From assembly GCF_001280205.1 (NCBI RefSeq), contig NZ_CP012573.1, forward strand, positions 1,178,001 to 1,242,000: a stretch of 64,000 nt of DNA. The letters run 5' to 3'. Positions 1 to 64,000 of the stretch are shown in pieces. Made by a program: the position numbers and the translations under genes. Each line of letters starts with the position of its first letter. Positions within the stretch are counted from its first letter, which is position 1. This DNA is from Clavibacter capsici (GTDB taxonomy: Bacteria > Actinomycetota > Actinomycetes > Actinomycetales > Microbacteriaceae). The notes beneath the pieces were generated by a model. That model did no database searches. It was not told where the DNA came from and saw only the letters and a program-made list of their open reading frames with translations.

Positions 1-235
1 TGCGCTCGGCGATGGCGCGGATGAGGGCGTAGCCGTGCATGGGCTCCTCCGCGAGGAGGGCGAGCACGGCGAGGCGCACGTCGTGCGGACCGTGACCCGG
101 GCGGTGCCCGGACTCGTGGCCCGCCGTGCCGTCGTCGCGCTTCTCGAACCGGGCGCGGAGCGACTCCATCGCCTGCCACACGCCGTCGGCGGCGTCTCCG
201 AATGCGGATCCTGAGGTCGGGTGCGATGCGGCCAT
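1..235 (-). CDS. PadR-family transcriptional regulator, N-terminal fragment
   Basis: Only the first 78 codons are inside the window; the gene continues past the left edge. After a polar, His/Gly-rich head of about 50 residues comes a segment reading LLAEEPMHGYALIRAI, the hallmark start of the PadR winged helix (first helix and turn). PadR proteins are dimeric repressors, often of efflux pumps or stress genes. The ATG at 233-235 is preceded by an AGGAG box at a normal distance, which fixes the start. It lies downstream of lipA on the same strand, with 128 bases between. The family call rests on this one motif and the effector domain is not visible. Confidence 0.75.
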   Translation of the reverse strand, partial: MAASHPTSGSAFGDAADGVWQAMESLRARFEKRDDGTAGHESGHRPGHGPHDVRLAVLALLAEEPMHGYALIRAIAER

Positions 236-363
236 GGCGAGCTCCTAGCTGTGGGACGTGCGCGGTGCCTCCGACGATAGGCCGCGCACCTGGCCGCGGA
301 CCCGACAGCGGCCCCTTCGTCAGCGACCCGACAGGTCCGCGGCGTGGGGAGGGCCGGACGCGG

Positions 364-1356
364 TCAGCCGACCGCCTGCGCGAAGCCGCGCGACGGGTCG
401 GCCAGGTGGTCGAGGCCGGCGGGCAGCGCGCGCCCCTTCGCGGCCATCGACTGCGCCCACAGGCGTCCCGCGCGGTAGGAGGAGCGCACCAGCGGGCCCG
501 CGAGCACGCCGAGGAACCCGATCCCCTCGGCCTCCGCCTTGATCTCCACGAACTCCTCCGGCCGCACCCAGCGCGCCACGGGCAGGTGCCGCGGCGTCGG
601 CCGGAGGTACTGCGTGACCGTGATGATGTCGCAGCCCGCGTCGTGCAGGTCGCGGAGCGCCTCGGACACCTCCTCGCGCGTCTCGCCCATGCCGAGGATG
701 AGGTTCGACTTCGTGATGAGCCCGGCGTCGCGCGCCCGCGTGATCACGTCGAGCGAGCGCTCGTACCGGAACGCCGGGCGGATCCGCTTGAAGATGCGCG
801 GCACCGTCTCGACGTTGTGCGCGAAGACCTCGGGGCGGGAGGAGAACACCTCGGCGAGGAGGTCCGGGTTCCCGGAGAAGTCGGTCGCGAGGATCTCGAC
901 GCCCGTGCCCGGGTTGTCGGCGTGGATCCGCCGCACGGTCTCGGCGTGCAGCCACGCGCCCTCGTCGGGCAGGTCGTCGCGGGCCACACCCGTGACGGTC
1001 GCGTACCGGAGGCCCATCCGCCGCACCGAGTCGGCGACGCGGCGCGGCTCGTCGGTGTCGTAGTCGGCGGGCTTGCCGGTGTCGATCTGGCAGAAGTCGC
1101 ATCTTCGCGTGCACTGGGATCCGCCGATGAGGAAGGTCGCCTCCCGGTCCTCCCAGCACTCGTAGATGTTCGGGCAGGCCGCCTCCTGGCAGACAGTGTG
1201 CAGGTCCTCGGTCTTCACGAGCTGCTGGAGGGCCTGGTACTCCGGCCCCATCCGGGCCCTCGTCTTGATCCACTCGGGCTTCCGCTCGATGGGCGTCTCG
1301 GCGTTCCGCACCTCGAGGCGGAGCATGCGGCGGCCGTCCGGGGCGGCGGCGCTCAT
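364..1356 (-). CDS. lipA: Lipoyl synthase LipA (radical SAM)
   Basis: A 330-residue protein that inserts two sulfurs into octanoyl groups on lipoyl domains (pyruvate and 2-oxoglutarate dehydrogenases, glycine cleavage). Both iron-sulfur sites are complete: the auxiliary cluster Cys56, Cys61, Cys67 and the radical-SAM triad Cys82, Cys86, Cys89 (CTRRCDFC). An RSSY motif near the C-terminus supplies the conserved serine ligand. Length is normal for the family. The ATG overlaps the stop codon of lipB by four bases (ATGA), so the two are probably translationally coupled. Downstream is a PadR gene. Confidence 0.97.
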
Positions 1357-2054
1357 GCGCGGGCCCCGGCGGCGGAAGGGAGGGGAGCGGTGGCGGGCAT
1401 GGCGGATCCGTTCGGGTCGAGGGCGCGCACGAGGTGCGGGCGGAGGAGGGGGACGACGTCGGCCGGCGTGACGGTGCGGCCGATGACGCGGCTGAGCGTG
1501 GTGACGCCGGCGTCGCGGATGCCGCACGGGACGATCCGGTCGTAGGCGTCGAGGGAGTTGCTGCAGTTGAGGGCGAAGCCGTGCATCGTGACGCGCTCGG
1601 CGACGCGGACGCCGATGGCGGCGACCTTGTCGTCGCGGGGCGCGCCGTCGGGGGCTGCGCCGCGGATCCAGACGCCGGAGCGGCCGTCGACGCGATGGGC
1701 CGCGACGTCGAGGTCCGCGAGGAGGGCGATGAGCGCGTCCTCGAGGCGGCGCACGTGGGCCACGACGTCGAGGGGCTCGGGCAGCCGCACGATGGGGTAG
1801 CCGACCAGCTGGCCCGGCCCGTGCCAGGTGATGCGGCCGCCGCGGTCGACGTCGAGAACCGGCGTGCCGTCGCGCGGCCGGTCCGACGGCTCCGTGCGCC
1901 TCCCCGCGGTGTAGACCTCGGGGTGCTCGAGGAGGATGACGGTGTCCTGCGCCCGGCCCGCGACGACGTCGGCATGCAGGGCACGCTGACGCTCGAGGGC
2001 CTCGATGTACGGCACGGAGTTGGCGCTTAGCCCCGTGACGACGATGTCGACCAC
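1353..2054 (-). CDS. lipB: Octanoyltransferase LipB
   Basis: A 233-residue enzyme transferring the octanoyl group from acyl carrier protein to lipoyl domains, the step before LipA. Visible signatures are [14 protein letters not shown], the lysine in [11 protein letters not shown] and the catalytic cysteine in VPCGIRD. The chosen start is GTG at 2052-2054. There is no Shine-Dalgarno box; a TATGCT hexamer at 2061-2066 ends six bases upstream, the spacing of a -10 box for a leaderless transcript starting at the GTG. The C-terminal 35 residues are Pro/Ala-rich. It is the first gene of the lipB-lipA operon. Confidence 0.96.
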
Positions 2055-2060
2055 GCGGCC

Positions 2061-2066
2061 AGCATA
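2061..2066 (-). promoter_or_regulatory. Candidate -10 box of leaderless lipB transcript
   Basis: On the minus strand this reads TATGCT and sits six bases before the lipB GTG, so transcription would start at or next to the start codon. No clear -35 was identified. The same arrangement recurs at several genes in this window. Confidence 0.45.
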
Positions 2067-2148
2067 GGCGCACGGTCGGCGGCGGCCGAGGGCGCGCGCG
2101 GGCCCGTCGCGTTGCGGGGGAGGCGCGCGGGGCGGAGGATCGTCCTCG

Positions 2149-3030
2149 ATGACCGACTCCGCCGCACCCGCCGTCCCCGACCGTCCCGTCCGCGCCCCCC
2201 GCGCGCAGCACGTCCTCGAGGTGATACGGACGGAGCACCTCAGCCCGCACCTCGTCCGCGTCCACCTCGGCGGCGCGGGGACGCGCGCGCTGCTCGAGCA
2301 GGCGGTCCCCGAGCGGCTGGCCGCGACCGACGCCTACGTGAAGCTGATGCTGCCGCAGCCCGGCTCCGGCGTCGCGCCGCCGTTCGACCTGCCCGCCCTG
2401 CGTGCCGTCCTGCCGCCCGAGGACCTGCCTGCGGTGCGGACCTACACGCTGCGCCACGCGGATCCGGCCGCGGGCACCGCCGCGATCGACTTCGTGGTGC
2501 ACGGGGACGAGGGGCTCGCCGGCCCCTGGGCGGCGTCCGCGCGGCCGGGTGACGTGATCGCGGCGAGCGGGCCGGGCGGGCTGTTCCGGCCCACCGCGGA
2601 TCCGGCGGTCGTGCGCGTGCTGCTCGGCGACGACTCCGCCGTGCCCGCGATCGCCGCGGCGCTCGCCGCGATGCCCGCCGACGCGGCGGGCGTCGCGCTC
2701 GTCGAGGTGGCCGGCCCCGCCGACGAGCTCCCGCTCGCGCGCCCCGCGGGGGTGGAGCTGCGCTGGATCCACCGCTCGCGCACGCCCGACGCCGTGCCGG
2801 GCGCGCCCCTCGTCGCCGCGGCACGCGCCCTCGCCCGGCCGGACGGCGACGTCGAGGTCTTCGCGCACGGCGAGCGCGGCGCGATGAAGGAGCTGCGCGC
2901 GCTCCTCCAGGACGGCTGGGGCATCGACCGCCGCGCGCTCTCGCTCTCCGCGTACTGGGCCCTCGGCCGCGCGGAGGACCGCTTCCAGGCCGAGAAGCGC
3001 GAGCCGGTGGGGGCGATCTTCGCGGACTGA
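2149..3030 (+). CDS. Siderophore-interacting FAD-binding protein
   Basis: A 293-residue protein of the ViuB/SIP family of NAD(P)H:ferric-siderophore reductases, which release iron from imported siderophores in the cytoplasm. The N-terminal half has the FAD-binding barrel with [10 protein letters not shown] (residues about 100-110) and the second half the SIP Rossmann domain ending in a conserved [11 protein letters not shown] segment that helps define the family. The start ATG follows GGAGG about ten bases upstream. No siderophore transporter or biosynthesis gene lies beside it, so its siderophore is unknown. A single-gene unit on the plus strand, divergent from lipB. Confidence 0.9.
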
Positions 3031-3140
3031 CGGCGCGGTCCGGCGTCGTCCGGCGGGCTCCGCATCCGCCATGCTGTTCCCTGCGCGTGATGCGGCACGA
3101 CCGCCCGCGCGGATCCCGTCCCCCCACCCCGGAGACCGCC

Positions 3141-3803
3141 ATGACCGCTTCCGCGTCCGAGCCCCTGCCCACGCCGACCCCCGTCTCACCCGACGAGCCG
3201 ACCACCGCCGGGATCCCGCACTCGGTCGCGGAGGACGTGCTCGGGATCCTCACCGGCACCTTCGTCGCCTCGTTCGGCCTGTTCCTGCTGCGGGACGCCG
3301 GCGCCGTCACGGGCGGCACCGCCGGGCTCGCGCTGCTCGTGAGCTACACGGGCGTGCTGCCGTTCGGGGTGCTGTTCTTCGTGGTCAACGCGCCGTTCTT
3401 CGCGCTCGCGGTGTGGAAGAAGGGGTGGCGGTTCACGATCCGCACCGCCATCTCGGTCGCGCTCGTGTCGCTGTTCTCGACGCTCCACCCGGCGATGGTG
3501 ACGAACCTCGACCTGCAGCCCGTCTACGGCGTGCTCGCGGGGAACCTGCTCGTGGGGATCGGGCTGCTCGTGGTCTTCCGGCACGGATCCAGCCTCGGCG
3601 GCTTCAACATCGTCGCGCTCATCGTGCAGGAGCGGTTCGGGTTCCGGGCCGGGTACGCGCAGATGATCCTCGACGTGATCGTGATCCTGCTCGGCCTCAC
3701 GGTCGTCTCGGTCGTGGGCGTGGTGTGGTCGGCGCTCGGCGCGGTGCTGCTGAACCTGGTGCTCGCGCTCAACCACCGGCCCGGGCGCTACACCGGGATC
3801 TGA
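3141..3803 (+). CDS. YitT-family membrane protein
   Basis: A 220-residue integral membrane protein with five or six hydrophobic segments between residues about 30 and 210. The layout matches the membrane part of YitT-family proteins, whose function is not established. It lacks the soluble C-terminal DUF2179 domain carried by longer YitT proteins. I chose the ATG at 3141 because GGAG lies six bases upstream; an upstream ATG at 3087 in the same frame has no such support and would add a polar extension. It converges with the DUF3817 gene, with ten bases between. Confidence 0.82.
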
Positions 3804-3813
3804 TCCGCGGCGG

Positions 3814-4320
3814 TCAGCCCCGCGAGGCGCCGCCGCCCGACTCCGCCTCGGTCGCGCGCGACGCATCCGCCGCGAGGCAGGCCGGCTGCCGCAGGTACCC
3901 GCGGCTCCGCAGCCCCACCTCGAGCGGCAGCGTCGCGAGCGGCGGGATCGCGGCGACGCCGGCGAGGAGCGCCGGCTTCCAGCCCCAGCGGAGGCGGATC
4001 GCGGCGACGGCCGTGACGATCACGTAGAGCACGAACGCGGCGCCGTGCAGCCGGCCGAAGACGTAGACGCCGAGCTCGGTCGTCTCGGTCACGTACTTGA
4101 GGAACATGCCGACGAGGAGGCCGGTCCACGTGACCGCCTCGACGATCGCGACCACGGCGAAGAGGCGCCCGAGCCGCGACGGGCGCTCGGAGCGGTCGCG
4201 CGTGCCGCGGACGAGCGCCGCGAAGCCGGTGGCGGGGGCGGAGGCGGCGGCCCGCGACCCCGCGGGATCCGCTCCGGGCTCGGGGTGCGGGGCGGCGGCG
4301 GGGTGCGGGGCGTTCGTCAT
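3814..4320 (-). CDS. DUF3817 membrane protein
   Basis: A 168-residue protein. Residues about 1-55 are a Pro/Ala/Glu-rich cytoplasmic leader, followed by three hydrophobic helices with the pattern typical of DUF3817 (VVAIVEAVTWTGLLVGMFLKY, then GRLHGAAFVLYV and an LRWGWKPALLAG segment). The family has no known biochemical role and is common in Actinobacteria. The ATG at 4318-4320 has GGAAGG upstream. The end is Ser/Gly-rich and disordered. Confidence 0.82.
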   Translation of the reverse strand: MTNAPHPAAAPHPEPGADPAGSRAAASAPATGFAALVRGTRDRSERPSRLGRLFAVVAIVEAVTWTGLLVGMFLKYVTETTELGVYVFGRLHGAAFVLYVIVTAVAAIRLRWGWKPALLAGVAAIPPLATLPLEVGLRSRGYLRQPACLAADASRATEAESGGGASRG

Positions 4321-4606
4321 GGGGCCTTCCGGGGCGGGGGGATCACGCGGGATCCGACGGGCGGGGCAGGTCGCGCCCAGGGTACGGGGCCGGGTCGGGC
4401 AGGAGCTGGGCGCTGGTCGCCGGGCGCTGGTCGCCCGCCGGACGCGGCAGCGGAGCGCTCCGCCGACCGCGTGGACGGCGGGTGTGCATGTCCTGGGAGT
4501 CGCGCGAGGACGGGGCCGTGACCGGACACGTGTCATGCACCACATTGCGCGTATGGCAGCATTTCCACATGAGGTGAATCTCACCTCGACGATCTGGGGG
4601 GATCAA
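4321..4606. other. Divergent intergenic region with 14-bp tandem repeat
   Basis: About 286 bases between the divergent DUF3817 gene and the SGNH-repeat gene. The only structure I see is an exact tandem duplication of GGGCGCTGGTCGCC at 4408-4421 and 4422-4435. In the SGNH frame two earlier ATGs (4534, 4553) are possible alternative starts. No convincing promoter was recognised. Confidence 0.4.
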
Positions 4607-7600
4607 TTGGGGGAGCACCACTCTGCCGTCCGCCGTGCCTCGACACGGGGGACGCGCACCGCATCCGCACGCGCACGGCTCATCGCCGGCATCACCGGGG
4701 TCAGCCTCGGGGTGACGCTGCTCGTCGCGGTCGAGCCGACCGCGGCTCCGGCCGAGGCGGCATCGCCGTCCGTCACGGCCGCGTCGTCGGCGCGCGTCGT
4801 CGCGCCGACCACGAGCGTCGCGCCGCCGGCCACGTCCGACGGGCGTCCGACGGCCTCGTCGATGATGCGCCTGCTGCGGGTCGCCGCCGCAGGCGCGCCG
4901 TTCACGTCGACGCCCGCGCCGGTCATCACGGGCAAGGCCGTCATCGGGCAGCGCCTGCTGGCGACGACCGCGCGCTGGACCCCGGCCGCGACGACCAGCA
5001 GGTACGCGTGGCTGGTCGACGGCGTCCCCGTCAGCGGCCAGACCTCGACCGCGTACACCGTGCGCGCCGCCGACGCGGGATCCGTCATCACGGTCGCCGT
5101 CACGGGCAGCCGCTCCGGATACGACGCCAGCACGCAGACGAGCGCCCCGACCGCCGCCGTGCCCACGCCCGTGGTCGCCGACTTCAGCGCGGCCCCGACG
5201 CCGACCATCGCCGGATCCGCGCAGGTGGGCTTCACGCTCAGCGCCCGCGCCGGCACCTGGACCCCGTGGCCGACCTTCTCCTACGCCTGGACCCGCGACG
5301 GCGTGCTCATCGCCGGGCAGACCGGGGCGACCTACCGGGTGACGGAGGCCGACCGCGGTGCGGCGATCGCCGTGCGGATCACCGGCACGAGGACCGGGTA
5401 CGCGACCACCACCGTGACGAGCGCCGGCATGGCGGTGCCCGGCGCGACGCCGACGCCCACGGTCGCGCCCACGCAGGCGCCGGCGCCCGCGCCCACGACC
5501 GCGCCTCAGCCGACGCCGACGGCGGCGCCGAACCCGGAGCCCACGGCGGCCCCGGAGCCCACGCCGGCCCCGGACCCCACGGCGGCCCCGAGCCCACCTC
5601 GGCCCCGACGCCCGCGCCCACGACGCCCGCCGCCGTGCCGTTCGCCGCCGCCGCGACGCCCACGATCGCCGGCACCGCGCGGGTCGGCTTCACGCTGTCC
5701 GCGCGCGCCGGGGTCTGGACGCCCTGGCCCACGTTCTCCTACGCCTGGCTGCGTGACGGCGTCGTGATCACGGGCCAGACCGGCGCGACCTACCGCGTGC
5801 AGGCCGAGGACGCGGGATCCCGCATCGGCGTCGCCGTGACGGGCACCAGGACCGGCTATGCGACGCAGACGAACGCGAGCGCGGAGCTCCAGGTCCCCGC
5901 GGCGAGCACGCCGACGCCGACGCCGACCGCGCCCGCGCCGACGCCGACCCCGACGCCCACCGCGCCCGCTCCCACCCCGGAGCCGACGACGCCGCCCGAG
6001 GACGCGCCCTACGCGGTCGCCTCCACCCCGACCATCGCCGGCACCGCCCGCGTCGGCTTCACGCTGTCGGCGCGCGCCGGCGTGTGGACGCCGTGGCCGG
6101 CCTTCTCCTACGCGTGGACCCGCGACGGCGTGCCGATCCCCGGCCAGACGTCCGTGACGTACCGCGTGCAGGAGGGCGACCAGGGATCCACCATCGCCGT
6201 GATCGTCACCGGCACGAAGGCCGGCTACGTCACGCAGTCGATCCCGAGCCAGGGCCTCCTCGTGCCGCTGCCCGAGGCCGAGCCCGAGCCGCCGGCGCCC
6301 ACGCCCGACCCCGAGCCCGTCCCGGACGTGGCCTTCGAGGCCGTCGGCTCGCCGACCATCACGGGCCTCGGCCGCGTCGACTTCACGCTGAACGCGCGCT
6401 CCGGCACGTGGACCCCGTGGCCGTCCTTCTCCTACGCGTGGCTGCGCGACGGCGTCGTGATCCCCGACCAGACCGGCCCCAGCTACCGGGTCGTCGCGGG
6501 CGACGTCGGCACGAGCATCTCGGTCGCCGTCACCGGCACGCGGACCGGCTACGTCACGCAGACCGCCACGAGCCCGGCGATCCCGGTCGTCGAGACGCCC
6601 GTGACCCCGCCGCCGCCCGCGCCCGCCGTGCCGTTCGAGGCGACGACCGCGCCCGAGATCCAGGGCACGCCCGTCGCGGGGACCGCGCTCCGGGCGGTCA
6701 CGCCCGCCTGGACGCCCGAGGCCACGGCCTACTCGTACGCCTGGGCCCGCGACGGCGTGACCGTGCTCGGCGCGACCGAGGCGACCTACGTCGTGGGTCG
6801 CGCGGACGCCGGATCGCGGATCACCGTGACCGTCACCGGATCCCGCTCGGGCTACCAGGACGCGAGCCGCACCAGCGAGCAGACCGCGCAGGTGGTCGAC
6901 GCCCTCGACGTGCCGCCCGCGGTGCCCGCGCCGTCGCCCGGCGACGAGCCGTTCGCGGACGCCCCGAGCCCGGTCATCACGGGTGACGCGTCCGTCGGAT
7001 CCACCCTCACGGCCGAGACGGCCGCGTGGACGCCCGTCGCGACCACGCTCTCCTACGTCTGGAAGCGCAACGGCGTCGTCGTCCCCGGCCGCACGGCCTC
7101 GACCTACGTGCCGGCGCCGCGCGACGCCGGATCGCAGCTCACCGTGACCGTCACCGGGCTCGCGGACGGCTCCGCGCCGACGTCCCGCACCTCCGCGGCG
7201 CGCGCCATCGCCTCGACGGGGGAGGGCTACGACGTCGTCGTGATCCTCGGCCAGTCGAACGCGCAGGGCGTCGGCACGGGCTGGGACCCGTCGATCGACG
7301 TGAGCGTGCCGGGCCTCGACCAGCTCGCCGGCAGCGGCGCCAAGGCGGGGCAGATCGTGCCCGCCAAGGACTCGCTCAGCCACGTGACCACGTGGACGAC
7401 CTCCGGCGGCGTCCAGGCCGTCGGCCCCGGCATGGAGCTCGGCCGCCACATGCTCGCCGACGCGCGCCCCGGTCGGAAGGTGCTGCTCGTGCCCGCCGCC
7501 ATGGCATCCACCTCGATGACGGGAGACGGCGCCTACTCCTGGAACCCGTCGGACACCCGCTCGCGCACGAACCTGTTCACCCGGGCGCTCGGGCAGATCG

Positions 7601-7992
7601 ACCGGGCGCTCGCGCAGGATCCCGACAACCGCCTCGTCGCGGTCGTCTGGGCGCAGGGCGAGTCGGACGCCACGCGCACGGACGCGCAGGGGTACCAGAC
7701 CATGCTGCTCGACCTCGTCGACCGGCTGGACGCGCGCTACGGCACGGTGCCGTTCCTCATCGGCGGCATGGTGCCGGAGTGGCTGAACGTCTCGTCGATG
7801 CGACAGGCGATCGACACCGCGCAGCAGGGCATGCCCGCGCTGCGGCCGAACGTGTCCTACATCCCGGGCGCCGCCGGCAGCAACCGCGCGGAGGACCTCA
7901 TCCACTACACGGCGGCCGGCGCCCGGCTGATGGGCGACCGGTACTTCGCCGCCTACCAGCGGGCGACCGGGGCCGTGCAGCTGCCGGGGTAG
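4607..7992 (+). pseudogene. Secreted seven-repeat protein with C-terminal SGNH/sialate-O-acetylesterase domain, frameshifted
   Basis: A large exported protein split by one frameshift. The N-terminal part starts at TTG 4607 (GGGGGG upstream; ATG 4553 is an alternative) and has a signal segment (LIAGITGVSLGVTLLVA). Seven Ig-like repeats of about 70-90 residues follow, beginning near 4912, 5200, 5655, 6020, 6345, 6650 and 6970; several share the core W-T-P-W-P-x-F-S-Y-A-W-x-R-D-G. They are joined by Pro/Thr/Ala linkers. The last 250 residues form an SGNH hydrolase of the sialate-O-acetylesterase type: GQSN nucleophile near 7248, QGESD near 7654 and a D-L-I-H dyad near 7895. At about 5590 the linker reads CCCCGAGCCC where neighbouring copies read CCCCGGAGCCC; the lost G moves the reading frame and the first frame stops at 5767. 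It may be a sequencing error or a real inactivation. Confidence 0.8.
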
Positions 7993-8090
7993 CGGCGTCG
8001 CCGCGGGCGGCCGGGACGATCCGGCCGTCGGATGCGAGGATCGTCCCGACGCGCCGATCCTCGGCCGCCCACCCGACCCCAGGAGGACCC

Positions 8091-8528
8091 ATGCCCGACC
8101 GCGCCCCGCACGTCGTCTTCGTCTGCGCCCGCAACGGCGGGAAGTCCCAGCTCGCCGCCGCCCTCATGCGGCACGACGCGGGGGACGCGGTCTCGGTCGC
8201 GTCGGCGGGCACGGACCCCGGCTCGTCGCTCAACGCGCTCGCGGTGGAGTCGCTCGCCGAGCTCGGGATCGACGTGGGCGGCGAGCGCCCGAAGCCGCTC
8301 ACCGACGACATGGTGCGCGCGGCCGACCTCGTGGTGGTCCTCGGCGCCGAGGCGCACGTGGACGGCGACCAGGGGGTGGCGGTCGAGACGTGGATCACCG
8401 ACGAGCCGTCCGAGCGCGGCATCGACGGCATGGAGCGGATGCGGCTCGTGCGCGACGACATCCGCGCGCGCGTCGACGAGCTGCGCGGTCGGCTCGGCGG
8501 CACCGGGGGAGCGTCGGCCGCGGGCTAG
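8091..8528 (+). CDS. arsC: Arsenate-mycothiol transferase / LMW-phosphatase-fold arsenate reductase
   Basis: A 145-residue protein with the low-molecular-weight phosphatase fold. The N-terminal loop is VCARNGGKSQ: nucleophile Cys12 and, at the usual phosphatase arginine position, Lys18. The GGKSQ loop, the VVVLGAEAHVD segment and a C-terminal GMERMRLVRDDI helix resemble, as I recall it, the corynebacterial arsenate-mycothiol transferase family, which couples arsenate to mycothiol for reduction by a mycoredoxin. AGGAGG ends a few bases before ATG 8091, a strong ribosome site. No arsR, arsB or acr3 is adjacent. Its stop overlaps tail-to-tail with the TetR gene. Confidence 0.88.
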   Translation: MPDRAPHVVFVCARNGGKSQLAAALMRHDAGDAVSVASAGTDPGSSLNALAVESLAELGIDVGGERPKPLTDDMVRAADLVVVLGAEAHVDGDQGVAVETWITDEPSERGIDGMERMRLVRDDIRARVDELRGRLGGTGGASAAG

Positions 8529-9151
8529 GCGTCCACGCGGGCCAGGCGGTCCGCGCGGCGCGCGACCAGCGCGTCCACGTGCCGCTCGAGCACGCCCAGC
8601 GCGCGGGCGCTGCGGGCGGGATCCGGATCCTCCACGAGCAGCTGCAGGGCGAGCCCCGCGAGCAGCGCCTGGAGGTGGTCGGCCTCCGCCTCGGGATCCG
8701 CGTCGGGTCGCAGCAGGCCCGCCAGGCGCAGCTGCGCGAGCTGCTCGAGGCACGTCTCGCGCGCGGCGGCGTGCGCGGCGGCGCGCACCTCCCGGAGCCG
8801 GGGGTGCGACGCCGCGTCCGCCAGGAGCGCCGCCGTGACCTCGGCCTCGGCCCGTCGCGCGTCGTCGAGGGGGAGGTGCTCGGCGAGGATGCGGACCGCG
8901 CGACGCCGGGCGTCCGGATCCTGGCGCCTGCTCCGGATGCGGCCGGCGATGCGCGTCGCGACGAGCGCCGTCGCGTGGGCGACCAGGTCGATCCGGCTGG
9001 GGAAGCTGTGCCGCAGCGAGCCGGTGCTGAGGCCGGCCTCGGCGGCGACCGTGCGGACCGAGACGCCGCTCGCGCCGTCGCGGCGGATGACCCGCCACAC
9101 CGCCTCGGCGAGCTCGTCCTCGCGGCGGGCGTGGTCGATCAGGCGGGGCAT
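8525..9151 (-). CDS. TetR/AcrR-family transcriptional regulator
   Basis: A 208-residue regulator. The N-terminal helix-turn-helix (residues about 12-50) is clear, with GVSVRTVAAEAGLSTGSLRHSFPSR matching the TetR DNA-recognition helix; the rest is an all-helical Leu/Ala-rich ligand-binding domain resembling the BetI-like C-terminal class. It is divergent from the carboxylesterase gene with 77 bases between, the usual arrangement for a repressor of its neighbour, so the esterase is the likely target. A TACCGT hexamer at 9158-9163 ends six bases upstream of the ATG, suggesting a leaderless transcript. Confidence 0.9.
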   Translation of the reverse strand: MPRLIDHARREDELAEAVWRVIRRDGASGVSVRTVAAEAGLSTGSLRHSFPSRIDLVAHATALVATRIAGRIRSRRQDPDARRRAVRILAEHLPLDDARRAEAEVTAALLADAASHPRLREVRAAAHAAARETCLEQLAQLRLAGLLRPDADPEAEADHLQALLAGLALQLLVEDPDPARSARALGVLERHVDALVARRADRLARVDA

Positions 9152-9157
9152 GGCGTC

Positions 9158-9221
9158 ACGGTAGCACCGGGATCCGGCGTCCCCGCGGGGGTCCCGGCGA
9201 ACGCCCGCGGAACGGTAGCGT
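9158..9221. promoter_or_regulatory. Divergent leaderless promoters of TetR and carboxylesterase genes
   Basis: Two -10-like hexamers face away from each other: TACCGT on the minus strand (9158-9163, six bases from the TetR ATG) and TAGCGT on the plus strand (9216-9221, seven bases from the esterase ATG). Both overlap a GGTAGC direct repeat. The 50 bases between would hold any TetR operator, but I see no clean palindrome. Confidence 0.4.
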
Positions 9222-9228
9222 CGATCGG

Positions 9229-10545
9229 ATGAGCGCCTTCTCGCCGCCCTGCGGCCCGGTCGTCGGCTGGGCGGACGGCGACGTCGTCCGCGCGACCGGC
9301 ATCCCCTACGCGACCGCCGCCCGCTTCCAGCCGCCCGTCACGCACCCGGACTGGACCGAGCCCCGCGACGCGCGCGACTGGGCGCCCGCCTGTCCGCAGC
9401 TGCCCCTTCCGGAGCTCGACGACGTGCTCGGGACCTTCGACCACCTGGCCGTCGACGAGGACTGCCTCCGCGTCTCGGTGACGATGCCGCGCGACGTGCG
9501 GCCGGACGACGCGCTCCCGGTGATGGTGTGGATCCACGGCGGCTCCTACGTCTCGGGCGCGGGCGACGTGCCGATCATGGATCCCGCCGCCCTCGTGGCG
9601 GAGCAGCGCGTGGTGGTCGTGACGGTCACCTACCGCCTGGGGCTCCTCGGCTACCTGGGCGACGGCGGCGACCGGCCCGCGAACCTCGGCCTCCTCGACC
9701 AGCTGGTGGCCCTCCGCTGGGTCGCCCGCAACATCCGCGCGTTCGGCGGCGACCCCGATCGCGTGACCGCGTTCGGCCAGTCGGCGGGCGGCGACGCGGT
9801 CGCGCACCTCCTGGCCGTGCCCGAGGCGGCGGGGCTGTTCCGGCGCGCGATCATCCAGAGCGCGCCGCTCGGCATCTCCCGCGGGCGGCGGCGGATGGCG
9901 GCGGCGATGGCGCGCGCGTCCCGCGGGCTCACCGCCCGGATGCCCGTGGAGGAGGTGCTCGCCCGGCAGCCCGAGGTCGAGCGCGTCGCGGCGCCGTACG
10001 GGCTCATTGGGGCGATGCCCTTCGGCACCCAGTACGGGCACGCGCCGCTGCCGCCCGAGTCCGGGCTCGACGCGGCGTGGGACCGGGCCGCGCCCGGCGT
10101 CGACGTGCTCATCGGCAACACGGCGGAGGAGGCGCGGCTGTTCCTGCCGGGGATCCCGTGGCTCGCGCGCCTCACCGGACTGCCCGTCGTCGGCGCGCTC
10201 GTGCGGCGGGCTTCGGTCGCGGCGGTCACCGGCATCATCTACGGCGTCCCCGGCCGCCGCTTCGCCCGTCGTCACGCGCGCGCCGGCGGCACCGCGCACC
10301 GCTACGTCATCCGCTGGTCGGCGCCCGGCAGCCCGTTCGGCTCCGCCCACACGGTGGACCTGCCGCTGCTCTTCGGCGACGAGGAGGCGTGGCGCGGCGC
10401 CGGGCTCCTCGCGGGCGCCGACTGGGACGTGATCCAGCGCGACGCCCGCCGGGTGCGGCAGGTCTGGGGCGACTTCGCGCGCGGGCGGATCCCGACGCGT
10501 CAGCTGGTCCCGGGGGTGCTGGAGCTGCGGCGCGTGCGCGGCTAG
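9229..10545 (+). CDS. Type-B carboxylesterase / lipase family protein
   Basis: A 438-residue alpha/beta hydrolase of the carboxylesterase type-B family. It shows the oxyanion-hole segment VMVWIHGGSYVSG, the nucleophile elbow GQSAGG with Ser185, and a candidate catalytic His near residue 374 in AHTVDLPLLF. It is somewhat shorter than the usual 480-550 residues. The substrate cannot be told from sequence. No signal peptide is present, so it is probably cytoplasmic. Divergent from the TetR gene, which probably controls it. Confidence 0.9.
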   Translation: MSAFSPPCGPVVGWADGDVVRATGIPYATAARFQPPVTHPDWTEPRDARDWAPACPQLPLPELDDVLGTFDHLAVDEDCLRVSVTMPRDVRPDDALPVMVWIHGGSYVSGAGDVPIMDPAALVAEQRVVVVTVTYRLGLLGYLGDGGDRPANLGLLDQLVALRWVARNIRAFGGDPDRVTAFGQSAGGDAVAHLLAVPEAAGLFRRAIIQSAPLGISRGRRRMAAAMARASRGLTARMPVEEVLARQPEVERVAAPYGLIGAMPFGTQYGHAPLPPESGLDAAWDRAAPGVDVLIGNTAEEARLFLPGIPWLARLTGLPVVGALVRRASVAAVTGIIYGVPGRRFARRHARAGGTAHRYVIRWSAPGSPFGSAHTVDLPLLFGDEEAWRGAGLLAGADWDVIQRDARRVRQVWGDFARGRIPTRQLVPGVLELRRVRG

Positions 10546-10673
10546 GCGCCCGCTGCGTCCGGCGCCACCCGCTCGGGGCCGTGCCGTGCCGCTGGTGCGG
10601 GTGCCCCCTCGGGCAGGCTGGACGGGTCCGCATCCGGACGCCGCCCGACCCCGAGCCGCCCACCAGGAGCCCC

Positions 10674-11453
10674 GTGTCCCCGTCGAAGCCGTCCCGCACC
10701 GCCCGCGAGCGTCGAGCGACGATGGCCTTGACGGGAGTCCTCATCGCGGTCGTCCTCGTCTTCTCGACGGTGGCCTCGCTGCGCGCCGGCGTCCCGCTGT
10801 GGGCGTTCCTGGTGCTCACGGCCGCGGGCATCGTGCTGGCGCTCGTCATCTACGCCGTGAGGAGCGGCGGGATCCGCCTGCTCCTGGCGTTCGGCGTGCT
10901 CGCCGCCGCGTTCGCCCTCAACGCCTCGCCGATCGCGGGCGGCTCGATCCCGTTCGTCGCGGGCGCGTTCGTCGGCGCCTTCCTGTCCCGGGACGAGTGG
11001 CCGTGGCGTCGGACGCCGGAGGAGCGGCTGCGCGAGCGCCAGCCGCGGTCGCTCGCGAGCATCGGGCCGTGGACGGGATCCGGCATGACGGCGACGCTCG
11101 CGGACGTGCCGATCGGACGGCGCGGGGAGACGGAGACCGGCGTGCTGCTCGAGGCCGGCGAGGTGTCGCAGCGGTTCCGCGTCGACGAGCTGCACGGCGT
11201 CGCGACCGGTCGCGGTGGCATGGCGGAGTCGGTCGACGCCGACCGGCCTGAGGTGCCCGGCGGCACGGTCTACCTCATCCGCGTCGACACCGCGTCGTCC
11301 GACTCCATCATCGGCGAGGTGCTCGTCGGCCTCCCCGGCGACGCGCTCGCGCTCGTGCCCGTCGGCGATCCCATGCCCGGCCCCGCGGCCGTGCTCACGG
11401 GATCCGACGCCGCGTCGTTCCGGGCGTGGGCGCTGGCGATCCCGGCGCCCTGA
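10674..11453 (+). CDS. Membrane protein of unknown function
   Basis: A 259-residue protein I do not recognise. Residues about 18-105 contain four closely spaced hydrophobic helices, followed by a soluble Glu/Arg-rich linker and a C-terminal domain of about 150 residues with alternating hydrophobic strands. The start is GTG at 10674 with AGGAG four bases upstream; the ATG 16 codons later would remove a positively charged N-terminus. It stands alone between the esterase and two decayed genes. It may tether a small cytoplasmic beta-domain to the membrane; that is inference. Confidence 0.7.
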   Translation: MSPSKPSRTARERRATMALTGVLIAVVLVFSTVASLRAGVPLWAFLVLTAAGIVLALVIYAVRSGGIRLLLAFGVLAAAFALNASPIAGGSIPFVAGAFVGAFLSRDEWPWRRTPEERLRERQPRSLASIGPWTGSGMTATLADVPIGRRGETETGVLLEAGEVSQRFRVDELHGVATGRGGMAESVDADRPEVPGGTVYLIRVDTASSDSIIGEVLVGLPGDALALVPVGDPMPGPAAVLTGSDAASFRAWALAIPAP

Positions 11454-11465
11454 GCCGAGGACGCC

Positions 11466-11686
11466 TCAGAGCAGCCCGGCGATCGTCCGCGCGACCACGT
11501 CCGGATCCGTCACCGGCACCATGTGCGCGCGAGGATCCCGTGCACGAGCCCCCAGGTCAGCCCGCTGCCGCCGAGGCCCGCCTCCAGGACGACGAGGTCG
11601 GAGCCGTCGCCCGCGACCATGGTCCGCAGGAGGCGGCCGTCCAGCGTGCTGACCGTCACCTCGCGCCCGAGGGGCCCGGCGGTCAC
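11466..11686 (-). pseudogene. Alpha/beta hydrolase remnant with internal deletion
   Basis: A decayed gene. It begins at a GTG overlapping the natural stop of the upstream GNAT frame (GTGA). Its first 45 or so residues read like the start of an alpha/beta hydrolase, with DGSDLVVLEAGLGGSG as the first strand and oxyanion loop. The frame then breaks near 11520-11535 and a second frame gives HMVPVTDPDVVARTIAGLL, the usual catalytic-histidine end of the same family. About 200 residues that should lie between, including the nucleophile elbow, are missing. I read this as a large internal deletion; it cannot encode an active hydrolase. Confidence 0.7.
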
Positions 11687-12247
11687 GCCAGCACGGGCCA
11701 CGGCGGCGGTGTGCGGTCGTCGGTCGCGAGGAGGCCGGCCAGCCAGTCGTCCTCGCGGCCGTCGCGCCCCATCGCGCCGAGGCGGGCGACCCCCTCGAAG
11801 CGGAAGCCGCGCGCGCGCGACGGCGGCGGATCCCGTGTTCCCCGCGTACGCGCGCCAGCCGATGCGGGCGAGCCCGAGCCCCGCGGAGGCGTCGAACCCG
11901 TGGTCGACGACGGCCGCCGCGGCCTCGCGCATGATCCCGCGACCGCGCGCGTGCGGCGCGAGCCAGTACCCGATCTCCGCCGCGCCGTCCGCGATGCCGT
12001 GGAGCCCGACGGTGCCGACGAGCGCGTCGCCCTCGAGCACGGCCCAGGTGAGGCGCTCGCCCGAGGCCCAGCCGTCCGCGCAGGAGTCCGCCACGTAGGA
12101 GACCGCGTCCACGCGCGCGTACGGCACGGGGACGGGCACGTAGCGCTGGATCCCCGGGTCCTGGCACGCGGCGTGGATCGCGTCGACGTCGTCCAGCGCG
12201 GGCGGCCGGAGGACGAGGTGCGGGGTGCGGAGGGTCACGGGATCCAT
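11683..12247 (-). pseudogene. GNAT (RimJ/RimL-type) acetyltransferase, frameshifted
   Basis: An N-acetyltransferase gene of about 190 codons. Residues 1-145 have the RimL-like GNAT fold (LRTPHLVLRPP start, then EIGYWLAPHARGRGIMREA as the acetyl-CoA loop, then IGWRAYAGNTGS). Just after this, in an alternating CG tract at about 11806-11820, the frame is lost: the expected continuation GFRFEGVARLG is found in another frame, which ends at a TGA at 11683-11685. One base too many or two too few in the CG repeat would explain it. A TAGCGT box at 12254-12259 six bases before the ATG suggests a leaderless promoter. Confidence 0.75.
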
Positions 12248-12443
12248 CGGGCCACGCTACCCGAACGCGGAGTCTCGAATTCCTCGCACGAGGACAACAT
12301 GAGCACGACGATAAGCGCATACCCGGTCCCCGATGGGACGTCGAAAGAAGACGAGCAGAGCATTGACACCAGATCATGCGAGGAGGAAGCTCTGCCGCAT
12401 CATCCACATCGCGGGTACATCTACCCGGGAAAAGAGTTTACGC
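12248..12443 (+). other. Lower-GC leader of the secreted Cys/Gly-rich protein gene
   Basis: 196 bases visibly poorer in GC than the surroundings. A TTGACA hexamer lies at 12363-12368, a good -35 match, but no matching -10 is evident 16-18 bases on. Two open frames enter from here (ATGs at 12299 and 12333); neither has good start signals and I do not call them genes. Confidence 0.3.
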
Positions 12444-13094
12444 ATGAAGGTAAATCGGCGGCTCATCGCGATGGCTGCCTCCCTCGCCGTAGTAGCGGGC
12501 ACATTGGTCGCGAGTCCGGCCGTGGCCGCTACGCAGCCCGGCCCGGAGCGTCACCATGCGCCGCCTCTCACAGCGGCGCAGATCGCCTCGGGTGAAGCCG
12601 CAGCGGCGAAGATCCGCGGCCTCCGGGACACGATCACCACCGTGCACGGGACAGTGCACTTCGATGCCGACGTCGCAATCGAGAGAGGAGCGCTTCCTCT
12701 CACCGTCCGGCAGGTGGCGGTCGGGATAGTCGCTGGCGGAGGCACCGTGTCAGGGATCACCGTCGATGACGACGAGGTCGCTGCTGTCGCTCGCATCATC
12801 CTCGATTCGAACTGCGTGGGCGAGACCGATTACTCCACCCAGTGGTTCGGGCATCAGCTGAAGCTGAATTCCTGCGATGCGAATCGCCTCATCGGTGCAC
12901 TCGCTGCTGGAGCGGGAATTGCCACCGTCGCCGCCATCATCACCTCGGAGACGGGCGTCGGGGGAATAGCGGGTGCCCTCATCGCCGGATTGCTTGCGAT
13001 CGGTGGTGGCGCGCTCGCATTCTGCGCCGCCGATGGGAACGGTCTGATCGTCGATCAAGGGTGGAATGGTGTTCCGTGGTGCGCCGGACAGTGA
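12444..13094 (+). CDS. Secreted Cys/Gly-rich hydrophobic protein, bacteriocin-like
   Basis: A 216-residue exported protein. A clear Sec signal peptide (MKVNRRLIAMAASLAVVAG, cleavage likely after SPAVA, residue 28) precedes a soluble region and a C-terminal half containing all four cysteines. Between Cys2 and Cys3 lie two Gly/Ala-rich hydrophobic helices (LIGALAAGAGIATVAAI and IAGALIAGLLAIGGGALAF); the chain ends GVPWCAGQ. Two membrane-seeking helices framed by cysteines in a secreted protein recall pore-forming bacteriocins, but I cannot assign a named family. Codon use is less GC-rich than in neighbouring genes, suggesting transfer. The next gene encodes a small membrane protein, as an immunity gene would. 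The function is inference. Confidence 0.65.
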   Translation: MKVNRRLIAMAASLAVVAGTLVASPAVAATQPGPERHHAPPLTAAQIASGEAAAAKIRGLRDTITTVHGTVHFDADVAIERGALPLTVRQVAVGIVAGGGTVSGITVDDDEVAAVARIILDSNCVGETDYSTQWFGHQLKLNSCDANRLIGALAAGAGIATVAAIITSETGVGGIAGALIAGLLAIGGGALAFCAADGNGLIVDQGWNGVPWCAGQ

Positions 13095-13165
13095 ATGCGA
13101 CCCCACATGATGCCTGATCGGAATCCCGGGATCGCCTCGGCGGCGAGAAGAGGAGCGTGGCCTCG

Positions 13166-13360
13166 ATGATGGTTCGACACCGGATCCTCTTCGTCACGAC
13201 ACTCACCGTCACCTCGGGCCTGTTGATCGCCGGTCTCATCGTGCTGGCGACCTCGGGACTCGATGACCTCCGTGGCAGGGGCTTGTGTCTCGCGGCCACG
13301 GGTCTCGGCATGATGTATGCCATAGGCCGCGGCGCCTGGCGCCGAGGTCATCGCCGCTGA
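13166..13360 (+). CDS. Small two-helix membrane protein
   Basis: A 64-residue protein consisting of two hydrophobic helices (ILFVTTLTVTSGLLIAGLIV and GLCLAATGLGMMYAIG) and a basic Arg/His tail. AGGAG at 13151-13155 lies ten bases before ATG 13166, which I take as the start; GTG 13157 in the same frame sits too close to that box. It lies about 70 bases downstream of the secreted Cys/Gly-rich protein gene, on the same strand and equally low in GC, so the two probably form one unit. Size and topology fit a bacteriocin immunity protein, but there is no sequence family to support it. Confidence 0.55.
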   Translation: MMVRHRILFVTTLTVTSGLLIAGLIVLATSGLDDLRGRGLCLAATGLGMMYAIGRGAWRRGHRR

Positions 13361-13400
13361 GCGCGCCGTCCTGCTGAGCCGCCCATGATCGTCCTGACGA

Positions 13401-13440
13401 CCGACGGCCCGCCGCCTCCAGGGAGGCGACGGGCCGTCGG
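13401..13440. terminator. Bidirectional hairpin terminator
   Basis: Inverted repeat with arms 13401-13419 and 13422-13440, about 18 pairs with one mismatch and a very short loop. It lies between the ends of the converging small membrane protein gene and the DEAD-box helicase gene. There is no T-run, as is common in this GC range. Confidence 0.7.
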
Positions 13441-13452
13441 GCGGTCAGCGGA

Positions 13453-15213
13453 TCAGTCGCGGGGCTTGCGACCCCGACGCTCGGGGGCCGCGCCGCGCTC
13501 GGCGGCACGGGGGCCGCCGCGGTCGGGGCGGATGTCGATCGGCCGGCCGTTGATCTGCGTGCCCGACAGCCGGTCGAGCTTGTCCTGCGACAGGCCGGCC
13601 GGCAGCTCGACGAGCGAGAAGTCGGGGCGGATGTCGATGTGGCCGAAGTCCTCCCGGCTGAAGCCGCCCTCGTTCGCGAGCGCACCGACGATCTGGCGGG
13701 GCTCGACGCGGTGGCGGCGCCCGACGTCGATGCGGTACGTGGACATGTTCCCGCTGCCGCGCGCGGGACGGGCACGACGCTCGCCGCGGTCGTCGCCGTC
13801 GCGCGACGGGCGGTCGTCCCGGCGCTCGCGCTCGACGCGCGGCGGGCGGAGGTCGTCGGCCGAGAGGAGGAGCGGGGTGTCTCCCTGCGCCACGATGGCG
13901 AGCGCGGCGGCCACGTCGGACTCGACGACGTCGTGGTGGGTGACGTAGTGGCCCACGATGTCGCGGAAGGCGTCGAGGCGCTCGCGGTCCTGGAGCGCGG
14001 CCGTGATGGCGTCGTCGAAGCGCGTGAGGCGCGTGACGTTCACGTCCTCCGCGCTCGGCATGCGCATCTCGGTGAGCGGCTGGCGCGTGGCCTTCTCGAT
14101 CGCGGTGAGGAGGCGGCGCTCGCGCGGCGTGACGAAGCTGATCGCCGCGCCGCTGCGTCCCGCGCGACCCGTCCGGCCGATGCGGTGGACGTACGACTCG
14201 GTGTCGATGGGGATGTCGTAGTTGACGACGTGGCTGATCCGGTCGACGTCGAGCCCGCGGGCGGCGACGTCGGTGGCGACGAGGATGTCGAGCTTGCCGG
14301 ACTTCAGCTGGTCGACCGTGCGCTCGCGCTGTGCCTGCGCGACGTCGCCGGAGATGGCCGCCGCCGCGTACCCGCGAGCGCGCAGCTTCTCGGCGAGCGT
14401 CTCGGTCTCGTTCTTGGTGCGGACGAACACGATCATGCCCTCGAAGTTCTCGACCTCGAGGATCCGCGTGAGGGCGTCGACCTTCTGCGGGTACGACACC
14501 ATGAGGTAGCGCTGCGTGGTGTTCGCGGAGGTCGTGGTCTTCGCCTTGACCGTGATCTCCTCGGGGTCCTGCAGGTACTTGCCCGAGATGCGGCGGATCT
14601 GCGCGGGCATCGTCGCCGAGAACAGCGCGATCTGCTTCGACTTCGGGGTGTCCGCGAGGATCGTCTCCACGTCCTCCGCGAAGCCCATCTTGAGCATCTC
14701 GTCGGCCTCGTCGAGCACGAGGTACTTGAGCTCCGAGAGGTCGAGGGTGCCCTTGTCGAGGTGGTCCATGATCCGGCCGGGGGTGCCGACGACCACGTGC
14801 ACGCCGCGGCGGAGGGCCGACAGCTGCACGCCGTAGCCCTGGCCGCCGTAGACGGGCAGCACGTGCACGCCGCGCATGCCGGACGCGTAGCGCTCGAACG
14901 CCTCGCACACCTGGAGCGCGAGCTCGCGGGTGGGCGCGAGCACGAGGGCCTGCGGCGTCTTCTGGGACACGTCGAGGTTGCTGAGGATGGGCAGCGCGAA
15001 CGCGGCCGTCTTGCCGGTGCCGGTCTGCGCGACGCCGAGGACGTCGCGGCCGGAGAGGAGGGAGGGGATGGTGGCGGCCTGGATCGCGGAGGGCGTCTCG
15101 TAGCCCACGTCCTTGAGGGCCTTGAGGACCTGGTCGGAGAGACCCAGGTCGCTGAAGGTCGTGCGGGGGGCGGCGTCCGCGTCGGGGGTGGATGCGGTGT
15201 CGTCAGTGCTCAT
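13453..15213 (-). CDS. DEAD-box ATP-dependent RNA helicase with DbpA-like C-terminal domain
   Basis: A 586-residue RNA helicase of the DeaD/CshA type. Motifs in order: Q-motif (FSDLGLSDQVLKAL), Walker A AQTGTGKT, PTRELALQV, TPGRIMD, DEAD box LDEADEM, SAT, and HRIGRTGRAGR in the second RecA domain. After a charged Arg/Asp-rich linker (about 455-490) comes a DbpA-type RNA-binding domain (YRIDVGRRHRVEPRQIVGAL), then an Arg/Gly tail. Such helicases unwind structured RNA in ribosome assembly, mRNA decay and cold adaptation. A TACCGT box (15220-15225) six bases before the ATG suggests a leaderless transcript. A hairpin terminator follows the stop. Confidence 0.95.
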   Translation of the reverse strand: MSTDDTASTPDADAAPRTTFSDLGLSDQVLKALKDVGYETPSAIQAATIPSLLSGRDVLGVAQTGTGKTAAFALPILSNLDVSQKTPQALVLAPTRELALQVCEAFERYASGMRGVHVLPVYGGQGYGVQLSALRRGVHVVVGTPGRIMDHLDKGTLDLSELKYLVLDEADEMLKMGFAEDVETILADTPKSKQIALFSATMPAQIRRISGKYLQDPEEITVKAKTTTSANTTQRYLMVSYPQKVDALTRILEVENFEGMIVFVRTKNETETLAEKLRARGYAAAAISGDVAQAQRERTVDQLKSGKLDILVATDVAARGLDVDRISHVVNYDIPIDTESYVHRIGRTGRAGRSGAAISFVTPRERRLLTAIEKATRQPLTEMRMPSAEDVNVTRLTRFDDAITAALQDRERLDAFRDIVGHYVTHHDVVESDVAAALAIVAQGDTPLLLSADDLRPPRVERERRDDRPSRDGDDRGERRARPARGSGNMSTYRIDVGRRHRVEPRQIVGALANEGGFSREDFGHIDIRPDFSLVELPAGLSQDKLDRLSGTQINGRPIDIRPDRGGPRAAERGAAPERRGRKPRD

Positions 15214-15299
15214 CCCCCAACGGTAGGGGGTCGGCGGCGCCCGGCGCCCCACGCCGGGCGGGATCCGGGAGATGCGGGACGGGATGCGCGGGTGCCGGG

Positions 15300-16163
15300 T
15301 CAGCGCGGGCGGCGGCCGACGTAGGCCGTGCGGGTGCCGCGGAGGCGGAGGTCGGGGATCCGCGCGAGGGCGTGCGGGCCGTCGGCGTCGAGGAGCGCAT
15401 CGAGGGCCGCGCGGTCGGCGGCGTCCAGGCGGTCGGCTGAGCGATCCCGCACGCGGGCCAGCCAGGCCCGGGCGTAGGGGAGCGTCGCGGACCCGGCGAT
15501 CGGATCCGCCGGGTCGGGGTCGATGGGGAACGCGCGCGTCGCGACGTCGACGAGGCCCGCGTCCTCGAGCCACGGCGCCCAGTCGGGATGCGAGGGGCCC
15601 CCGGTGCCGCCGTGCGTGACGGCGTCGTCGAGGCGGTCGGCGAGGCCCGGGCGGGCGAGCGCGGGGTCGAGGTCGTCGGGCAGGAAGCGCGGCGGGCCGT
15701 CCATCTCGACGACCGCGAGGATCCCGCCGGGCGCGAGGCCGTCGCGGACCCGGGCGAGGAGCCGCGCGGGATCGGCGACCTCGTGCAGCACGAGCGACGC
15801 CCAGACGACGTCGGCGGGCGGCAGGGCGGGCCAGCGGTCGTCGAGGTCGGCGCGCACGGGATGGATCCGGTCGGCGAGGCCGTCGACGACGGCGCGCTCG
15901 GCGACGCGGGCCAGCATCGCGTCGCTCGCGTCGACCGCGTGCACGTCGGCCCGGCCGAAGCGCCGCGCCAGCGCGACGGTGCCGGTGCCGGTCCCCGCGC
16001 CCAGGTCGACGACGACGCGGCCGGCGGTGTCGCGGGCGAGGCGGCGGATCCACGTGGTCACCTCCAGCAGGTGCCGGTGCAGGATCCGGGCGTCGAGGTC
16101 GAGCATCATGGCGAGGGACGGGTCGGCGGGGCCGGGGGCGGCGTGGGCGTGAGGGTGGGGCAT
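15300..16163 (-). CDS. SAM-dependent class I methyltransferase
   Basis: A 287-residue methyltransferase. Motif I is VVVDLGAGTGTGTVALARR (about residues 50-68), the acidic loop is VHAVDASDAML and motif post-I/II is ADVVWASLVLHEV, all in the UbiE/Methyltransf_25 pattern. The substrate is not predictable; the C-terminal 100 residues are Asp/Ala-rich. It is divergent from the XRE-cupin regulator with only 47 bases between, so that regulator may control it. Confidence 0.86.
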   Translation of the reverse strand: MPHPHAHAAPGPADPSLAMMLDLDARILHRHLLEVTTWIRRLARDTAGRVVVDLGAGTGTGTVALARRFGRADVHAVDASDAMLARVAERAVVDGLADRIHPVRADLDDRWPALPPADVVWASLVLHEVADPARLLARVRDGLAPGGILAVVEMDGPPRFLPDDLDPALARPGLADRLDDAVTHGGTGGPSHPDWAPWLEDAGLVDVATRAFPIDPDPADPIAGSATLPYARAWLARVRDRSADRLDAADRAALDALLDADGPHALARIPDLRLRGTRTAYVGRRPR

Positions 16164-16197
16164 GCCCCCATGCTCGCGGTGTCGTGCTCGACGCGCA

Positions 16198-16203
16198 TAC
16201 GAT
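16198..16203 (+). promoter_or_regulatory. Candidate -10 box of XRE-cupin regulator
   Basis: TACGAT ends seven bases before ATG 16211, consistent with a leaderless transcript. No recognisable -35 hexamer is found at the proper distance. Confidence 0.4.
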
Positions 16204-16210
16204 CTTGCCC

Positions 16211-16863
16211 ATGACGCAAGAGACCGACCTCGACGCCCTCGTCCGCCAGCGCATCCGCGGCCTCCGCGAGGCCCGCGGCTGGTCGCTCGACGCGCTCGCC
16301 GCGCGCTGCTTCCTCAGCCCGTCGACGCTCAGCCGCATCGAGACGGGGCACAGGCGGATCGCGCTCGACCAGCTCGTGCCCATCGCGCAGGCCCTCGAGA
16401 CCACGCTCGACGCGCTCATCGAGTCGGGCGACGACGCCGACGTCGTGATCCGCCCGCACGTGGACGAGCAGGCGGGGCGCACCACGTGGGTGCTCTCGCG
16501 CGGCGGCAGCTCGTCCGGCGTCTTCGTGGCGAAGATGCGCATGACGCCGACGCGCCCGTTCCCGGTCGACCAGCTCGGCGTGCACCCGGGCCGGGACTGG
16601 TTCACGGTGCTGTCCGGCACCGCGCGGTTGCAGCTGGGGGAGCGCACGATCCTCGTGGAGGCGGGCGACGCGGCGGAGTTCTCGACCATGGTGCCGCACG
16701 CGATCAGCGCGCACCGCGGCGTCACGGAGGTGCTCACGATCCTCGACCGAGACGGGCAGCGGGCGCACCTGCGGACGCCGGGGCGGGGCGCGCGGACGCG
16801 TCCGCGGCGGACGCCCGTGCGGCCGAGGGCGGCGGGGCGGACGGCGGGTCCGGGGAGGGCTAG
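16211..16863 (+). CDS. XRE-family regulator with C-terminal cupin domain; likely frameshift near the end
   Basis: Residues 8-75 form an XRE helix-turn-helix (IRGLREARGWSLDALAARCFLSPSTLSRIETG) and residues about 95-190 a cupin effector domain (GRDWFTVLSGTARLQLGERTILVEAGDAAEFST). Such proteins are ligand-responsive repressors. The start frame stays open to 17320, through the end of the convergent gene, giving an implausible Arg/Pro/Gly tail. In the neighbouring frame a typical Ala/Asp/Gly end stops at TAG 16861-16863, giving about 217 residues, normal for the family. One missing base in the G-runs at about 16780-16789 would explain this. The end overlaps the convergent gene by four bases. Confidence 0.75.
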
Positions 16864-18447
16864 CCCGCTGCGGGAGGCGTCTCGGGGGCGGGCTCCGCGC
16901 CCGGGTCGACCGTCGGGGGGACCTCGGGCGGGACCGTGGGCTGGGGCGGCTCGACCGGGGGCGTCGTGGGCTCGACCGGCGGGTCCACGGGCGGGTCGAC
17001 GGGCGGATCCACCGGGGTGGGCGTCGTCGGGTCGGGCGCGGGGACCGTCGGCGGGGTGGTGGGGTCGGTCGGCGTCGTGGGAGCGGGCGAGCTGGGGGAG
17101 CCGTCGTCGCCGCCGTCGTCGCCGGATCCGCCGTTCCCGGTTCCCGGCGGCGTGCCCGGGTCCGTGGATCCGCCGCCGCTGCTGCCGCTGCCGCCGCCCG
17201 TGCCGGGGCCCGGGGTGTACGGCCCGGTGCCCGGCCGCGTGCCGGGCCGTGCCGGGACGCCGGGGGCCTTCGGGACGACCGGCAGGGCGATGCGGTCGGG
17301 AGCGGGGGTGGCGAGCGTGAGGGTCACCGTCGTGCCGGGGGCGACGCGCGTGCCGGCGGCCGGATCCTGGCTCGCGACGATGCCGACGTCCTGGCGCACG
17401 AGCGCGCCGCCCCCGGTGCCGGCGAACGCGATGCCGAAGCCGGCGGCCGCGAGCGTGTCGCCCGCGTCGACGGCACGCATGCGGACGACGTCGACCATCT
17501 CCACCAGGCCGTCGGCGGAGACGGGGAGCGGGTTCGCGGGATCGGTGGAGACGGGCACGGGCCGGGCGTCGGAGATCTCGATGGCGTCGGGGTCGGCGAC
17601 CGTGTCGCGTGCGGTGTCGGGGAGGGCCGCGGCCACGGCGCCGGTCGCGATGAGCGCGAGCGCGAGGCCGGCCGCGACGCCGCCGGTCGCGCGCGTGCGG
17701 ATGCCGGGGATCCACGCGGCGCCGTTGCGGACCAGCGGGACGAGGCCGGCGATGAGCGCGACCGCGCCGAGCGCGATGAGGAGGCCGGGGATCCCGGCGA
17801 TGACGGCGGCGGCGACGACGAGCACCGCGGCGACCGCGAGGGCCGCCCACGGCCACGTGCTGCGACCGCGGAGGGCGGGCGCGGTGGTCGTGGTGCGCGG
17901 GGTCGGGGCGGACGCCGCGGTGGACGCGGCGCGGGGCGGCGCGGGGACGGCGTCGCGGGGCGCGAGGGCGCCGGCCACCGAGGCCGGCGCGGACGCGGGG
18001 CGTCGTCGGGGCGCCCGCGGGCGGGGCGGCGGGGGATCCCGGCGGCGGCACGGGCGTGCCGGTGGGCGGCGCGAGCGGGTAGCCGGCGGGCGGGACCACG
18101 GGCGATCCCGTGGGCGGCGCGAGCGGCGGACCGACGGGCGGCGCGTCCGCGGGCGGTGCGTCGGCGGGGGTCTCGGCGGCGGATCCCGCGGGCGTCGCCG
18201 GAGCGGCGTCCGCGGCGGCGTCCGCGGCGGCGGGCGCGTAGCCCGCGGGGAGCGGGGACTCCGTGATGAGGCTCGGCTCGGGCGTCGACGACGCGCGGCC
18301 CGGGAACACGCGACGGCCGGACACGAGCGCCGTCCAGCGCGACCCGTCCCAGAAGCGCTGGTCGCCCGCGCCGTCGCCGTACCAGCCGGGCTCGTCGGAC
18401 GACGGCGTGATCGACGTCGGGGACGCGGGCGGCGGGGTCGACGACAT
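16860..18447 (-). pseudogene. DUF2510 membrane protein with PASTA-like domain and Pro-rich tail, frameshifted
   Basis: The N-terminus has a DUF2510 motif (EPGWYGDGAGDQRFWDGSRWT), followed by a long Pro/Ala-rich linker with PP-TG repeats. Around 17997-18000 a run of four G (four C on the coding strand) shifts the frame; with three the linker would continue into the second frame. That frame gives two to three transmembrane helices (WAALAVAAVLVVAAAVIAGI and following), an extracytoplasmic PASTA-like stretch (IVASQDPAAGTRVAPGTTVT), a Gly/Ser-rich segment and a Pro/Thr/Val-rich tail. DUF2510 plus membrane helices is a common actinobacterial cell-envelope architecture of unknown function. The start ATG 18447 has GAGGAG upstream. 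It could be a sequencing artefact. Confidence 0.75.
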
Positions 18448-18550
18448 GGTGCTCCTCAGGTGGAGAAAAGTCTCCTCCGCTCACAGTAGGCGGCGGTCCC
18501 GCGGCCGGGAAGCCCGCACGCGTCGCCGGGGCGGCCCGCGCCACCCCCAG

Positions 18551-18721
18551 TCAGGGGCGCGGCGCGAGGTCCACCGCGACGCTCCGCGTGCCGGCGTGGC
18601 GGAAGCCGTCGGCGCTGCCGGCGAAGGCGACGCAGGTCGGATCCCCCGGGAGCGGGGCGACGACGACGGGGACGGCCGCGCGGGGAGCGACGAGGGCGGT
18701 GGGGGCGACGGACACGGGCAC
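18551..18721 (-). CDS. Small hypothetical protein
   Basis: A 56-residue reading frame starting at GTG 18721, with an AGGAGG box six bases upstream, one of the best ribosome sites in the region. The sequence has an Ala/Val/Pro-rich first half and a compact end with AFAGSADGFRHAGTRSVAVDL. I know no family for it. It precedes nothing on its strand except the DUF2510 gene and follows the NnaR-like regulator, so it could belong to either unit. Without the ribosome site I would not have called it. Confidence 0.4.
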   Translation of the reverse strand: MPVSVAPTALVAPRAAVPVVVAPLPGDPTCVAFAGSADGFRHAGTRSVAVDLAPRP

Positions 18722-18859
18722 GGGATCCTCCTGATCTCCCCGCCCGGGCGGGCGGTGCACCCAGGCTCGCGGACGGGGATCCGGCGCGCGTCCTCCTCGC
18801 GGCCCCCGGCCCTCCTCCCGCGGCACGAGATGCGGAGGGCCGAGAGGACAGGCCGCGGC

Positions 18860-20047
18860 TCAGGCGACGGTGAGCCGGTACCCGCGCTTGATGACGGTCT
18901 GGATGATGCCGCCGTCGGGCAGCGACCGCCGCAGCCGCGAGATGGCGACGTCGACCGCGTGGTCGTCGAGCACCTCCGGCGTGGCGCGGGCGAGGACCCG
19001 GCGGGGCACGGTCGCGCCCTCGGCCGACACGAGCGCCCGGAACAGCGCGAGCGGGACGGGGCTGAGGGTGAGGCGCTCGCCGTCGATAACCACGAGGCGG
19101 CCGCGGAGCTCGACGGTGCCGTGCTGCGTGGCGACGCGCGCGACCCCGGACTCCTCCAGGTGCGCGCACACGAGCCGGATCAGAGCGCCCATGCGGAAGC
19201 GGTCGGGCGTGATCGGGAGGATCCCCGCCTCCACGAGCGGCGCCGCGGTCACCGGGCCGACGGCCGCCGCGACCACCATCGTGCGCAGCGCCTCCTGCAG
19301 GTCCTCGAGCCGGCCGGCCGCGTCCGCCGTGGTGAACAGGGCCTCGACGGCGGGCGCGCTCGTGAAGGTGACCGCGTCGATCCCGCCGGTGCACACCGCC
19401 TCGACGAGTCGCAGCACCCGCGCCGAGTCCTCGTGCACCGTCCAGCGGTACGGCGCGACCGTGAGCACGCGGGCGCCGGCGGCCTCCAGGCGGGCGAGCT
19501 GCACCGGATCCGTGAAGCCGTGCAGCTGCACCGCCACCGTCGCCCCGTCGACGTCGCCCCGGAGCACCAGGTCGACGAGCGACGTGGTGGTCTCGCGCTC
19601 GCTCATGCCGTGGTCGTCGAGGGAGGCGGCGCGGATGGCGCCGCGCGCCTTGGGGCCGCGGACCAGGATCCGCGCCTCGGCGAGGACCTCGGTCAGCTCG
19701 TCGCCGATGCCGGCGGCATCGGCCGCCTCGAACCAGCGGCGGATGCCGTAGGAGGTGGTCGCGAGCAGGATCCCGGGACGGGCCCGGATGATCGCCCGGG
19801 TCTCGGCCTCGAGCGCGGAGTCGTCGCTCACGCCGGTCATGCGGATCGTGGGGGCGTGCATCACGTCGGCGCCGCGGCGCTCGAACGCGGCGATGAGGTC
19901 CTCGGAGCGCCGGTCGGAGGTGACGGCGATGCGGAAGCCCTCGAGCTGGTCGGGGCGGAAGCCCGGTTCGGCGCCCGGGTCGGCCGCGGCGGCCGCAGCC
20001 GCGGCGGATCCGGCGGCAGGAGCGGGCAGGGCGTCGGATCCGGTCAT
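18860..20047 (-). CDS. nnaR: NnaR-like regulator: HemD-type domain plus winged-helix DNA-binding domain
   Basis: A 395-residue two-domain protein. Residues about 30-280 form a uroporphyrinogen-III-synthase (HemD) fold (FRIAVTSDRRSEDLIAAFERRGADV, AVTFTSAPAVEAL); residues about 300-395 are an OmpR-type winged helix ending SRLRRSLPDGGIIQTVIKRGYRL. In Streptomyces and mycobacteria this architecture is NnaR, a co-activator with GlnR of nitrate/nitrite assimilation genes, and the neighbours here are just those. I chose ATG 20047 because GAGGGAG lies eight bases upstream; a GTG at 20071, overlapping the cobA stop as GTGA, is equally in frame. Whether it keeps HemD activity cannot be seen. Confidence 0.85.
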   Translation of the reverse strand: MTGSDALPAPAAGSAAAAAAAADPGAEPGFRPDQLEGFRIAVTSDRRSEDLIAAFERRGADVMHAPTIRMTGVSDDSALEAETRAIIRARPGILLATTSYGIRRWFEAADAAGIGDELTEVLAEARILVRGPKARGAIRAASLDDHGMSERETTTSLVDLVLRGDVDGATVAVQLHGFTDPVQLARLEAAGARVLTVAPYRWTVHEDSARVLRLVEAVCTGGIDAVTFTSAPAVEALFTTADAAGRLEDLQEALRTMVVAAAVGPVTAAPLVEAGILPITPDRFRMGALIRLVCAHLEESGVARVATQHGTVELRGRLVVIDGERLTLSPVPLALFRALVSAEGATVPRRVLARATPEVLDDHAVDVAISRLRRSLPDGGIIQTVIKRGYRLTVA

Positions 20048-20067
20048 GGCGGCCACTCCCTCGGCGG

Positions 20068-21132
20068 TCACGGCGTCGCCCGTGCCCGGCGCTCATCCTC
20101 CCATGGCGCGTGTCCCGCGGCCGCGGCCTCCTCGGCCCAGCCGGGGACCCGCACCACCTCGCCCACGACGATCACCGCGGGCGAGCGCGGGGCGACCGTG
20201 CCGAGGATCCCGGCGACGCCCCCGACGGTGGTGATCGTGGTGCGCTGGTCGATGGCGTAGCCGCGCTCGACGATCGCGAGCGGCATGTCGACGCGCATGC
20301 CGTGGCGCTGGAGGCCCGCCGCGAGGTGGGGGAGCGTGTTGACGCCCATGAGCACGACGAGCGTGCCGCCGAGCCCCACGAGGTGCCCGAGCTCCTCCTC
20401 GGAGAAGGGCACGTGGCCGGAGACGACCGTGAACGCGCGGCTCACCTCCCGGTGGGTGACGGGGATCCCGGCGGCGGCGGGCACCGCGACCGCGCTCGTG
20501 ACGCCCGGCACGACGGTCACGGGCACGCCCGCGGCGCGGCACGCGATGACCTCCTCGCCGCCGCGCCCGAAGACGAACGGGTCGCCGCCCTTGAGGCGGA
20601 CGACCCGGAGGCCGCGGGACGCGTGCTCCACGAGCAGCTCCTCGATCCGGCGCTGCGGCACCGCGTGGTGGCCGGGGGTCTTGCCGACGTCGACGAGCTC
20701 CGCGCCGGGGGCGAAGGCGGCCACGTCGTCGGTGGGGCCGAGGCGGTCGTGCAGCACGACGTCGGCCTCGGCGAGGGCGGCGCGCGCGGCGACGGTCATG
20801 AGGCCCGGATCCCCCGGGCCGCCGCCCACGAGGGTCACGTGCCCGAGCGGCGTCGGCGCGGTGCCCTCCCGCACCTGGAACCAGACGCGCTCGGCCCGGC
20901 AGGCCTCGGCGACGGCGGCGCGGCGGACCGGATCGCCCTCCACCCAGAGCACGAGGTCGGGCAGCGGCCGGCCGTCGAGGGCCGCGGCGTCGAGCGCGGC
21001 GCCCGCGGCGTGGTCGGGCACGAGCTCCACGTCGGCGCCGTCCGCGGCGAGGGCCGCGGTGATCCGGCGGGTGGCGGCCGGACCACCCACCACGACGACG
21101 CGGCGGCCCTGGACATCGAGGGGGATCGACAC
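20068..21132 (-). CDS. cobA: Uroporphyrinogen-III C-methyltransferase with truncated N-terminal Rossmann segment
   Basis: A 354-residue protein. Residues about 97-345 are a full SUMT domain (VTLVGGGPGDPGLMTVAARAAL, DVVLHDRLG, GGDPFVFGRGGEE, VPGVTSA, LMGV), which methylates uroporphyrinogen III twice to precorrin-2, the siroheme precursor. Residues 1-95 resemble the start of a CysG-type precorrin-2 dehydrogenase (RRVVVVGGPAATRRITAAL) but are about half the normal length and lack the dimerisation part. GTG 21132 is the start. Three bases separate it from the nirB stop, so it is co-transcribed with nirB; NirB needs siroheme. Confidence 0.93.
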   Translation of the reverse strand: MSIPLDVQGRRVVVVGGPAATRRITAALAADGADVELVPDHAAGAALDAAALDGRPLPDLVLWVEGDPVRRAAVAEACRAERVWFQVREGTAPTPLGHVTLVGGGPGDPGLMTVAARAALAEADVVLHDRLGPTDDVAAFAPGAELVDVGKTPGHHAVPQRRIEELLVEHASRGLRVVRLKGGDPFVFGRGGEEVIACRAAGVPVTVVPGVTSAVAVPAAAGIPVTHREVSRAFTVVSGHVPFSEEELGHLVGLGGTLVVLMGVNTLPHLAAGLQRHGMRVDMPLAIVERGYAIDQRTTITTVGGVAGILGTVAPRSPAVIVVGEVVRVPGWAEEAAAAGHAPWEDERRARATP

Positions 21133-21135
21133 GGC

Positions 21136-23790
21136 TCACACCTTCCGGACGGGGATGGACGGTCCCGACAGCATGACGGATCCGTCGCGCTCCTCCGGGA
21201 AGGCGGGCCGCCGCTGGCCGCGCTCCTCGACGCGGGCGAGCGACGGGTCGGGGGTGGTCGGCGCGTTGACGAACGAGCGGAAGCGGCGCAGCCGGTCGGG
21301 GTCCGCGAGCGTCGCCGCCCACTCGTCCTCGTAGCCGTCGACCTGCAGCGCCATCGCCTGCTCGAGCTCCGCGGCGATGCCGAGCGCGTCCTCCACGACC
21401 ACCCGGTGCACGTGCTCCAGGCCGCCCTCGAGCTCCTCCTGCCAGCGGGCCGTGCGCTGCAGCCGCTCGGCCGTGCGCACGTAGTACATGAGGTACCGGT
21501 CGATGTAGCGGATGAGGGTCTCGTCGTCGAGGTCCTTGGCGAGCAGCTGCCCGTGGGCGGGCGTGAAGCCGCCGTTGCCGCCGACGTAGAGGTTCCAGCC
21601 GGTCTCGGTCGCTATCACGCCGATGTCCTTGGCGCGCGCCTCCGCGCACTCGCGCGCGCAGCCGGAGACGCCCATCTTGAACTTGTGCGGCGATCGCACC
21701 CCGCGGTAGCGCAGCTCCAGGTGGACGGCCATGGCGACGGCGTCCTGCACGCCGTAGCGGCACCACGTGGATCCGACGCACGACTTCACGTTGCGGAGCG
21801 CCTTGCCGTACGCCTGGCCGGACTCGAAGCCGGCGTCGACGAGGATCCGCCAGATCTCGGGCAGCTGCTCCAGCCGGGCGCCGAACATGTCGATGCGCTG
21901 CCCGCCGGTGATCTTCGTGTAGAGGTCGTACCGCTCCGCCACCTCCGCGATGACCTTGAGCTTCGCGGGCGTGATCTCGCCGCCGGGGATGCGCGGGACG
22001 ACCGAGTAGGTGCCGTCCTTCTGCATGTTGGCGAGCGCGCGGTCGTTGGTGTCCTGCAGCGGTCCCTGGCCGGCGTCGAGGATGTAGCCCTTCGTCTGGG
22101 TGGCGAGCACGGACGCCACCACGGGCTTGCAGACGTCGCAGCCGAGGCCGGAGCCCAGGCGCTCGAGGACCTGCGCGGCGGAGGTGAGCCCGAGGATACG
22201 CACGGTCTCGAACAGCTCGCTGCGGCTCATGCCGAAGTGCTCGCAGAGGGCGCGCGACACCTCGACGCCGGCGGCCTCGAGCTCGGTGTCGAGGATCTTC
22301 TTCACGAGCGGCACGCACGACCCGCACTGGGTACCGGCGCGGCTGCACGCCTTGAGCTCGCCGAGGTCGGTGCAGCCGGGGGCGCCGTCGGATCCGCGGA
22401 TCGCGTGGCGGACGTCGCCCGCGCTCACGTCGTTGCAGGAGCAGACCTGCACGTCGTCGGGGAGGTCGGTCGCGGCGGGCGGCTCGGCGCCGGCGGCCGA
22501 GAGGTAGGCGCCGGGCTCGGATCCCAGCTCGCGGCCGAGCATCGGACGGAGCGCGCTGTACGGGGCCGCGTCGCCGACGAAGACGCCGCCGAGGAGGGTC
22601 CTGGCGTCGTCGCTCATCACGATCTTCTGGTACAGCCCGCGGGCCGGATCCGCGTAGACGACCTCGAGCGCGCCCTCCGCGCGGCCCATCGCGTCGCCGA
22701 AGGACGCCACCTCGACGCCCGCGAGCTTGAGCTTCGTGGCGTCGTCGATCCCGGGGAAGACGGCCTCGCCGCCCGTGATCCGGTCGGCCACGGTCTCCGC
22801 CATGGCGTTCGCGGGAGCGACGAGGCCCACGCACACGCCGTCGACCGCCGCGACCTCGCCGATCGCCCAGACGTGCGGGGCCGAGGTGCGGCACGCCTCG
22901 TCGATCGCGACGCCGCCGCGCGGGCCGAGCTCGAGCCCGGCGTCGCGCGCCAGCTCGTCGCGCGGCGTGATCCCGATGGAGAACACGACGACGTCGGCGG
23001 AGATCGTGCGGCCGTCGGTGAGCTCCACGCCGGTGACGCGGCCGGTCGGCGTCGTGAGGATCCGGGTGGGCCGGACCCCCAGGTGCAGCTCGATGCCGTG
23101 CCCGCGGATGATCCGGCCGAGCGCCTGCCCGGCGCCCTCGTCGAGCTGGGACGACATGAGCCAGCGCCCCGAGTGCACGACCGCCGAGCGCGAGCCCAGC
23201 GCGTGCACGCCGCCCGCGGCCTCGAGCCCGAGGAGCCCGCCGCCGACCGTGACCACGTTCGCGGGCCGCCCGTTCCGCTCGCGGAGGCGCTCGATCTCGG
23301 CCACGAGGTCGGCGACGTCGGCGAGCGTCCGGTACACGCACCCCGCCGCGGCGCCCTCGATGGGCGGCACGGTCGCGGAGGACCCCGTCGCGAGCACGAG
23401 CTCGTCGTAGGGGAGAACCGAACCGTCGTCGAGCGCCACCGTGCGCGCCGCCGGGTCGATGCGGGTCGCGAGACGGCCGGGCCGGCAGTCGAGCGCGACG
23501 TGGTCCCAGAACGCGGCCTCGCCGAGCGTCAGGTCGACCTCGCCGGCGAGGCGCTTCGAGAGCTGCACGCGGTCGTACGGGAGGTGCGGCTCGTCGCCGA
23601 CCACGGTGATCCGGAGGTTGGGCGACGACGCGTCCGCGCGGGCCGCGAGCGACTCGGCGAGCCGGTGGGCCGCGGGGCCGCCGCCCACGACGACGACGCG
23701 GCGGACCCCGTCGGCGCCCGTGGTCGGGGACGCGGACGCGCCCGTCGGGACGGCGTGCGGGTCGGGCGGCGTGGCAGCTGGTGCGCTCAT
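21136..23790 (-). CDS. nirB: Nitrite reductase [NAD(P)H] large subunit NirB
   Basis: An 884-residue assimilatory nitrite reductase large subunit, reducing nitrite to ammonium in the cytoplasm. In order: FAD-binding (VVVVGGGPAAHRLAE), NAD-binding (VVTVGGGLLGLEAAGG), a BFD-type [2Fe-2S] region (CSCNDVSAGDV and CSRAGTQCGSC), a second conserved Cys pair (GCDVCKP), then the siroheme/[4Fe-4S] domain with CVGSTWC and GCARECA supplying the four cysteines. Length is normal. ATG 23790 has GAGGAGG upstream. It leads an operon with cobA and nnaR and is divergent from nirD, an unusual split of nirBD. Confidence 0.97.
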   Translation of the reverse strand: MSAPAATPPDPHAVPTGASASPTTGADGVRRVVVVGGGPAAHRLAESLAARADASSPNLRITVVGDEPHLPYDRVQLSKRLAGEVDLTLGEAAFWDHVALDCRPGRLATRIDPAARTVALDDGSVLPYDELVLATGSSATVPPIEGAAAGCVYRTLADVADLVAEIERLRERNGRPANVVTVGGGLLGLEAAGGVHALGSRSAVVHSGRWLMSSQLDEGAGQALGRIIRGHGIELHLGVRPTRILTTPTGRVTGVELTDGRTISADVVVFSIGITPRDELARDAGLELGPRGGVAIDEACRTSAPHVWAIGEVAAVDGVCVGLVAPANAMAETVADRITGGEAVFPGIDDATKLKLAGVEVASFGDAMGRAEGALEVVYADPARGLYQKIVMSDDARTLLGGVFVGDAAPYSALRPMLGRELGSEPGAYLSAAGAEPPAATDLPDDVQVCSCNDVSAGDVRHAIRGSDGAPGCTDLGELKACSRAGTQCGSCVPLVKKILDTELEAAGVEVSRALCEHFGMSRSELFETVRILGLTSAAQVLERLGSGLGCDVCKPVVASVLATQTKGYILDAGQGPLQDTNDRALANMQKDGTYSVVPRIPGGEITPAKLKVIAEVAERYDLYTKITGGQRIDMFGARLEQLPEIWRILVDAGFESGQAYGKALRNVKSCVGSTWCRYGVQDAVAMAVHLELRYRGVRSPHKFKMGVSGCARECAEARAKDIGVIATETGWNLYVGGNGGFTPAHGQLLAKDLDDETLIRYIDRYLMYYVRTAERLQRTARWQEELEGGLEHVHRVVVEDALGIAAELEQAMALQVDGYEDEWAATLADPDRLRRFRSFVNAPTTPDPSLARVEERGQRRPAFPEERDGSVMLSGPSIPVRKV

Positions 23791-23856
23791 GACGGACCTC
23801 CTCCTCGGGTGTCCTCTCACGCTAGGGAGGGCCCGTTTCGGGGCCGTTGCCCCCGT

Positions 23857-23871
23857 GTCACGCCGTGTGAC
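23857..23871. promoter_or_regulatory. Inverted repeat GTCAC-N5-GTGAC upstream of nirB
   Basis: Five-base arms separated by five bases, within the divergent nirB/nirD control region, about 67 bases from the nirB start. It may bind the NnaR-like regulator or GlnR; the binding protein cannot be told from sequence. Confidence 0.3.
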
Positions 23872-23910
23872 GCGCGCCTCACGCCGATCCCGGACGGCCG
23901 AGAGGTCTTC

Positions 23911-23948
23911 GTTACGCCGCCGTCACGGCGACGGTCGGAGACCGAAAC
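23911..23948 (+). promoter_or_regulatory. GlnR-box-like operator between nirB and nirD
   Basis: Four pentamers at the exact spacing of an actinobacterial GlnR site (two a/b half-site pairs, six bases between each): GTTAC at 23911, GTCAC at 23922, GGTCG at 23933 and GAAAC at 23944. First and last match the consensus fully, the second keeps its G and AC, the third is weak. It lies about 90 bases before nirD and 120 before nirB, able to serve both. GlnR activates nitrate/nitrite genes in related organisms. Confidence 0.5.
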
Positions 23949-24039
23949 ACCGCGTCCCTAGCGTGGCCGACACGAGCCGCCCGGATCCGCGACGGGCCGC
24001 ATCCACCGCACCACCGAGCACCCACCGCGAGGAGACCGC

Positions 24040-25116
24040 ATGACCATGACGGAGGTCGCCGCGTCCGAGGCCGGCACGACGTCGACGGGCCCCTGGCTCG
24101 CCGTCTGCCGGCTCGACCAGCTGGAGCCGCTCTGGGGCGAGGCCGCGCTCGTCGGCGGCGAGCAGGTCGCGCTCCTCCGCCTGCCGGACGGGAGCGTGCG
24201 GGCCGTCGACCACGCGGATCCCGCGACCGGCGCCTTCGTGATGGCCCGCGGCATCGTCGGATCCCGCGGCGGCCGCACCACGATCGCCTCGCCGCTGCAC
24301 AAGGACGTCTTCGACCTCGACTCGGGGGAGTGCCTGACGACGCCCGCCCTGCGGCTGCCCGTGTGGCGGAGCCGCGTGCGCGACGGCGTCGTGGAGGTGG
24401 CCCGCTCGGCGGCGCTCGTCGCGGCGTCGCACGGCACCTCGGATCCGGCCGGCCGCCGCGCGGTGACCGCGCTCGTGCAGGCCGTGCGGGAGGCCCGGCC
24501 CGACCTCCGCGTCGTGGACGCGCACGTCGACGTGCAGCAGCCCGACGTGCCCGCCGCCATGGACGCGCTCGACGACCCGTCACGCGCGGTCGTCGTGGTG
24601 CCGCTGCTCCTCAGCGCGGGCTACCACGTGCACGTCGACCTCGCCGAGGCCGCCGCCGACGCCGCGCCGCGCGAGGTGCGCGTGACGGGCGCGCTCGGGC
24701 CGGATCCGCGCCTCGCGACCGTGCTCGCCCGCCGCCTCCGCGAGGCCGGCCTCCGGGACGGCGACCGCGTCGTGCTGGCGGCCGCCGGATCCAGCGACGC
24801 GGGCGCCGTCGCCGACTGCCACGCCGTGGGCGGGATGCTCGCGGCGGAGCTCGGGCGCGAGGTCGTCACGTCGTTCATCTCGGCCGCGCGACCGCGCGTG
24901 CCCGCGGCCGTCCGCGCCGAGCGGGAGGCCCACCCGGGATCCCGCGTCGTCGTGGCCACCTACCTCCTCGCCCCCGGGTACTTCGCCACCCTCGCCGAGC
25001 GCGCGGGAGGGGATGCCACGAGCGCCCCGCTCCTCGTCGACGGCGAGGCGCCGCCCGCGGAGCTCGTCGACATCGTCGTCGAGCTGCACGAGTCGGCGGC
25101 CGTGCCCGTGCGCTGA
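24040..25116 (+). CDS. Fusion of nitrite reductase small subunit (NirD) and sirohydrochlorin chelatase (CbiX/SirB-like)
   Basis: A 358-residue fusion. Residues about 15-115 are a NirD-type Rieske-fold domain (LCxL-like start, ASPLHKDVFDLDSGECLTT, PVWRSRVRDGVVEV) without cluster ligands, as is normal for NirD. From about residue 124 (ALVAASHGTSDPAGRRAV) it continues in frame as a CbiX/SirB chelatase: His in the SHGT loop, VPLLLSAGYHVHVDL with the second metal-binding histidines, and a second SirB-like half near LAAAGSSDAGA. So one protein carries the NirB partner and the enzyme inserting iron into sirohydrochlorin to make NirB's siroheme. AGGAG precedes ATG 24040. No frameshift marks the junction. 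Confidence 0.9.
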   Translation: MTMTEVAASEAGTTSTGPWLAVCRLDQLEPLWGEAALVGGEQVALLRLPDGSVRAVDHADPATGAFVMARGIVGSRGGRTTIASPLHKDVFDLDSGECLTTPALRLPVWRSRVRDGVVEVARSAALVAASHGTSDPAGRRAVTALVQAVREARPDLRVVDAHVDVQQPDVPAAMDALDDPSRAVVVVPLLLSAGYHVHVDLAEAAADAAPREVRVTGALGPDPRLATVLARRLREAGLRDGDRVVLAAAGSSDAGAVADCHAVGGMLAAELGREVVTSFISAARPRVPAAVRAEREAHPGSRVVVATYLLAPGYFATLAERAGGDATSAPLLVDGEAPPAELVDIVVELHESAAVPVR

Positions 25117-25238
25117 CCGCGCCCGGCCGACGCCGCCACCGCCCGCACCCCGGGCGCCGGCCATCCCGCTGCGCCCGCGGCCCCGCCTTCCCGCATCCGT
25201 CCTGCACGTCCCGCTCGACCACGACCAGGAGACCCGAC

Positions 25239-26723
25239 ATGACCGAACTCCTCCCGCCCGCGACCGAGCGCACCGCGCCCGCTCCCGCGCAGCCCGTCGC
25301 GCCGCCTGCCGCCGCGCCCGCCGCCCGCACCGTCGACGCGCACGGCGCCTCCGCCCCCGGGCTCACCTTCCGCGATGGCGCCGTCATCGACGGCTGGGAC
25401 CCCGAGGACGCGACGCAGTGGGAGGGCGGCGGCTCCCGCATCGCCGCCCGCAACCTGCGCTGGTCGATCCTCGCCGAGTTCCTCGGGTTCGTCGTCTGGC
25501 AGCTGTGGTCGATCGTCGTGGTCCAGCTGCCGGCCGCGGGCTTCGACCTCTCCACGGGCCAGGTGTTCTGGCTCATCTCGATCCCGAGCCTCGTCGGCGC
25601 GACCCTCCGCTTCCCCTACACGTTCATGGTGCCGCGCTTCGGCGGCCGCAACTGGACGGTGATCTCGGCGCTCCTGCTGCTCATCCCCACGATCGCGCTC
25701 GCGGTGTGCGTCGGGAACCCGGACACCCCGTTCGGCGTGCTGCTCCTCGTGGCGGCGCTCGCGGGGTTCGGCGGCGGGAACTTCGCGAGCTCCATGTCGA
25801 ACATCACCTACTTCTACCCGCAGAGCCGGAAGGGCTGGGCGCTCGGCCTCAACGCCGCGGGCGGCAACCTCGGCGCGTCGGTGGCGCAGCTCGTCGTGCC
25901 GCTCGTGATCACGGTGGGCGCGGCGGCCACGCTCGACCTGCCGCTCGCCGGCTGGATCTGGGTGCCGCTCATCCTCGTCGCCGCGTTCGGCGCGTGGCGG
26001 CGCATGGACAACCTGTCGCACGCGAAGGCCGACCTCACGGCGTCGCTCGCGGCGCTGAAGGAGCCGCACCTGTGGATCCTCGCGTTCCTCTACGTGGGCA
26101 CCTTCGGCTCGTTCATCGGGTTCGCCGGCGTCTTCCCGAAGCTCATCTCCGACGAGTTCCCCGAGCTGTCGACCTTCGCGGTCGGCTCGGCGACGCTGTC
26201 GCTCGCGTTCCTCGGGTCGCTCATGGGATCCGTCGCCCGGCCGATCGGCGGCCGCCTCGCCGACCGGCACGGCGGCGCCGCGGTCACCATGGGCGCGTTC
26301 GTGGTGATGGGCCTCGCGGTGGTCGCGGTGATCATCACCCTCCCGCTCGGCAGCTTCCCGCTCTTCCTCGCGCTCCTCCTCGTGCTCTTCACGGCGAGCG
26401 GCATGGGCAACGGCGCGACGTACCGCATGATCCCCGCGGTGTTCGCGCTCCGCTCGGGCACCGCGCGCGCGGGCCGCTCGTCGGGCGACGTGGGCACGCA
26501 GCGGAAGACGGCGGCGGCGCTCGGCCTGATCTCCGGTCTCGGCGCGTACGGCGGCTTCATCATCCCGCAGGCGCTCAGCCTCTCGAAGACGGAGACGGGC
26601 GGCTACACGACCGGCCTCGGCGGGTTCGTCGTCGCCTACGCGCTGATGCTCGCGGTGACCGGGCTCGTCTACCTGCGGGCGGGCGGGATCCGCCGCGGGA
26701 CCGCCGCCGGCGCGCGCGTCTGA
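25239..26723 (+). CDS. narK: Nitrate/nitrite transporter NarK (MFS)
   Basis: A 494-residue major-facilitator membrane protein with about twelve hydrophobic helices. After an unusual 60-residue Pro/Ala-rich cytoplasmic head it has the nitrate-porter signatures: [19 protein letters not shown] in helix 5 and [15 protein letters not shown] in helix 11, with conserved Arg residues in FRFPYT-like and R-rich loops. It probably imports nitrate for NasA or exchanges nitrate and nitrite. The stop overlaps the nasA ATG, so the two are coupled. Confidence 0.94.
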
Positions 26724-28915
26724 TGCCGGCGGTCGCCGAGGCGGGACCCGGCGCGGACGGCGGCACGGCCGCGGGCACGCGCGGGCACTGCCCGTACTGC
26801 GCGCTGCAGTGCGCGATGACGCTGACGCCGACGGGGGCGGGCGCCGCCGCCGGGGCCGCGTCGCCCGCCGGGCCCGTGCTGGAGGTGGCCGGCCGGGACT
26901 TCCCCACGAACCGCGGCGGGCTCTGCCGCAAGGGCTGGACGAGCGCGGAGGTGCTCACGGCGGCGGGCCGGCTCACGCACCCGCTCGTGCGGGACGCGTC
27001 CGGCGAGCTCGTCCGCGCCACGTGGGACGCGGCGCTCGACCTGGTCGCCGACAGCCTCCGCGACAGTCGCGCGCGGTTCGGCGTGGACTCCGTGGGCGTG
27101 TTCGGCGGCGGCGGGCTCACCAACGAGAAGGCGTACCAGCTCGGGAAGTTCGCGCGGATCGCGCTCGGCACCTCCAGGATCGACTACAACGGCCGGTTCT
27201 GCATGTCGTCGGCCGCCGCGGCCGGCAACCGCGCGTTCGGCGTCGACCGCGGCCTGCCGTTCCCCGTCGCCGACCTCGACGGCGCGTCGACGATCCTGCT
27301 GCTCGGCTCCAACGTCGCCGCGACCATGCCGCCGTTCATCGGCCACCTCGGCGGGGCGCGGGCCGCGGGCGGGCTCGTGGTGGTGGATCCGCGCCGCTCG
27401 GCCACGGCGCACCTCGCGGACGACGGGCAGGGGATCCACCTGCAGCCCGCGCCCGGGACCGACCTCGTGCTGCTGCTCGGCCTCATCCACGTCGTGCTCG
27501 CGGAGGGGCTCGCCGACGACGCGTACGTGGCCGCGCGCACCACGGGCCTCGACGCCGTGCGCCGGAGCGCCAACGCGTGGTGGCCGGAGCGCGTGCAGCA
27601 GGTGACGGGCGTCCCGGTCGCGGAGCTGCGCCGGGTGGCGCGGCGGCTCGCGGACGGACGCGGGACCTTCATCCTCACCGGCCGCGGCGTCGAGCAGCAC
27701 GTCGACGGCACGGACACCGCGACGGCCGCCATCGACCTCGCGCTCCTGCTGGGGCTCCCGGGCCGGCCCGGATCCGGCTACGGCACCCTCACCGGCCAGG
27801 GCAACGGGCAGGGCGGGCGCGAGCACGGGCAGAAGTGCGACCAGCTGCCCGGCTACCGTCGGATCACCGACCCGGCCGCCCGCGCGCACGTCGCCGCGGT
27901 GTGGGGCGTCGACCCGGACACCATCCCCGGGCCCGGCGTGCCCGCGGTCGAGCTGCTCGGCGAGCTGGGGGAGCCCGGCGGGATCCGCTGCCTCCTCGTG
28001 CACGGATCCAACGTCGTCGTCTCCGCGCCCGACGTCACCGCCGTCCGCCGCGGCCTCGCGCGCCTCGACCTGCTCGTGGTGTGCGACCTCGTGCTCTCCG
28101 AGACCGCCGCGCTCGCCGACGTGGTCCTGCCCGTCACGCAGTGGGCCGAGGAGGAGGGCACCACGACCTCGCTCGAGGGCCGCGTGATCCGCCGCCGCCG
28201 CGCGATCGACCCGCCGCCGGAGGTGCGGAGCGAGCTCGAGGTGCTGGCGGAGCTCGCCCGGCGGCTCGGCGCGCCCTCCACCTGGCCGACCGACCCCGCC
28301 GTCGTGTTCGACGAGCTCGGGCGGGCGTCCGCGGGCGGGATCGCCGACTACTCGGGGCTCAGCCACGCGCTGCTCGACGACGACCAGGTCGCGGGCTTCT
28401 GGCCGTACCCGGCCGGATCCACGGGCACGCCGCGCCTCTTCGCCGACCGCTTCGCGCACCCCGACGGACGCGCGCGGCTCGTGGCCGTGACGCCGCGGGA
28501 CGTGACCGCGGCCGATCCGGCGCCCGTCGGCGGCGCGCTCACCCTCGTCACCGGGCGGCTGCTCGAGCACTACCAGTCGGGCGCGCAGACGCGGCGGGTG
28601 CCCGAGCTGCAGGGCGCGCAGCCCGTGGCCCGGCTGCAGATCCACCCGGCCGCGGCCGTCCGGCTCGGCATCGTGCACGGCGCGCCCGTCGCGGTCCGGA
28701 ACGCGCGCGGCGAGGTGCGGGCGGTCGCGGAGGTGACCGCGGGGATCCGGCACGACACGGTATTCCTGCCCTTCCACTACGCGGGATCCGAGTGCGCGAA
28801 CCTGCTGACGGCCTCCTCGGTGGATCCCGTCTCGGCCATGCCCGAGTTCAAGCGCACGGCCGTGACGGTGCGTGCGCTCGCGACGCGGACGGACGCGGAG
28901 GCGGAGCGTGGCTGA
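26723..28915 (+). CDS. nasA: Assimilatory nitrate reductase catalytic subunit (molybdopterin, [4Fe-4S])
   Basis: A 730-residue molybdopterin oxidoreductase. The N-terminal cluster motif is HCPYCALQC plus GLCRKGW, giving the four cysteines for [4Fe-4S]. Bis-MGD contacts are seen in [27 protein letters not shown] (Mo-ligand Cys) and [24 protein letters not shown], a signature of assimilatory NasA/NarB enzymes; the C-terminal barrel has [13 protein letters not shown]. It reduces nitrate to nitrite in the cytoplasm and has no Tat signal. It starts inside the narK stop codon and overlaps the next gene by eight bases, forming one operon. Confidence 0.95.
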
Positions 28916-30653
28916 GGCGGGGGACGGCGTGATCCGCGTGCTGGTCGTCGGCCACGGACCCGTCGCCGCGCGCCTCGTCGAGGGCCTCCTGCCGGCGGTG
29001 CGGGCGGGGATCCTCGCGGTCGTCGTCGTGGGCGCGGAGGACGGCGACCCGTACAACCGCGTGCTCGTCGCCGAGCACGCGGTGGGCCGCGCCGACCGAG
29101 AGCGCCTCGAGGTGGCCGACACGGCCGCGGCGGAGGCGGCCGGCGTGCGGGTGCTGCGGCACGACGCGGTGGTCACGATCGACCGCGGGCGCCGGGTCGC
29201 GACCCTGCACTCCGGCGAGGCGCTCGCGTACGACCGGCTCGTGCTGGCCACCGGCGCCCGCGCGCACGTGCCGCCCATGGACGGGCTCGAGGCGTCCCGG
29301 CACGCGCGCGGCGACGCCCCGCGGGATCCCGACGCGCTCGACCACGGGCGGCGTCCCCTCCCCGCGGGCGTCGTCGCGCTCCGCGACCTGCGGGACGCGC
29401 GCACGGTGCTCGCGGCCGTCCGGGCCGGACGGCGCATCGTCGTGCTCGGCGCGGGCGTGCTCGGCATGGAGCTGGCGCTCGCCGCGGCGGAGCAGGGGGC
29501 GGACGTCGTCGCCGTGCACCACGGCGACGTCCCCATGGCGCGCAACCTCGACCGCGGCGGAGGCCGCACCCTCAGCCACGCGGCCGATGCGGCGGGCGTC
29601 GCGATGGCCGCCCACGCCCGGGCCGAGGGCGTGCTGCTGCACGACCGCGGGACGGATGACGAGCGCTTCCAGGCGCTGCTGCTCGCGGACGGCGGGCGGA
29701 TCGACGGCGACCTCCTCGTGCTGTCCTGCGGCGTCACGGCGCGCGACGAGCTGGCATCCGCCGCGGGCCTCGCGGTCGGGCGCGGCGTGCTCGTGGACGC
29801 CGGGCTCCGCAGCTGGACCGACCCGGCCGTCTTCGCGATCGGGGACTGCGCGCACGTCGCGGCGCCGGGATCCACGCGGGCCGACGGCCAGGTGCCGGGC
29901 GGGCCCTCCGGCCTCATCGGACCGGGCTGGCGGCAGGCCGACGCGCTCGCGGGGCTGCTCGCGGCGGAGGCGGAGGCCCGGCACGGGCGGGCGGCGGGAT
30001 CCGCGGGCGGGCGCCCGCAGGCGACGCCCGACGCGCCGGCCGGCCCCGGCCCCGGCCCCGGCGGCGACGCCGGGCGTCCGCCCGTCGTGATGCTCAAGGC
30101 TGAGGGGGTCGACGTGGTCGCGGGCGGCGACGTGACCGCCGAGCCGTGGGACGACCCGCCCCCGCGGCGCCGCCGCCCCGGTCGTGCGCACGCCGCGTCC
30201 TGCGCCGCGGACGAGCCCGCGCCGGGCGCCGTGCCCGCCCCGCGCGAGGTGGCCGTGTGGACCGACCCGGCGCGCGGCGCGTACGTCAAGACCGTGACGC
30301 GCGACGGGATCCTCGTGGGCTTCGTCAGCGTCGGCATGCCGCGTGCGGGCGCCGAGCTCACGCTCCTGTTCGAGCGCCGCGGCGAGCTCCCGGCTGACCG
30401 CTCGGTGCTCCTCCGCCTCGACGCGGCCGACGCCGGGTCCCTGCCCACGGGGGATCCACTCGCGCCCGACGCGACCGTCTGCTGGTGCAACGGGGTCACC
30501 GCCGGCACGATCGCCGAGGCCGCCGCGGACGGCGCCGGCACGGTCGAGGAGATCGGCGCGTGCACGCGGGCGGGCACGGGGTGCGGCACGTGCCGGGGGC
30601 GGATCCAGGAGGTGCTCGCCTCCGCGGGCGGCCGGGCGGCGGCGCTGCTCTAG
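28908..30653 (+). CDS. FAD/NAD-dependent oxidoreductase with BFD [2Fe-2S] domain, nitrate reductase electron-transfer partner (NasB-like)
   Basis: A 581-residue flavoprotein. Two dinucleotide folds are visible ([19 protein letters not shown] and [20 protein letters not shown]), an FAD site ending [10 protein letters not shown], a Pro/Gly/Ala-rich insertion (about 360-430) and a C-terminal bacterioferredoxin-like cluster domain (CWCNGVTAG and [11 protein letters not shown]). It resembles the front half of NirB, and NasB proteins beside nasA pass electrons from NAD(P)H to nitrate reductase. The start is GTG 28908 (GGAGGCGGAGC upstream), overlapping nasA by eight bases. Confidence 0.88.
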
Positions 30654-30695
30654 GGGAGCGGGCACGCCGACCCGGGCCGCGGACCGCGCGACGGC

Positions 30696-31958
30696 TCAGC
30701 CGGGCAGCGGGATCGCGCGCACGGCGTCCCCGGCCGGCGTGCCCGCCGACGGCACGACGGCGAGCGCATCCGCCGCGGCGAGACCGCGCAGCATGCCGGG
30801 TCCCTGCGCCGCGACCGGCACGAGCCGGCCGTCTTCGTCGAGGGCGCACGCGACGAGCCGGGTCGCGGATCCGCCGCCGGGCAGGTCGGCCGCCGCGGTC
30901 CACCGCGGCAGCGCGGGCACGGCGCGACCGGCGAGGCCGTCGGCGAGCGGCGGCGCGAACGACAGCAGGCACGCGATGGCGGCGAGCGGGTTGCCGGGCA
31001 TGCAGAGGACCGCGCGGCCGTCGGGGAGCTCGGCGAGCATCACCGGGTGGCCGGGGCGCATGCGCACGGCGTCGACCAGGAGGCGGGCGCCGAGCCCGTC
31101 GAGGGCGGCGCGCACGTGGTCGGCGGGGCCGCGGGAGCTGCCGCCGGTGGTCACAACGAGCGGGGCGACGGCGCGGGCGAGCGCGTCGCGCGTGGCGCGG
31201 GGGTCGTCGGGGACGCGGGTCGCGGATCCGGCGGCGAGGCCGCACGCCGCGAGCAGGGCGGGGAGCGCGGGGCCGATGGCGTCGCGCACACGGCCGGGCG
31301 CGGGCACGCCGCGCGCGACGACCTCGTCGCCGAGGTGGATCACGTCGGCCGCGGCGGGCGCGGCCACCCGCAGCAGGTCGTGGCCTGCGGCGGCCGCCAG
31401 CCCGAGGCGGGCGGCGGTGAGCCGGGTGCCCGCGCGCAGCAGCACGTCGCCGCGCCGCGCCTCCTCGCCCGCGGGCCGGATCTCCGCGCCGGCACGCGCG
31501 CCGCCCGCGGGCGCGAGCGCGTTGACCCGGAGGATCCCGCCCGCGACGTCGCCGTGCTCGCTGCGGAGGACGCCCGCGGTCGCCGGCGGGACGGGCGCGC
31601 CCGTCGCGATGGGCCGGGCGTCACCCGGGCCGAGGGCGATCGCGGCGGGCGCGTGGCCCGCGAGCACGGGCGCGCCGACGCGCCAGGGTCCGTGGCCGGC
31701 GGATCCGACGGCCCAGCCGTCCATCGCCGAGACCGCGGTGCCGGGGAGGTCCGCGCGGGCGCGGAGGTCGTCGGCGAGGATCCGGCCGCCCGCGGCATCG
31801 AGGGCGACGGGCTCCGCGGCCGAAGGGAGCCCGTCGCGCAGCCGCGCGCCGAGCAGGTGCGCCGCGGCGCGGGCGTCGTCCCAGGGCGCGTCGCGGAGGG
31901 AGGCGGGCGGCGCGTCCGTCGGGGCGGCCGTCCCGGTCGCCGCGGCGGAGGGGGTCAC
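30696..31958 (-). CDS. moeA: Molybdopterin molybdenumtransferase MoeA
   Basis: A 420-residue MoeA protein, inserting molybdate into adenylylated molybdopterin. Signatures: LPGTAVSAMDGWAV, IATGAPVPPATAGV, the MoCF_biosynth domain with VVTTGGSSRGPADHVR, and MRPGHPVMLAEL with CMPGNPLAA. Length is normal. It converges with the nitrate reductase operon and closes the operon mobA-DUF6457-moeA; its start overlaps the DUF6457 stop by four bases. Together these supply the cofactor for NasA. Confidence 0.95.
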   Translation of the reverse strand: MTPSAAATGTAAPTDAPPASLRDAPWDDARAAAHLLGARLRDGLPSAAEPVALDAAGGRILADDLRARADLPGTAVSAMDGWAVGSAGHGPWRVGAPVLAGHAPAAIALGPGDARPIATGAPVPPATAGVLRSEHGDVAGGILRVNALAPAGGARAGAEIRPAGEEARRGDVLLRAGTRLTAARLGLAAAAGHDLLRVAAPAAADVIHLGDEVVARGVPAPGRVRDAIGPALPALLAACGLAAGSATRVPDDPRATRDALARAVAPLVVTTGGSSRGPADHVRAALDGLGARLLVDAVRMRPGHPVMLAELPDGRAVLCMPGNPLAAIACLLSFAPPLADGLAGRAVPALPRWTAAADLPGGGSATRLVACALDEDGRLVPVAAQGPGMLRGLAAADALAVVPSAGTPAGDAVRAIPLPG

Positions 31959-32377
31959 GCGCGCCCGCCCAGGTCGGATTCGGGGACGGCCGGCACCTCG
32001 TCGGCGCGCAGCAGGTCGTCGCCGCCCACCGCGCTGCCGTCGGCGGCGACCGGGCCGACGGGATCCCGCAGGTGGTCGATCTCGGCCGTGATCTCCGCCG
32101 CGAGCCGCCGGGCGTCCGCCGCCCCGCCGCCCGCGCGGCCGACGGCGAGCCCCAGCAGGAACGTCGTGAGGGGCGCGGCCGGCCGGGCGATCCCGTGCGC
32201 GGCGTCGCGCGCGAGGTCGAGCACGAGGGAGACGTCCACCTCCTGCGCGGGCAGCTCGAGGAGGGCGGCGACGCGGTCGACCCAGTGCTCGAGGACCGCG
32301 GGATCCGTGGGCACGGCGGGCGCGGCGGGCGCGGCCGGGCCGGACGTCGGGGCGGCGGGGGAGGCGTCAGCGGGCAT
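31955..32377 (-). CDS. DUF6457 protein of a molybdenum-cofactor operon
   Basis: A 140-residue soluble acidic protein. After a Pro/Ala head the core (LEHWVDRVAALLELPAQEVDVSLVLDLARDAAHGIARPAAPLTTFLLGLAVG, of which key parts are H-W and D-x-A-R-D) matches the DUF6457 family, which occurs next to molybdopterin genes in Actinobacteria and has no defined activity. It overlaps mobA by 11 bases and moeA by four, so a role in cofactor handling is likely from context only. Confidence 0.75.
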   Translation of the reverse strand: MPADASPAAPTSGPAAPAAPAVPTDPAVLEHWVDRVAALLELPAQEVDVSLVLDLARDAAHGIARPAAPLTTFLLGLAVGRAGGGAADARRLAAEITAEIDHLRDPVGPVAADGSAVGGDDLLRADEVPAVPESDLGGRA

Positions 32378-33134
32378 CGGTGATCCTGTCGTCGGGGAGG
32401 CGGAGCCCGTGGGCGTCCGCGTCGGCGGGCGTGTCGACGTCGGCGCAGAGGCGGGCGGGGAGGTCGGCGTGGGCGACGCGGTCCGCGTCGAGGGCGGCGA
32501 CGACGCGGCGGAGCGACGCGCCGTCGAGCCCGGTCGCCGCGTCGACCGCGTCGAGCGCGGCCCGGAGCGGCGCCGCGCGGTAGAGGGCGAGGAGCGGCTG
32601 GGCGCGGCCTGCGGGGTCGCGGGCGAGGATCGCGTCCCGGCCGTCGGCGTGGGCGGCGTCGTGCCGGAGCGGCAGGAGGGCCGCGACCGCCTCGGGGGCG
32701 CGGGCGAGGTCGGCAGCCAGCACGAGGATCCAGGCGGTCGGCGCCGCGCGCGCGAGGTCGCGGACCCCGGCGGCGAGGGCCGCGGCGGGGCCGCCGTGCG
32801 CAGGGTCCTCGTCGACCAGCCGCGCGGATCCGGCCGCCCGCCGCTGCGCGTCCGTCGCCCCGCCCGGCCGGTTGCCCGCCCCGACGACGACGACGCGCGC
32901 GCACCCGGACGCGGCGCGCACCGCGTCCGCGAGGAGCGACGTGCCGTCGTCGGCGCGGACGAGCGCGGTCTTGTCGATGCCGCCGAGCCGCCGCGCGCGG
33001 CCGCCCGCGAGGATGACGGCGGCCGTGTCCGCGGCGTGGAGGGCCCCCGTCGTGCCCGGCTCGCCGCGAGCGGGGCGAGGAGGGCGGGCAGGGCGCGCGG
33101 GCACGGCGCGCACGTCGGTCGCTCCTCGGCTCAC
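32367..33134 (-). CDS. mobA: Molybdenum cofactor guanylyltransferase (MobA-like)
   Basis: A 255-residue nucleotidyltransferase. The signature AAVILAGGRARRLGGIDKTAL (residues about 38-57) is the GTP-binding loop of MobA-like NTP transferases, followed by LVDEDPAHGGPAAALAAG and ILVLAADLARAPEAV with the metal-binding Asp, and a C-terminal FEVDTPADADA-like segment (CADVDTPADADAHGL). It attaches GMP to molybdopterin to form the guanine dinucleotide cofactor that NasA uses. The first gene of its operon. Confidence 0.9.
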   Translation of the reverse strand: MSRGATDVRAVPARPARPPRPARGEPGTTGALHAADTAAVILAGGRARRLGGIDKTALVRADDGTSLLADAVRAASGCARVVVVGAGNRPGGATDAQRRAAGSARLVDEDPAHGGPAAALAAGVRDLARAAPTAWILVLAADLARAPEAVAALLPLRHDAAHADGRDAILARDPAGRAQPLLALYRAAPLRAALDAVDAATGLDGASLRRVVAALDADRVAHADLPARLCADVDTPADADAHGLRLPDDRITDAR

Positions 33135-33290
33135 GGGTCCTCCGGCCTGCCGCGCCCGGTGTCCGGGCCCTCATCGCCTGTCCCCGCCGACGCTAGCCCC
33201 CCGGCGTTTCCGGCGCGTTGCGCGAGCGCGTCGCGCCGTTGCCGCGACCTCTCACGTGCCGGACGCGCACGAGAGGCGAGCGGGATCCGC
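33135..33290. other. Intergenic region before mobA
   Basis: 156 bases between the start of mobA and the end of the antiporter gene on the same strand. It should hold the promoter of the mobA operon. I see no clear -10/-35 pair, riboswitch fold or strong hairpin. Confidence 0.3.
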
Positions 33291-34814
33291 TCAGCGCGCG
33301 TCGCCCGCCTCGCGCCGGCCGAGCGCCACGTCCTCCGCGTCGATCATCATGAGCACGGCGCGCACGGCGAGCTCCGGGTAGCGGCCCTCGCGACGGGCGG
33401 CGAGCACGGCGGTCCGCTCGGCGTCGATCATGCGGCGCCGGACGCGGTCGTGCGTCAGCCGCTCGGCGGTCGTCTCGGGCAGCGCGTCGTCGAGCGGCCC
33501 GTCGTCGCCGTCCTCCGGCGCGAGGTCGCGCGCCGCGAGCCCGGCCGCGCGCGCCTCGTCGAGCAGGCGGTCGCGATCGGAGCGCTCCTGGTCGTCGGCG
33601 GAGTGGCCGAGGCGCAGGCGGCGGATGATCGTCGGCAATGCGAGCCCGCCCACGAGCGTCCCGGCCACCATCACGAAGGCGAGGAACTGCAGCAGCTCCC
33701 GCTCCGGCGTCTCCTCGGGGAGGAGGAACGCGGCCGCCAGCGTCACCACGCCGCGGACGCCCGCCGACGACACGGCCGTCACCGTCCGCCAGTTCCAGGT
33801 GCGGGCGCGGAGCCTCGCCGGCCCGTGGTCGAAGAGCACCTTGGAAGCCGCCACCGACGCGAAGCGCGCGGCCGTGAGCACCACGAGCAGCAGGATCGAC
33901 AGCCCCGCGATCCGCCAGCCGTCCAGGCTCGACTCCGGCAGCCCCCGCACGATGCCGGCGAGGCTCAGCCCGATGAGGAGGAAGACGGCGTTCTCCAGCA
34001 GGAACTGGATCGTCCGCCAGTTCACCGACTCGGCGATGCGCGCCTCGGGCGACTGGATGAGCGGCGCCCGGTAGCCGAGCACGAGGCCCGCGGCGACGAC
34101 CGCGAGCACGCCGGATCCACCCAGCTCCTGCGCCGGGATGAACGCGACGTACGGGATCGCGAGCGACAGGCTCGTGTCGAGCACGGCGGAGCGCAGGAAG
34201 CGGCGCACCGCGGAGAAGAGGAACGCGACGCCGAGCCCGATCGCGACCCCGAGGAGCACCGCGACCGCGAAGCCGCCCGCCACGTCTACCGGGTGCACGA
34301 CGCCCACGATCGCCGCGATGGCCGTGTTCAGCGCGACCAGCGCGGTCGCGTCGTTGAGGAGGCTCTCCGTCTCGAGGATCGACATCACGCGCCGGGGGAG
34401 CCGCACCCGCCCGGCGACCGCCGAGACGGCGACCGCGTCGGTGGGCGCCACGACCGCGCCGAGCGCGAGCGCCGCGGCGAGCCCCACCGCGGGCACGAGC
34501 GCCCACAGCGCGAGCCCGAAGACCAGCAGGGTCACCACGACCACGCCCACCGAGAGCACCACGATGCTGTCGCGCCGGGCGCGGATGTCGGTCAGCGGCG
34601 TGCGGATCGCGGCCGCGAACAGCAGCGGCGGCAGCAGCCCGTAGAGCACGGCGTCCGGCTCGATCTCGATCTGCGGCACGCCGGGCACGAACGACGCGAC
34701 CGCGCCCACCGCCACGAGCGCGACGGGAGCCGACCAGCCCGCGCGGCCGGCGATGCCGGACACCGCCACGGTGACGACGACGAAGGAGACGACCCAGGCG
34801 ATGATCTCGGGCAT
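33291..34814 (-). CDS. Na+/H+ antiporter of the CPA1/NhaP family
   Basis: A 507-residue membrane protein with about twelve hydrophobic helices in residues 1-400 and a soluble Asp/Glu/Arg-rich tail. Family signatures are LPPLLFAAAIRTPLTDIRA, GAVVAPTDAVAVSAVA (the ion-binding TD motif) and ILETESLLNDATALVAL (ND motif), followed by SAGVRGVVTLAAAF. It exchanges protons for sodium or potassium across the membrane, for pH and salt control. It is a single gene; the next gene upstream on the strand starts an unrelated operon. Confidence 0.93.
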   Translation of the reverse strand: MPEIIAWVVSFVVVTVAVSGIAGRAGWSAPVALVAVGAVASFVPGVPQIEIEPDAVLYGLLPPLLFAAAIRTPLTDIRARRDSIVVLSVGVVVVTLLVFGLALWALVPAVGLAAALALGAVVAPTDAVAVSAVAGRVRLPRRVMSILETESLLNDATALVALNTAIAAIVGVVHPVDVAGGFAVAVLLGVAIGLGVAFLFSAVRRFLRSAVLDTSLSLAIPYVAFIPAQELGGSGVLAVVAAGLVLGYRAPLIQSPEARIAESVNWRTIQFLLENAVFLLIGLSLAGIVRGLPESSLDGWRIAGLSILLLVVLTAARFASVAASKVLFDHGPARLRARTWNWRTVTAVSSAGVRGVVTLAAAFLLPEETPERELLQFLAFVMVAGTLVGGLALPTIIRRLRLGHSADDQERSDRDRLLDEARAAGLAARDLAPEDGDDGPLDDALPETTAERLTHDRVRRRMIDAERTAVLAARREGRYPELAVRAVLMMIDAEDVALGRREAGDAR

Positions 34815-34862
34815 GCGCGGCTTCCGATCGTGGGGGCGGGAGGGAGGTCGTGCGGGTACGGG

Positions 34863-35486
34863 TCAGTCGGCGCGGATCCGCGCGCGGGCCGCGTCGAGGT
34901 CCCGCGCGTCGAGCCCGTGGCCGCCGGGCCGCACGCGCGACACGACGTCGGACCCGCGGGCGGCGGCCTCGCGCACCGTGCGCTCCACGTCGACGAGCGG
35001 CGCCATCGTGTCCGCGTCGCCGTTGAGCAGCGTGATCCGCGTGCCCGTGAGGTCGGCGGGCGGCTCCCGGTCGCCGAGCGGCCAGCGCGCGGAGAAGGCG
35101 ATCGTCTCCGGCACGGCCGCCGGATGCAGCAGCGTGGTCGCCAGCGCCATGTTCGCCCCGTTCGAGAACCCGACAGCGAGGATCTCCCGGTCCCCCAGAG
35201 CGTAGGCCGACCGGGCCGCGGCGACCAGGTCGGCGAGCTCGGCCGCGCGCGCCACCACGTCGTCGACGTCGAAGACGCCCTCCGCGTGGCGGCGGAACCA
35301 GCGGGCCGCGGATCCCTCGCGCACGCTCCCGCGCGGCGCCAGCACGGGCTGCCCGGGCGCCACGAGCCGCGCGAGCTCGAGGCCCTGCCGCTCGTCGGCG
35401 CCCGTGCCGTGCAGGCCGAGGATGACGGGACCGGCGTCCGCTCCCGGCTCGAACGCGTGGGGCGTGCGGTCGAGGATCCCGCTCAC
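34863..35486 (-). CDS. MhqD-like alpha/beta hydrolase
   Basis: A 207-residue phospholipase/carboxylesterase-type hydrolase: GLHGTGADERQ (oxyanion segment), VGFSNGANMA (nucleophile elbow, Ser), LNGDADTMAP (Asp) and PGGHGLDARD (His). The start is GTG 35486, overlapping the stop of the dioxygenase gene as GTGA. In Bacillus, MhqO (dioxygenase) and MhqD (hydrolase) are encoded together and protect against hydroquinones and catechols; this pair has the same order and close coupling. Confidence 0.87.
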   Translation of the reverse strand: MSGILDRTPHAFEPGADAGPVILGLHGTGADERQGLELARLVAPGQPVLAPRGSVREGSAARWFRRHAEGVFDVDDVVARAAELADLVAAARSAYALGDREILAVGFSNGANMALATTLLHPAAVPETIAFSARWPLGDREPPADLTGTRITLLNGDADTMAPLVDVERTVREAAARGSDVVSRVRPGGHGLDARDLDAARARIRAD

Positions 35487-36460
35487 GCCGCGGTCCCGTC
35501 GGAGGGGACGGGCCCGTCGTCCGGCAGGCGCAGCGGCGGGACCGCGGCCTCGATGTCGGCGCGGCTGGGCTCGAGCCACGGCGGGAGGCGCAGGCTGCGG
35601 CCGAGCTCGAGCAGCGGCTCGTCGACGTCGAAGCCGGGGGTGTCCGTGGCGATCTCGAACAGCACGCCACCGGGCTCGCGGAAGTAGACGGAGGTGAAGT
35701 ACTGCCGGTCGAGGATCTGCGTCACGTGGTGCCCGCGGTCGGCCAGCTCGTCGCGCCACTCCTGCTGCCGGGCGCGGTCGGGCACGCGGAAGGCGACGTG
35801 GTGCACGGTGCCGCCCGCGGTGAGGCCCTGCTGCGCGCCCGGGTCGGCGACGAGGTCGACGAGGGAGCCCGGCCCGCCGTCGCCCGCGGCGAAGCGGAAG
35901 CGGCCGTCGCGCTCGTCCACGAGCCGGAGCCCCAGGTCGTCCACGAGCACGGAGGCGGTGCCCGCGGGATCCCGCACGGTGAGCACCGAGGAGTGCTGGC
36001 CGCGGATCGCGTGCTCGGCGGGCACGTCGGCCGAGTCCCACGGCGCGCGCGGGTCGTCGACGGAGGAGGCGACGAGGTCGATCTGCAGGCCGTCGGGGTC
36101 GCGGAGGGAGAGGCGCTCCTCCGCGGATCCGGTCGACGAGATCGACGGGGCGACGCCCACGTCGCGCAGGTGCTCGGCCCACCAGCCGAGGCTCCCGGCG
36201 GGCACCGAGAACGCGGTCGTCGTGGACTGCCCGGCGCCGACGCGTCCCGCGGGCACGCCCTTCCACGGGAAGAAGGTGAGGAGCGATCCGGGCCGGCCCT
36301 CGGTGTCGCCGTAGTAGAGGTGGTAGCTGCCGGGGCTGTCGAAGTTCACCGTGCGCTTGACGAGCCGGAGGCCCATCGCGCGCACGTAGAAGTCGACGTT
36401 CCGCTGCGGGTCGCCGCCGATGGCGGTGACGTGGTGCAGTCCCTGGGTGCTGGCGGTCAT
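35483..36460 (-). CDS. MhqO-like ring-cleaving dioxygenase (vicinal oxygen chelate fold)
   Basis: A 325-residue protein of two glyoxalase/extradiol-dioxygenase modules. Start: GLHHVTAIGGDPQRNVDFYVRAMGLRLVKRTVNFD, the MhqO/YdfO signature with its first metal-binding His; the second module has TVHHVAFRVPD, and the Glu ligand falls in PGGVLFEIATD. It opens (hydro)quinone rings. It begins an operon with the MhqD-like hydrolase. No MhqR-type MarR gene is adjacent; a MarR gene lies 1.3 kb away in another operon. Confidence 0.9.
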   Translation of the reverse strand: MTASTQGLHHVTAIGGDPQRNVDFYVRAMGLRLVKRTVNFDSPGSYHLYYGDTEGRPGSLLTFFPWKGVPAGRVGAGQSTTTAFSVPAGSLGWWAEHLRDVGVAPSISSTGSAEERLSLRDPDGLQIDLVASSVDDPRAPWDSADVPAEHAIRGQHSSVLTVRDPAGTASVLVDDLGLRLVDERDGRFRFAAGDGGPGSLVDLVADPGAQQGLTAGGTVHHVAFRVPDRARQQEWRDELADRGHHVTQILDRQYFTSVYFREPGGVLFEIATDTPGFDVDEPLLELGRSLRLPPWLEPSRADIEAAVPPLRLPDDGPVPSDGTAA

Positions 36461-36498
36461 GAGGCGCTCCTTCCGCGCGGCCCGGTCGGGCCATGTCC

Positions 36499-36510
36499 AT
36501 GCAAACGCAT
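36499..36510. promoter_or_regulatory. Small inverted repeat in the mhqO / membrane-protein divergent region
   Basis: ATGC and GCAT flank AAAC in the 101-bp divergent region, the most AT-rich spot locally; on the minus strand TACTAT (36509-36514) overlaps it and could be a -10 box for the dioxygenase operon. Weak evidence. Confidence 0.25.
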
Positions 36511-36561
36511 AGTACTCGGGATCATTCCCACCCCTACCCTGGATCGACGAGGGGGACGCCC

Positions 36562-37689
36562 ATGGACCTGCGCTGGCTGAGCGCGCCGGATGACGAGGTC
36601 GCGGAGGCGATGCGCACGGTGCGCACCAGCGCCCGCCCGTCGTGGGTCCCGTCGCGCCGTAAGGTCCTGGCGCACGTCAACGACTCGCTGATCCTCTGGT
36701 TCGTCTGCCTTGTCCTCATGTACTTCGGCATCGTCACCGACGGCGCGGGCGACGGGACGGTCACGCCCGCGACGATCGCGGGGCTCGCCGGCGCCGCCGT
36801 GGTCCTCGCCGTCTGGCTGCTGGGAGCCCGCCTCCTGCACCGCTGGGCAGCCCGGCCGCCGTCGCCGCGCGCCCGGGGACGGGAGTGGCGGCAGCACCTG
36901 ACGGCCCTCGCCAACGGCTTCGCGCCGCAGCCGAGCGGCGGCCGCACCTTCCGCGCGCTCATCACCGAGGACGCGGGCGGCGTGCTCATCGTGCCGCGCT
37001 TCCGTGCCGCGGGCGTCGAGTTCGGCAACGTCGTGCGGAAGCGCGCGCGGCGCAGCGGATGGAGCTACGTGGCGGTGGAGCTGCCCGTGCCGCTCCCGCA
37101 CCTGCTGCTCGACGCGACCGCGGACGACGCGCGCGGCGGCGACCTCCCGGCGAGCGTGCGCCGCGGCCAGCGCCTCTCCCTCGAGGGCGACTTCGACCGG
37201 CACTTCCGCCTGTACGCGCCCGCGGAGTACGAGCGCGACGCCCTGTACCTGCTCACGCCCGACGTCATGGCGGCGCTCGTCGACGACGCGGCGGACTTCG
37301 ACGTCGAGATGGTCGACAGCACGCTCGTGTTCTTCCGCCGGGAGCTCGCCGACTTCGCCGAGGCCGGGCCGTGGGAGGCGACCGGGCGGATCCTCGACGG
37401 CGTCGCCGCCCGCATCCGGCGCCGCGCGACGCGGTACCGCGACGAGCGCGTGCTGCTCGGCGACGGCGGTGGGGCGGCGCCGCTGCGGGCCGACCTCGAC
37501 GAGCAGCCGCCGGATCCGCGCGCCCCGCGCATCGCCGCCGACGGCCGCCGCCTCGACGTCCGCGACCGCCGCACGGGCTGCCTCGGCGCCCTCGGCTGGT
37601 TCGCCTGGATCGCGTTCCGCGCCGCGCTGATCCTCGTGCCCGCGGTCTTCGCCTTCGCGGGCTTCATGTCGATCGTCGACGGGCGCTGA
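36562..37689 (+). CDS. Membrane protein of unknown function
   Basis: A 375-residue protein I do not recognise. Two hydrophobic helices at about residues 40-62 and 68-95 and one near the C-terminus (about 345-370) enclose a soluble cytoplasmic or external domain of about 240 residues, rich in Arg, Asp and Leu with FRLYAPAEYERDALYLLTPDVMAAL as its best-ordered part. The start ATG 36562 has GAGGGGG upstream. It is divergent from the MhqO operon and monocistronic. Its stop codon lies in the first copy of a decamer tandem repeat. Confidence 0.65.
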   Translation: MDLRWLSAPDDEVAEAMRTVRTSARPSWVPSRRKVLAHVNDSLILWFVCLVLMYFGIVTDGAGDGTVTPATIAGLAGAAVVLAVWLLGARLLHRWAARPPSPRARGREWRQHLTALANGFAPQPSGGRTFRALITEDAGGVLIVPRFRAAGVEFGNVVRKRARRSGWSYVAVELPVPLPHLLLDATADDARGGDLPASVRRGQRLSLEGDFDRHFRLYAPAEYERDALYLLTPDVMAALVDDAADFDVEMVDSTLVFFRRELADFAEAGPWEATGRILDGVAARIRRRATRYRDERVLLGDGGGAAPLRADLDEQPPDPRAPRIAADGRRLDVRDRRTGCLGALGWFAWIAFRAALILVPAVFAFAGFMSIVDGR

Positions 37690-37710
37690 CCGGCGCTGAC
37701 CGGCGCTGAC
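37681..37710. repeat. Three tandem decamers across a stop codon
   Basis: Three head-to-tail copies of a decamer (first GGGCGCTGAC, then CGGCGCTGAC twice). The first contains the TGA stop of the upstream membrane-protein gene, so slippage here would not change the protein. Confidence 0.6.
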
Positions 37711-37752
37711 GGGCGGAGGCGCGTGACGTGGCCGAGGAGTCAGCCGGATGCG

Positions 37753-38223
37753 TCAGGGCCTCGCGCCCGACCGATCCGCCCGCCGCAGCGTCAGGGCGTC
37801 GAGGGTAGGGCGTCGGTCGAGGAGGCGCCGGAGCGCTCCGATGGCGGCGTCGAGCTCGGGCCCGTCGAGCGCCCCGCCGATCGCGTCGTGCACGGCGGCC
37901 TCGGCGGCGCGCACGTCGGCCACGCGGCCGCGGCCCTCGTCGGTCAGGCGGAGCACCACGCTTCGGCGGCTGCGCGGATCCGGGTCGCGATGGACGAGGC
38001 CCCGGCGCACGAGCGCGTCGACGAGGCGGCTGGGCGACCCGGCCTCGCAGACGAGCCGCGCGCCGAGGGCGGCCAGGCTGATCCCGGGGGCATCGTCGAG
38101 CACGACGACCGCCTCCGCCTGCGCGGGCGTCAACCCGGTCGGGGCGAGCGCGGCGGCGTAGGCCCGCGCACCCTCCCGCTGCGCCCCGAGGATCAGGTAG
38201 CGCAGCTCCTCCGCGGGGCTCAC
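37753..38223 (-). CDS. MarR-family transcriptional regulator
   Basis: A 156-residue winged-helix regulator: GLTPAQAEAVVVLDDAPGISLAALGARL (helices leading to the recognition helix), then SRLVDALVRRGLVHRDPDPRSRRSVVLRLTDEG, the MarR wing with its conserved D-x-R-S-R-R. Its ATG overlaps the stop of the upstream hydrolase by four bases, so it is the second gene of a two-gene operon and probably represses its own operon through the palindrome at 38968-38989. Confidence 0.9.
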   Translation of the reverse strand: MSPAEELRYLILGAQREGARAYAAALAPTGLTPAQAEAVVVLDDAPGISLAALGARLVCEAGSPSRLVDALVRRGLVHRDPDPRSRRSVVLRLTDEGRGRVADVRAAEAAVHDAIGGALDGPELDAAIGALRRLLDRRPTLDALTLRRADRSGARP

Positions 38224-38978
38224 GCGGTGCCCGCCGCCACCGCCCCGACGCCGACCTCGGCGCGCACGAACGCGTCCACCGCGGCGGCGTACTCCTCGGG
38301 GTGCGTGAACCGGAGCATGTGCCCGGTGCCGGGGATCACGAGCTCGCGGGCGTGCGGCAGGCCGTCGCGGAGCGCGGCCGCGGCGGCCGGACCGACGAGC
38401 CGGTCGTCATCGGGCGTGAGGAGGAGCGTCGGCACCTCGATCCGCGCCAGCCGCGTCCGGACGTCGAACCCGGCCACCGCGCGCACCCGGGCCGCGTACG
38501 CCGCGGCGGGCGTGTGCGCGCGGAACAGCTCCCGGTAGTCGCGACGCGTCCGCGGATGCGGGGCCGTCGGGTCGAGCCGGGACGCGAGCTGCGACGCGTG
38601 GAAGCGGAGGATCCCCTGCTCGTAGGCGACGCGCGGCACCCGGTCGGCGAGGCCCGCGGCGCGCGTCTTCCACGCGGGGGTCGGATCCGCCGCGAAGCCG
38701 CCCGAGAGCACGAGGCCGGCGAGCCCCGGAGGCCGACGCAGCGCGAGCGCGAGGCTCACGACCGCGCCGAAGGAGTCGCCGACGAGCACGTACCGCCGCA
38801 GGTCGGCGACCGCGTCCTCGAGGGCGTCGGCCGTCTCGTCGACCGTCGCGGCGTCGTCGGGGAGGCGCAGCGTGCGGACGGGATAGGGGGCGAGGGCGGT
38901 GAGCGGCGCGAAGTCCCAGGGCGCGCCGGAGAAGCAGGGGACGCCGACGAGCACCGGCGGAGACGAGATCGATGACAT
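38220..38978 (-). CDS. Alpha/beta hydrolase
   Basis: A 252-residue alpha/beta hydrolase: nucleophile elbow VGDSFGAVVS (Ser about 70), acid in LLTPDDDRLVG and histidine in IPGTGHMLRF. The size suits esterases or lactonases that act on small molecules. No Shine-Dalgarno site is present; TAGATT ends six bases before the ATG, so the message is probably leaderless, and the start codon sits at the centre of a palindrome. Co-transcribed with a MarR regulator. Confidence 0.87.
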   Translation of the reverse strand: MSSISSPPVLVGVPCFSGAPWDFAPLTALAPYPVRTLRLPDDAATVDETADALEDAVADLRRYVLVGDSFGAVVSLALALRRPPGLAGLVLSGGFAADPTPAWKTRAAGLADRVPRVAYEQGILRFHASQLASRLDPTAPHPRTRRDYRELFRAHTPAAAYAARVRAVAGFDVRTRLARIEVPTLLLTPDDDRLVGPAAAAALRDGLPHARELVIPGTGHMLRFTHPEEYAAAVDAFVRAEVGVGAVAAGTA

Positions 38979-38989
38979 GTCATCAATCT
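38968..38989. promoter_or_regulatory. Palindromic operator covering the hydrolase/MarR operon start codon
   Basis: A 22-bp near-perfect palindrome with one mismatched pair; its core GATGACATGTCATC is fully symmetric. The centre coincides with the ATG (38976-38978) and the candidate -10 TAGATT lies within or at its edge. MarR dimers bind sites of this size, so this is probably the autoregulatory operator. Confidence 0.6.
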
Positions 38990-39035
38990 ACGGAGGGGCC
39001 GTGCCGGACGGCAGCCCCCGATCGGGCGACGCGCC

Positions 39036-39479
39036 TCAGCCCCCGACGGACCGCCGCACCAGCTCCGCCACGCGCTCCTCGTTCGCGGGATCCACGGCCG
39101 TGAGCGCGTACGAGGTCGCCCACATGGTGCCCTCGTCGAGCTGCGCCGGGTCCTGGAAGCCGAGCGTCGAGTACCGGGTGCCGAACTTGGATCCCGGCTG
39201 GAAGAACACGACGGGCTTGCCGTCCGCGTCGGCGTATGCCGGGAAGCCGTACCAGGTCTTGGGCGAGAGGCCCGGCGCGTGCTCGAGCACGATGCCGTGC
39301 AGCCACTCGGCGATCGCGCGCTCCTCGGGCGGCATCGCGGCGTGCGCGTCGAGCACGCCCTGCAGCGCGGCGGCCTGCTTGTCGGCGGCCTTCTGCGCCT
39401 TCGCCTCCTCGCGCAGCTCCTTCGCGCGCTGCTTCATCGCCGCGCGCTCGTCCTTCGTGAATCCGCCGTCGTCCGTCAT
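39036..39479 (-). CDS. DUF1801-like protein with coiled-coil head
   Basis: A 147-residue soluble protein. Residues about 6-45 are a charged helix (KDERAAMKQRAKELREEAK) likely to form a coiled coil; the rest has the YdhG/DUF1801 pattern with APGLSPKTWYGFPAYADADGKPVVFFQPG. The function of these small proteins is unknown. ATG 39479 follows AGGAG seven bases upstream. Confidence 0.75.
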   Translation of the reverse strand: MTDDGGFTKDERAAMKQRAKELREEAKAQKAADKQAAALQGVLDAHAAMPPEERAIAEWLHGIVLEHAPGLSPKTWYGFPAYADADGKPVVFFQPGSKFGTRYSTLGFQDPAQLDEGTMWATSYALTAVDPANEERVAELVRRSVGG

Positions 39480-39594
39480 GTCCGCTCCTGGATGGTGGGT
39501 CTCCGGCGAGCGTGGCAGCAGCGCGGGGCCGGCACAAGGTGTCGGCCGCCTGCGCGCGTGCGGACGAGCCCCCGGGACGGCGTACCGTCGGAGC

Positions 39595-39864
39595 ATGAGC
39601 ACCCACGAGCAGGACCAGCCCATCATGGACGGCGCCACCGAGGCCACCGCGGACGAGAAGCGCGCCGGGCTCGCCGAGCAGGTCGCCTACGACCACCGCG
39701 ACCGCGGATCCGAGGCGATGGCCGCCGAGCTCGACCGCCGCACCGAGGACTCCGGCCTCGGCGACGGTCCGGCCGACCCGGCCGCCACGCAGGCGACCTC
39801 CACCGGTCGCGACGGCGTCGACGGCGAGGCCGACGCCGAGGTCGACGGACCGCACCCCGCCTGA
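39595..39864 (+). CDS. Small acidic hypothetical protein
   Basis: An 89-residue, strongly charged protein (Asp/Glu/Ala/Arg), probably disordered, with QVAYDHRDRGSEAMAAELDRR as the only ordered-looking helix. TACCGT at 39583-39588 ends six bases upstream of the ATG, suggesting a leaderless message, and a strong hairpin terminator follows, which supports it as a real gene. I know no function. Confidence 0.65.
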   Translation: MSTHEQDQPIMDGATEATADEKRAGLAEQVAYDHRDRGSEAMAAELDRRTEDSGLGDGPADPAATQATSTGRDGVDGEADAEVDGPHPA

Positions 39865-39880
39865 TCCCGTCGACACGCCC

Positions 39881-39917
39881 GCGAGGAGCCGCCCGGAATG
39901 CCCGGGCGGCTCCTCGC
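39881..39917. terminator. Hairpin terminator
   Basis: A perfect 16-bp stem (39881-39896 with 39902-39917) and five-base loop, 16 bases after the stop of the small acidic protein gene and just before the PRISE reductase gene. No T-run. Confidence 0.8.
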
Positions 39918-39931
39918 GGTTGGGGGAGGGG

Positions 39932-41062
39932 ATGACCGAGATCCGAGAGACCCCCGCCCGCACGCCCGCCCCCGCCGTCACGCCGCGCTCCGACGGCACC
40001 GGCCGCACGGCCCTCGTGGTCGGCGCCACCGGCATCAGCGGATCCGCGCTGGTCGACCAGCTCACCGCCGAGGGCTGGGACGTCCTCGCCCTCAGTCGCC
40101 GCGCCGGCGCCGACCGCCCGGGCGTCCGCTGGATCAGCGCCGACCTGCGCTCCGCCGACGACCTCCGCCGCGCGCTCGCGGGCGAGCAGCCGACCCACGT
40201 GTTCTTCACGGCGTGGTCGCGCCAGGCCACCGAGCAGGAGAACATCGACGTCAACGGCGGCATGGTGCGCGACCTGCTGGCTGCCCTCGACGGCGCGCCC
40301 GTCGATCACGCGGCACTCGTCACCGGCCTCAAGCACTACCTCGGCCCGTTCGAGGCGTACGGCCAGGGCGCGATGCCCGACACCCCGTTCCACGAGGAGG
40401 AGCCGCGCCTCGACGCCCCGAACTTCTACTACGCGCAGGAGGACGAGCTCTTCGCCGCCGCCTCCCGCCAGGGCTTCGCCTGGTCGGTGCACCGCTCGCA
40501 CACGGTGATCGGCCACGCGGTCGGCAACCAGATGAACATGGGCCTCACCCTCGCGGTGTACGGATCGATCTGCCGCGACCTCGGCCTGCCCTTCGTCTTC
40601 CCGGGCAGCGCGACCCAGTGGGACGGCCTCACCGACGTCACCGACGCCACCGTGCTCGCCGACCAGATGATCTGGGCGGCCACCTCCGAGGCCGGTCGCG
40701 ACGAGGCGTTCAACGTCGTCAACGGGGACGTCTTCCGCTGGCGCTGGATGTGGCCGCGCCTCGCCGCCTTCTTCGGCGTCGAGCCCGTCGGCTTCGAGGA
40801 CGCCCCGCGGCCCCTCGAGCAGCAGATGGCGGGCTACGAGGACGAGTGGGCGCGCATCGCCCGCGAGGCCGGGCTGGCCGAGTCCGACCTGGCCCGCATC
40901 GCGTCCTGGTGGCACACGGACGCCGACCTCGGCCGCGACATCGAGGTCGTCACCGACATCAGCAAGAGCCGGCTCGCCGGCTTCGACACGCACCACCGGA
41001 CGCTCGACAGCTTCCTGGGGCTGTTCGAGCGCTACCGCGCGGAGGGGCTCATCCCGCGCTGA
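39932..41062 (+). CDS. PRISE-family SDR reductase (progesterone 5-beta-reductase-like)
   Basis: A 376-residue extended short-chain dehydrogenase. NADP site VVGATGISGSALVDQL (about residues 33-48), then the PRISE-type catalytic pair: Lys in TGLKHYLGPF and Tyr in NFYYAQED. These enzymes reduce enone double bonds; the bacterial substrates are mostly unknown. ATG 39932 follows GGGGGAGGGG. Its end overlaps tail-to-tail by 14 bases with the convergent DUF418 gene. Confidence 0.87.
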   Translation: MTEIRETPARTPAPAVTPRSDGTGRTALVVGATGISGSALVDQLTAEGWDVLALSRRAGADRPGVRWISADLRSADDLRRALAGEQPTHVFFTAWSRQATEQENIDVNGGMVRDLLAALDGAPVDHAALVTGLKHYLGPFEAYGQGAMPDTPFHEEEPRLDAPNFYYAQEDELFAAASRQGFAWSVHRSHTVIGHAVGNQMNMGLTLAVYGSICRDLGLPFVFPGSATQWDGLTDVTDATVLADQMIWAATSEAGRDEAFNVVNGDVFRWRWMWPRLAAFFGVEPVGFEDAPRPLEQQMAGYEDEWARIAREAGLAESDLARIASWWHTDADLGRDIEVVTDISKSRLAGFDTHHRTLDSFLGLFERYRAEGLIPR

Positions 41063-42266
41063 CCGGCGCCGCCGGGCGGCCGTACGCGAGGCGGCGGATC
41101 GCCCACTCGGCGGGACCGGCGCGGCCGGCGCGCTCGAGCGCCACGGCGACGCCGACGGTGACGAGCCACACGCCGATCGCGACCAGCGCGATCCGGGCCG
41201 TCCCCGCGCCCACGCCGAGCCCGAGCGACCACGGCTCCAGGAGGATCGCGAACAGCACCGACTGCAGCAGGTAGCAGGTCATCGAGCGGCGTCCCACGGC
41301 GACCAGCGCGCCGAGCACCGGCCCGGGCGCCGGATCCCCGCGGCGGGCCCGCGCGGCGACGGCCCAGCCGACGATGCCCAGCAGCCCGAGCGCGCCCGCG
41401 ACGCCCGTCGCGCCGTGCAGCACGCCGAGCAGGTACAGCGCGACGGGATCCGCGTCGAGCGCGCCCACGGCCGCGAGCACGAGCGGCAGCGCGCCGAGCA
41501 CGCTGACGGGCATCCCGACGAGCGCGAGGCGGCGGAGCAGCGGCAGGTGCGCGGCCGGCTCCTCGAGCACGCGACGGCGGCCGAGCAGGATCCCGATCGC
41601 GGCCAGCGGGACGAGCGCGCCCACCGTCACGGGCGTCGCCACCAGCAGCGCGGTGAGGGCCAGGGCGCGGCTCGCGAGGTCGCCGAGGAACGAGCCGTCG
41701 CCGCCGAAGAGCGAGCCGGCCCCGTCGTCGCCCGCGAGGCCGTCCAGGCCCGCGGAGGCGAGGAACACGATCGCGGTCGCCCATGCCAGCACGCGGTACG
41801 CGCGGTCGCTCGCGCGGTGCAGGGCGGCGAGCGCGAGCCCGAGGATCCCGTACGACAGCAGGATGTCGCCCTCGAACAGCAGCACCACGTGCAGCGCCCC
41901 GAACACCATGAGCCACAGGCTCCGACGCAGGAGCAGCCGTCGGGCGCGCGGCCCGTCCACGCCCGCGGCGGCCTGCCGGCGGAGGATGACCGCGAAGCCG
42001 TACGCGAAGAGCATCGTGAACAGCGGGAAGGCGCGGTTGTCGACGAGCGTGCCCACGAGCGCGTCAGCCACGTGGTCGAGCGGCGTGCCGTCCGTCGGTC
42101 GGGCGAGCGGTCCCGTCGGCCGGTCGGCGATGAAGTAGACCGAGTTGGCGAGCGCGATGCCGAGCAGCGCGATCCCGCGGAGCAGGTCGGGCGCGAGGCT
42201 GCGCTCCGCCGCGGAGGTCGGGCCGGCGTAGCCGACGGGCGCAGGGGATGCGGGGAGCGGGGTCAC
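41049..42266 (-). CDS. DUF418 membrane protein
   Basis: A 405-residue protein with about ten hydrophobic helices. Signatures of the DUF418/YeiB family: DLLRGIALLGIALANSVYF near the N-terminus and, in the C-terminal half, GRRSMTCYLLQSVLF. The biochemical role is unknown. I chose GTG 42266; an ATG at 42320 adds 18 residues and has no better ribosome site. Divergent from the ABC exporter operon. Confidence 0.85.
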   Translation of the reverse strand: MTPLPASPAPVGYAGPTSAAERSLAPDLLRGIALLGIALANSVYFIADRPTGPLARPTDGTPLDHVADALVGTLVDNRAFPLFTMLFAYGFAVILRRQAAAGVDGPRARRLLLRRSLWLMVFGALHVVLLFEGDILLSYGILGLALAALHRASDRAYRVLAWATAIVFLASAGLDGLAGDDGAGSLFGGDGSFLGDLASRALALTALLVATPVTVGALVPLAAIGILLGRRRVLEEPAAHLPLLRRLALVGMPVSVLGALPLVLAAVGALDADPVALYLLGVLHGATGVAGALGLLGIVGWAVAARARRGDPAPGPVLGALVAVGRRSMTCYLLQSVLFAILLEPWSLGLGVGAGTARIALVAIGVWLVTVGVAVALERAGRAGPAEWAIRRLAYGRPAAPVSAG

Positions 42267-42314
42267 GGATCCAGCCTGCCCGCCCGGGAACCAGCCCGCC
42301 AGCGCGCGCGGGAG

Positions 42315-42340
42315 CGGCATCCACCGATCGGCCGATGCCG
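42315..42340. promoter_or_regulatory. 26-bp imperfect palindrome before the ABC exporter operon
   Basis: Eleven of thirteen base pairs match about the centre (outer arms CGGCATC and GATGCCG). It is in the 128-bp divergent region between the DUF418 gene and the ABC/two-component operon. It looks like an operator for a dimeric regulator, possibly the NarL-type regulator of the operon. Confidence 0.4.
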
Positions 42341-42394
42341 GGGATCGACCGCTCGGCCGTTCCGCTCCCGCGCGCCGCCCGCCACGCTGGACCC

Positions 42395-43306
42395 ATGACA
42401 TCAGCAGCCGTCGAGGAGCACGTGAGCGTGCGCGACCTCGAGAAGACCTACGGCACGACCACCGCCCTCCGGGGCGTCAGCTTCGACATCCACCGCGGCG
42501 AGACGTTCGCGCTCCTCGGGCCGAACGGCGCGGGCAAGTCGACGACCATCGAGATCCTCGAGGGCTACCGGCTGCGCACCGGCGGATCCGCGACCGTGCT
42601 GGGCGTCGACCCCGCGACGGGCGGCCGCGCCTGGCGCGCCCGCATCGGCATGGTGCTCCAGTCGAGCTCCGAGAGCGGCGCGATGACCGTGCGCGAGCAG
42701 GTCGCGCACTTCGCCGCGATGTACCCGCGGTCGCGGGACGTCGACGCCACCATCGAGGCCGTCGGCCTCACCGAGAAGGCCGGCACCCTGCTGCGCGCGC
42801 TCTCGGGCGGCCAGCGCCGACGGGTGGACGTGGCCCTCGGGATCATCGGACGCCCCGAGCTGCTCTTCCTCGACGAGCCGACCACGGGCTTCGACCCCGA
42901 GGCGCGGCACCGGTTCTGGGACCTCGTGCGCGAGCTCAAGGCGGAGGGCACGACGATCCTCCTCACCACGCACTACCTCGACGAGGCGGCGCAGCTGGGC
43001 GACCGGGCCGCGGTCATCGCGGGCGGCCGGCTCGTGGCGATCGGCCGGCTCGACGAGATCGGGGGAGAGGAGGCGCGGATCCCGCGGGTGCTGTGGCGCG
43101 ACGACGACGGATCCCACGAGGAGCGCACCCCGACGCCCGGCGCCTTCGTGTCCCGGCTCTCGGCGGCGACGCCCGGCGGCGAGCCGCAGGACCTCCGCAT
43201 CGTCCGGCCCAGCCTCGAGGACGTGTACCTCGGGCTGCTCGCGGAGGCGGGGTCCGCGCCGACCCCCACCGCGGCTCCGGCCTCCTCCGAGGAGGTGGCG
43301 GCATGA
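42395..43306 (+). CDS. ABC exporter ATP-binding protein (DrrA-like)
   Basis: A 303-residue ATPase: Walker A GPNGAGKST, Q-loop MVLQSS, signature LSGGQRRRVDVAL, Walker B LLFLDEPT and H-loop TTHYLDEA, in the drug/antibiotic exporter (CcmA/DrrA) class with a short C-terminal domain. It pairs with the ABC-2 permease encoded next, whose start overlaps its stop as ATGA. Two-component genes follow, the arrangement of a stress-sensing exporter. Confidence 0.93.
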   Translation: MTSAAVEEHVSVRDLEKTYGTTTALRGVSFDIHRGETFALLGPNGAGKSTTIEILEGYRLRTGGSATVLGVDPATGGRAWRARIGMVLQSSSESGAMTVREQVAHFAAMYPRSRDVDATIEAVGLTEKAGTLLRALSGGQRRRVDVALGIIGRPELLFLDEPTTGFDPEARHRFWDLVRELKAEGTTILLTTHYLDEAAQLGDRAAVIAGGRLVAIGRLDEIGGEEARIPRVLWRDDDGSHEERTPTPGAFVSRLSAATPGGEPQDLRIVRPSLEDVYLGLLAEAGSAPTPTAAPASSEEVAA

Positions 43307-44166
43307 CCGCCGTCCGCCCCGCGCGTCCCGCCGCGGACCGCGCCCCGTCGCTCCCCGGCGTCGTGCCCCTCGGGATCCACCGGGTCCGCTACGAGGTCCG
43401 CCGCTACTTCCGCCAGACCGACACGATCATCTTCACGTTCCTCTTCCCGGTCATCATGCTGTCGATCTTCTCGGTCGCCTTCGGGTCGTCCGGCAACCTC
43501 GGCACCGCGCCCGACGGGTCCGGCGGCGTCAGCGCCGCCGCCTACTACCTGCCGGGCATGATCGCGGCCGGCATCCTCCTCTCGGGCGTGCAGAACCTCG
43601 CGGTCGACATCGCGATGGAGCGCAGCGACGGCACGCTCAAGCGGCTCGCCGGATCCCCGCTGCCCGTGCTCTCGTACTTCATCGGCAAGGGCGGCCAGGT
43701 CATCGTCACCTCGCTGCTCCAGATGGTCGTGCTGCTGCTCGTCGCCCGGTTCGCGTTCGGGGTGGAGCTGCCGACCGACGCCGGCCGCTGGGCCACGTTC
43801 GCGTGGGTCTACGCGCTCGGGATCACCTCGTCCGCCGTCCTCGGCATCGCGCTCAGCCGCATCCCGCGCTCGGGCGCCTCGGCCACCGCGGTCATCACGC
43901 CGATCGTCCTCGTGCTGCAGTTCATCAGCGGCGTCTACCTCACCTTCACGATGCTGCCCACCTGGCTCCAGGACGTCGCGGCCTTCCTGCCGCTGAAGTG
44001 GATGGCGCAGGGCATGCGCGCCGTCTTCCTGCCGGACGCGCTCGCATCCGTCGAGCGCGGCGGAACGTGGGACCTCGCCGGCGTCGCGGTCGTGCTCGCC
44101 ATCTGGCTGGTCGGCGGCACCATCGCCGCGGTCGCGACCTTCCGCTGGATCCGCCGGGACTCGTGA
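43303..44166 (+). CDS. ABC-2 type exporter permease
   Basis: A 287-residue permease with six hydrophobic helices and the ABC2_membrane signature (YYLPGMIAAGILLSGVQNLAVDIAMERSDGTLKRL, of which ERSDGTLKRL is the coupling helix). Substrate unknown; with the ATPase it likely exports a lipid, peptide or drug. It starts within the ATPase stop codon, and the kinase gene begins 37 bases downstream. Confidence 0.92.
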   Translation: MTAVRPARPAADRAPSLPGVVPLGIHRVRYEVRRYFRQTDTIIFTFLFPVIMLSIFSVAFGSSGNLGTAPDGSGGVSAAAYYLPGMIAAGILLSGVQNLAVDIAMERSDGTLKRLAGSPLPVLSYFIGKGGQVIVTSLLQMVVLLLVARFAFGVELPTDAGRWATFAWVYALGITSSAVLGIALSRIPRSGASATAVITPIVLVLQFISGVYLTFTMLPTWLQDVAAFLPLKWMAQGMRAVFLPDALASVERGGTWDLAGVAVVLAIWLVGGTIAAVATFRWIRRDS

Positions 44167-44203
44167 GCATGCGCGACCGGTCGGCGGCTGGCAGGCTCGG
44201 GGC

Positions 44204-45469
44204 ATGATCCCCACCCGCTGGGTCCACGTCGCGTACGCCGTGACGATGGCGCTCCTCGTCGCGCTCGCCGTGACCGGGCTCGACGACCCGACGCCCGCCC
44301 TCGCCGCCGTCGGGGTCATGGCCGCGCTGTACCTCCTGGCGGGCCGGCCGGCGCTCGTCGCGTCCGCTGCGGCGGCGCCGCACGACCCGGTGCGGCCGGA
44401 GCCCTCGGCCGTCGTCTTCCTCGTGCTCGCGATCCCGGCGGCCACCTGGGGCGTCGCGACCCTGTCGTCGTTCGCGGTCGTGCAGTGCGTGCTGTGCCCC
44501 ATGGTCTGGTTCCTCCTGCCGCGGATCCGCGACGCCGTCCTCGGCACGCTCGTGCTCACGGGATCCGTCGCCGTGGGCTTCGTCATCGGCTTCGGCGACC
44601 TGCCCGGCGCGCTCCCGACCATGGCGGTGTCGCAGGGGCTGAGCCTCGGCGGGAGCATCGCGCTCGGCCTGTGGATCACGCGCATCGACGACCTCAGCCG
44701 CGAGCGCCTCGAGCTGCTCGACGGGCTGCGGGCCGCGCAGGCGCAGGTCGAGGAGCTCGGCCGCGCGGCCGGGGCGGCCCGCGAGCGGGAGCGGCTGTCC
44801 GCGGACATCCACGACACGGTCGCGCAGGACCTCACGGGCGTCGTGATGCTCGCCCAGCGCGGCCGACGCGAGCTCCGCGGCGGCGGCGACGCCGAGGCGC
44901 TCGACCGCACCCTAGCCCTCCTCGAGGACAGCGCGCGCGACGCGCTCACCCAGACCCGCGCGATCGTCGCCGCCACCGCGCCGGTCGAGCTGACCGACGG
45001 GCTCGGCCCCGCGCTCGCCCGGCTGGGCGCCCGCCTGGCCCGCGAGACCGGGATCCCCGTCGAGGTGCGAGCCGATCCCGCCATAGGTCCCGTGGACCGC
45101 GACGCCGAGGTGGTCCTCCTCCGCTGCGCCCAGGAGGGCCTCGCGAACGTGCGCCGCCACGCGGGCGCGTCCGGCGTGGAGCTGAGGCTCGCGAGCGACG
45201 GCGCCGACGTCGTCCTCGCCATCCGCGACGACGGCCGCGGGTTCGACCCCGACCGCGCGTCCGCGGGCTACGGGATCGACGGGATGCGCCGCCGCCTCGC
45301 CGCCGCCGCCGGGCGCCTCGACGTCGCCACCGGGCCCGGCGGGACCACGCTCACCGCGCGGATCCCCGCCCGCGCCCCCGCGGCCGGTGCCGCAGCCGAC
45401 CCCGCAGCGCCCGCCGTGACCCCGCCCGCCGCGACCCCGCCCGCCGTCGCGACGGCGGCCCGCGCGTGA
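44204..45469 (+). CDS. NarL/DesK-type sensor histidine kinase
   Basis: A 421-residue kinase. Five or six hydrophobic helices (about 1-165) form the sensor; a coiled coil leads to the HisKA_3 box RERLSADIHDTVAQDL with the phosphorylated His, and a HATPase_c domain follows (CAQEGLANVRRHA for the N box, DDGRGFDP for G1, GYGIDGMRRRL for G2). The tail is Pro/Ala-rich. Its membrane-only sensor fits detection of membrane stress. Coupled by GTGA overlap to its response regulator. Confidence 0.92.
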   Translation: MIPTRWVHVAYAVTMALLVALAVTGLDDPTPALAAVGVMAALYLLAGRPALVASAAAAPHDPVRPEPSAVVFLVLAIPAATWGVATLSSFAVVQCVLCPMVWFLLPRIRDAVLGTLVLTGSVAVGFVIGFGDLPGALPTMAVSQGLSLGGSIALGLWITRIDDLSRERLELLDGLRAAQAQVEELGRAAGAARERERLSADIHDTVAQDLTGVVMLAQRGRRELRGGGDAEALDRTLALLEDSARDALTQTRAIVAATAPVELTDGLGPALARLGARLARETGIPVEVRADPAIGPVDRDAEVVLLRCAQEGLANVRRHAGASGVELRLASDGADVVLAIRDDGRGFDPDRASAGYGIDGMRRRLAAAAGRLDVATGPGGTTLTARIPARAPAAGAAADPAAPAVTPPAATPPAVATAARA

Positions 45470-46134
45470 CCGCCCCGCGGATCCGCGTCGCCGTCGTCGA
45501 CGACCACCCCGTCGTCCGCGCCGGCCTCGCCGCCCTGCTCGCCTCCGCCGACGACCTCGAGGTGGTCGGCCAGGCCGCCGACGGCGAGGCCGCGGTCGCG
45601 CTCGTCCGCGCCGAGCGCCCCGACGTCGTGCTCATGGACCTCCGCATGCCCGTCCTCGACGGCGCCGGCGCGACCGCCCGGCTCCGCGAGGAGGCGCCGG
45701 GCGTGCGCGTCCTGGTGCTCACGACCTACGAGACCGACGCGAGCATCCTCACCGCCATCGAGGCGGGCGCGAGCGGCTACCTGCTGAAGGCGGCGCCCGA
45801 GGAGGAGATCCTCGCGGGCGTCCGCGCGGTGGCCCGCGGCGACGTCGCCCTCGCGCCGGCCATCGCCGCCTCGCTCGTCCGGCAGGTCGCGCGTCCGGCG
45901 GCCGCCCCGCCCGCGGCCCCGACGCCGACCCTCAGCCCGCGTGAGACGGAGGTCCTCGCGCTCGTCGCCGCGGGCCGCACGAACGCGCGCATCGCCCTCG
46001 AGCTGCACGTGACGCCCGCGACCGTGAAGACCCACCTGCTGCACGTGTTCGAGAAGCTCGGCGTCGGCGACCGCACCCGCGCGGTCACGCTCGCGATGGA
46101 GCTCGGCCTCCTGCCGCCCGCGACGCCGCGGTAA
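45466..46134 (+). CDS. NarL/LuxR-family response regulator
   Basis: A 222-residue regulator: receiver domain with the DDHP acidic pocket and phosphoacceptor in VVLMDLRMPVLDG, and a LuxR-type helix-turn-helix (LSPRETEVLALVAAGRTNARIA) ending in MELGLLPPATPR. It starts at GTG inside the kinase stop codon. It probably controls the exporter operon of which it is the last gene. A 47-bp tandem duplication begins within its last codons. Confidence 0.93.
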   Translation: MTAPRIRVAVVDDHPVVRAGLAALLASADDLEVVGQAADGEAAVALVRAERPDVVLMDLRMPVLDGAGATARLREEAPGVRVLVLTTYETDASILTAIEAGASGYLLKAAPEEEILAGVRAVARGDVALAPAIAASLVRQVARPAAAPPAAPTPTLSPRETEVLALVAAGRTNARIALELHVTPATVKTHLLHVFEKLGVGDRTRAVTLAMELGLLPPATPR

Positions 46135-46180
46135 CGCTCGCGATGGAGCTCGGCCTCCTGCCGCCCGCGACGCCGCGGTA
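46087..46180 (+). repeat. 47-bp perfect tandem duplication across the response-regulator stop codon
   Basis: Bases 46087-46133 are repeated exactly at 46134-46180. The first copy holds the last 15 codons and most of the stop of the response regulator; the second lies outside the gene. The period is not a multiple of three, so had it arisen before the stop it would have frameshifted the protein. Confidence 0.9.
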
Positions 46181-46429
46181 ACGCTTGGATAACGTCTCCC
46201 GGAAGCCGTATCGGCGCCTGCGGAAATGGATATGTTCTGACCGACGACGAAAGCACGGATCCCCGCCCACGCGCCGATCCGACGGCCGTCGCCCCGCACC
46301 ACATCCCGCACACCACCACAGCAGAACCCGACCCGAGGACGCGTCGGCGCACCACGACGGCCCCCGCGAGGACGCGACGGCCAGGTGCCCCCCACGCCCC
46401 GGACGGGCCACCCGAGAGGACCGGCCGAC
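46181..46429 (+). other. Leader and promoter region of the sugar ABC operon
   Basis: About 250 bases upstream of the sugar-binding protein gene, with a somewhat AT-richer start: GATAACG at about 46188 and a GGATATGTTC stretch at about 46228. TTGGAT at 46185 is a fair -35 match but no good -10 follows at 17 bases. No transcription-factor site could be assigned. Confidence 0.3.
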
Positions 46430-47569
46430 ATGGCATCCGGACACAACGCACGAAAGATCAGCTCCCTCCTCCTCCTCGCCGGCGTCGCCGTCGGCATGAC
46501 CGCCTGCGCACCGCAGGGCGCGACGAACACCGGCTCCGGCGGTGACGCGGCATCCGGCGGCACCGAGTGCAACGTGGGCATCTCGATGCCGACCCGCAGC
46601 CTCGAGCGCTGGATCAACGACGGCGAGGGCCTCAAGTCCAAGCTCGAGGGCGACGACTGCACCGTCGACCTCCAGTACGCCGACAACAAGACCGACGCCC
46701 AGATCAGCCAGATCCAGAACCAGGTCGCCGGCGGCGCCAAGATCCTCGTGGTCGCGGCCGTCGACGGCAAGACGCTGGGCCCCGCCCTCGAGGACGCGAA
46801 GAGCCAGGGCGTCACCGTCATCGCCTACGACCGCCTCATCAACGGCACCGACGCCGTCGACTACTACGCCACCTTCGACAACTACAAGGTCGGCCAGCTC
46901 CAGGGCGAGTTCATCAAGGACCAGCTGAAGCTCGACGAGGCCGCGGGCCCGTTCACCATGGAGCCCTTCGCGGGCAGCCCCGACGACAACAACGCCGGCT
47001 TCTTCTTCGGCGGCGCGTGGGACGTCCTCCAGCCCTACGTCGCGAGCGGCAAGCTGACGGTGCCCTCGGGCAAGTCGCCGGCCACGAGCGCCGACTGGCA
47101 GTCCATCGGCATCCTCGGCTGGGGATCCGACGACGCGCAGGCCGAGATGGACAACCGCCTGCAGTCGTTCTACACGGGCGGCCAGAAGGTCCAGGTCGTG
47201 CTCTCGCCCAACGACAGCCTCGCGCTCGGCATCGAGGCGTCGCTCTCCAGCGCCGGCTACGCGCCCGGCGCCGACTGGCCCGTCATCACCGGCCAGGACG
47301 CCGACAAGGCCAACGTCCAGGCGATCCTCCAGGACAAGCAGTCCATGACCGTCTGGAAGGACACGCGGGCGCTCGGCGACCAGGTCCAGAAGATGATCGG
47401 CGAGATCGTGAAGGGCGACGAGGTCACGGTCAACGACACCAAGACGTACGACAACGGCAACAAGGTCGTCCCGTCCTACCTCCTCGACCCGCAGGTGGTC
47501 GTGAAGGACGACGTGCAGAAGACGCTCGTCGACTCCGGCTTCCTCAAGGCCTCCGACGTCGGCCTGTAG
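46430..47569 (+). CDS. chvE: ChvE-like sugar-binding lipoprotein of an ABC importer
   Basis: A 379-residue periplasmic-binding-type lipoprotein: signal and lipobox ending VGMTAC (Cys26), then a sugar-binding fold with CNVGISMPTRSLERWINDGEGL, GVTVIAYDRLI and ITGQDADKANVQAI, which match the ChvE/multiple monosaccharide-binding family (arabinose, galactose, glucose, xylose). It is anchored outside the membrane and feeds the downstream GguAB-like ABC. The start ATG 46430 has AGAGGA upstream. A 21-bp hairpin after the stop separates it from the ATPase gene. Confidence 0.92.
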   Translation: MASGHNARKISSLLLLAGVAVGMTACAPQGATNTGSGGDAASGGTECNVGISMPTRSLERWINDGEGLKSKLEGDDCTVDLQYADNKTDAQISQIQNQVAGGAKILVVAAVDGKTLGPALEDAKSQGVTVIAYDRLINGTDAVDYYATFDNYKVGQLQGEFIKDQLKLDEAAGPFTMEPFAGSPDDNNAGFFFGGAWDVLQPYVASGKLTVPSGKSPATSADWQSIGILGWGSDDAQAEMDNRLQSFYTGGQKVQVVLSPNDSLALGIEASLSSAGYAPGADWPVITGQDADKANVQAILQDKQSMTVWKDTRALGDQVQKMIGEIVKGDEVTVNDTKTYDNGNKVVPSYLLDPQVVVKDDVQKTLVDSGFLKASDVGL

Positions 47570-47576
47570 CCCGACC

Positions 47577-47623
47577 CGCGGCCGACGGGCGCCCGGCACC
47601 ACGCCGGGCGCCCGTCGGCCGCG
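47577..47623 (+). terminator. 21-bp perfect intercistronic hairpin
   Basis: Arms 47577-47597 and 47603-47623 with a five-base loop, between the sugar-binding protein and the ATPase genes. Placed inside an operon, it may be a partial terminator or protect the 3' end of the binding-protein message, giving more binding protein than transporter. Confidence 0.75.
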
Positions 47624-47695
47624 CATCCGTCTCCACCCGGCGCGCGTCGATCCGACGCGCGCCACCGACCCGAACGGGAACCAGGAGCCACAGGA

Positions 47696-49240
47696 ATGAA
47701 CGACGTCATCCTCCAGATGACCGGCATCGTCAAGGAGTTCACCGGCGTGCGCGCCCTCGACGGCGTGGACGTCACCGTCCGACGTGGCGAGGTGCACGCC
47801 ATCTGCGGCGAGAACGGCGCGGGCAAGTCGACGCTGATGAAGGTGCTCAGCGGCGTCTACCCGCACGGCACGTACGAGGGCACCATCACCATCGACGGCC
47901 GCGAGGTCCGCTACGGATCCATCAACGACAGCGAGCGCGACGGGGTGGTCATCATCCACCAGGAGCTCGCGCTCAGCCCCTACCTCTCCATCGCGGAGAA
48001 CATCTTCCTCGGCAACGAGATGTCGCGCGGCGGCGTGATCGACTGGAACAGGACCAACCTCGAGGCGGTCAAGCTCCTGAAGCGCGTGGGCCTCGACGAG
48101 AACCCGGCCACGCGCGTGCTCGAGCTCGGCGTGGGCAAGCAGCAGCTCGTGGAGATCGCGAAGGCGCTCTCCAAGGAGGTGAAGCTCCTGATCCTCGACG
48201 AGCCGACCGCCGCCCTCAACGACGACGACTCGGCGCACCTGCTCGGCCTCATCGGCCAGCTGCGCGACCAGGGCATCACGAGCATCATCATCAGCCACAA
48301 GCTCAACGAGATCCGGGCCATCGCGGACGACGTCACCGTCATCCGCGACGGCAGGACCATCGAGACGTTCCCGGTCACCGACTCGGACGAGATCGAGACG
48401 CGCATCATCCGCGCCATGGTCGGCCGGCCGCTCGACGCGCAGTTCCCGCCGCGCGACCCGCGCATCGGCGCGGAGAAGCTGCGGGTGGAGAACTGGACCG
48501 TGCACCACCCGGTGGACGTCGACCGCGTCGTCGTCGACGACGCGTGCTTCACGGTCCGCGCCGGCGAGGTCGTGGGCTTCGCGGGCCTCATGGGCGCCGG
48601 CCGCACCGAGCTCGCCATGAGCATCTTCGGGCGCTCCTACGGCACCGGCATCACCGGCCGGATCTTCAAGGACGGCCAGGAGATCCGCACCCGCACCGTG
48701 AGCGAGGCCATCAAGAACGGCATCGCCTACGCGACCGAGGACCGGAAGCGCTACGGGCTGAACCTCATCGGCAGCATCACGGTGAACGTCTCCGCCGCGG
48801 CGCTCTCCAAGCTCGTCAAGCTCGGCGTGATCGACCGGCACCGCGAGTACGCGGTCGCCGACGACTACCGCAAGAAGATGAACATCAAGACGCCCGACGT
48901 CTCGGGGGTCGTCGGCAAGCTGTCCGGCGGCAACCAGCAGAAGGTCGTCCTCAGCAAGTGGATCTACTCGGGTCCCGACGTCCTCATCCTCGACGAGCCC
49001 ACCCGCGGCATCGACGTGGGGGCGAAGTACGAGATCTACAGCATCATCAACCAGCTCGCGGCCGAGGGGAAGGCGGTCATCGTCATCTCCTCCGAGCTGC
49101 CGGAGCTCATCGGCCTCTCGGACCGGATCTACACGATCGCCGAGGGCCGGCTCACCGCGGAGGTCGCCCGGGCCGACGCCACCCAGGAGGAGCTGATGCG
49201 GCACATGACCGCCAGCCGGAAGTCAGGAGCGCAGAAGTGA
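47696..49240 (+). CDS. mmsA: Multiple-monosaccharide ABC transporter ATP-binding protein (MmsA/GguA)
   Basis: A 514-residue tandem ATPase. Domain 1: Walker [10 protein letters not shown], signature-like [15 protein letters not shown] and [12 protein letters not shown]. Domain 2: degenerate Walker [10 protein letters not shown], signature [14 protein letters not shown] and [11 protein letters not shown], as usual for sugar transporters. AGGAG lies upstream of ATG 47696. Its stop overlaps the permease start (GTGA). Confidence 0.95.
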
Positions 49241-50445
49241 CCGTCGTACCCGAGCAGGCCACCGCGCCGAACGTGCCCACGCCGGACGGCGTGAAGAAGC
49301 GCCCGCGTCGGCGCATCGACCTCCGCCAGTACGGGATCCTCGCGGCGCTCGCCGTCATCATCCTGCTGTTCCAGGTCCTCACCGAGGGGCGGCTGCTCTA
49401 CCCGGGCAACGTCGCGAACCTCATCCAGCAGAACGCGTACGTGCTGATCCTCGCGATGGGCATGGTCATCGTGATCATCGCGGGCCACATCGACCTGTCG
49501 GTGGGCTCGGTCGTCGCGACGGTCGGAGCCGTGGCCGCGCTGAGCATGAACGAGTGGGGGCTGCCGTGGGGGACCGCGGTCGTCCTGTCGCTCGTGGTCG
49601 GCGCGCTGATCGGCGCGTGGCAGGGCTTCTGGGTCGCGTTCGTCGGGATCCCGGCGTTCATCGTCACGCTCGCGGGCATGCTCGTGTTCCGCGGCGTCGC
49701 GCTCGTACTCCTCACCGGCGGCACGATCTCGGGCCTGCCGGCGGGCTTCAACTCCATCGGATCCGGCAACCTGCCGACCACGGGCGCACCCGACCTCCTC
49801 ACGCTGGGGATCGGCGCGCTCGTGTCGGTCGCGCTCGTGGTGCAGCAGCTGCGCACCCGCGCCACGCTCCGCAAGCTCGAGCTGCCGCGCGAGCGGGCGG
49901 TCTCCTTCTGGATCCGCACCGTCATCGCGGTCTTCGCGATCATGTACCTCTGCTACCTGCTGGCGTACAACCGCGGGACGCCGATCATCCTGATCATCCT
50001 GGCGACCCTCGTGCTGCTCTACTCGTTCCTGCTGACGCGCACGGTGTTCGGACGGCACGTGTACGCGATGGGCGGCAACCTGTTCGCCGCGATGATGTCG
50101 GGGGTCAAGACCCGCTGGGTCAACTTCTTCATCTTCGTGAACATGGGACTGCTCGCCGGGCTCGCGGGCGTCGTCAGCACGGCGCGCGCCGGATCCGCGG
50201 TGGCCTCGGCCGGCCAGAGCTTCGAGCTCGACGCCATCGCCGCGGTGTTCATCGGCGGCGCGGCCGTGCAGGGCGGCGTCGGCACGGTCGTCGGCGCGGT
50301 CATCGGCGGCCTCGTGATGGGCGTGCTCAACCAGGGCCTGTCGATCCTGTCGGTGGACGCGGCGTGGCAGCAGGTCATCAAGGGCCTGGTGCTGCTCCTC
50401 GCGGTCGCCTTCGACGTCTACAGCAAGCGGCGCTCCGGGCGCTGA
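49237..50445 (+). CDS. mmsB: Multiple-monosaccharide ABC transporter permease (MmsB/GguB)
   Basis: A 402-residue BPD_transp_2-type permease with about ten helices, including [26 protein letters not shown] and [21 protein letters not shown], and the late [24 protein letters not shown] segment typical of sugar permeases. The start is GTG 49237 with AGGAG upstream, inside the ATPase stop. A strong hairpin terminator follows. Confidence 0.94.
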
Positions 50446-50460
50446 CCCGCGACGCACGAC

Positions 50461-50501
50461 GACGGCCCGGCGGCTCCCCTCGAGGGAGCAGCCGGGCCGT
50501 C
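50461..50501. terminator. Bidirectional hairpin terminator
   Basis: Arms 50461-50478 and 50484-50501, 18 bp with one mismatch and a five-base loop, between the converging permease and signal peptidase genes. Confidence 0.8.
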
Positions 50502-50532
50502 CGTCGTGAGGGAGGGCGGGCGGTCCGCGGAT

Positions 50533-51333
50533 TCAGCCGCGGTGGCGTCCCCGCGGACGCGGGGTGCTCGCGACAGGTGCCGCGTCGACGCCCGGGTGCG
50601 TGGGATCCTGGCGCTCCGCCTCGGCGACACCCGCGGCCATCGCGTCGGAGTGCACGTGGTCGCCCTCCGCCACGACGTCCTCGGCGGCCGACGCGCTGCG
50701 CCTCCGCCTCGTCTGCACGGCGCCCGTGATGATCGTGACCGCCGCGTAGCAGAGGAGCGCGACCGCGGCGGCCGGGATGATCCAGCTCCGGGCCTGTCCG
50801 TTGACGGCCTGGTTCGCCCAGCCGACGAGCGGCACCGAGTACCAGACCTCGCCCTGGATCTGCGCGGGCGTCACGGGCAGCGAGTCGGGCGACGCGTTGT
50901 TGTCGCCCTGGAAGGTGAAGGAGCGCGTGCCGTCCGAGGCGGACGCGATGGCGGTGATGCGGTGGGTGATGACCGCGGGGTCGCCCGAGCGGATCTGGTA
51001 CGTCGCGACATCGCCCACCTCGAGCGCGTCAGGATCCACGGGGCGCACCACGATGAGCGTGCCGGGCGGCAGCGTCGGCTCCATCGACTGGGTGAGGATC
51101 GTCAGCGGCACGGATCCGGACACCTTGGGCACCACGAGCAGCACGGCCGCGAGCGCGATGACGAGCAGCAGGATCCCGACGCTGAGGCCGACGGCCGCCG
51201 AGCGGGCCAGCTGCGTGATGCCGCCGCGGGGCGTGGTGCCGGCTTCGAGCTCCACCGGCGCGAGGTCGTCCGCGGGTCGGCCGAGGGCGTCGGCGTGCCG
51301 CGCGCGACGGCGGGCGAGGGGGAGGCGGGGCAT
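50533..51333 (-). CDS. SipW-type signal peptidase I
   Basis: A 266-residue membrane protease of the ER/archaeal type: nucleophile Ser83 in TQSMEPTLPPG, His124 in VITHRI where classical bacterial enzymes have Lys, and Asp144 in FQGDNN. One helix before the catalytic part (about 45-68) and one after it (about 190-215). SipW-type peptidases mature specific exported proteins such as TasA; three such proteins are encoded next to it on the same strand. No good ribosome site precedes the ATG. Confidence 0.93.
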   Translation of the reverse strand: MPRLPLARRRARHADALGRPADDLAPVELEAGTTPRGGITQLARSAAVGLSVGILLLVIALAAVLLVVPKVSGSVPLTILTQSMEPTLPPGTLIVVRPVDPDALEVGDVATYQIRSGDPAVITHRITAIASASDGTRSFTFQGDNNASPDSLPVTPAQIQGEVWYSVPLVGWANQAVNGQARSWIIPAAAVALLCYAAVTIITGAVQTRRRRSASAAEDVVAEGDHVHSDAMAAGVAEAERQDPTHPGVDAAPVASTPRPRGRHRG

Positions 51334-51367
51334 GGCGTGGGGTCCGGGTCGGGGCGGGTGGTGGGGG

Positions 51368-52273
51368 TCAGGAGCAGCGGAAGCCGCGGGCGCCGCTCTG
51401 CTCGAAGGCGACGACGGTGCCGTTCGCGACCTGGCGGACCTTCTGGCCGTTGCCGTCGAGGAGGTCGACCGACACGGGCACCGTGCCGTCGGCCGCGAGC
51501 GTGGACGGCACCTGGTCGCGGGTGATGGCGGCCTTGCCGTAGGAGCCCTGCGACGTGGCGATGCGCGTGCCGTTGACCATGACGCCGTAGTTCGAGTCGG
51601 ACGGGGCGACGGAGGTGTCCCAGGCGACGAACACGTACCAGTTGCCGTCGGTCGGCTCGCAGCGGAACCCGCCGGTGACGGTGGGGCCCGCGGCGGTCTG
51701 CGTGGCGGAGGTCGAGGCGCGGCCCGTCCAGGAGCCCGAGCCGAGGACCACGCCGAGCGTGCCCGTGACGGACGCGGATCCGCTCGTGGGGAACCCCGAC
51801 GCGGTGGTGCGCACGCACCAGGTCGACCTCGCGCCGCCCGCGAGGGTGCCGGAGACGGTGGGGGGCGACGCCCAGGTGCCGGAGACGGACCCGGAGCCGA
51901 CGGACGAGGTGGCGGAGCAGCTCGACGCGGTGGTGCTCCAGGCGACGACCTTCGTGCCGCTGGCCAGAGCGCGGTCGGCGTCCGCCGACGCGGTCGCGGA
52001 CACGGTGCCGGTCCAGGGCGACGTGGCGGTGCCCGTGTTGGTGACGACGACCGTCGCCGTGCGGCTCGGGCTGCTGGAGCTGACGGCGCCGGCGAGCTGG
52101 TCGAAGCCCGTGCTCGTGACGGCGACCGTCGCGGCGCGGACCGACGTGGCGGTGGTGGTGCTGGATCCCCAGAGGGCGTATCCGGCGGTGCTGCCCGCGC
52201 CCACGAGGAGGACGGTGAGGCCCACGAGGAGCGCGGCGCGGCTGCGGCCGATGCGGCGCCGCGTCCGGCTCAC
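51368..52273 (-). CDS. Exported protein with SipW-dependent signal, Ser/Thr-rich
   Basis: A 301-residue protein. The signal segment (ALLVGLTVLLVGAGSTAGYALWG) has the Y-A-L-W end shared by the three substrates here. The mature part is Ser/Thr/Gly-rich with repeated beta-type segments (TVVVTNTGTATSPWTGTVSAT) and Cys near the middle and the end. I do not recognise a named domain in the C-terminal 120 residues (CEPTDGNWYVFVAW). The start is GTG 52273, inside the upstream stop (GTGA), with AGGTGA before it. Last before the signal peptidase gene. Confidence 0.8.
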   Translation of the reverse strand: MSRTRRRIGRSRAALLVGLTVLLVGAGSTAGYALWGSSTTTATSVRAATVAVTSTGFDQLAGAVSSSSPSRTATVVVTNTGTATSPWTGTVSATASADADRALASGTKVVAWSTTASSCSATSSVGSGSVSGTWASPPTVSGTLAGGARSTWCVRTTASGFPTSGSASVTGTLGVVLGSGSWTGRASTSATQTAAGPTVTGGFRCEPTDGNWYVFVAWDTSVAPSDSNYGVMVNGTRIATSQGSYGKAAITRDQVPSTLAADGTVPVSVDLLDGNGQKVRQVANGTVVAFEQSGARGFRCS

Positions 52274-52905
52274 GGCTTCACCTGCGTGCCGGTGAGGGCG
52301 AAGGTGAGCTGGCCGGTGGACCCCTGCACGCTCTGCGGCGCGTCCCGGTCGAGGACGACCTCGGAGCAGACGACGGCCGATGCGCCGGGCTGGATGCGGA
52401 CGAAGTCGCTGGAGGTGGTGAGCTGCCCGGGGCGTCCGGACCACGTGGTCGCGCCCGAGACGCAGGCCGACGTGGAGGCGACCGGGCCGATGCGCACGGA
52501 GAGCTCGCCGAGGAAGGCGCTGTTCGATGAGGTGCCACGGGTGGATACGGCCACGTCCAAGGGTACCGTCCCCGTGTTCTTCGCGGTGAAGGTGCCGATG
52601 GCGCCCTGCCCGGGGAGGAGGCGCGAGGAGTCGAGCGCCGACTGCTGCGTGACGACGAGGCCGCTGGTGCCGCTCGTGACGCCCGCCGGCTGCGCGCTCG
52701 CGGATCCGTTCCAGAGGGCGTAGCTGCCGCCGGTGGCGGCGAGCGAGGCGACGAGCACCGCGGTGAGGAGGCCGATGGTGAGCCAGGCGGCGCGGAGGGG
52801 GCTGCGCCGGGCGGGCTGCGTCGAGCGGCGGCCGTGGACGGGACGGGCGGCGGCGGAGCGACGGCCGCGAGCAGGACGGGGGGCGGGTGCCTGCCTCGTG
52901 CTCAT
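52270..52905 (-). CDS. Exported protein with SipW-dependent signal
   Basis: A 211-residue protein. A long Arg/Ala/Pro-rich N-terminus (1-38) precedes the hydrophobic signal (WLTIGLLTAVLVASLAATG) and the GSYALWNGSA cleavage region shared with its neighbours. The mature part resembles a camelysin/TasA-like beta-fold, with GTFTAKNTGTVPLDVAVS. Coupled to the next gene by a four-base overlap. Confidence 0.8.
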   Translation of the reverse strand: MSTRQAPAPRPARGRRSAAARPVHGRRSTQPARRSPLRAAWLTIGLLTAVLVASLAATGGSYALWNGSASAQPAGVTSGTSGLVVTQQSALDSSRLLPGQGAIGTFTAKNTGTVPLDVAVSTRGTSSNSAFLGELSVRIGPVASTSACVSGATTWSGRPGQLTTSSDFVRIQPGASAVVCSEVVLDRDAPQSVQGSTGQLTFALTGTQVKP

Positions 52906-52958
52906 GTCGTGTCGCTTCCGGTTCGTGTGGCGGGTGGTGCAGGGGAGGGGGGTGGAGC

Positions 52959-52993
52959 CCCCTCCCCGCGGGTGACGTCACCGCGGGGAGGGG
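52959..52993 (-). terminator. Strong intercistronic hairpin in the SipW cluster
   Basis: A stem of about 16 pairs (with one bulged base) centred between 52976 and 52977, in the 98 bases separating the first exported-protein gene from the second. It may end or attenuate transcription so that the first product is made in excess. Confidence 0.7.
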
Positions 52994-53003
52994 AGACCGG
53001 GGA

Positions 53004-53549
53004 CTAGATCGCGCGCTGGGTGAGCATGAAGGCGAGCTTGTCGAAGGAGAGCGAGCCGTTCTGGCCGGTCGTCGCGTCGGAGGGGAAGGTGACCGTCAGG
53101 ACGACGTTGACCTTGGAGGCGGACGTGGAGGGCTTGACCGTGAACGTGTTCGCGGCGCTGGCGGGGGTGATGCTGGCGTCCTTCGAGGTGACGTCGAGCT
53201 TCGTGGTGATGGCCGCCTTGAGCGCCGCGTCGCCCGTGATGGAGACGGGGTTGTAGGTGAGGTCCGCGGCGAGCGAGTCGCCGGTCGCCGTGACGGTCAG
53301 CGCGCTCGTGTACTGGAGGACGTTGCCCGGGACGATGCGGTAGGTGGCGGGGTCGATGACCTTGCTGCCGCCGTTGGTGATGTCGGTCCAGACGCCCGCG
53401 GTGTCGGCGGAGATGGCCAGGTTGCCGGAGGAGACGCTGGAGGCGGCGACCGTCGCGTTGGCGTTCCACAGCGCGAAGCTGCCGGCGCCGCCGAGGAGGA
53501 GGACGATTCCGGCGGCACCTGCGACGGCACCGGAGACGATCTTGTTCAT
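53004..53549 (-). CDS. Alternate signal-mediated exported protein (RER_14450-like family)
   Basis: A 181-residue protein. The signal reads AGAAGIVLLLGGAGSFALWN, typical of the 'alternate signal-mediated exported protein' family found beside SipW peptidases in Actinobacteria. The mature part (about 30-181) is a single beta-rich domain with no cysteine, of the size of TasA-like fibre subunits. AGGAA lies upstream of ATG 53549. First gene of the cluster, under the regulatory region 53550-53896. Confidence 0.87.
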   Translation of the reverse strand: MNKIVSGAVAGAAGIVLLLGGAGSFALWNANATVAASSVSSGNLAISADTAGVWTDITNGGSKVIDPATYRIVPGNVLQYTSALTVTATGDSLAADLTYNPVSITGDAALKAAITTKLDVTSKDASITPASAANTFTVKPSTSASKVNVVLTVTFPSDATTGQNGSLSFDKLAFMLTQRAI

Positions 53550-53672
53550 GGGGTTCCTGTTCTCTCGCGCGGTGTGCCGCGCATGTTCGTGGGGGAGGCG
53601 TCGGGTGGGTGTCCCGCCGGTCGGCTCCGGTCCCGTACGGGGCGCTTCAGCGGCGCCCCGCGGTGTCGTACC

Positions 53673-53693
53673 GGTGTTCCTTCGACGAACACC
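53673..53693. promoter_or_regulatory. Inverted repeat GGTGTTC-N7-GAACACC
   Basis: Seven-base perfect arms with a seven-base spacer, 124 bases before the first SipW-substrate gene. The arms point the other way from actinobacterial LexA boxes (GAAC..GTTC). Its regulator is unknown. Confidence 0.5.
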
Positions 53694-53711
53694 ACTCTGA
53701 CGGAGCGGTCT

Positions 53712-53781
53712 CAAGCCATCCGCTGGGCAACCGCAAGTCCGGCCGAGCTTTGCCGCAAGCCCGTCCCGGGTTCTGCTCAAG
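53712..53781 (-). repeat. Four CAAG boxes (CTTG on the minus strand) at exact 22-bp period
   Basis: CAAG occurs at 53712, 53734, 53756 and 53778, so neighbours are exactly 22 bases apart, two turns of the helix on the same face. The flanks are loosely similar (pyrimidine-rich, often CCG downstream). Placed upstream of the SipW-substrate gene it looks like an array of sites for a regulator binding cooperatively. Confidence 0.6.
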
Positions 53782-53896
53782 CGTCCGGATCCTGGCCGCG
53801 TGGGGCCGTCGCGGCGCCTCCGCGACCTCCTCGCATGTCGTCCGGTCTAGGCTCGGGCCACGACGTCCTCCGGCGGCGCGTACGGGAGGGGATCGC

Positions 53897-55555
53897 ATGA
53901 CGACTCCCGCACGCCCGTCCCGCACCGTCCTCTCCGCCCGGGACGACCAGAGGCGCCGCGGCTCCTCCCGCGCGCAGGTGCCGTTCCTCCTCAGCGTCGC
54001 GGTCGTCGCGGTCATCGTCGCCGTCGTCGAGCCGGAGGTGCACGGCGATCCCTGGTACCTGGCCTCGCTCGTCGTCGTGGGCGCCGTCTCCCTGCTCTGC
54101 GTGGGCCTCACCGTGAGCCGCACGCCCTCCGGCGTCCTCATGGTCGTGCCGGCGGTCGACCTCCTCGCGGTGGCCGCCCTGCGCGACGCGACGGCCGCCA
54201 CCTTCCCCGCGGCGGCCCTCCTCGTGATCTTCCCGCTGCTCTGGCTGGTCTTCGCCTTCCCGTCCGGCGGGGTCGCGGTGGCCGTGGCGGGTGCGCTCGT
54301 CATCAGCCTCTTCCCGGTGATCCGCGACGGCGGGCTCCCCGCCACCTCCACCGCGTGGGCCGACCTCGTCGGCGCGCCCCTCCTCACCGCGCTGCTGGTC
54401 GCGGCGGCGGCCCAGGCGGCGGCCTCGCAGCGGACCGACCGGCGCGAGCTGGCCGAGGCGACCGAGACCCAGGCGCGGCTGCTCGCCGAGTCCCGCGACC
54501 AGACGGAGACCTTCCGCGACGTCGCCGACGCGGTCGACGTCGGGATCGTCTTCTTCGACGGGGCCGACCGGCCCGTGCTGCGCAACGCCGCGGTCCGCTC
54601 CCTCCTCGAGCTCGCGGGCTACGACCCGGCGACGGGTCGGGCGTCCCACGTGTACGGATCCGACCGCGTCACGCCGGTCGCCCGCGACGGCAAGATCCTC
54701 ATGGAGGCGCTGTACGCCGACAAGGTGCACGGCCCGGTCTACTGGGTGGGGGAGCCGGGCGACCAGCGCGCCCTCGTCCTGTCGGTGCGCACCATCGGCC
54801 GCCGCGAGGGGCAGCGGACCGGCACCGTCCTCGGCGCCTACGACGTCACCGACCTCGCGCAGGCCGTCCAGGTGCGCGACGAGTTCCTGGCCACCGTCTC
54901 GCACGAGCTGCGCACGCCGCTCACGAGCATCGTCGGCTACCTCGACCTCCTCGACGAGCTGCACGACCCCGTGCACATGGGCATCGCGGGCGAGCTCGCG
55001 GTCATCCAGCGGAACGTCGAGCAGCTGTCGGCCATCATCGGGTCGCTCCTCGACGGCGCCGACCAGGCCCCGGCCCTCCGCCGTGGATCCGTCGACCTCA
55101 CCGCGCTCGTCGAGGGCGCCGCGGCCCGCGCCGCCGGACGCGCATCCGAGCGGGGGCTCGCGCTCGACGCCCGCGTCGCCCCGGGCGTCGTGCTCGACGG
55201 CGACGCCGACCGGCTGACGCAGGTCGTGGAGGCCCTCCTCTCCAACGCGATCGTCTTCACCCCGACCGGCCGCATCCACGTGGTGCTCGAGCGCGAGGGC
55301 GACGACGCGGTCCTCTCCGTCGTCGACACCGGCGTCGGCCTCAGCGAGGAGGACCAGCGGCACGTCTTCGACCGCTTCTTCCGCGCGCAGTCGGCCCGGG
55401 ACGGCGCGGTGCCCGGCCTCGGGCTCGGCCTCTCCATCGCCGAGCGCACGATCACCGCGCACGGCGGATCCGTCCGCATCTCCAGCCGGCTGGGGCACGG
55501 CACGCGCGTGGTCGTCGCCCTCCCGGTCGGATCGCCGCCCTACCCCTCCCCATAG
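53897..55555 (+). CDS. Orphan membrane sensor histidine kinase with PAS-like domain
   Basis: A 552-residue kinase: six helices in residues about 28-180, a coiled segment, a PAS-like domain (VADAVDVGIVFFDGADRPVLRNAA), HisKA box EFLATVSHELRTPLTSI with the phospho-His, and a HATPase_c domain (LLSNAIVFTPTGR, DTGVGLSEEDQ, GLGLGLSIAE). No response regulator gene is adjacent; the neighbours are the divergent SipW cluster and a BCCT transporter. GGGAGGGG precedes ATG 53897. It may act on the SipW cluster across the shared regulatory region (inference). Confidence 0.9.
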   Translation: MTTPARPSRTVLSARDDQRRRGSSRAQVPFLLSVAVVAVIVAVVEPEVHGDPWYLASLVVVGAVSLLCVGLTVSRTPSGVLMVVPAVDLLAVAALRDATAATFPAAALLVIFPLLWLVFAFPSGGVAVAVAGALVISLFPVIRDGGLPATSTAWADLVGAPLLTALLVAAAAQAAASQRTDRRELAEATETQARLLAESRDQTETFRDVADAVDVGIVFFDGADRPVLRNAAVRSLLELAGYDPATGRASHVYGSDRVTPVARDGKILMEALYADKVHGPVYWVGEPGDQRALVLSVRTIGRREGQRTGTVLGAYDVTDLAQAVQVRDEFLATVSHELRTPLTSIVGYLDLLDELHDPVHMGIAGELAVIQRNVEQLSAIIGSLLDGADQAPALRRGSVDLTALVEGAAARAAGRASERGLALDARVAPGVVLDGDADRLTQVVEALLSNAIVFTPTGRIHVVLEREGDDAVLSVVDTGVGLSEEDQRHVFDRFFRAQSARDGAVPGLGLGLSIAERTITAHGGSVRISSRLGHGTRVVVALPVGSPPYPSP

Positions 55556-55680
55556 CCGATGACAAGACCCGATCGCGAATCGGCGTATCGGAGGGGGTCC
55601 GCCTAGACTCAGCCGGTCGCTCGCGGGACCCCTGCGGGCGCGGCACCACGTCATCGAGCCCACAGGAGCCCATCCCCTCC

Positions 55681-57510
55681 ATGACCTCCACGCGCACGTC
55701 CGCAGAACGCCTCCTCGACCGTCTCATCCCGAAGCGACGGACCAACGCCGACGGCACCCGGCCACCCCGTCGCGACCACTCCGACCACCGCCTCCTCGAG
55801 GCGAGGTTCACGGGATCCGTCGACCTGTACGAGCCCGAGCACCCGAAGATCGACCGCCTCGTCTTCGGCGTCACCGCCGTCCTCGCGGTCGGCTTCGTCG
55901 TCTGGGGCATCGTCAGCACCGACGGCCTCGCCTCCATCTCGGGCGCGGCGCAGACCTGGGTCATCGAGAAGACCGGCTGGCTCTTCGTGCTCGCCGCGAG
56001 CTTCTTCGTGATCTTCGTGCTCTGGCTCGCCGCCAGCCGCTACGGCCGCATCAAGCTCGGCGCCGACGACGAGAAGCCGCAGTTCAAGACGGTCTCGTGG
56101 ATCGCCATGATGTTCAGCGCGGGCATGGGCATCGGCCTGATGTTCTTCGGCGCGGCCGAGCCGCTCAGCCACTTCGTCACCCCGCCGCCCGGCACCACGC
56201 AGCCGGAGTCGGAGGCGGCCATCCGCACGGCCATGGCCACCGCCATGTTCCACTGGGGCCTGCACCCCTGGGCCATCTACGCGGTCGCGGGCATCGCGAT
56301 CGGCTACGGCACCTTCCGCAAGGGGCGCAAGCAGCTCTTCTCCTCCATCTTCCAGCCGCTGCTCGGCACGAAGCGCACCGAGGGCTGGGCCGGACGCGTC
56401 ATCGACATGCTCGCGATCTTCGCCACGCTCTTCGGCTCGGCGGCCTCGCTCGGCATCGGCGCGACGCAGATCGGCGCGGGCCTCGAGTTCAACGGCTGGG
56501 TCCCGGAGGCCACCGCGCCGCTCCTCATCGGCATCATCGTCGTGCTGACGATCGCGTTCATCTTCTCGGCCGTCTCGGGCATCGCCCGCGGCATCCAGTG
56601 GCTGTCGAACATCAACATGGTGCTGGCCGTCGTGCTCGCCGTCTTCGTGTTCGTCGTCGGCCCGACGCTGCTGATCCTGAACCTCATCCCCGCCACGCTC
56701 GGCGCGTACCTCGGCGACATGACCGAGATGGCGTCGCGCACCGCGGCGACCGGCGGCGACGAGATGAGCTCGTGGCTCGCCAGCTGGAGCGTCTTCTACT
56801 GGGCGTGGTGGATCTCGTGGACGCCGTTCGTCGGCATGTTCATCGCCCGCATCAGCCGCGGCCGCACCATCCGCGAGTTCGTGGTCGGCGTGCTCCTCGC
56901 GCCGAGCATCGTGGCCCTCATCTGGTTCTCGATCTTCGGCGGCTCCGCTATCCACGCGCAGCAGACCGACGGCGACATGACCATCGACGGCGCCGTGGTC
57001 AGCGACAACACGCTGTTCCAGCTGCTCAACCACTACCCGCTCGCGAGCGTGAGCACCGTCCTCGTGATGCTGCTCGTCGGCATCTTCTTCGTGTCGGGCG
57101 CCGACAGCGCGTCCATCGTGATGGGGACCCTGTCGCAGCGCGGCGCGCTGCACCCGAGCCGCAAGGTCGTCGTCTTCTGGGGCGTCGTTATGGGCGCGGT
57201 CGCGGCGATCATGCTCGCCATCGGCGGGGGAGGCACGGAGGCCCTCACCGGCCTGCAGAACCTCACGGTCGTGGCGTCGCTGCCGTTCGTGCTCGTGATG
57301 CTCGTCGCCTGCTACGCCCTCTGGAGCGAGCTGCGCACGGATCCGCTCATCGTGCGCCGCCAGGTCGCGGTCGAGATGATGCGCGACGCCGTCGTCAACG
57401 GCGTCGAGCAGCACGGCGACCACTTCCAGCTCTCGGTCGACCCGGTCGACCCCGAGGAGGCCGCCCTCCGCGAGCCCCTCGGCGACGAGGACGAGGCCCG
57501 GCGCTCCTGA
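55681..57510 (+). CDS. BCCT-family betaine/choline/carnitine transporter
   Basis: A 609-residue transporter with twelve helices. Signatures: MFSAGMGIGLMFFGAAEPLSHF (Gly-rich helix 3), MFHWGLHPWAIYA and the helix-8 tryptophan box WAWWISWTPFVGMFIARISRGRTIREF. It imports osmolytes such as glycine betaine with sodium or protons; the charged N- and C-terminal tails (about 50 and 45 residues) resemble the osmosensing tails of BetP, which is inference. AGGAG lies upstream of ATG 55681, and a perfect hairpin terminator follows. Confidence 0.94.
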   Translation: MTSTRTSAERLLDRLIPKRRTNADGTRPPRRDHSDHRLLEARFTGSVDLYEPEHPKIDRLVFGVTAVLAVGFVVWGIVSTDGLASISGAAQTWVIEKTGWLFVLAASFFVIFVLWLAASRYGRIKLGADDEKPQFKTVSWIAMMFSAGMGIGLMFFGAAEPLSHFVTPPPGTTQPESEAAIRTAMATAMFHWGLHPWAIYAVAGIAIGYGTFRKGRKQLFSSIFQPLLGTKRTEGWAGRVIDMLAIFATLFGSAASLGIGATQIGAGLEFNGWVPEATAPLLIGIIVVLTIAFIFSAVSGIARGIQWLSNINMVLAVVLAVFVFVVGPTLLILNLIPATLGAYLGDMTEMASRTAATGGDEMSSWLASWSVFYWAWWISWTPFVGMFIARISRGRTIREFVVGVLLAPSIVALIWFSIFGGSAIHAQQTDGDMTIDGAVVSDNTLFQLLNHYPLASVSTVLVMLLVGIFFVSGADSASIVMGTLSQRGALHPSRKVVVFWGVVMGAVAAIMLAIGGGGTEALTGLQNLTVVASLPFVLVMLVACYALWSELRTDPLIVRRQVAVEMMRDAVVNGVEQHGDHFQLSVDPVDPEEAALREPLGDEDEARRS

Positions 57511-57525
57511 CGCCCGGAGCCCCAT

Positions 57526-57566
57526 GACGATGCCGACCCGCGCCCCGCGCGCGGGTCGGCATCGTC
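57526..57566. terminator. Hairpin terminator after the BCCT gene
   Basis: A perfect 17-bp stem (57526-57542 with 57550-57566) and seven-base loop, 16 bases past the stop codon. No T-run. Confidence 0.8.
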
Positions 57567-57637
57567 GTCTCCGGGGCGGCCGCCGTCCCGGGGCGCCCCC
57601 GGGACGGTCGCGGGACCCGCGCGTGGGTAGGGTGACC

Positions 57638-58657
57638 ATGATGACGACCTCCACCCCCGCCTCCGCTCCCGCACCCTCGCCCACCGACGGGTCAGGCCGT
57701 CGCGCCGCCGTCGTCTACAACCCCATCAAGGTCGACCTCGAGTCGCTGAAGGCGAAGGTCGCGCAGGCCTCGGGTGCCGCGGGCTGGGAGGAGACGCTCT
57801 GGTTCGAGACCAGCGAGGACGACCCGGGCAAGGGCGCCGCCCAGGAGGCCCTCTCGCACGACGTCGACATGGTCATCGCGGCCGGCGGCGACGGCACCGT
57901 GCGCGCGGTCGCCGAGGGCATGTCCGGATCCGGCGTCGCGCTGGGACTCCTCCCGTCGGGCACCGGCAACCTCCTCGCCCGCAACCTCAAGCTCACGCTC
58001 AACGACGTCGACCACTCGCTCGAGGCCGCGTTCTCCGGGCACGACCGGAAGGTCGACCTCGCGGCCATCGAGATCCTGCGCGAGGACGAGACGCGGGACA
58101 AGCACGTGTTCGTCGTCATGGCGGGCGTGGGCATCGACGCGAAGATGCTCGCCAACACCGACTCGGAGCTGAAGAAGAAGGTCGGCTGGCTCGCCTACGT
58201 CGACGCGATCTTCAAGGCGCTCCGCGACCGCGACCAGCTCCGCCTGCGCTACCGCCTCGACGGACGCAGCACGCACCGCCGCCGCGCGCACACCCTCATC
58301 GTGGGCAACTGCGGCTCGCTGCCCGCCAACATCCTGCTGCTGCCGGACGCCGCGGTCGACGACGGGATCCTCGACGTGGTGCTCATGCGCCCCGAGGGCC
58401 TGTTCGGCTGGCTCCAGATCTGGGTCAAGGTCGCATGGGAGAACGGCGTCGTCCGGCGCACCGCCGCGGGCCGCCGCCTCATGGGACCCGAGAAGGAGGT
58501 CCGTGCCCTCGAGTACCGCACGGCGGAGGAGGTCGTGGTCCGGCTCGAGAAGGAGGAGGAGATCGAGCTCGACGGCGATCCCTTCGGCCGGGCGATCGGC
58601 TTCCGCATCCAGGTGCTGCCCGGCGGCCTCACGGTGCGGGTTCCGCAGGACTCCTGA
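57638..58657 (+). CDS. Diacylglycerol/lipid kinase family protein
   Basis: A 339-residue DAGK_cat protein of the YegS/DgkB type. Nucleotide-binding signatures are AAVVYNPIKVDLESL, AAGGDGTVRAVAEGM and LGLLPSGTGNLLARNL, followed by the FVVMAGVGIDAKML segment and a beta-rich end. It phosphorylates a lipid alcohol (diacylglycerol or similar). Two adjacent ATGs (57638, 57641) follow a TAGGGTGA site; I use the first. The next gene starts 46 bases on and may be co-transcribed. Confidence 0.92.
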   Translation: MMTTSTPASAPAPSPTDGSGRRAAVVYNPIKVDLESLKAKVAQASGAAGWEETLWFETSEDDPGKGAAQEALSHDVDMVIAAGGDGTVRAVAEGMSGSGVALGLLPSGTGNLLARNLKLTLNDVDHSLEAAFSGHDRKVDLAAIEILREDETRDKHVFVVMAGVGIDAKMLANTDSELKKKVGWLAYVDAIFKALRDRDQLRLRYRLDGRSTHRRRAHTLIVGNCGSLPANILLLPDAAVDDGILDVVLMRPEGLFGWLQIWVKVAWENGVVRRTAAGRRLMGPEKEVRALEYRTAEEVVVRLEKEEEIELDGDPFGRAIGFRIQVLPGGLTVRVPQDS

Positions 58658-58703
58658 CCCCGTCCCCGCCGCGCCTGTCGGCGGTCCGTGCGAGGGTCGC
58701 GGC

Positions 58704-59882
58704 ATGATCCGCACCCTCGCCGTCTCCGGCTACCGCTCCGTCCGCGACCTGGTCCTGCCGCTCACGGGCCTCGACGTCGTCACGGGCGCGAACGGCAGCG
58801 GCAAGTCCAACGTCCACCGGGCGCTGCGCCTCATCGCCGACATGGCCCAGGGCGGCGCGGTCGGCGCGCTCGCGCGCGAGGGCGGCCTCGAGGCCGTGCT
58901 CTGGGCGGGGCCCGAGGGCCTCAGCCAGGCGATGCGCGACGGCGAGCACGAGGTGCAGGGCACGATGCGGAAGGGCCCCATCGCGCTCCGGCTGGGCTTC
59001 GCGGGCGACGAGCTCGGATACCTCGTCGACCTCGGCATCCCCCAGCGGGACCCGTCCGCCATGCCGCCGACCATGTTCGGGCGGGATCCGGAGATCAAGC
59101 GCGAGCTGGTCTTCAGCGGTCCGGTGCCGCGTCCCCGCTCCCTCCTGCTGGAGCGCCGCTGGCAGGACGTGCGCGTCCGCGACGAGGCCGACGGCTGGAT
59201 GCACGTGCCGGCCCCGGTGCCGCCCCACCTCAGCGTGCTCAGCGAGGTGGCCGACGCCGTCACGAGCCCCGACGCGATGATCCTCCGGCGGCGCATGAGC
59301 GGCTGGCGCTTCTACGACCACCTCCGCACCGACGTCGACGCCCCCGCCCGCAGGCCGCGCGTCGGCACGCGCACTCCCGTCCTCGCGAGCGACGGGTCCG
59401 ACCTCGCAGCCGCGGTGCAGACCATCCGCGAGTGGGGTGACGGCGACGCGCTCGACGCCCTGGTCGACCGGGCGTTCCCCGGGTCGACCATCGTCGTCCG
59501 CTCCCAGGACGGCGTCCTGTCGCTCGGCCTGCGGCAGCCCGGCATCCTCCGCGTCCTCGACGCCGCCGAGCTCTCCGACGGGACCCTCCGGATGCTCATG
59601 CTCACGGCCGCCCTGCTCACCACGGAACCGCCCGAGCTCATGGTGCTCAACGAGCCGGAGACGAGCCTCCACCAGGATCTGCTGCCCGCCCTCGGCGAGC
59701 TCATCGCCGCGGCGTCGCGGAACGTGCAGATCCTCGTGGTGACGCACGCGCCGGGCCTGGCCGCGGCCGTGTCGGAGCACGCGGAGCCGGGGGAGCTCGT
59801 GCTGGAGAAGCCGCACGGCGAGACGGTCCTCCACGGGCAGGGGCTCCTCAGCGCGCCGTCGTGGGACTGGGGCAGGCGCTAG
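58704..59882 (+). CDS. RecF/SMC-like AAA ATPase
   Basis: A 392-residue ATPase of the AAA_21 (RecF-like) group: LAVSGYRSVRDLVLPLTGLDVVTGANGSGKSN (Walker A GANGSGKS), and in the C-terminal third the signature-like ELSDGTLRML, Walker B LMVLNEPETSLH and ILVVTHAPGLAAAV. No nuclease gene such as an OLD or TOPRIM partner is adjacent, so it appears to act alone. Such solitary ATPases are widespread and mostly uncharacterised; a defence role cannot be argued from context. Convergent with the desaturase gene. Confidence 0.87.
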   Translation: MIRTLAVSGYRSVRDLVLPLTGLDVVTGANGSGKSNVHRALRLIADMAQGGAVGALAREGGLEAVLWAGPEGLSQAMRDGEHEVQGTMRKGPIALRLGFAGDELGYLVDLGIPQRDPSAMPPTMFGRDPEIKRELVFSGPVPRPRSLLLERRWQDVRVRDEADGWMHVPAPVPPHLSVLSEVADAVTSPDAMILRRRMSGWRFYDHLRTDVDAPARRPRVGTRTPVLASDGSDLAAAVQTIREWGDGDALDALVDRAFPGSTIVVRSQDGVLSLGLRQPGILRVLDAAELSDGTLRMLMLTAALLTTEPPELMVLNEPETSLHQDLLPALGELIAAASRNVQILVVTHAPGLAAAVSEHAEPGELVLEKPHGETVLHGQGLLSAPSWDWGRR

Positions 59883-59919
59883 CCGCGGCGCGTGGCGCGC
59901 GGATGCCCCCGCACACGAC

Positions 59920-59967
59920 GACGCCTCCCGGTCGCGGCCCCGGAGGGCGGCGCGATCGGGAGGCGTC
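59920..59967. terminator. Bidirectional hairpin terminator
   Basis: Arms 59920-59934 and 59953-59967, 15 bp with one wobble or mismatch; the 18-base loop can form an inner stem. It lies between the converging ATPase and desaturase genes. Confidence 0.7.
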
Positions 59968-59988
59968 AGGTGGTGCGGGTGCGGCGGA

Positions 59989-61092
59989 TCAGCGTCCGAA
60001 GGCGGCGGATGCGGGGCAGTCGAACGGGTCGCCGCCGGCCGAGAGGCCCACGCGGTTGAGGTACGCGATGACGATGCCGTACGAGGCCAGCAGCGTGGTC
60101 TCGGTGTACGGGATGTTGTGCGTCGCGCAGTACTCCTTGGCGATGACCTGGGCCTTCTTGAGCGCGGGCCTCGGCATGTTCGGGAAGAGGTGGTGCTCGA
60201 TCTGGTAGTTGAGGCCGCCCATGTAGATGTCGGTCAGCCAGGTGCTCCGGATGTTGCGGCTGGTGAGGACCTGGCGGCGGAGGAAGTCGACCTTGGAGTC
60301 CTTCGGCAGGACGGGCATGCCCTTGTGGTTGGGGGCGAAGGAGGCGCCCATGTAGACGCCGAAGACCGCCAGCTGGACGCCGACGAAGGCGAACGCCATG
60401 CCGAGGGGCAGGAAGAAGAAGACGACCGCGAGGTAGGCGATGATCCGGGTGGAGAGCATCGAGATCTCGAGCCAGCGCTTGTCGACCTTGCCACGACCGA
60501 AGACGGTGCGGAAGCCGTGCACGTGGAGGTTCAGGCCCTCGAACATGAGGATGGGGAAGAACGCGTAGCCCTGGTGGCGGGTGAACCAGCCGTACAGGCC
60601 CTTGGCGCGGGAGGCGTCCTCCGGGGTGAAGGAGATGACGTCCCGCTCGATGTCCGGGTCCTTGCCCATGACGTTCGGGTTGGCGTGGTGGCGGGAGTGC
60701 TTCGTCATCCACCAGGAGTAGCTGATCCCGACGAAGAGGTTGGCGAGCGTGCGGCCCGCGACGTCGTTGGCCTTGCCCGACTCGAACACCTGGCGGTGCG
60801 AGGCCTCGTGGGCGAGGAAGGCGAACTGGGTGAAGATGATGCCGAGCCCGGCGGCGATGAGCAGCTGGAACCAGCTGTCGCCGAGGAGCACGAAGCCGAC
60901 GCCGAGGCCGACGAGGGCCGCCGTGATGCCGGCGAACATGAGCGCGTAGAACCCGACGCGGCGCTCCAGGAGCCCTGCCTCGCGGACGGTGTTGAGCAGG
61001 CCCGAGTACGCGGTGGTGGGGTTCGATCCACCGCCGCGCTTGGGCTTGGTCAGGACGATGCGGGGAGGGGCGGAGGTGTCGGTGTCTGTCAT
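59989..61092 (-). CDS. Membrane fatty-acid desaturase
   Basis: A 367-residue acyl desaturase. All three histidine boxes are present: HEASH, HSRHH and IEHHLF, with four hydrophobic helices in two pairs between them. It resembles the actinobacterial DesA3-like/linoleoyl-CoA desaturase class that introduces double bonds into acyl-CoA or lipid chains at the membrane, with iron and a ferredoxin-type donor. No reductase gene is adjacent. The gene follows a 315-base leader. Membrane-fluidity adjustment is the likely purpose. Confidence 0.93.
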   Translation of the reverse strand: MTDTDTSAPPRIVLTKPKRGGGSNPTTAYSGLLNTVREAGLLERRVGFYALMFAGITAALVGLGVGFVLLGDSWFQLLIAAGLGIIFTQFAFLAHEASHRQVFESGKANDVAGRTLANLFVGISYSWWMTKHSRHHANPNVMGKDPDIERDVISFTPEDASRAKGLYGWFTRHQGYAFFPILMFEGLNLHVHGFRTVFGRGKVDKRWLEISMLSTRIIAYLAVVFFFLPLGMAFAFVGVQLAVFGVYMGASFAPNHKGMPVLPKDSKVDFLRRQVLTSRNIRSTWLTDIYMGGLNYQIEHHLFPNMPRPALKKAQVIAKEYCATHNIPYTETTLLASYGIVIAYLNRVGLSAGGDPFDCPASAAFGR

Positions 61093-61407
61093 GTGCCTGC
61101 TCACTCGAAGGTCGGGGCCTCTCGGCCTGGGGGAGCGGTCCGTCTCACGGGACCAGGGTGCAGCGCCGTGATCCGCATGACGCCCCGGCTGCCGGGGATC
61201 AGGGGCGACCGAGTCCTTACCCTGCCATGTCGCGAGGCGCCGTGGGCTGGGAAAGCGTCGGTGCGTCGCGGCTCGCCGGTCGCGTGTAATGTTCGTCGCC
61301 GCCCGCCCCGCGGTTCGGTCCCGATCCGCTGTCGGAGGCCCACGCGTCCATTCCGGACGCGGCATGCACGCGCCGGAGACGGGGCGGATCCCCTCCCGTC
61401 CGAGTCG
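61093..61407 (-). other. 315-bp region upstream of the desaturase gene
   Basis: Between the desaturase start and the end of the alcohol dehydrogenase gene, both on the minus strand. It contains an inverted repeat (CGCGTCC-N5-GGACGCG, 61343-61361) close to the dehydrogenase stop, possibly its terminator, and an ATTACAC spot near 61290 that could belong to a desaturase promoter. No riboswitch fold or small gene was recognised. Confidence 0.4.
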
Positions 61408-62460
61408 CTAGGGAACGATGACGGCGCGGCCGCGGACCGTGCCCGCCGCGAGCGCCGCGTACGCGTCCGGGCCGTCGGCGAGCGCATAGCGCTGGGTCTC
61501 GACGGTCACCTGGCCCGAGCGCGCGAGGTCGAGGACCTCGATCAGCTCGGAGCGGCTGCCCCAGTAGGGGATGCGCACGGCGGCGTCGAACGCGATGGTC
61601 CCGAAGCCGACCTCGACGGTGCCGCCGCCGATGCCGACGATCGTCACGTCGCCGGCGGGCTCCACGACCTCCAAGGCCGTCGCCATGGTGGGCGCTGCGC
61701 CGACGAAGTCGAAGACGGCCTGCACGCCGCGTCCCCCGGTGATCGCGCGGATGCCGTCGGCGGCGTCGGCGTCGCTGATCACCGTGTGGTGGGCGCCCAC
61801 GTGCCGGGCGAGCTCGAGCTTCTCGTCGTTCACGTCGAGCGCGATGACGGTGGCGCCGCTGAGGGCGCGGAGGATCTGGATCCCGACATGCCCCAGGCCG
61901 CCCGTGCCGATGACGACGGCGAACGTGCCGGCGCCGAGCTTCGGCAGCGAGGTCTTGATGGCGTGGTACGGGGTGAGGCCCGCGTCGGTGAGCGAGACGT
62001 TCGCGACGGGGTCGAGGTCGCCGAGCGGCACGAGGTGGCGCGGGTCGTCGACGATCATGTACTCGGCCATGGCGCCGGGCGCGCCGAGCCCGGGAGGCTG
62101 GATCCCCTCTGCCGCGGCGTTCTCGCAGTAGTTCTCACGGCCCTCGGCGCACGCGTGGCAGCGCCCGCAGCCCCACGGGCCGTAGACCGCGACGGCGTCG
62201 CCGACGGCGAGGTGCTCGACGCCCGCGCCCAGCTCCTCCACGACGCCCGCGCCCTCGTGGCCGAGGGTCAGGGGGAGCGGGTAGCCGGCGGCGCGGTACT
62301 CCTCCTCCGAGAGGCCCATCACGTACTCGTCCGAGTGGCACACGCCGGCGGCGGTGACGCGGAGGAGGACCTGACCGGGGCCGGGGGTCGGCTTCTCGAT
62401 CTCGACGACCTCGGGGTGGGATCCGATGCGGGTGTACTGGAGCGCCTTCATGCCCTCCAT
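61408..62460 (-). CDS. Zinc-dependent NAD(P) alcohol dehydrogenase
   Basis: A 350-residue medium-chain dehydrogenase of the AdhA type. Catalytic zinc ligands lie in GVCHSDEY and GHEGAG, the structural zinc site is CGRCHACAEGRENYC, and the nucleotide fold is VVIGTGGLGHVGIQIL. It oxidises primary or secondary alcohols or reduces aldehydes. ATG 62460 has GGGGAA upstream; the in-frame ATG 62451 is too near its ribosome site. A single gene. Confidence 0.93.
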   Translation of the reverse strand: MEGMKALQYTRIGSHPEVVEIEKPTPGPGQVLLRVTAAGVCHSDEYVMGLSEEEYRAAGYPLPLTLGHEGAGVVEELGAGVEHLAVGDAVAVYGPWGCGRCHACAEGRENYCENAAAEGIQPPGLGAPGAMAEYMIVDDPRHLVPLGDLDPVANVSLTDAGLTPYHAIKTSLPKLGAGTFAVVIGTGGLGHVGIQILRALSGATVIALDVNDEKLELARHVGAHHTVISDADAADGIRAITGGRGVQAVFDFVGAAPTMATALEVVEPAGDVTIVGIGGGTVEVGFGTIAFDAAVRIPYWGSRSELIEVLDLARSGQVTVETQRYALADGPDAYAALAAGTVRGRAVIVP

Positions 62461-62500
62461 CGTATTCCCCGCTCGGGGGAACTTGCTGGACGCGCGCGGG

Positions 62501-63229
62501 TCAGGGCAGGCGGCTGCCGTGCGGGGGATCCGCGCGCGGTGCCTGCATGCGTTCGGCCTCGGGGAGGGCGAGCTCGGCGTCGGCGGCGTCGCGGAGGAGG
62601 GCCATGCGGCCGGCGAGGCGGCACATCGAGTGCACGGTGGTGGCGCCCATGACGAAGAAGAGGGGGACGAAGAGCATCTGCAGGGGCGCACTCCCCGCCA
62701 GCAGCATGACCGGAACGGCGACGAGTGCCGCGGTGCCCAGGATGAGCACCGCGGGGACGCCGACCGCCCCGGAAGCGATGCCACGGCGGGACTCCACCGC
62801 GACCCGCTCAGCGGTGCCGGGTGCGAGCGCGACCCGACCGCGGGCGTCCACGGACCGATCGAGCAGCGCGGCGTCCCGCCAGTGCGGGTGCGCCCCCGTC
62901 GCGGAACCCAGGCGGCGTGACGCGCCCGACAGCCAGGCGGCGAGGATGATCGAACAGGCGAGGGCGCCGATGACGAGCCCGAGAGCGGCGGCGAGCGCCG
63001 TCTCGCCGCCGTGGGCGTCGTCCATGCCGAGGAACAGGGCGCGGAACAGCAGGGCGGTCGCGAGGCCGACGACCGCGGCGACGCCGAGCGCCAGGAGACG
63101 GCGGCGCGGCGTGATCACCTCGGCGATCCACGCGGCGATGGCGCGGGCGCCGATGCGGACCAGCTCGCGCTCCCCGTGGCCGGGGTAGTCGGGACCGGCG
63201 GTGGCGGCGGTCGTCTCGTCGGCGGTCAT
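62501..63229 (-). CDS. Membrane protein of unknown function
   Basis: A 242-residue protein with four or five hydrophobic segments (about 45-65, 78-105, 160-180, 184-205). Between the second and third is a soluble stretch of about 50 residues. It belongs to no family I can name. ATG 63229 has GGGAGG upstream. Expressed with or independent of the alcohol dehydrogenase 40 bases downstream. Confidence 0.65.
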   Translation of the reverse strand: MTADETTAATAGPDYPGHGERELVRIGARAIAAWIAEVITPRRRLLALGVAAVVGLATALLFRALFLGMDDAHGGETALAAALGLVIGALACSIILAAWLSGASRRLGSATGAHPHWRDAALLDRSVDARGRVALAPGTAERVAVESRRGIASGAVGVPAVLILGTAALVAVPVMLLAGSAPLQMLFVPLFFVMGATTVHSMCRLAGRMALLRDAADAELALPEAERMQAPRADPPHGSRLP

Positions 63230-63396
63230 GCGGGCCTCCCGGTCCGGGGCCGGACGTCGTCCCCCGTCCATCCGCCCGGGCGGATGCGCCCCTCACGGAC
63301 CGGCGGGCGTCCCCCGTCCGGGGCGCGGGGCGCGAGGCGCGTCGTCCGGACGGCGGGCGCTGGACGCGTGTCGGCGGCGCCTGAGATGCTCGCGGC

Positions 63397-64000
63397 ATGA
63401 CCGCAGCGCAGCCCTCATCCGCGACCCCGTCCGATCCCGCGCCCGACGACGTCGCCGTGCGCGACGACCTGATCCGCCACCTCCGCCTCGCGCGCGAGGC
63501 CCTCGTCTGGAAGCTCGAGGGCCTGGGGGAGCACGACGTCCGCCGCCCGCTCGTGCCGACCGGATCCAACCTGCTCGGGCTCGTGAAGCACGCCGCGGGC
63601 GTCGAGGCCGGCTACCTGGGGTTCGTCTTCGGCCGGCCGTTCCCCGAGCGCCTCGCCTGGATGGAGCAGGACGCGCCGCCGAACGCCGACATGCGCGCCG
63701 CCGTCGACGAGTCGCGCGCCGACATCGTGGGGCTCTCGGAGCGGGTCGGCGCGCACGCCGAGGCGACGCTCCGGGCGCTCCCGCTCGACGCGGCGGGCAC
63801 GGTGCCGTGGTGGCCGGGCGGATCCGGGAACGTCACGCTCCAGCGCGTCGCCGTGCACCTCGTCGCCGAGCTGAACCGGCACGCGGGGCACGCCGACGTG
63901 CTGCGCGAGCTCGTCGACGGTGCGGTCGGACTGCGCGCGGGGAACGGCAACCTGCCCGACGGCGACGCCGCGTTCTGGCGGGCCGAGCACGCGGAGACCG
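63397..64000 (+). CDS. DinB-family (DUF664) protein, C-terminus beyond window
   Basis: The first 201 codons of a DUF664/DinB-like helical-bundle protein. The helices with the expected metal-binding histidines are LVKHAAGVEAGYLGFVFG (His about 61) and HLVAELNRHAGHADVLRELVDG (later His residues). DinB-fold proteins often use a thiol (mycothiol or bacillithiol) in transferase reactions; mycothiol would fit this organism. The start ATG follows no clear ribosome site. The gene runs off the right edge. Confidence 0.8.
   Translation, partial: MTAAQPSSATPSDPAPDDVAVRDDLIRHLRLAREALVWKLEGLGEHDVRRPLVPTGSNLLGLVKHAAGVEAGYLGFVFGRPFPERLAWMEQDAPPNADMRAAVDESRADIVGLSERVGAHAEATLRALPLDAAGTVPWWPGGSGNVTLQRVAVHLVAELNRHAGHADVLRELVDGAVGLRAGNGNLPDGDAAFWRAEHAET

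What the first reader, a model, noticed from the sequence alone, without database searches (positions are those of the whole stretch)
24040..25116. NirD fused in frame to a sirohydrochlorin ferrochelatase
One continuous frame joins the nitrite-reductase small-subunit domain (about residues 15-115) to a CbiX/SirB-type chelatase (about 124-358). NirB needs siroheme; the fusion would place the last siroheme step on the NirB partner, perhaps for direct cofactor delivery. In the families I know, NirD is a single-domain protein and the chelatase is separate or fused to other siroheme enzymes. The junction has no frameshift or linker anomaly.
Basis: partly seen in the sequence, partly recalled or inferred. 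Interest (0 to 1): 0.7.

Follow-up and report, generated by a model that had tools for sequence, protein, structure and literature searches.

The report
Nitrite-reductase subunit fused to siroheme chelatase
One protein joins the small subunit of nitrite reductase to the kind of enzyme that finishes nitrite reductase's iron cofactor, siroheme; the fusion is real and shared by a group of related bacteria, and it suggests that the cofactor may be made on the enzyme that needs it.

Summary

Functional hint: in this genome NirB is the only NIR_SIR (siroheme-enzyme) protein found and the fusion the only CbiX protein. The same holds in 10 of 13 fused genomes (G040 with one further borderline CbiX match); the other three have a second siroheme enzyme and a second, unfused chelatase. 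Five same-genus genomes without the fusion have neither.

So it is very probably NirB's dedicated siroheme ferrochelatase, carried on its partner subunit. Direct siroheme hand-over is untested. Nine searches of the held papers showed no description. New variant of a known kind.

The parts
24040..25116 (+). nirD-sirB fusion gene, 358 aa plus stop
   Evidence: fused frame in 22 distinct loci
24094..24399 (+). NirD (Rieske_2) domain, residues 19-120
24403..24411 (+). junction, residues 122-124, between last NirD strand and first chelatase strand
   Evidence: model secondary structure; SPLHK-to-SHG distance 46 residues in 21 of 22 fused loci, 47 in one
24412..25113 (+). SirB/CbiX-type chelatase, residues 125-358, two CbiX repeats
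24430..24432 (+). His131, aligned with a His near the N-terminus of SirB
   Evidence: invariant in 22 of 22 fused and 34 of 34 separate loci; alignment; its catalytic role is recalled
24529..24531 (+). Asp164, aligned with a Glu of B. subtilis SirB
   Evidence: alignment; invariant in the same loci; role of the Glu recalled
24625..24627 (+). His196, aligned with the second His of SirB
   Evidence: invariant in the same loci; alignment; role recalled
21136..23820 (-). nirB, large subunit, transcribed away from nirD-sirB
   Evidence: NCBIfam TIGR02374 906 bits; only NIR_SIR match in the genome
20068..21132 (-). cobA-type uroporphyrinogen-III methyltransferase with a weak N-terminal NAD_binding_7 domain
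18860..20071 (-). HemD-like domain plus Trans_reg_C, NnaR-type regulator
   Evidence: Pfam; architecture as described for NnaR in PMC11162112 (passages)
25239..26723 (+). NarK-type nitrate/nitrite transporter
   Evidence: MFS_1; NarK-family hits, below their cut-offs
26723..28915 (+). assimilatory nitrate reductase catalytic subunit (NasC-like)
   Evidence: best NCBIfam NF047855, 667 bits, below its cut-off of 1100; Molybdopterin domains
28872..30653 (+). NasB-like flavoprotein with BFD [2Fe-2S] domain; the label NasB is mine
   Evidence: domains

Best explanation
The gene encodes a bifunctional protein. The N-terminal half is the NirD small subunit, which binds NirB (recalled from NirBD biology). 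The C-terminal half is a class II sirohydrochlorin ferrochelatase of the SirB kind that puts Fe2+ into sirohydrochlorin and so makes siroheme. [quoted passage not shown] Shown: the fusion and its conservation, intact catalytic-type residues, purifying selection on both halves, and, in this genome, one siroheme-enzyme protein and one CbiX-type chelatase found. Inferred: iron as the metal, binding of the fused NirD to NirB, and local or direct loading of NirB with new siroheme. It most likely arose once, from an overlapping nirD/sirB gene pair already in the nitrite-assimilation locus.
For: Domains; Pfam finds both domains in 20 of 20 aligned fused members (20 of the 22 distinct loci were aligned). 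Fused frame in 22 distinct loci against 34 separate. Fused rows on one side of a branch on the joint tree (100/98) and the NirD tree (99/91). Residues: H131, D164 and H196 invariant, 22 of 22. dN/dS 0.04-0.26 in six pairs for NirD and both chelatase repeats. Own genome: one NIR_SIR match (NirB), CbiX only in the fusion. 13 fused genomes: 10 with NirB as the only NIR_SIR protein and the fusion as the only full CbiX protein, 3 with a second siroheme enzyme and a second chelatase; 5 same-genus genomes without the fusion have neither domain. Locus order nnaR-cobA-nirB / nirD-sirB-narK-nasC-nasB found in 14 of 18 fused loci of 12 kb or more. No internal start codon shared by all fused genes: 2 of 22 have none in the 25 codons before SHG.
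Against: No biochemistry and no complex structure. In genomes with separate genes one chelatase can serve two siroheme enzymes (4 of 9 genomes with two siroheme enzymes have a single CbiX gene), so attachment is not needed for siroheme to reach NirB. In the quick CbiX-only tree the fused rows need 4 changes (L069 falls with Leifsonia separate chelatases, L013 sits on a long branch), although one clade is not rejected (p-AU 0.75). In two fused loci (L063, L071) no nirB was found in the 6 kb upstream. G040 has one further CbiX match of 21.7 bits, 22.3 with its neighbours, against a cut-off of 22. The lack of indels at the junction is not special: 145 of 278 windows of that length in the alignment are as constant. 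In-frame GTG codons and, in some loci, SD-like strings lie near the junction, so a minor internal start is not excluded in single species.
Confidence: 0.72

Rival explanations
1. The fusion is a neutral outcome of losing the stop and the frame change between two overlapping genes. Both halves work as they would apart; the only effect is equal amounts, with no local delivery of siroheme.
For: In 37 of 41 separate loci (duplicates included) nirD and the chelatase gene overlap by 4 nt (the script takes the start nearest the stop, which favours this figure), so they were already next to each other and probably translationally coupled. A single separate chelatase is all that one search found in many unfused relatives (26 of 30 with one siroheme enzyme).
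Against: The fusion is kept over long divergence (52-97% identity to the window), no separate row falls inside the fused group, and no start codon is shared at the junction. These facts do not exclude neutrality.
Confidence: 0.38
2. The chelatase half is no longer catalytic and serves NirD or NirB as a structural or siroheme-sensing domain.
For: Asp164 stands where B. subtilis SirB has Glu.
Against: H131, D164 and H196 are invariant in fused and separate forms alike, dN/dS is low, and one search found no other CbiX-type chelatase in this genome.
Confidence: 0.05
3. The chelatase inserts cobalt or nickel and belongs to another pathway; its place on NirD is incidental.
For: The CfbA nickelochelatase model matches part of the domain, far below its cut-off (41.2 of 120 bits); SirB-type enzymes can also take cobalt (PMC7018833, passages).
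Against: SirB is the best solved relative by sequence and fold. CbiX is absent from the 5 same-genus genomes that lack NIR_SIR proteins. The gene lies in a nitrite-assimilation locus. Cobalamin genes were not searched for.
Confidence: 0.05
4. Sequencing or assembly artefact that joined two genes.
For: None found.
Against: The same fused frame stands in 22 distinct loci from different assemblies.
Confidence: 0.005

Closest known systems
NirD, small subunit of NADH-dependent nitrite reductase NirBD (PDB 4aiv, 3c0d, 2jo6, 2jza). Not the other NirD, a siroheme decarboxylase subunit of heme d1 and heme synthesis (named in PMC7242693 and PMC10991733, passages)
   Different: The four solved NirD chains are 113-130 aa long; here a chelatase follows after three residues.
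SirB, sirohydrochlorin ferrochelatase of Bacillus subtilis (PDB 5zt7, 6jv6)
   Different: 19-21% identity; Asp in place of the SirB Glu; N-terminus attached to NirD.
narK3-nirBD-nnaR-sirB operon of Mycobacterium abscessus (PMC11162112, passages); a similar gene set with HemD and NirE/SirB is named for Saccharopolyspora erythraea (PMC2667423, passages)
   Same: Same functions in one nitrite-assimilation locus; in M. abscessus with an NnaR-type HemD/DNA-binding regulator and a sirB.
   Different: There nirD and sirB are named as separate genes, in M. abscessus with nnaR between them; here they are one gene, and nirB lies on the other strand.
CysG, siroheme synthase (PMC7018833, passages)
   Same: Another gene fusion that includes the siroheme chelatase step.
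   Different: CysG fuses steps of the synthesis to each other with a class III chelatase; here a class II chelatase is fused to a subunit of the enzyme that uses siroheme.

Membership tests
NirD (TIGR02378, Rieske_2) | score over the curated cut-off of the NirD domain model | tested here: met
   TIGR02378 86.7 bits, cut-off 74.65. The second NirD model, PRK09511, is below its cut-off (64.8 of 135).
NirD (TIGR02378, Rieske_2) | NirB large subunit encoded in the same locus | tested here: met
   nirB 21136-23820, divergent, next gene
NirD (TIGR02378, Rieske_2) | single-domain protein | tested here: not met
   chelatase fused in frame; I treat this as a variant architecture, since the domain model is passed
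NirD (TIGR02378, Rieske_2) | binds NirB and is needed for its activity | not testable with these tools
   needs protein work
SirB / CbiX class II chelatase | CbiX domain over cut-off, two repeats | tested here: met
   PF01903 90.9 bits, cut-off 22, two stretches
SirB / CbiX class II chelatase | two metal-site histidines (feature recalled) | tested here: met
   H131 and H196, 22 of 22 fused loci; aligned with SirB
SirB / CbiX class II chelatase | acidic residue at the SirB Glu position (feature recalled) | tested here: met
   Asp164 instead of Glu, invariant
SirB / CbiX class II chelatase | inserts Fe2+ into sirohydrochlorin | not testable with these tools
   iron inferred from gene context and from the co-occurrence counts
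CysG siroheme synthase | dehydrogenase/chelatase (CysG-B) module in the same polypeptide | tested here: not met
   no NAD_binding_7 or TP_methylase match in the fusion up to E 1

The most novel reading that the evidence does not exclude
The fused chelatase is a built-in loading device: NirD docks it on apo-NirB and nascent siroheme passes straight from the chelatase site to the NirB site without going free. As far as I know this would be the first siroheme enzyme to carry its own cofactor-finishing enzyme.
Probability: 0.25. Interest if true: 0.75.

Novelty: new variant of a known kind. Interest (0 to 1): 0.5.

Why it matters
As far as I know, how siroheme gets from its chelatase to nitrite and sulfite reductases is not settled. 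A natural fusion of the last synthetic enzyme to a subunit of the consuming enzyme, in genomes where it is the only chelatase found for the only siroheme enzyme found, gives a direct system in which to test local delivery: compare the fusion with the natural two-gene versions from close relatives. It also gives an annotation hint: the only NCBIfam model whose cut-off this protein passes is the NirD one, so a protein named only NirD can hide what may be the organism's sole siroheme chelatase.

Tried and rejected
Fusion outside the family: the best candidate, G302 (another family of the order, query 7-352, no stop), was fetched and is not a fusion; only the chelatase half has homology. Of the other spanning rows that I fetched, L140 and L142 gave no NirD match, L143 gave NirD without a chelatase match, and L141 has a weak NirD match far from its chelatase. 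Several further spanning rows, some with a stop inside, were not opened (for example G072, G858, G1289 and G1142), and the lists are cut after about 150 rows, so a rare or divergent fusion in the order (347 genomes), class (345) or phylum (396) sample is not excluded. Plasmid records: 113 with a match, none covering 80% of the query.

Independent translation of the chelatase: no start codon is shared by all 22 fused genes at the junction. Rejected as a general explanation, not excluded in single species.

Special conservation of the junction length: looked striking (46 residues in 21 of 22), but the control shows that about half of all equal-length windows are as constant. Dropped as evidence of constraint.

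'One chelatase per siroheme enzyme' as a rule of the whole family: fails in the unfused set (26 of 30 one-enzyme genomes have one CbiX gene and 4 have two; of 9 two-enzyme genomes 4 have one, 4 two and 1 three). Kept only as a description of the 13 fused genomes. The 41 unfused genomes were picked by eye from the matches; by the coordinates there three of them (G126, G239, G240) do not have the two genes adjacent, and the nirD of G078 is not among the listed rows.

Multiple origins of the fusion: the quick CbiX-only tree (83 rows; I chose 24 loci without nirD for it) suggested it for L069 and L013; the one-clade test on 80 of these rows (L080, L134 and L138 left out) did not reject a single origin (with L013 left out p-AU 0.51; the part without L069 did not finish).

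Promoter and terminator scan: nothing found. My first classification script called L003, L004, L062 and L074 'adjacent' because the match ran past the gene's stop; one search replaced it.

Literature: nine searches listed no paper that I recognised as describing NirD fused to a chelatase. Passages only were read of PMC7242693, PMC4531530, PMC11162112, PMC7018833, PMC11237513, PMC3403918, PMC2667423, PMC3004389 and PMC10991733; none of the passages describes this fusion. All other papers were seen as listings. Subscription papers and domain databases such as InterPro were not available, so 'not in print' is not shown.

Full report

Surroundings. On the minus strand lie an NnaR-type HemD/DNA-binding protein (18860-20071), a CobA-type methyltransferase with a weak NAD-binding N-terminus (20068-21132) and NirB (21136-23820). 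On the plus strand, after the fusion, lie NarK, a NasC-like molybdopterin enzyme and a NasB-like flavoprotein. By tblastn with the window's proteins this whole order is found in 14 of 18 fused loci of 12 kb or more, and in the separate-gene locus L079; the exceptions are L063 and L071 (no nnaR, cobA or nirB found in the upstream flank), L139 (no narK, nasC or nasB found) and L144 (no cobA found). In Mycobacterium abscessus the same functions form a narK3-nirBD-nnaR-sirB operon with a separate sirB (PMC11162112, passages). The nearest named record is Clavibacter (L058, 97%), so I take the window's genus to be Clavibacter.

Distribution. In a sample of 299 genomes of the family, 99 had a match and 13 a fused one, in 9 of the 85 genera (loci L001-L013 checked). 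Among the 80 named loci kept (the best of 137) the first 17 (L058-L074) are fused: Clavibacter, Rathayibacter, Subtercola, Naasia, Herbiconiux, Glaciihabitans and two Microbacteriaceae without a genus name; one more (L080) starts inside the chelatase and cannot be classed. In all, 74 loci hold both parts side by side: 33 fused and 41 separate with duplicates, 22 and 34 without. Of the 41 separate ones 37 overlap by 4 nt. The fusion is patchy: 2 of the 7 genomes listed from the window's genus have it, and genera g8, g29 and g73 hold fused and unfused genomes. In the samples of order (347), class (345) and phylum (396) I found no fusion outside the family (G302 rejected); the limits of that statement are told under Tried and rejected.

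Origin. On a joint tree of 56 rows the 22 fused rows are one side of a branch with support 100/98, one change; with NirD alone (57 rows) 99/91. With the chelatase alone the quick tree scatters L069 and L013, but holding all 22 together is not rejected (p-AU 0.75). Since relatives outside the family in this set (Arthrobacter, Micropruina) have separate genes, the two-gene state is the likelier ancestor; the tree itself is unrooted.

Is the fused chelatase alive? His131, Asp164 (aligned with a SirB Glu) and His196 are invariant in 22 of 22 fused and 34 of 34 separate loci. dN/dS is 0.04-0.26 in NirD and in both chelatase repeats over six pairs of fused genes. That these positions are catalytic is recalled from work on SirB and CbiX, not from a call.

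Whom does it serve? The window's genome (3.24 Mb, 99.99% complete) has one NIR_SIR match, in NirB, and no CbiX match outside the fusion. Of 13 fused genomes, 10 have NirB as the only NIR_SIR protein and the fusion as the only full CbiX protein; one of these, G040, has a further partial match of 21.7 bits (22.3 with its neighbours, cut-off 22). G122 has two NirB-type matches and a second, unfused nirD-chelatase pair; G028 and G234 have NirB plus a frame with two NIR_SIR domains (sulfite-reductase type by that layout, recalled) and a second CbiX. Five same-genus genomes without the fusion have neither domain. In 41 unfused genomes with matches to the query the link is looser: of 30 with one siroheme enzyme 26 have one CbiX gene and 4 have two; of 9 with two enzymes, 4 have one CbiX gene, 4 two and 1 three; G279 has three enzymes and two CbiX genes; G078 has one of each (counted by hand). 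So chelatases can be shared in the family, but every fused genome examined that has a second siroheme enzyme also has a second chelatase (3 of 3, too few for a test).

Mechanism. Most likely the protein is both NirD and the siroheme ferrochelatase, held on the NirB partner. Co-production and co-location follow from the fusion if NirD still binds NirB; preferential or direct hand-over of siroheme is an inference without direct support. The neutral rival (a lost stop between overlapping genes, no gain) is serious. The three-residue junction leaves little freedom, but its constant length is no more than that of much of the rest of the protein.

Pathway gaps. The dehydrogenase that makes sirohydrochlorin was not pinned down: NAD_binding_7 matches four places in the genome, one of them the N-terminus of CobA. 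Cobalamin genes were not searched for.

Novelty. Parts, locus and functions are known; the NirD-chelatase architecture was not seen in nine searches of the held papers or in the passages read (listed under Tried and rejected). CysG shows that siroheme-synthesis enzymes fuse with each other (PMC7018833, passages); a fusion to a subunit of the consuming enzyme is a new variant.

Noticed in passing
21136-23820 (-) and 24040-25116 (+): nirB and nirD are on opposite strands with about 220 bp between them, unlike the usual nirBD operon; every listed locus where both were found shows this except L085.
   Followed up: partly
[quoted passage not shown]
   Followed up: partly
20068-21132 (-): CobA carries a weak NAD_binding_7 N-terminus (26.6 bits, cut-off 22.1), perhaps a reduced precorrin-2 dehydrogenase; Pfam matched no dimerisation domain there.
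   Followed up: partly
L149 and L152 (G122): This genome has two NirB-type matches: one near the fused nirD-chelatase, one near a separate nirD and chelatase, a natural comparison.
   Followed up: partly
L139 (G234): Fused protein with a divergent chelatase half (48% against 60% for NirD) on a long branch; a swapped or fast-evolving chelatase is possible.
   Followed up: partly
L059, end of the fusion gene: In the Clavibacter CASJ009 record the frame changes near the chelatase C-terminus; sequencing error or real damage, not resolved.
   Followed up: no
L063 and L071: Fused gene with narK-nasC-nasB downstream but no nirB, cobA or nnaR found in the 6 kb upstream; where their NirB lies was not looked for.
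   Followed up: no
genus g1 sample: Only 2 of the 7 genomes listed from the window's genus match the fusion; the other five also lack any NIR_SIR or CbiX match, so nitrite assimilation by this route is patchy in the genus.
   Followed up: partly
L080: A contig binned as Planctomycetota holds a chelatase that falls among the fused ones in the quick tree, next to narK; probably a binning error.
   Followed up: no
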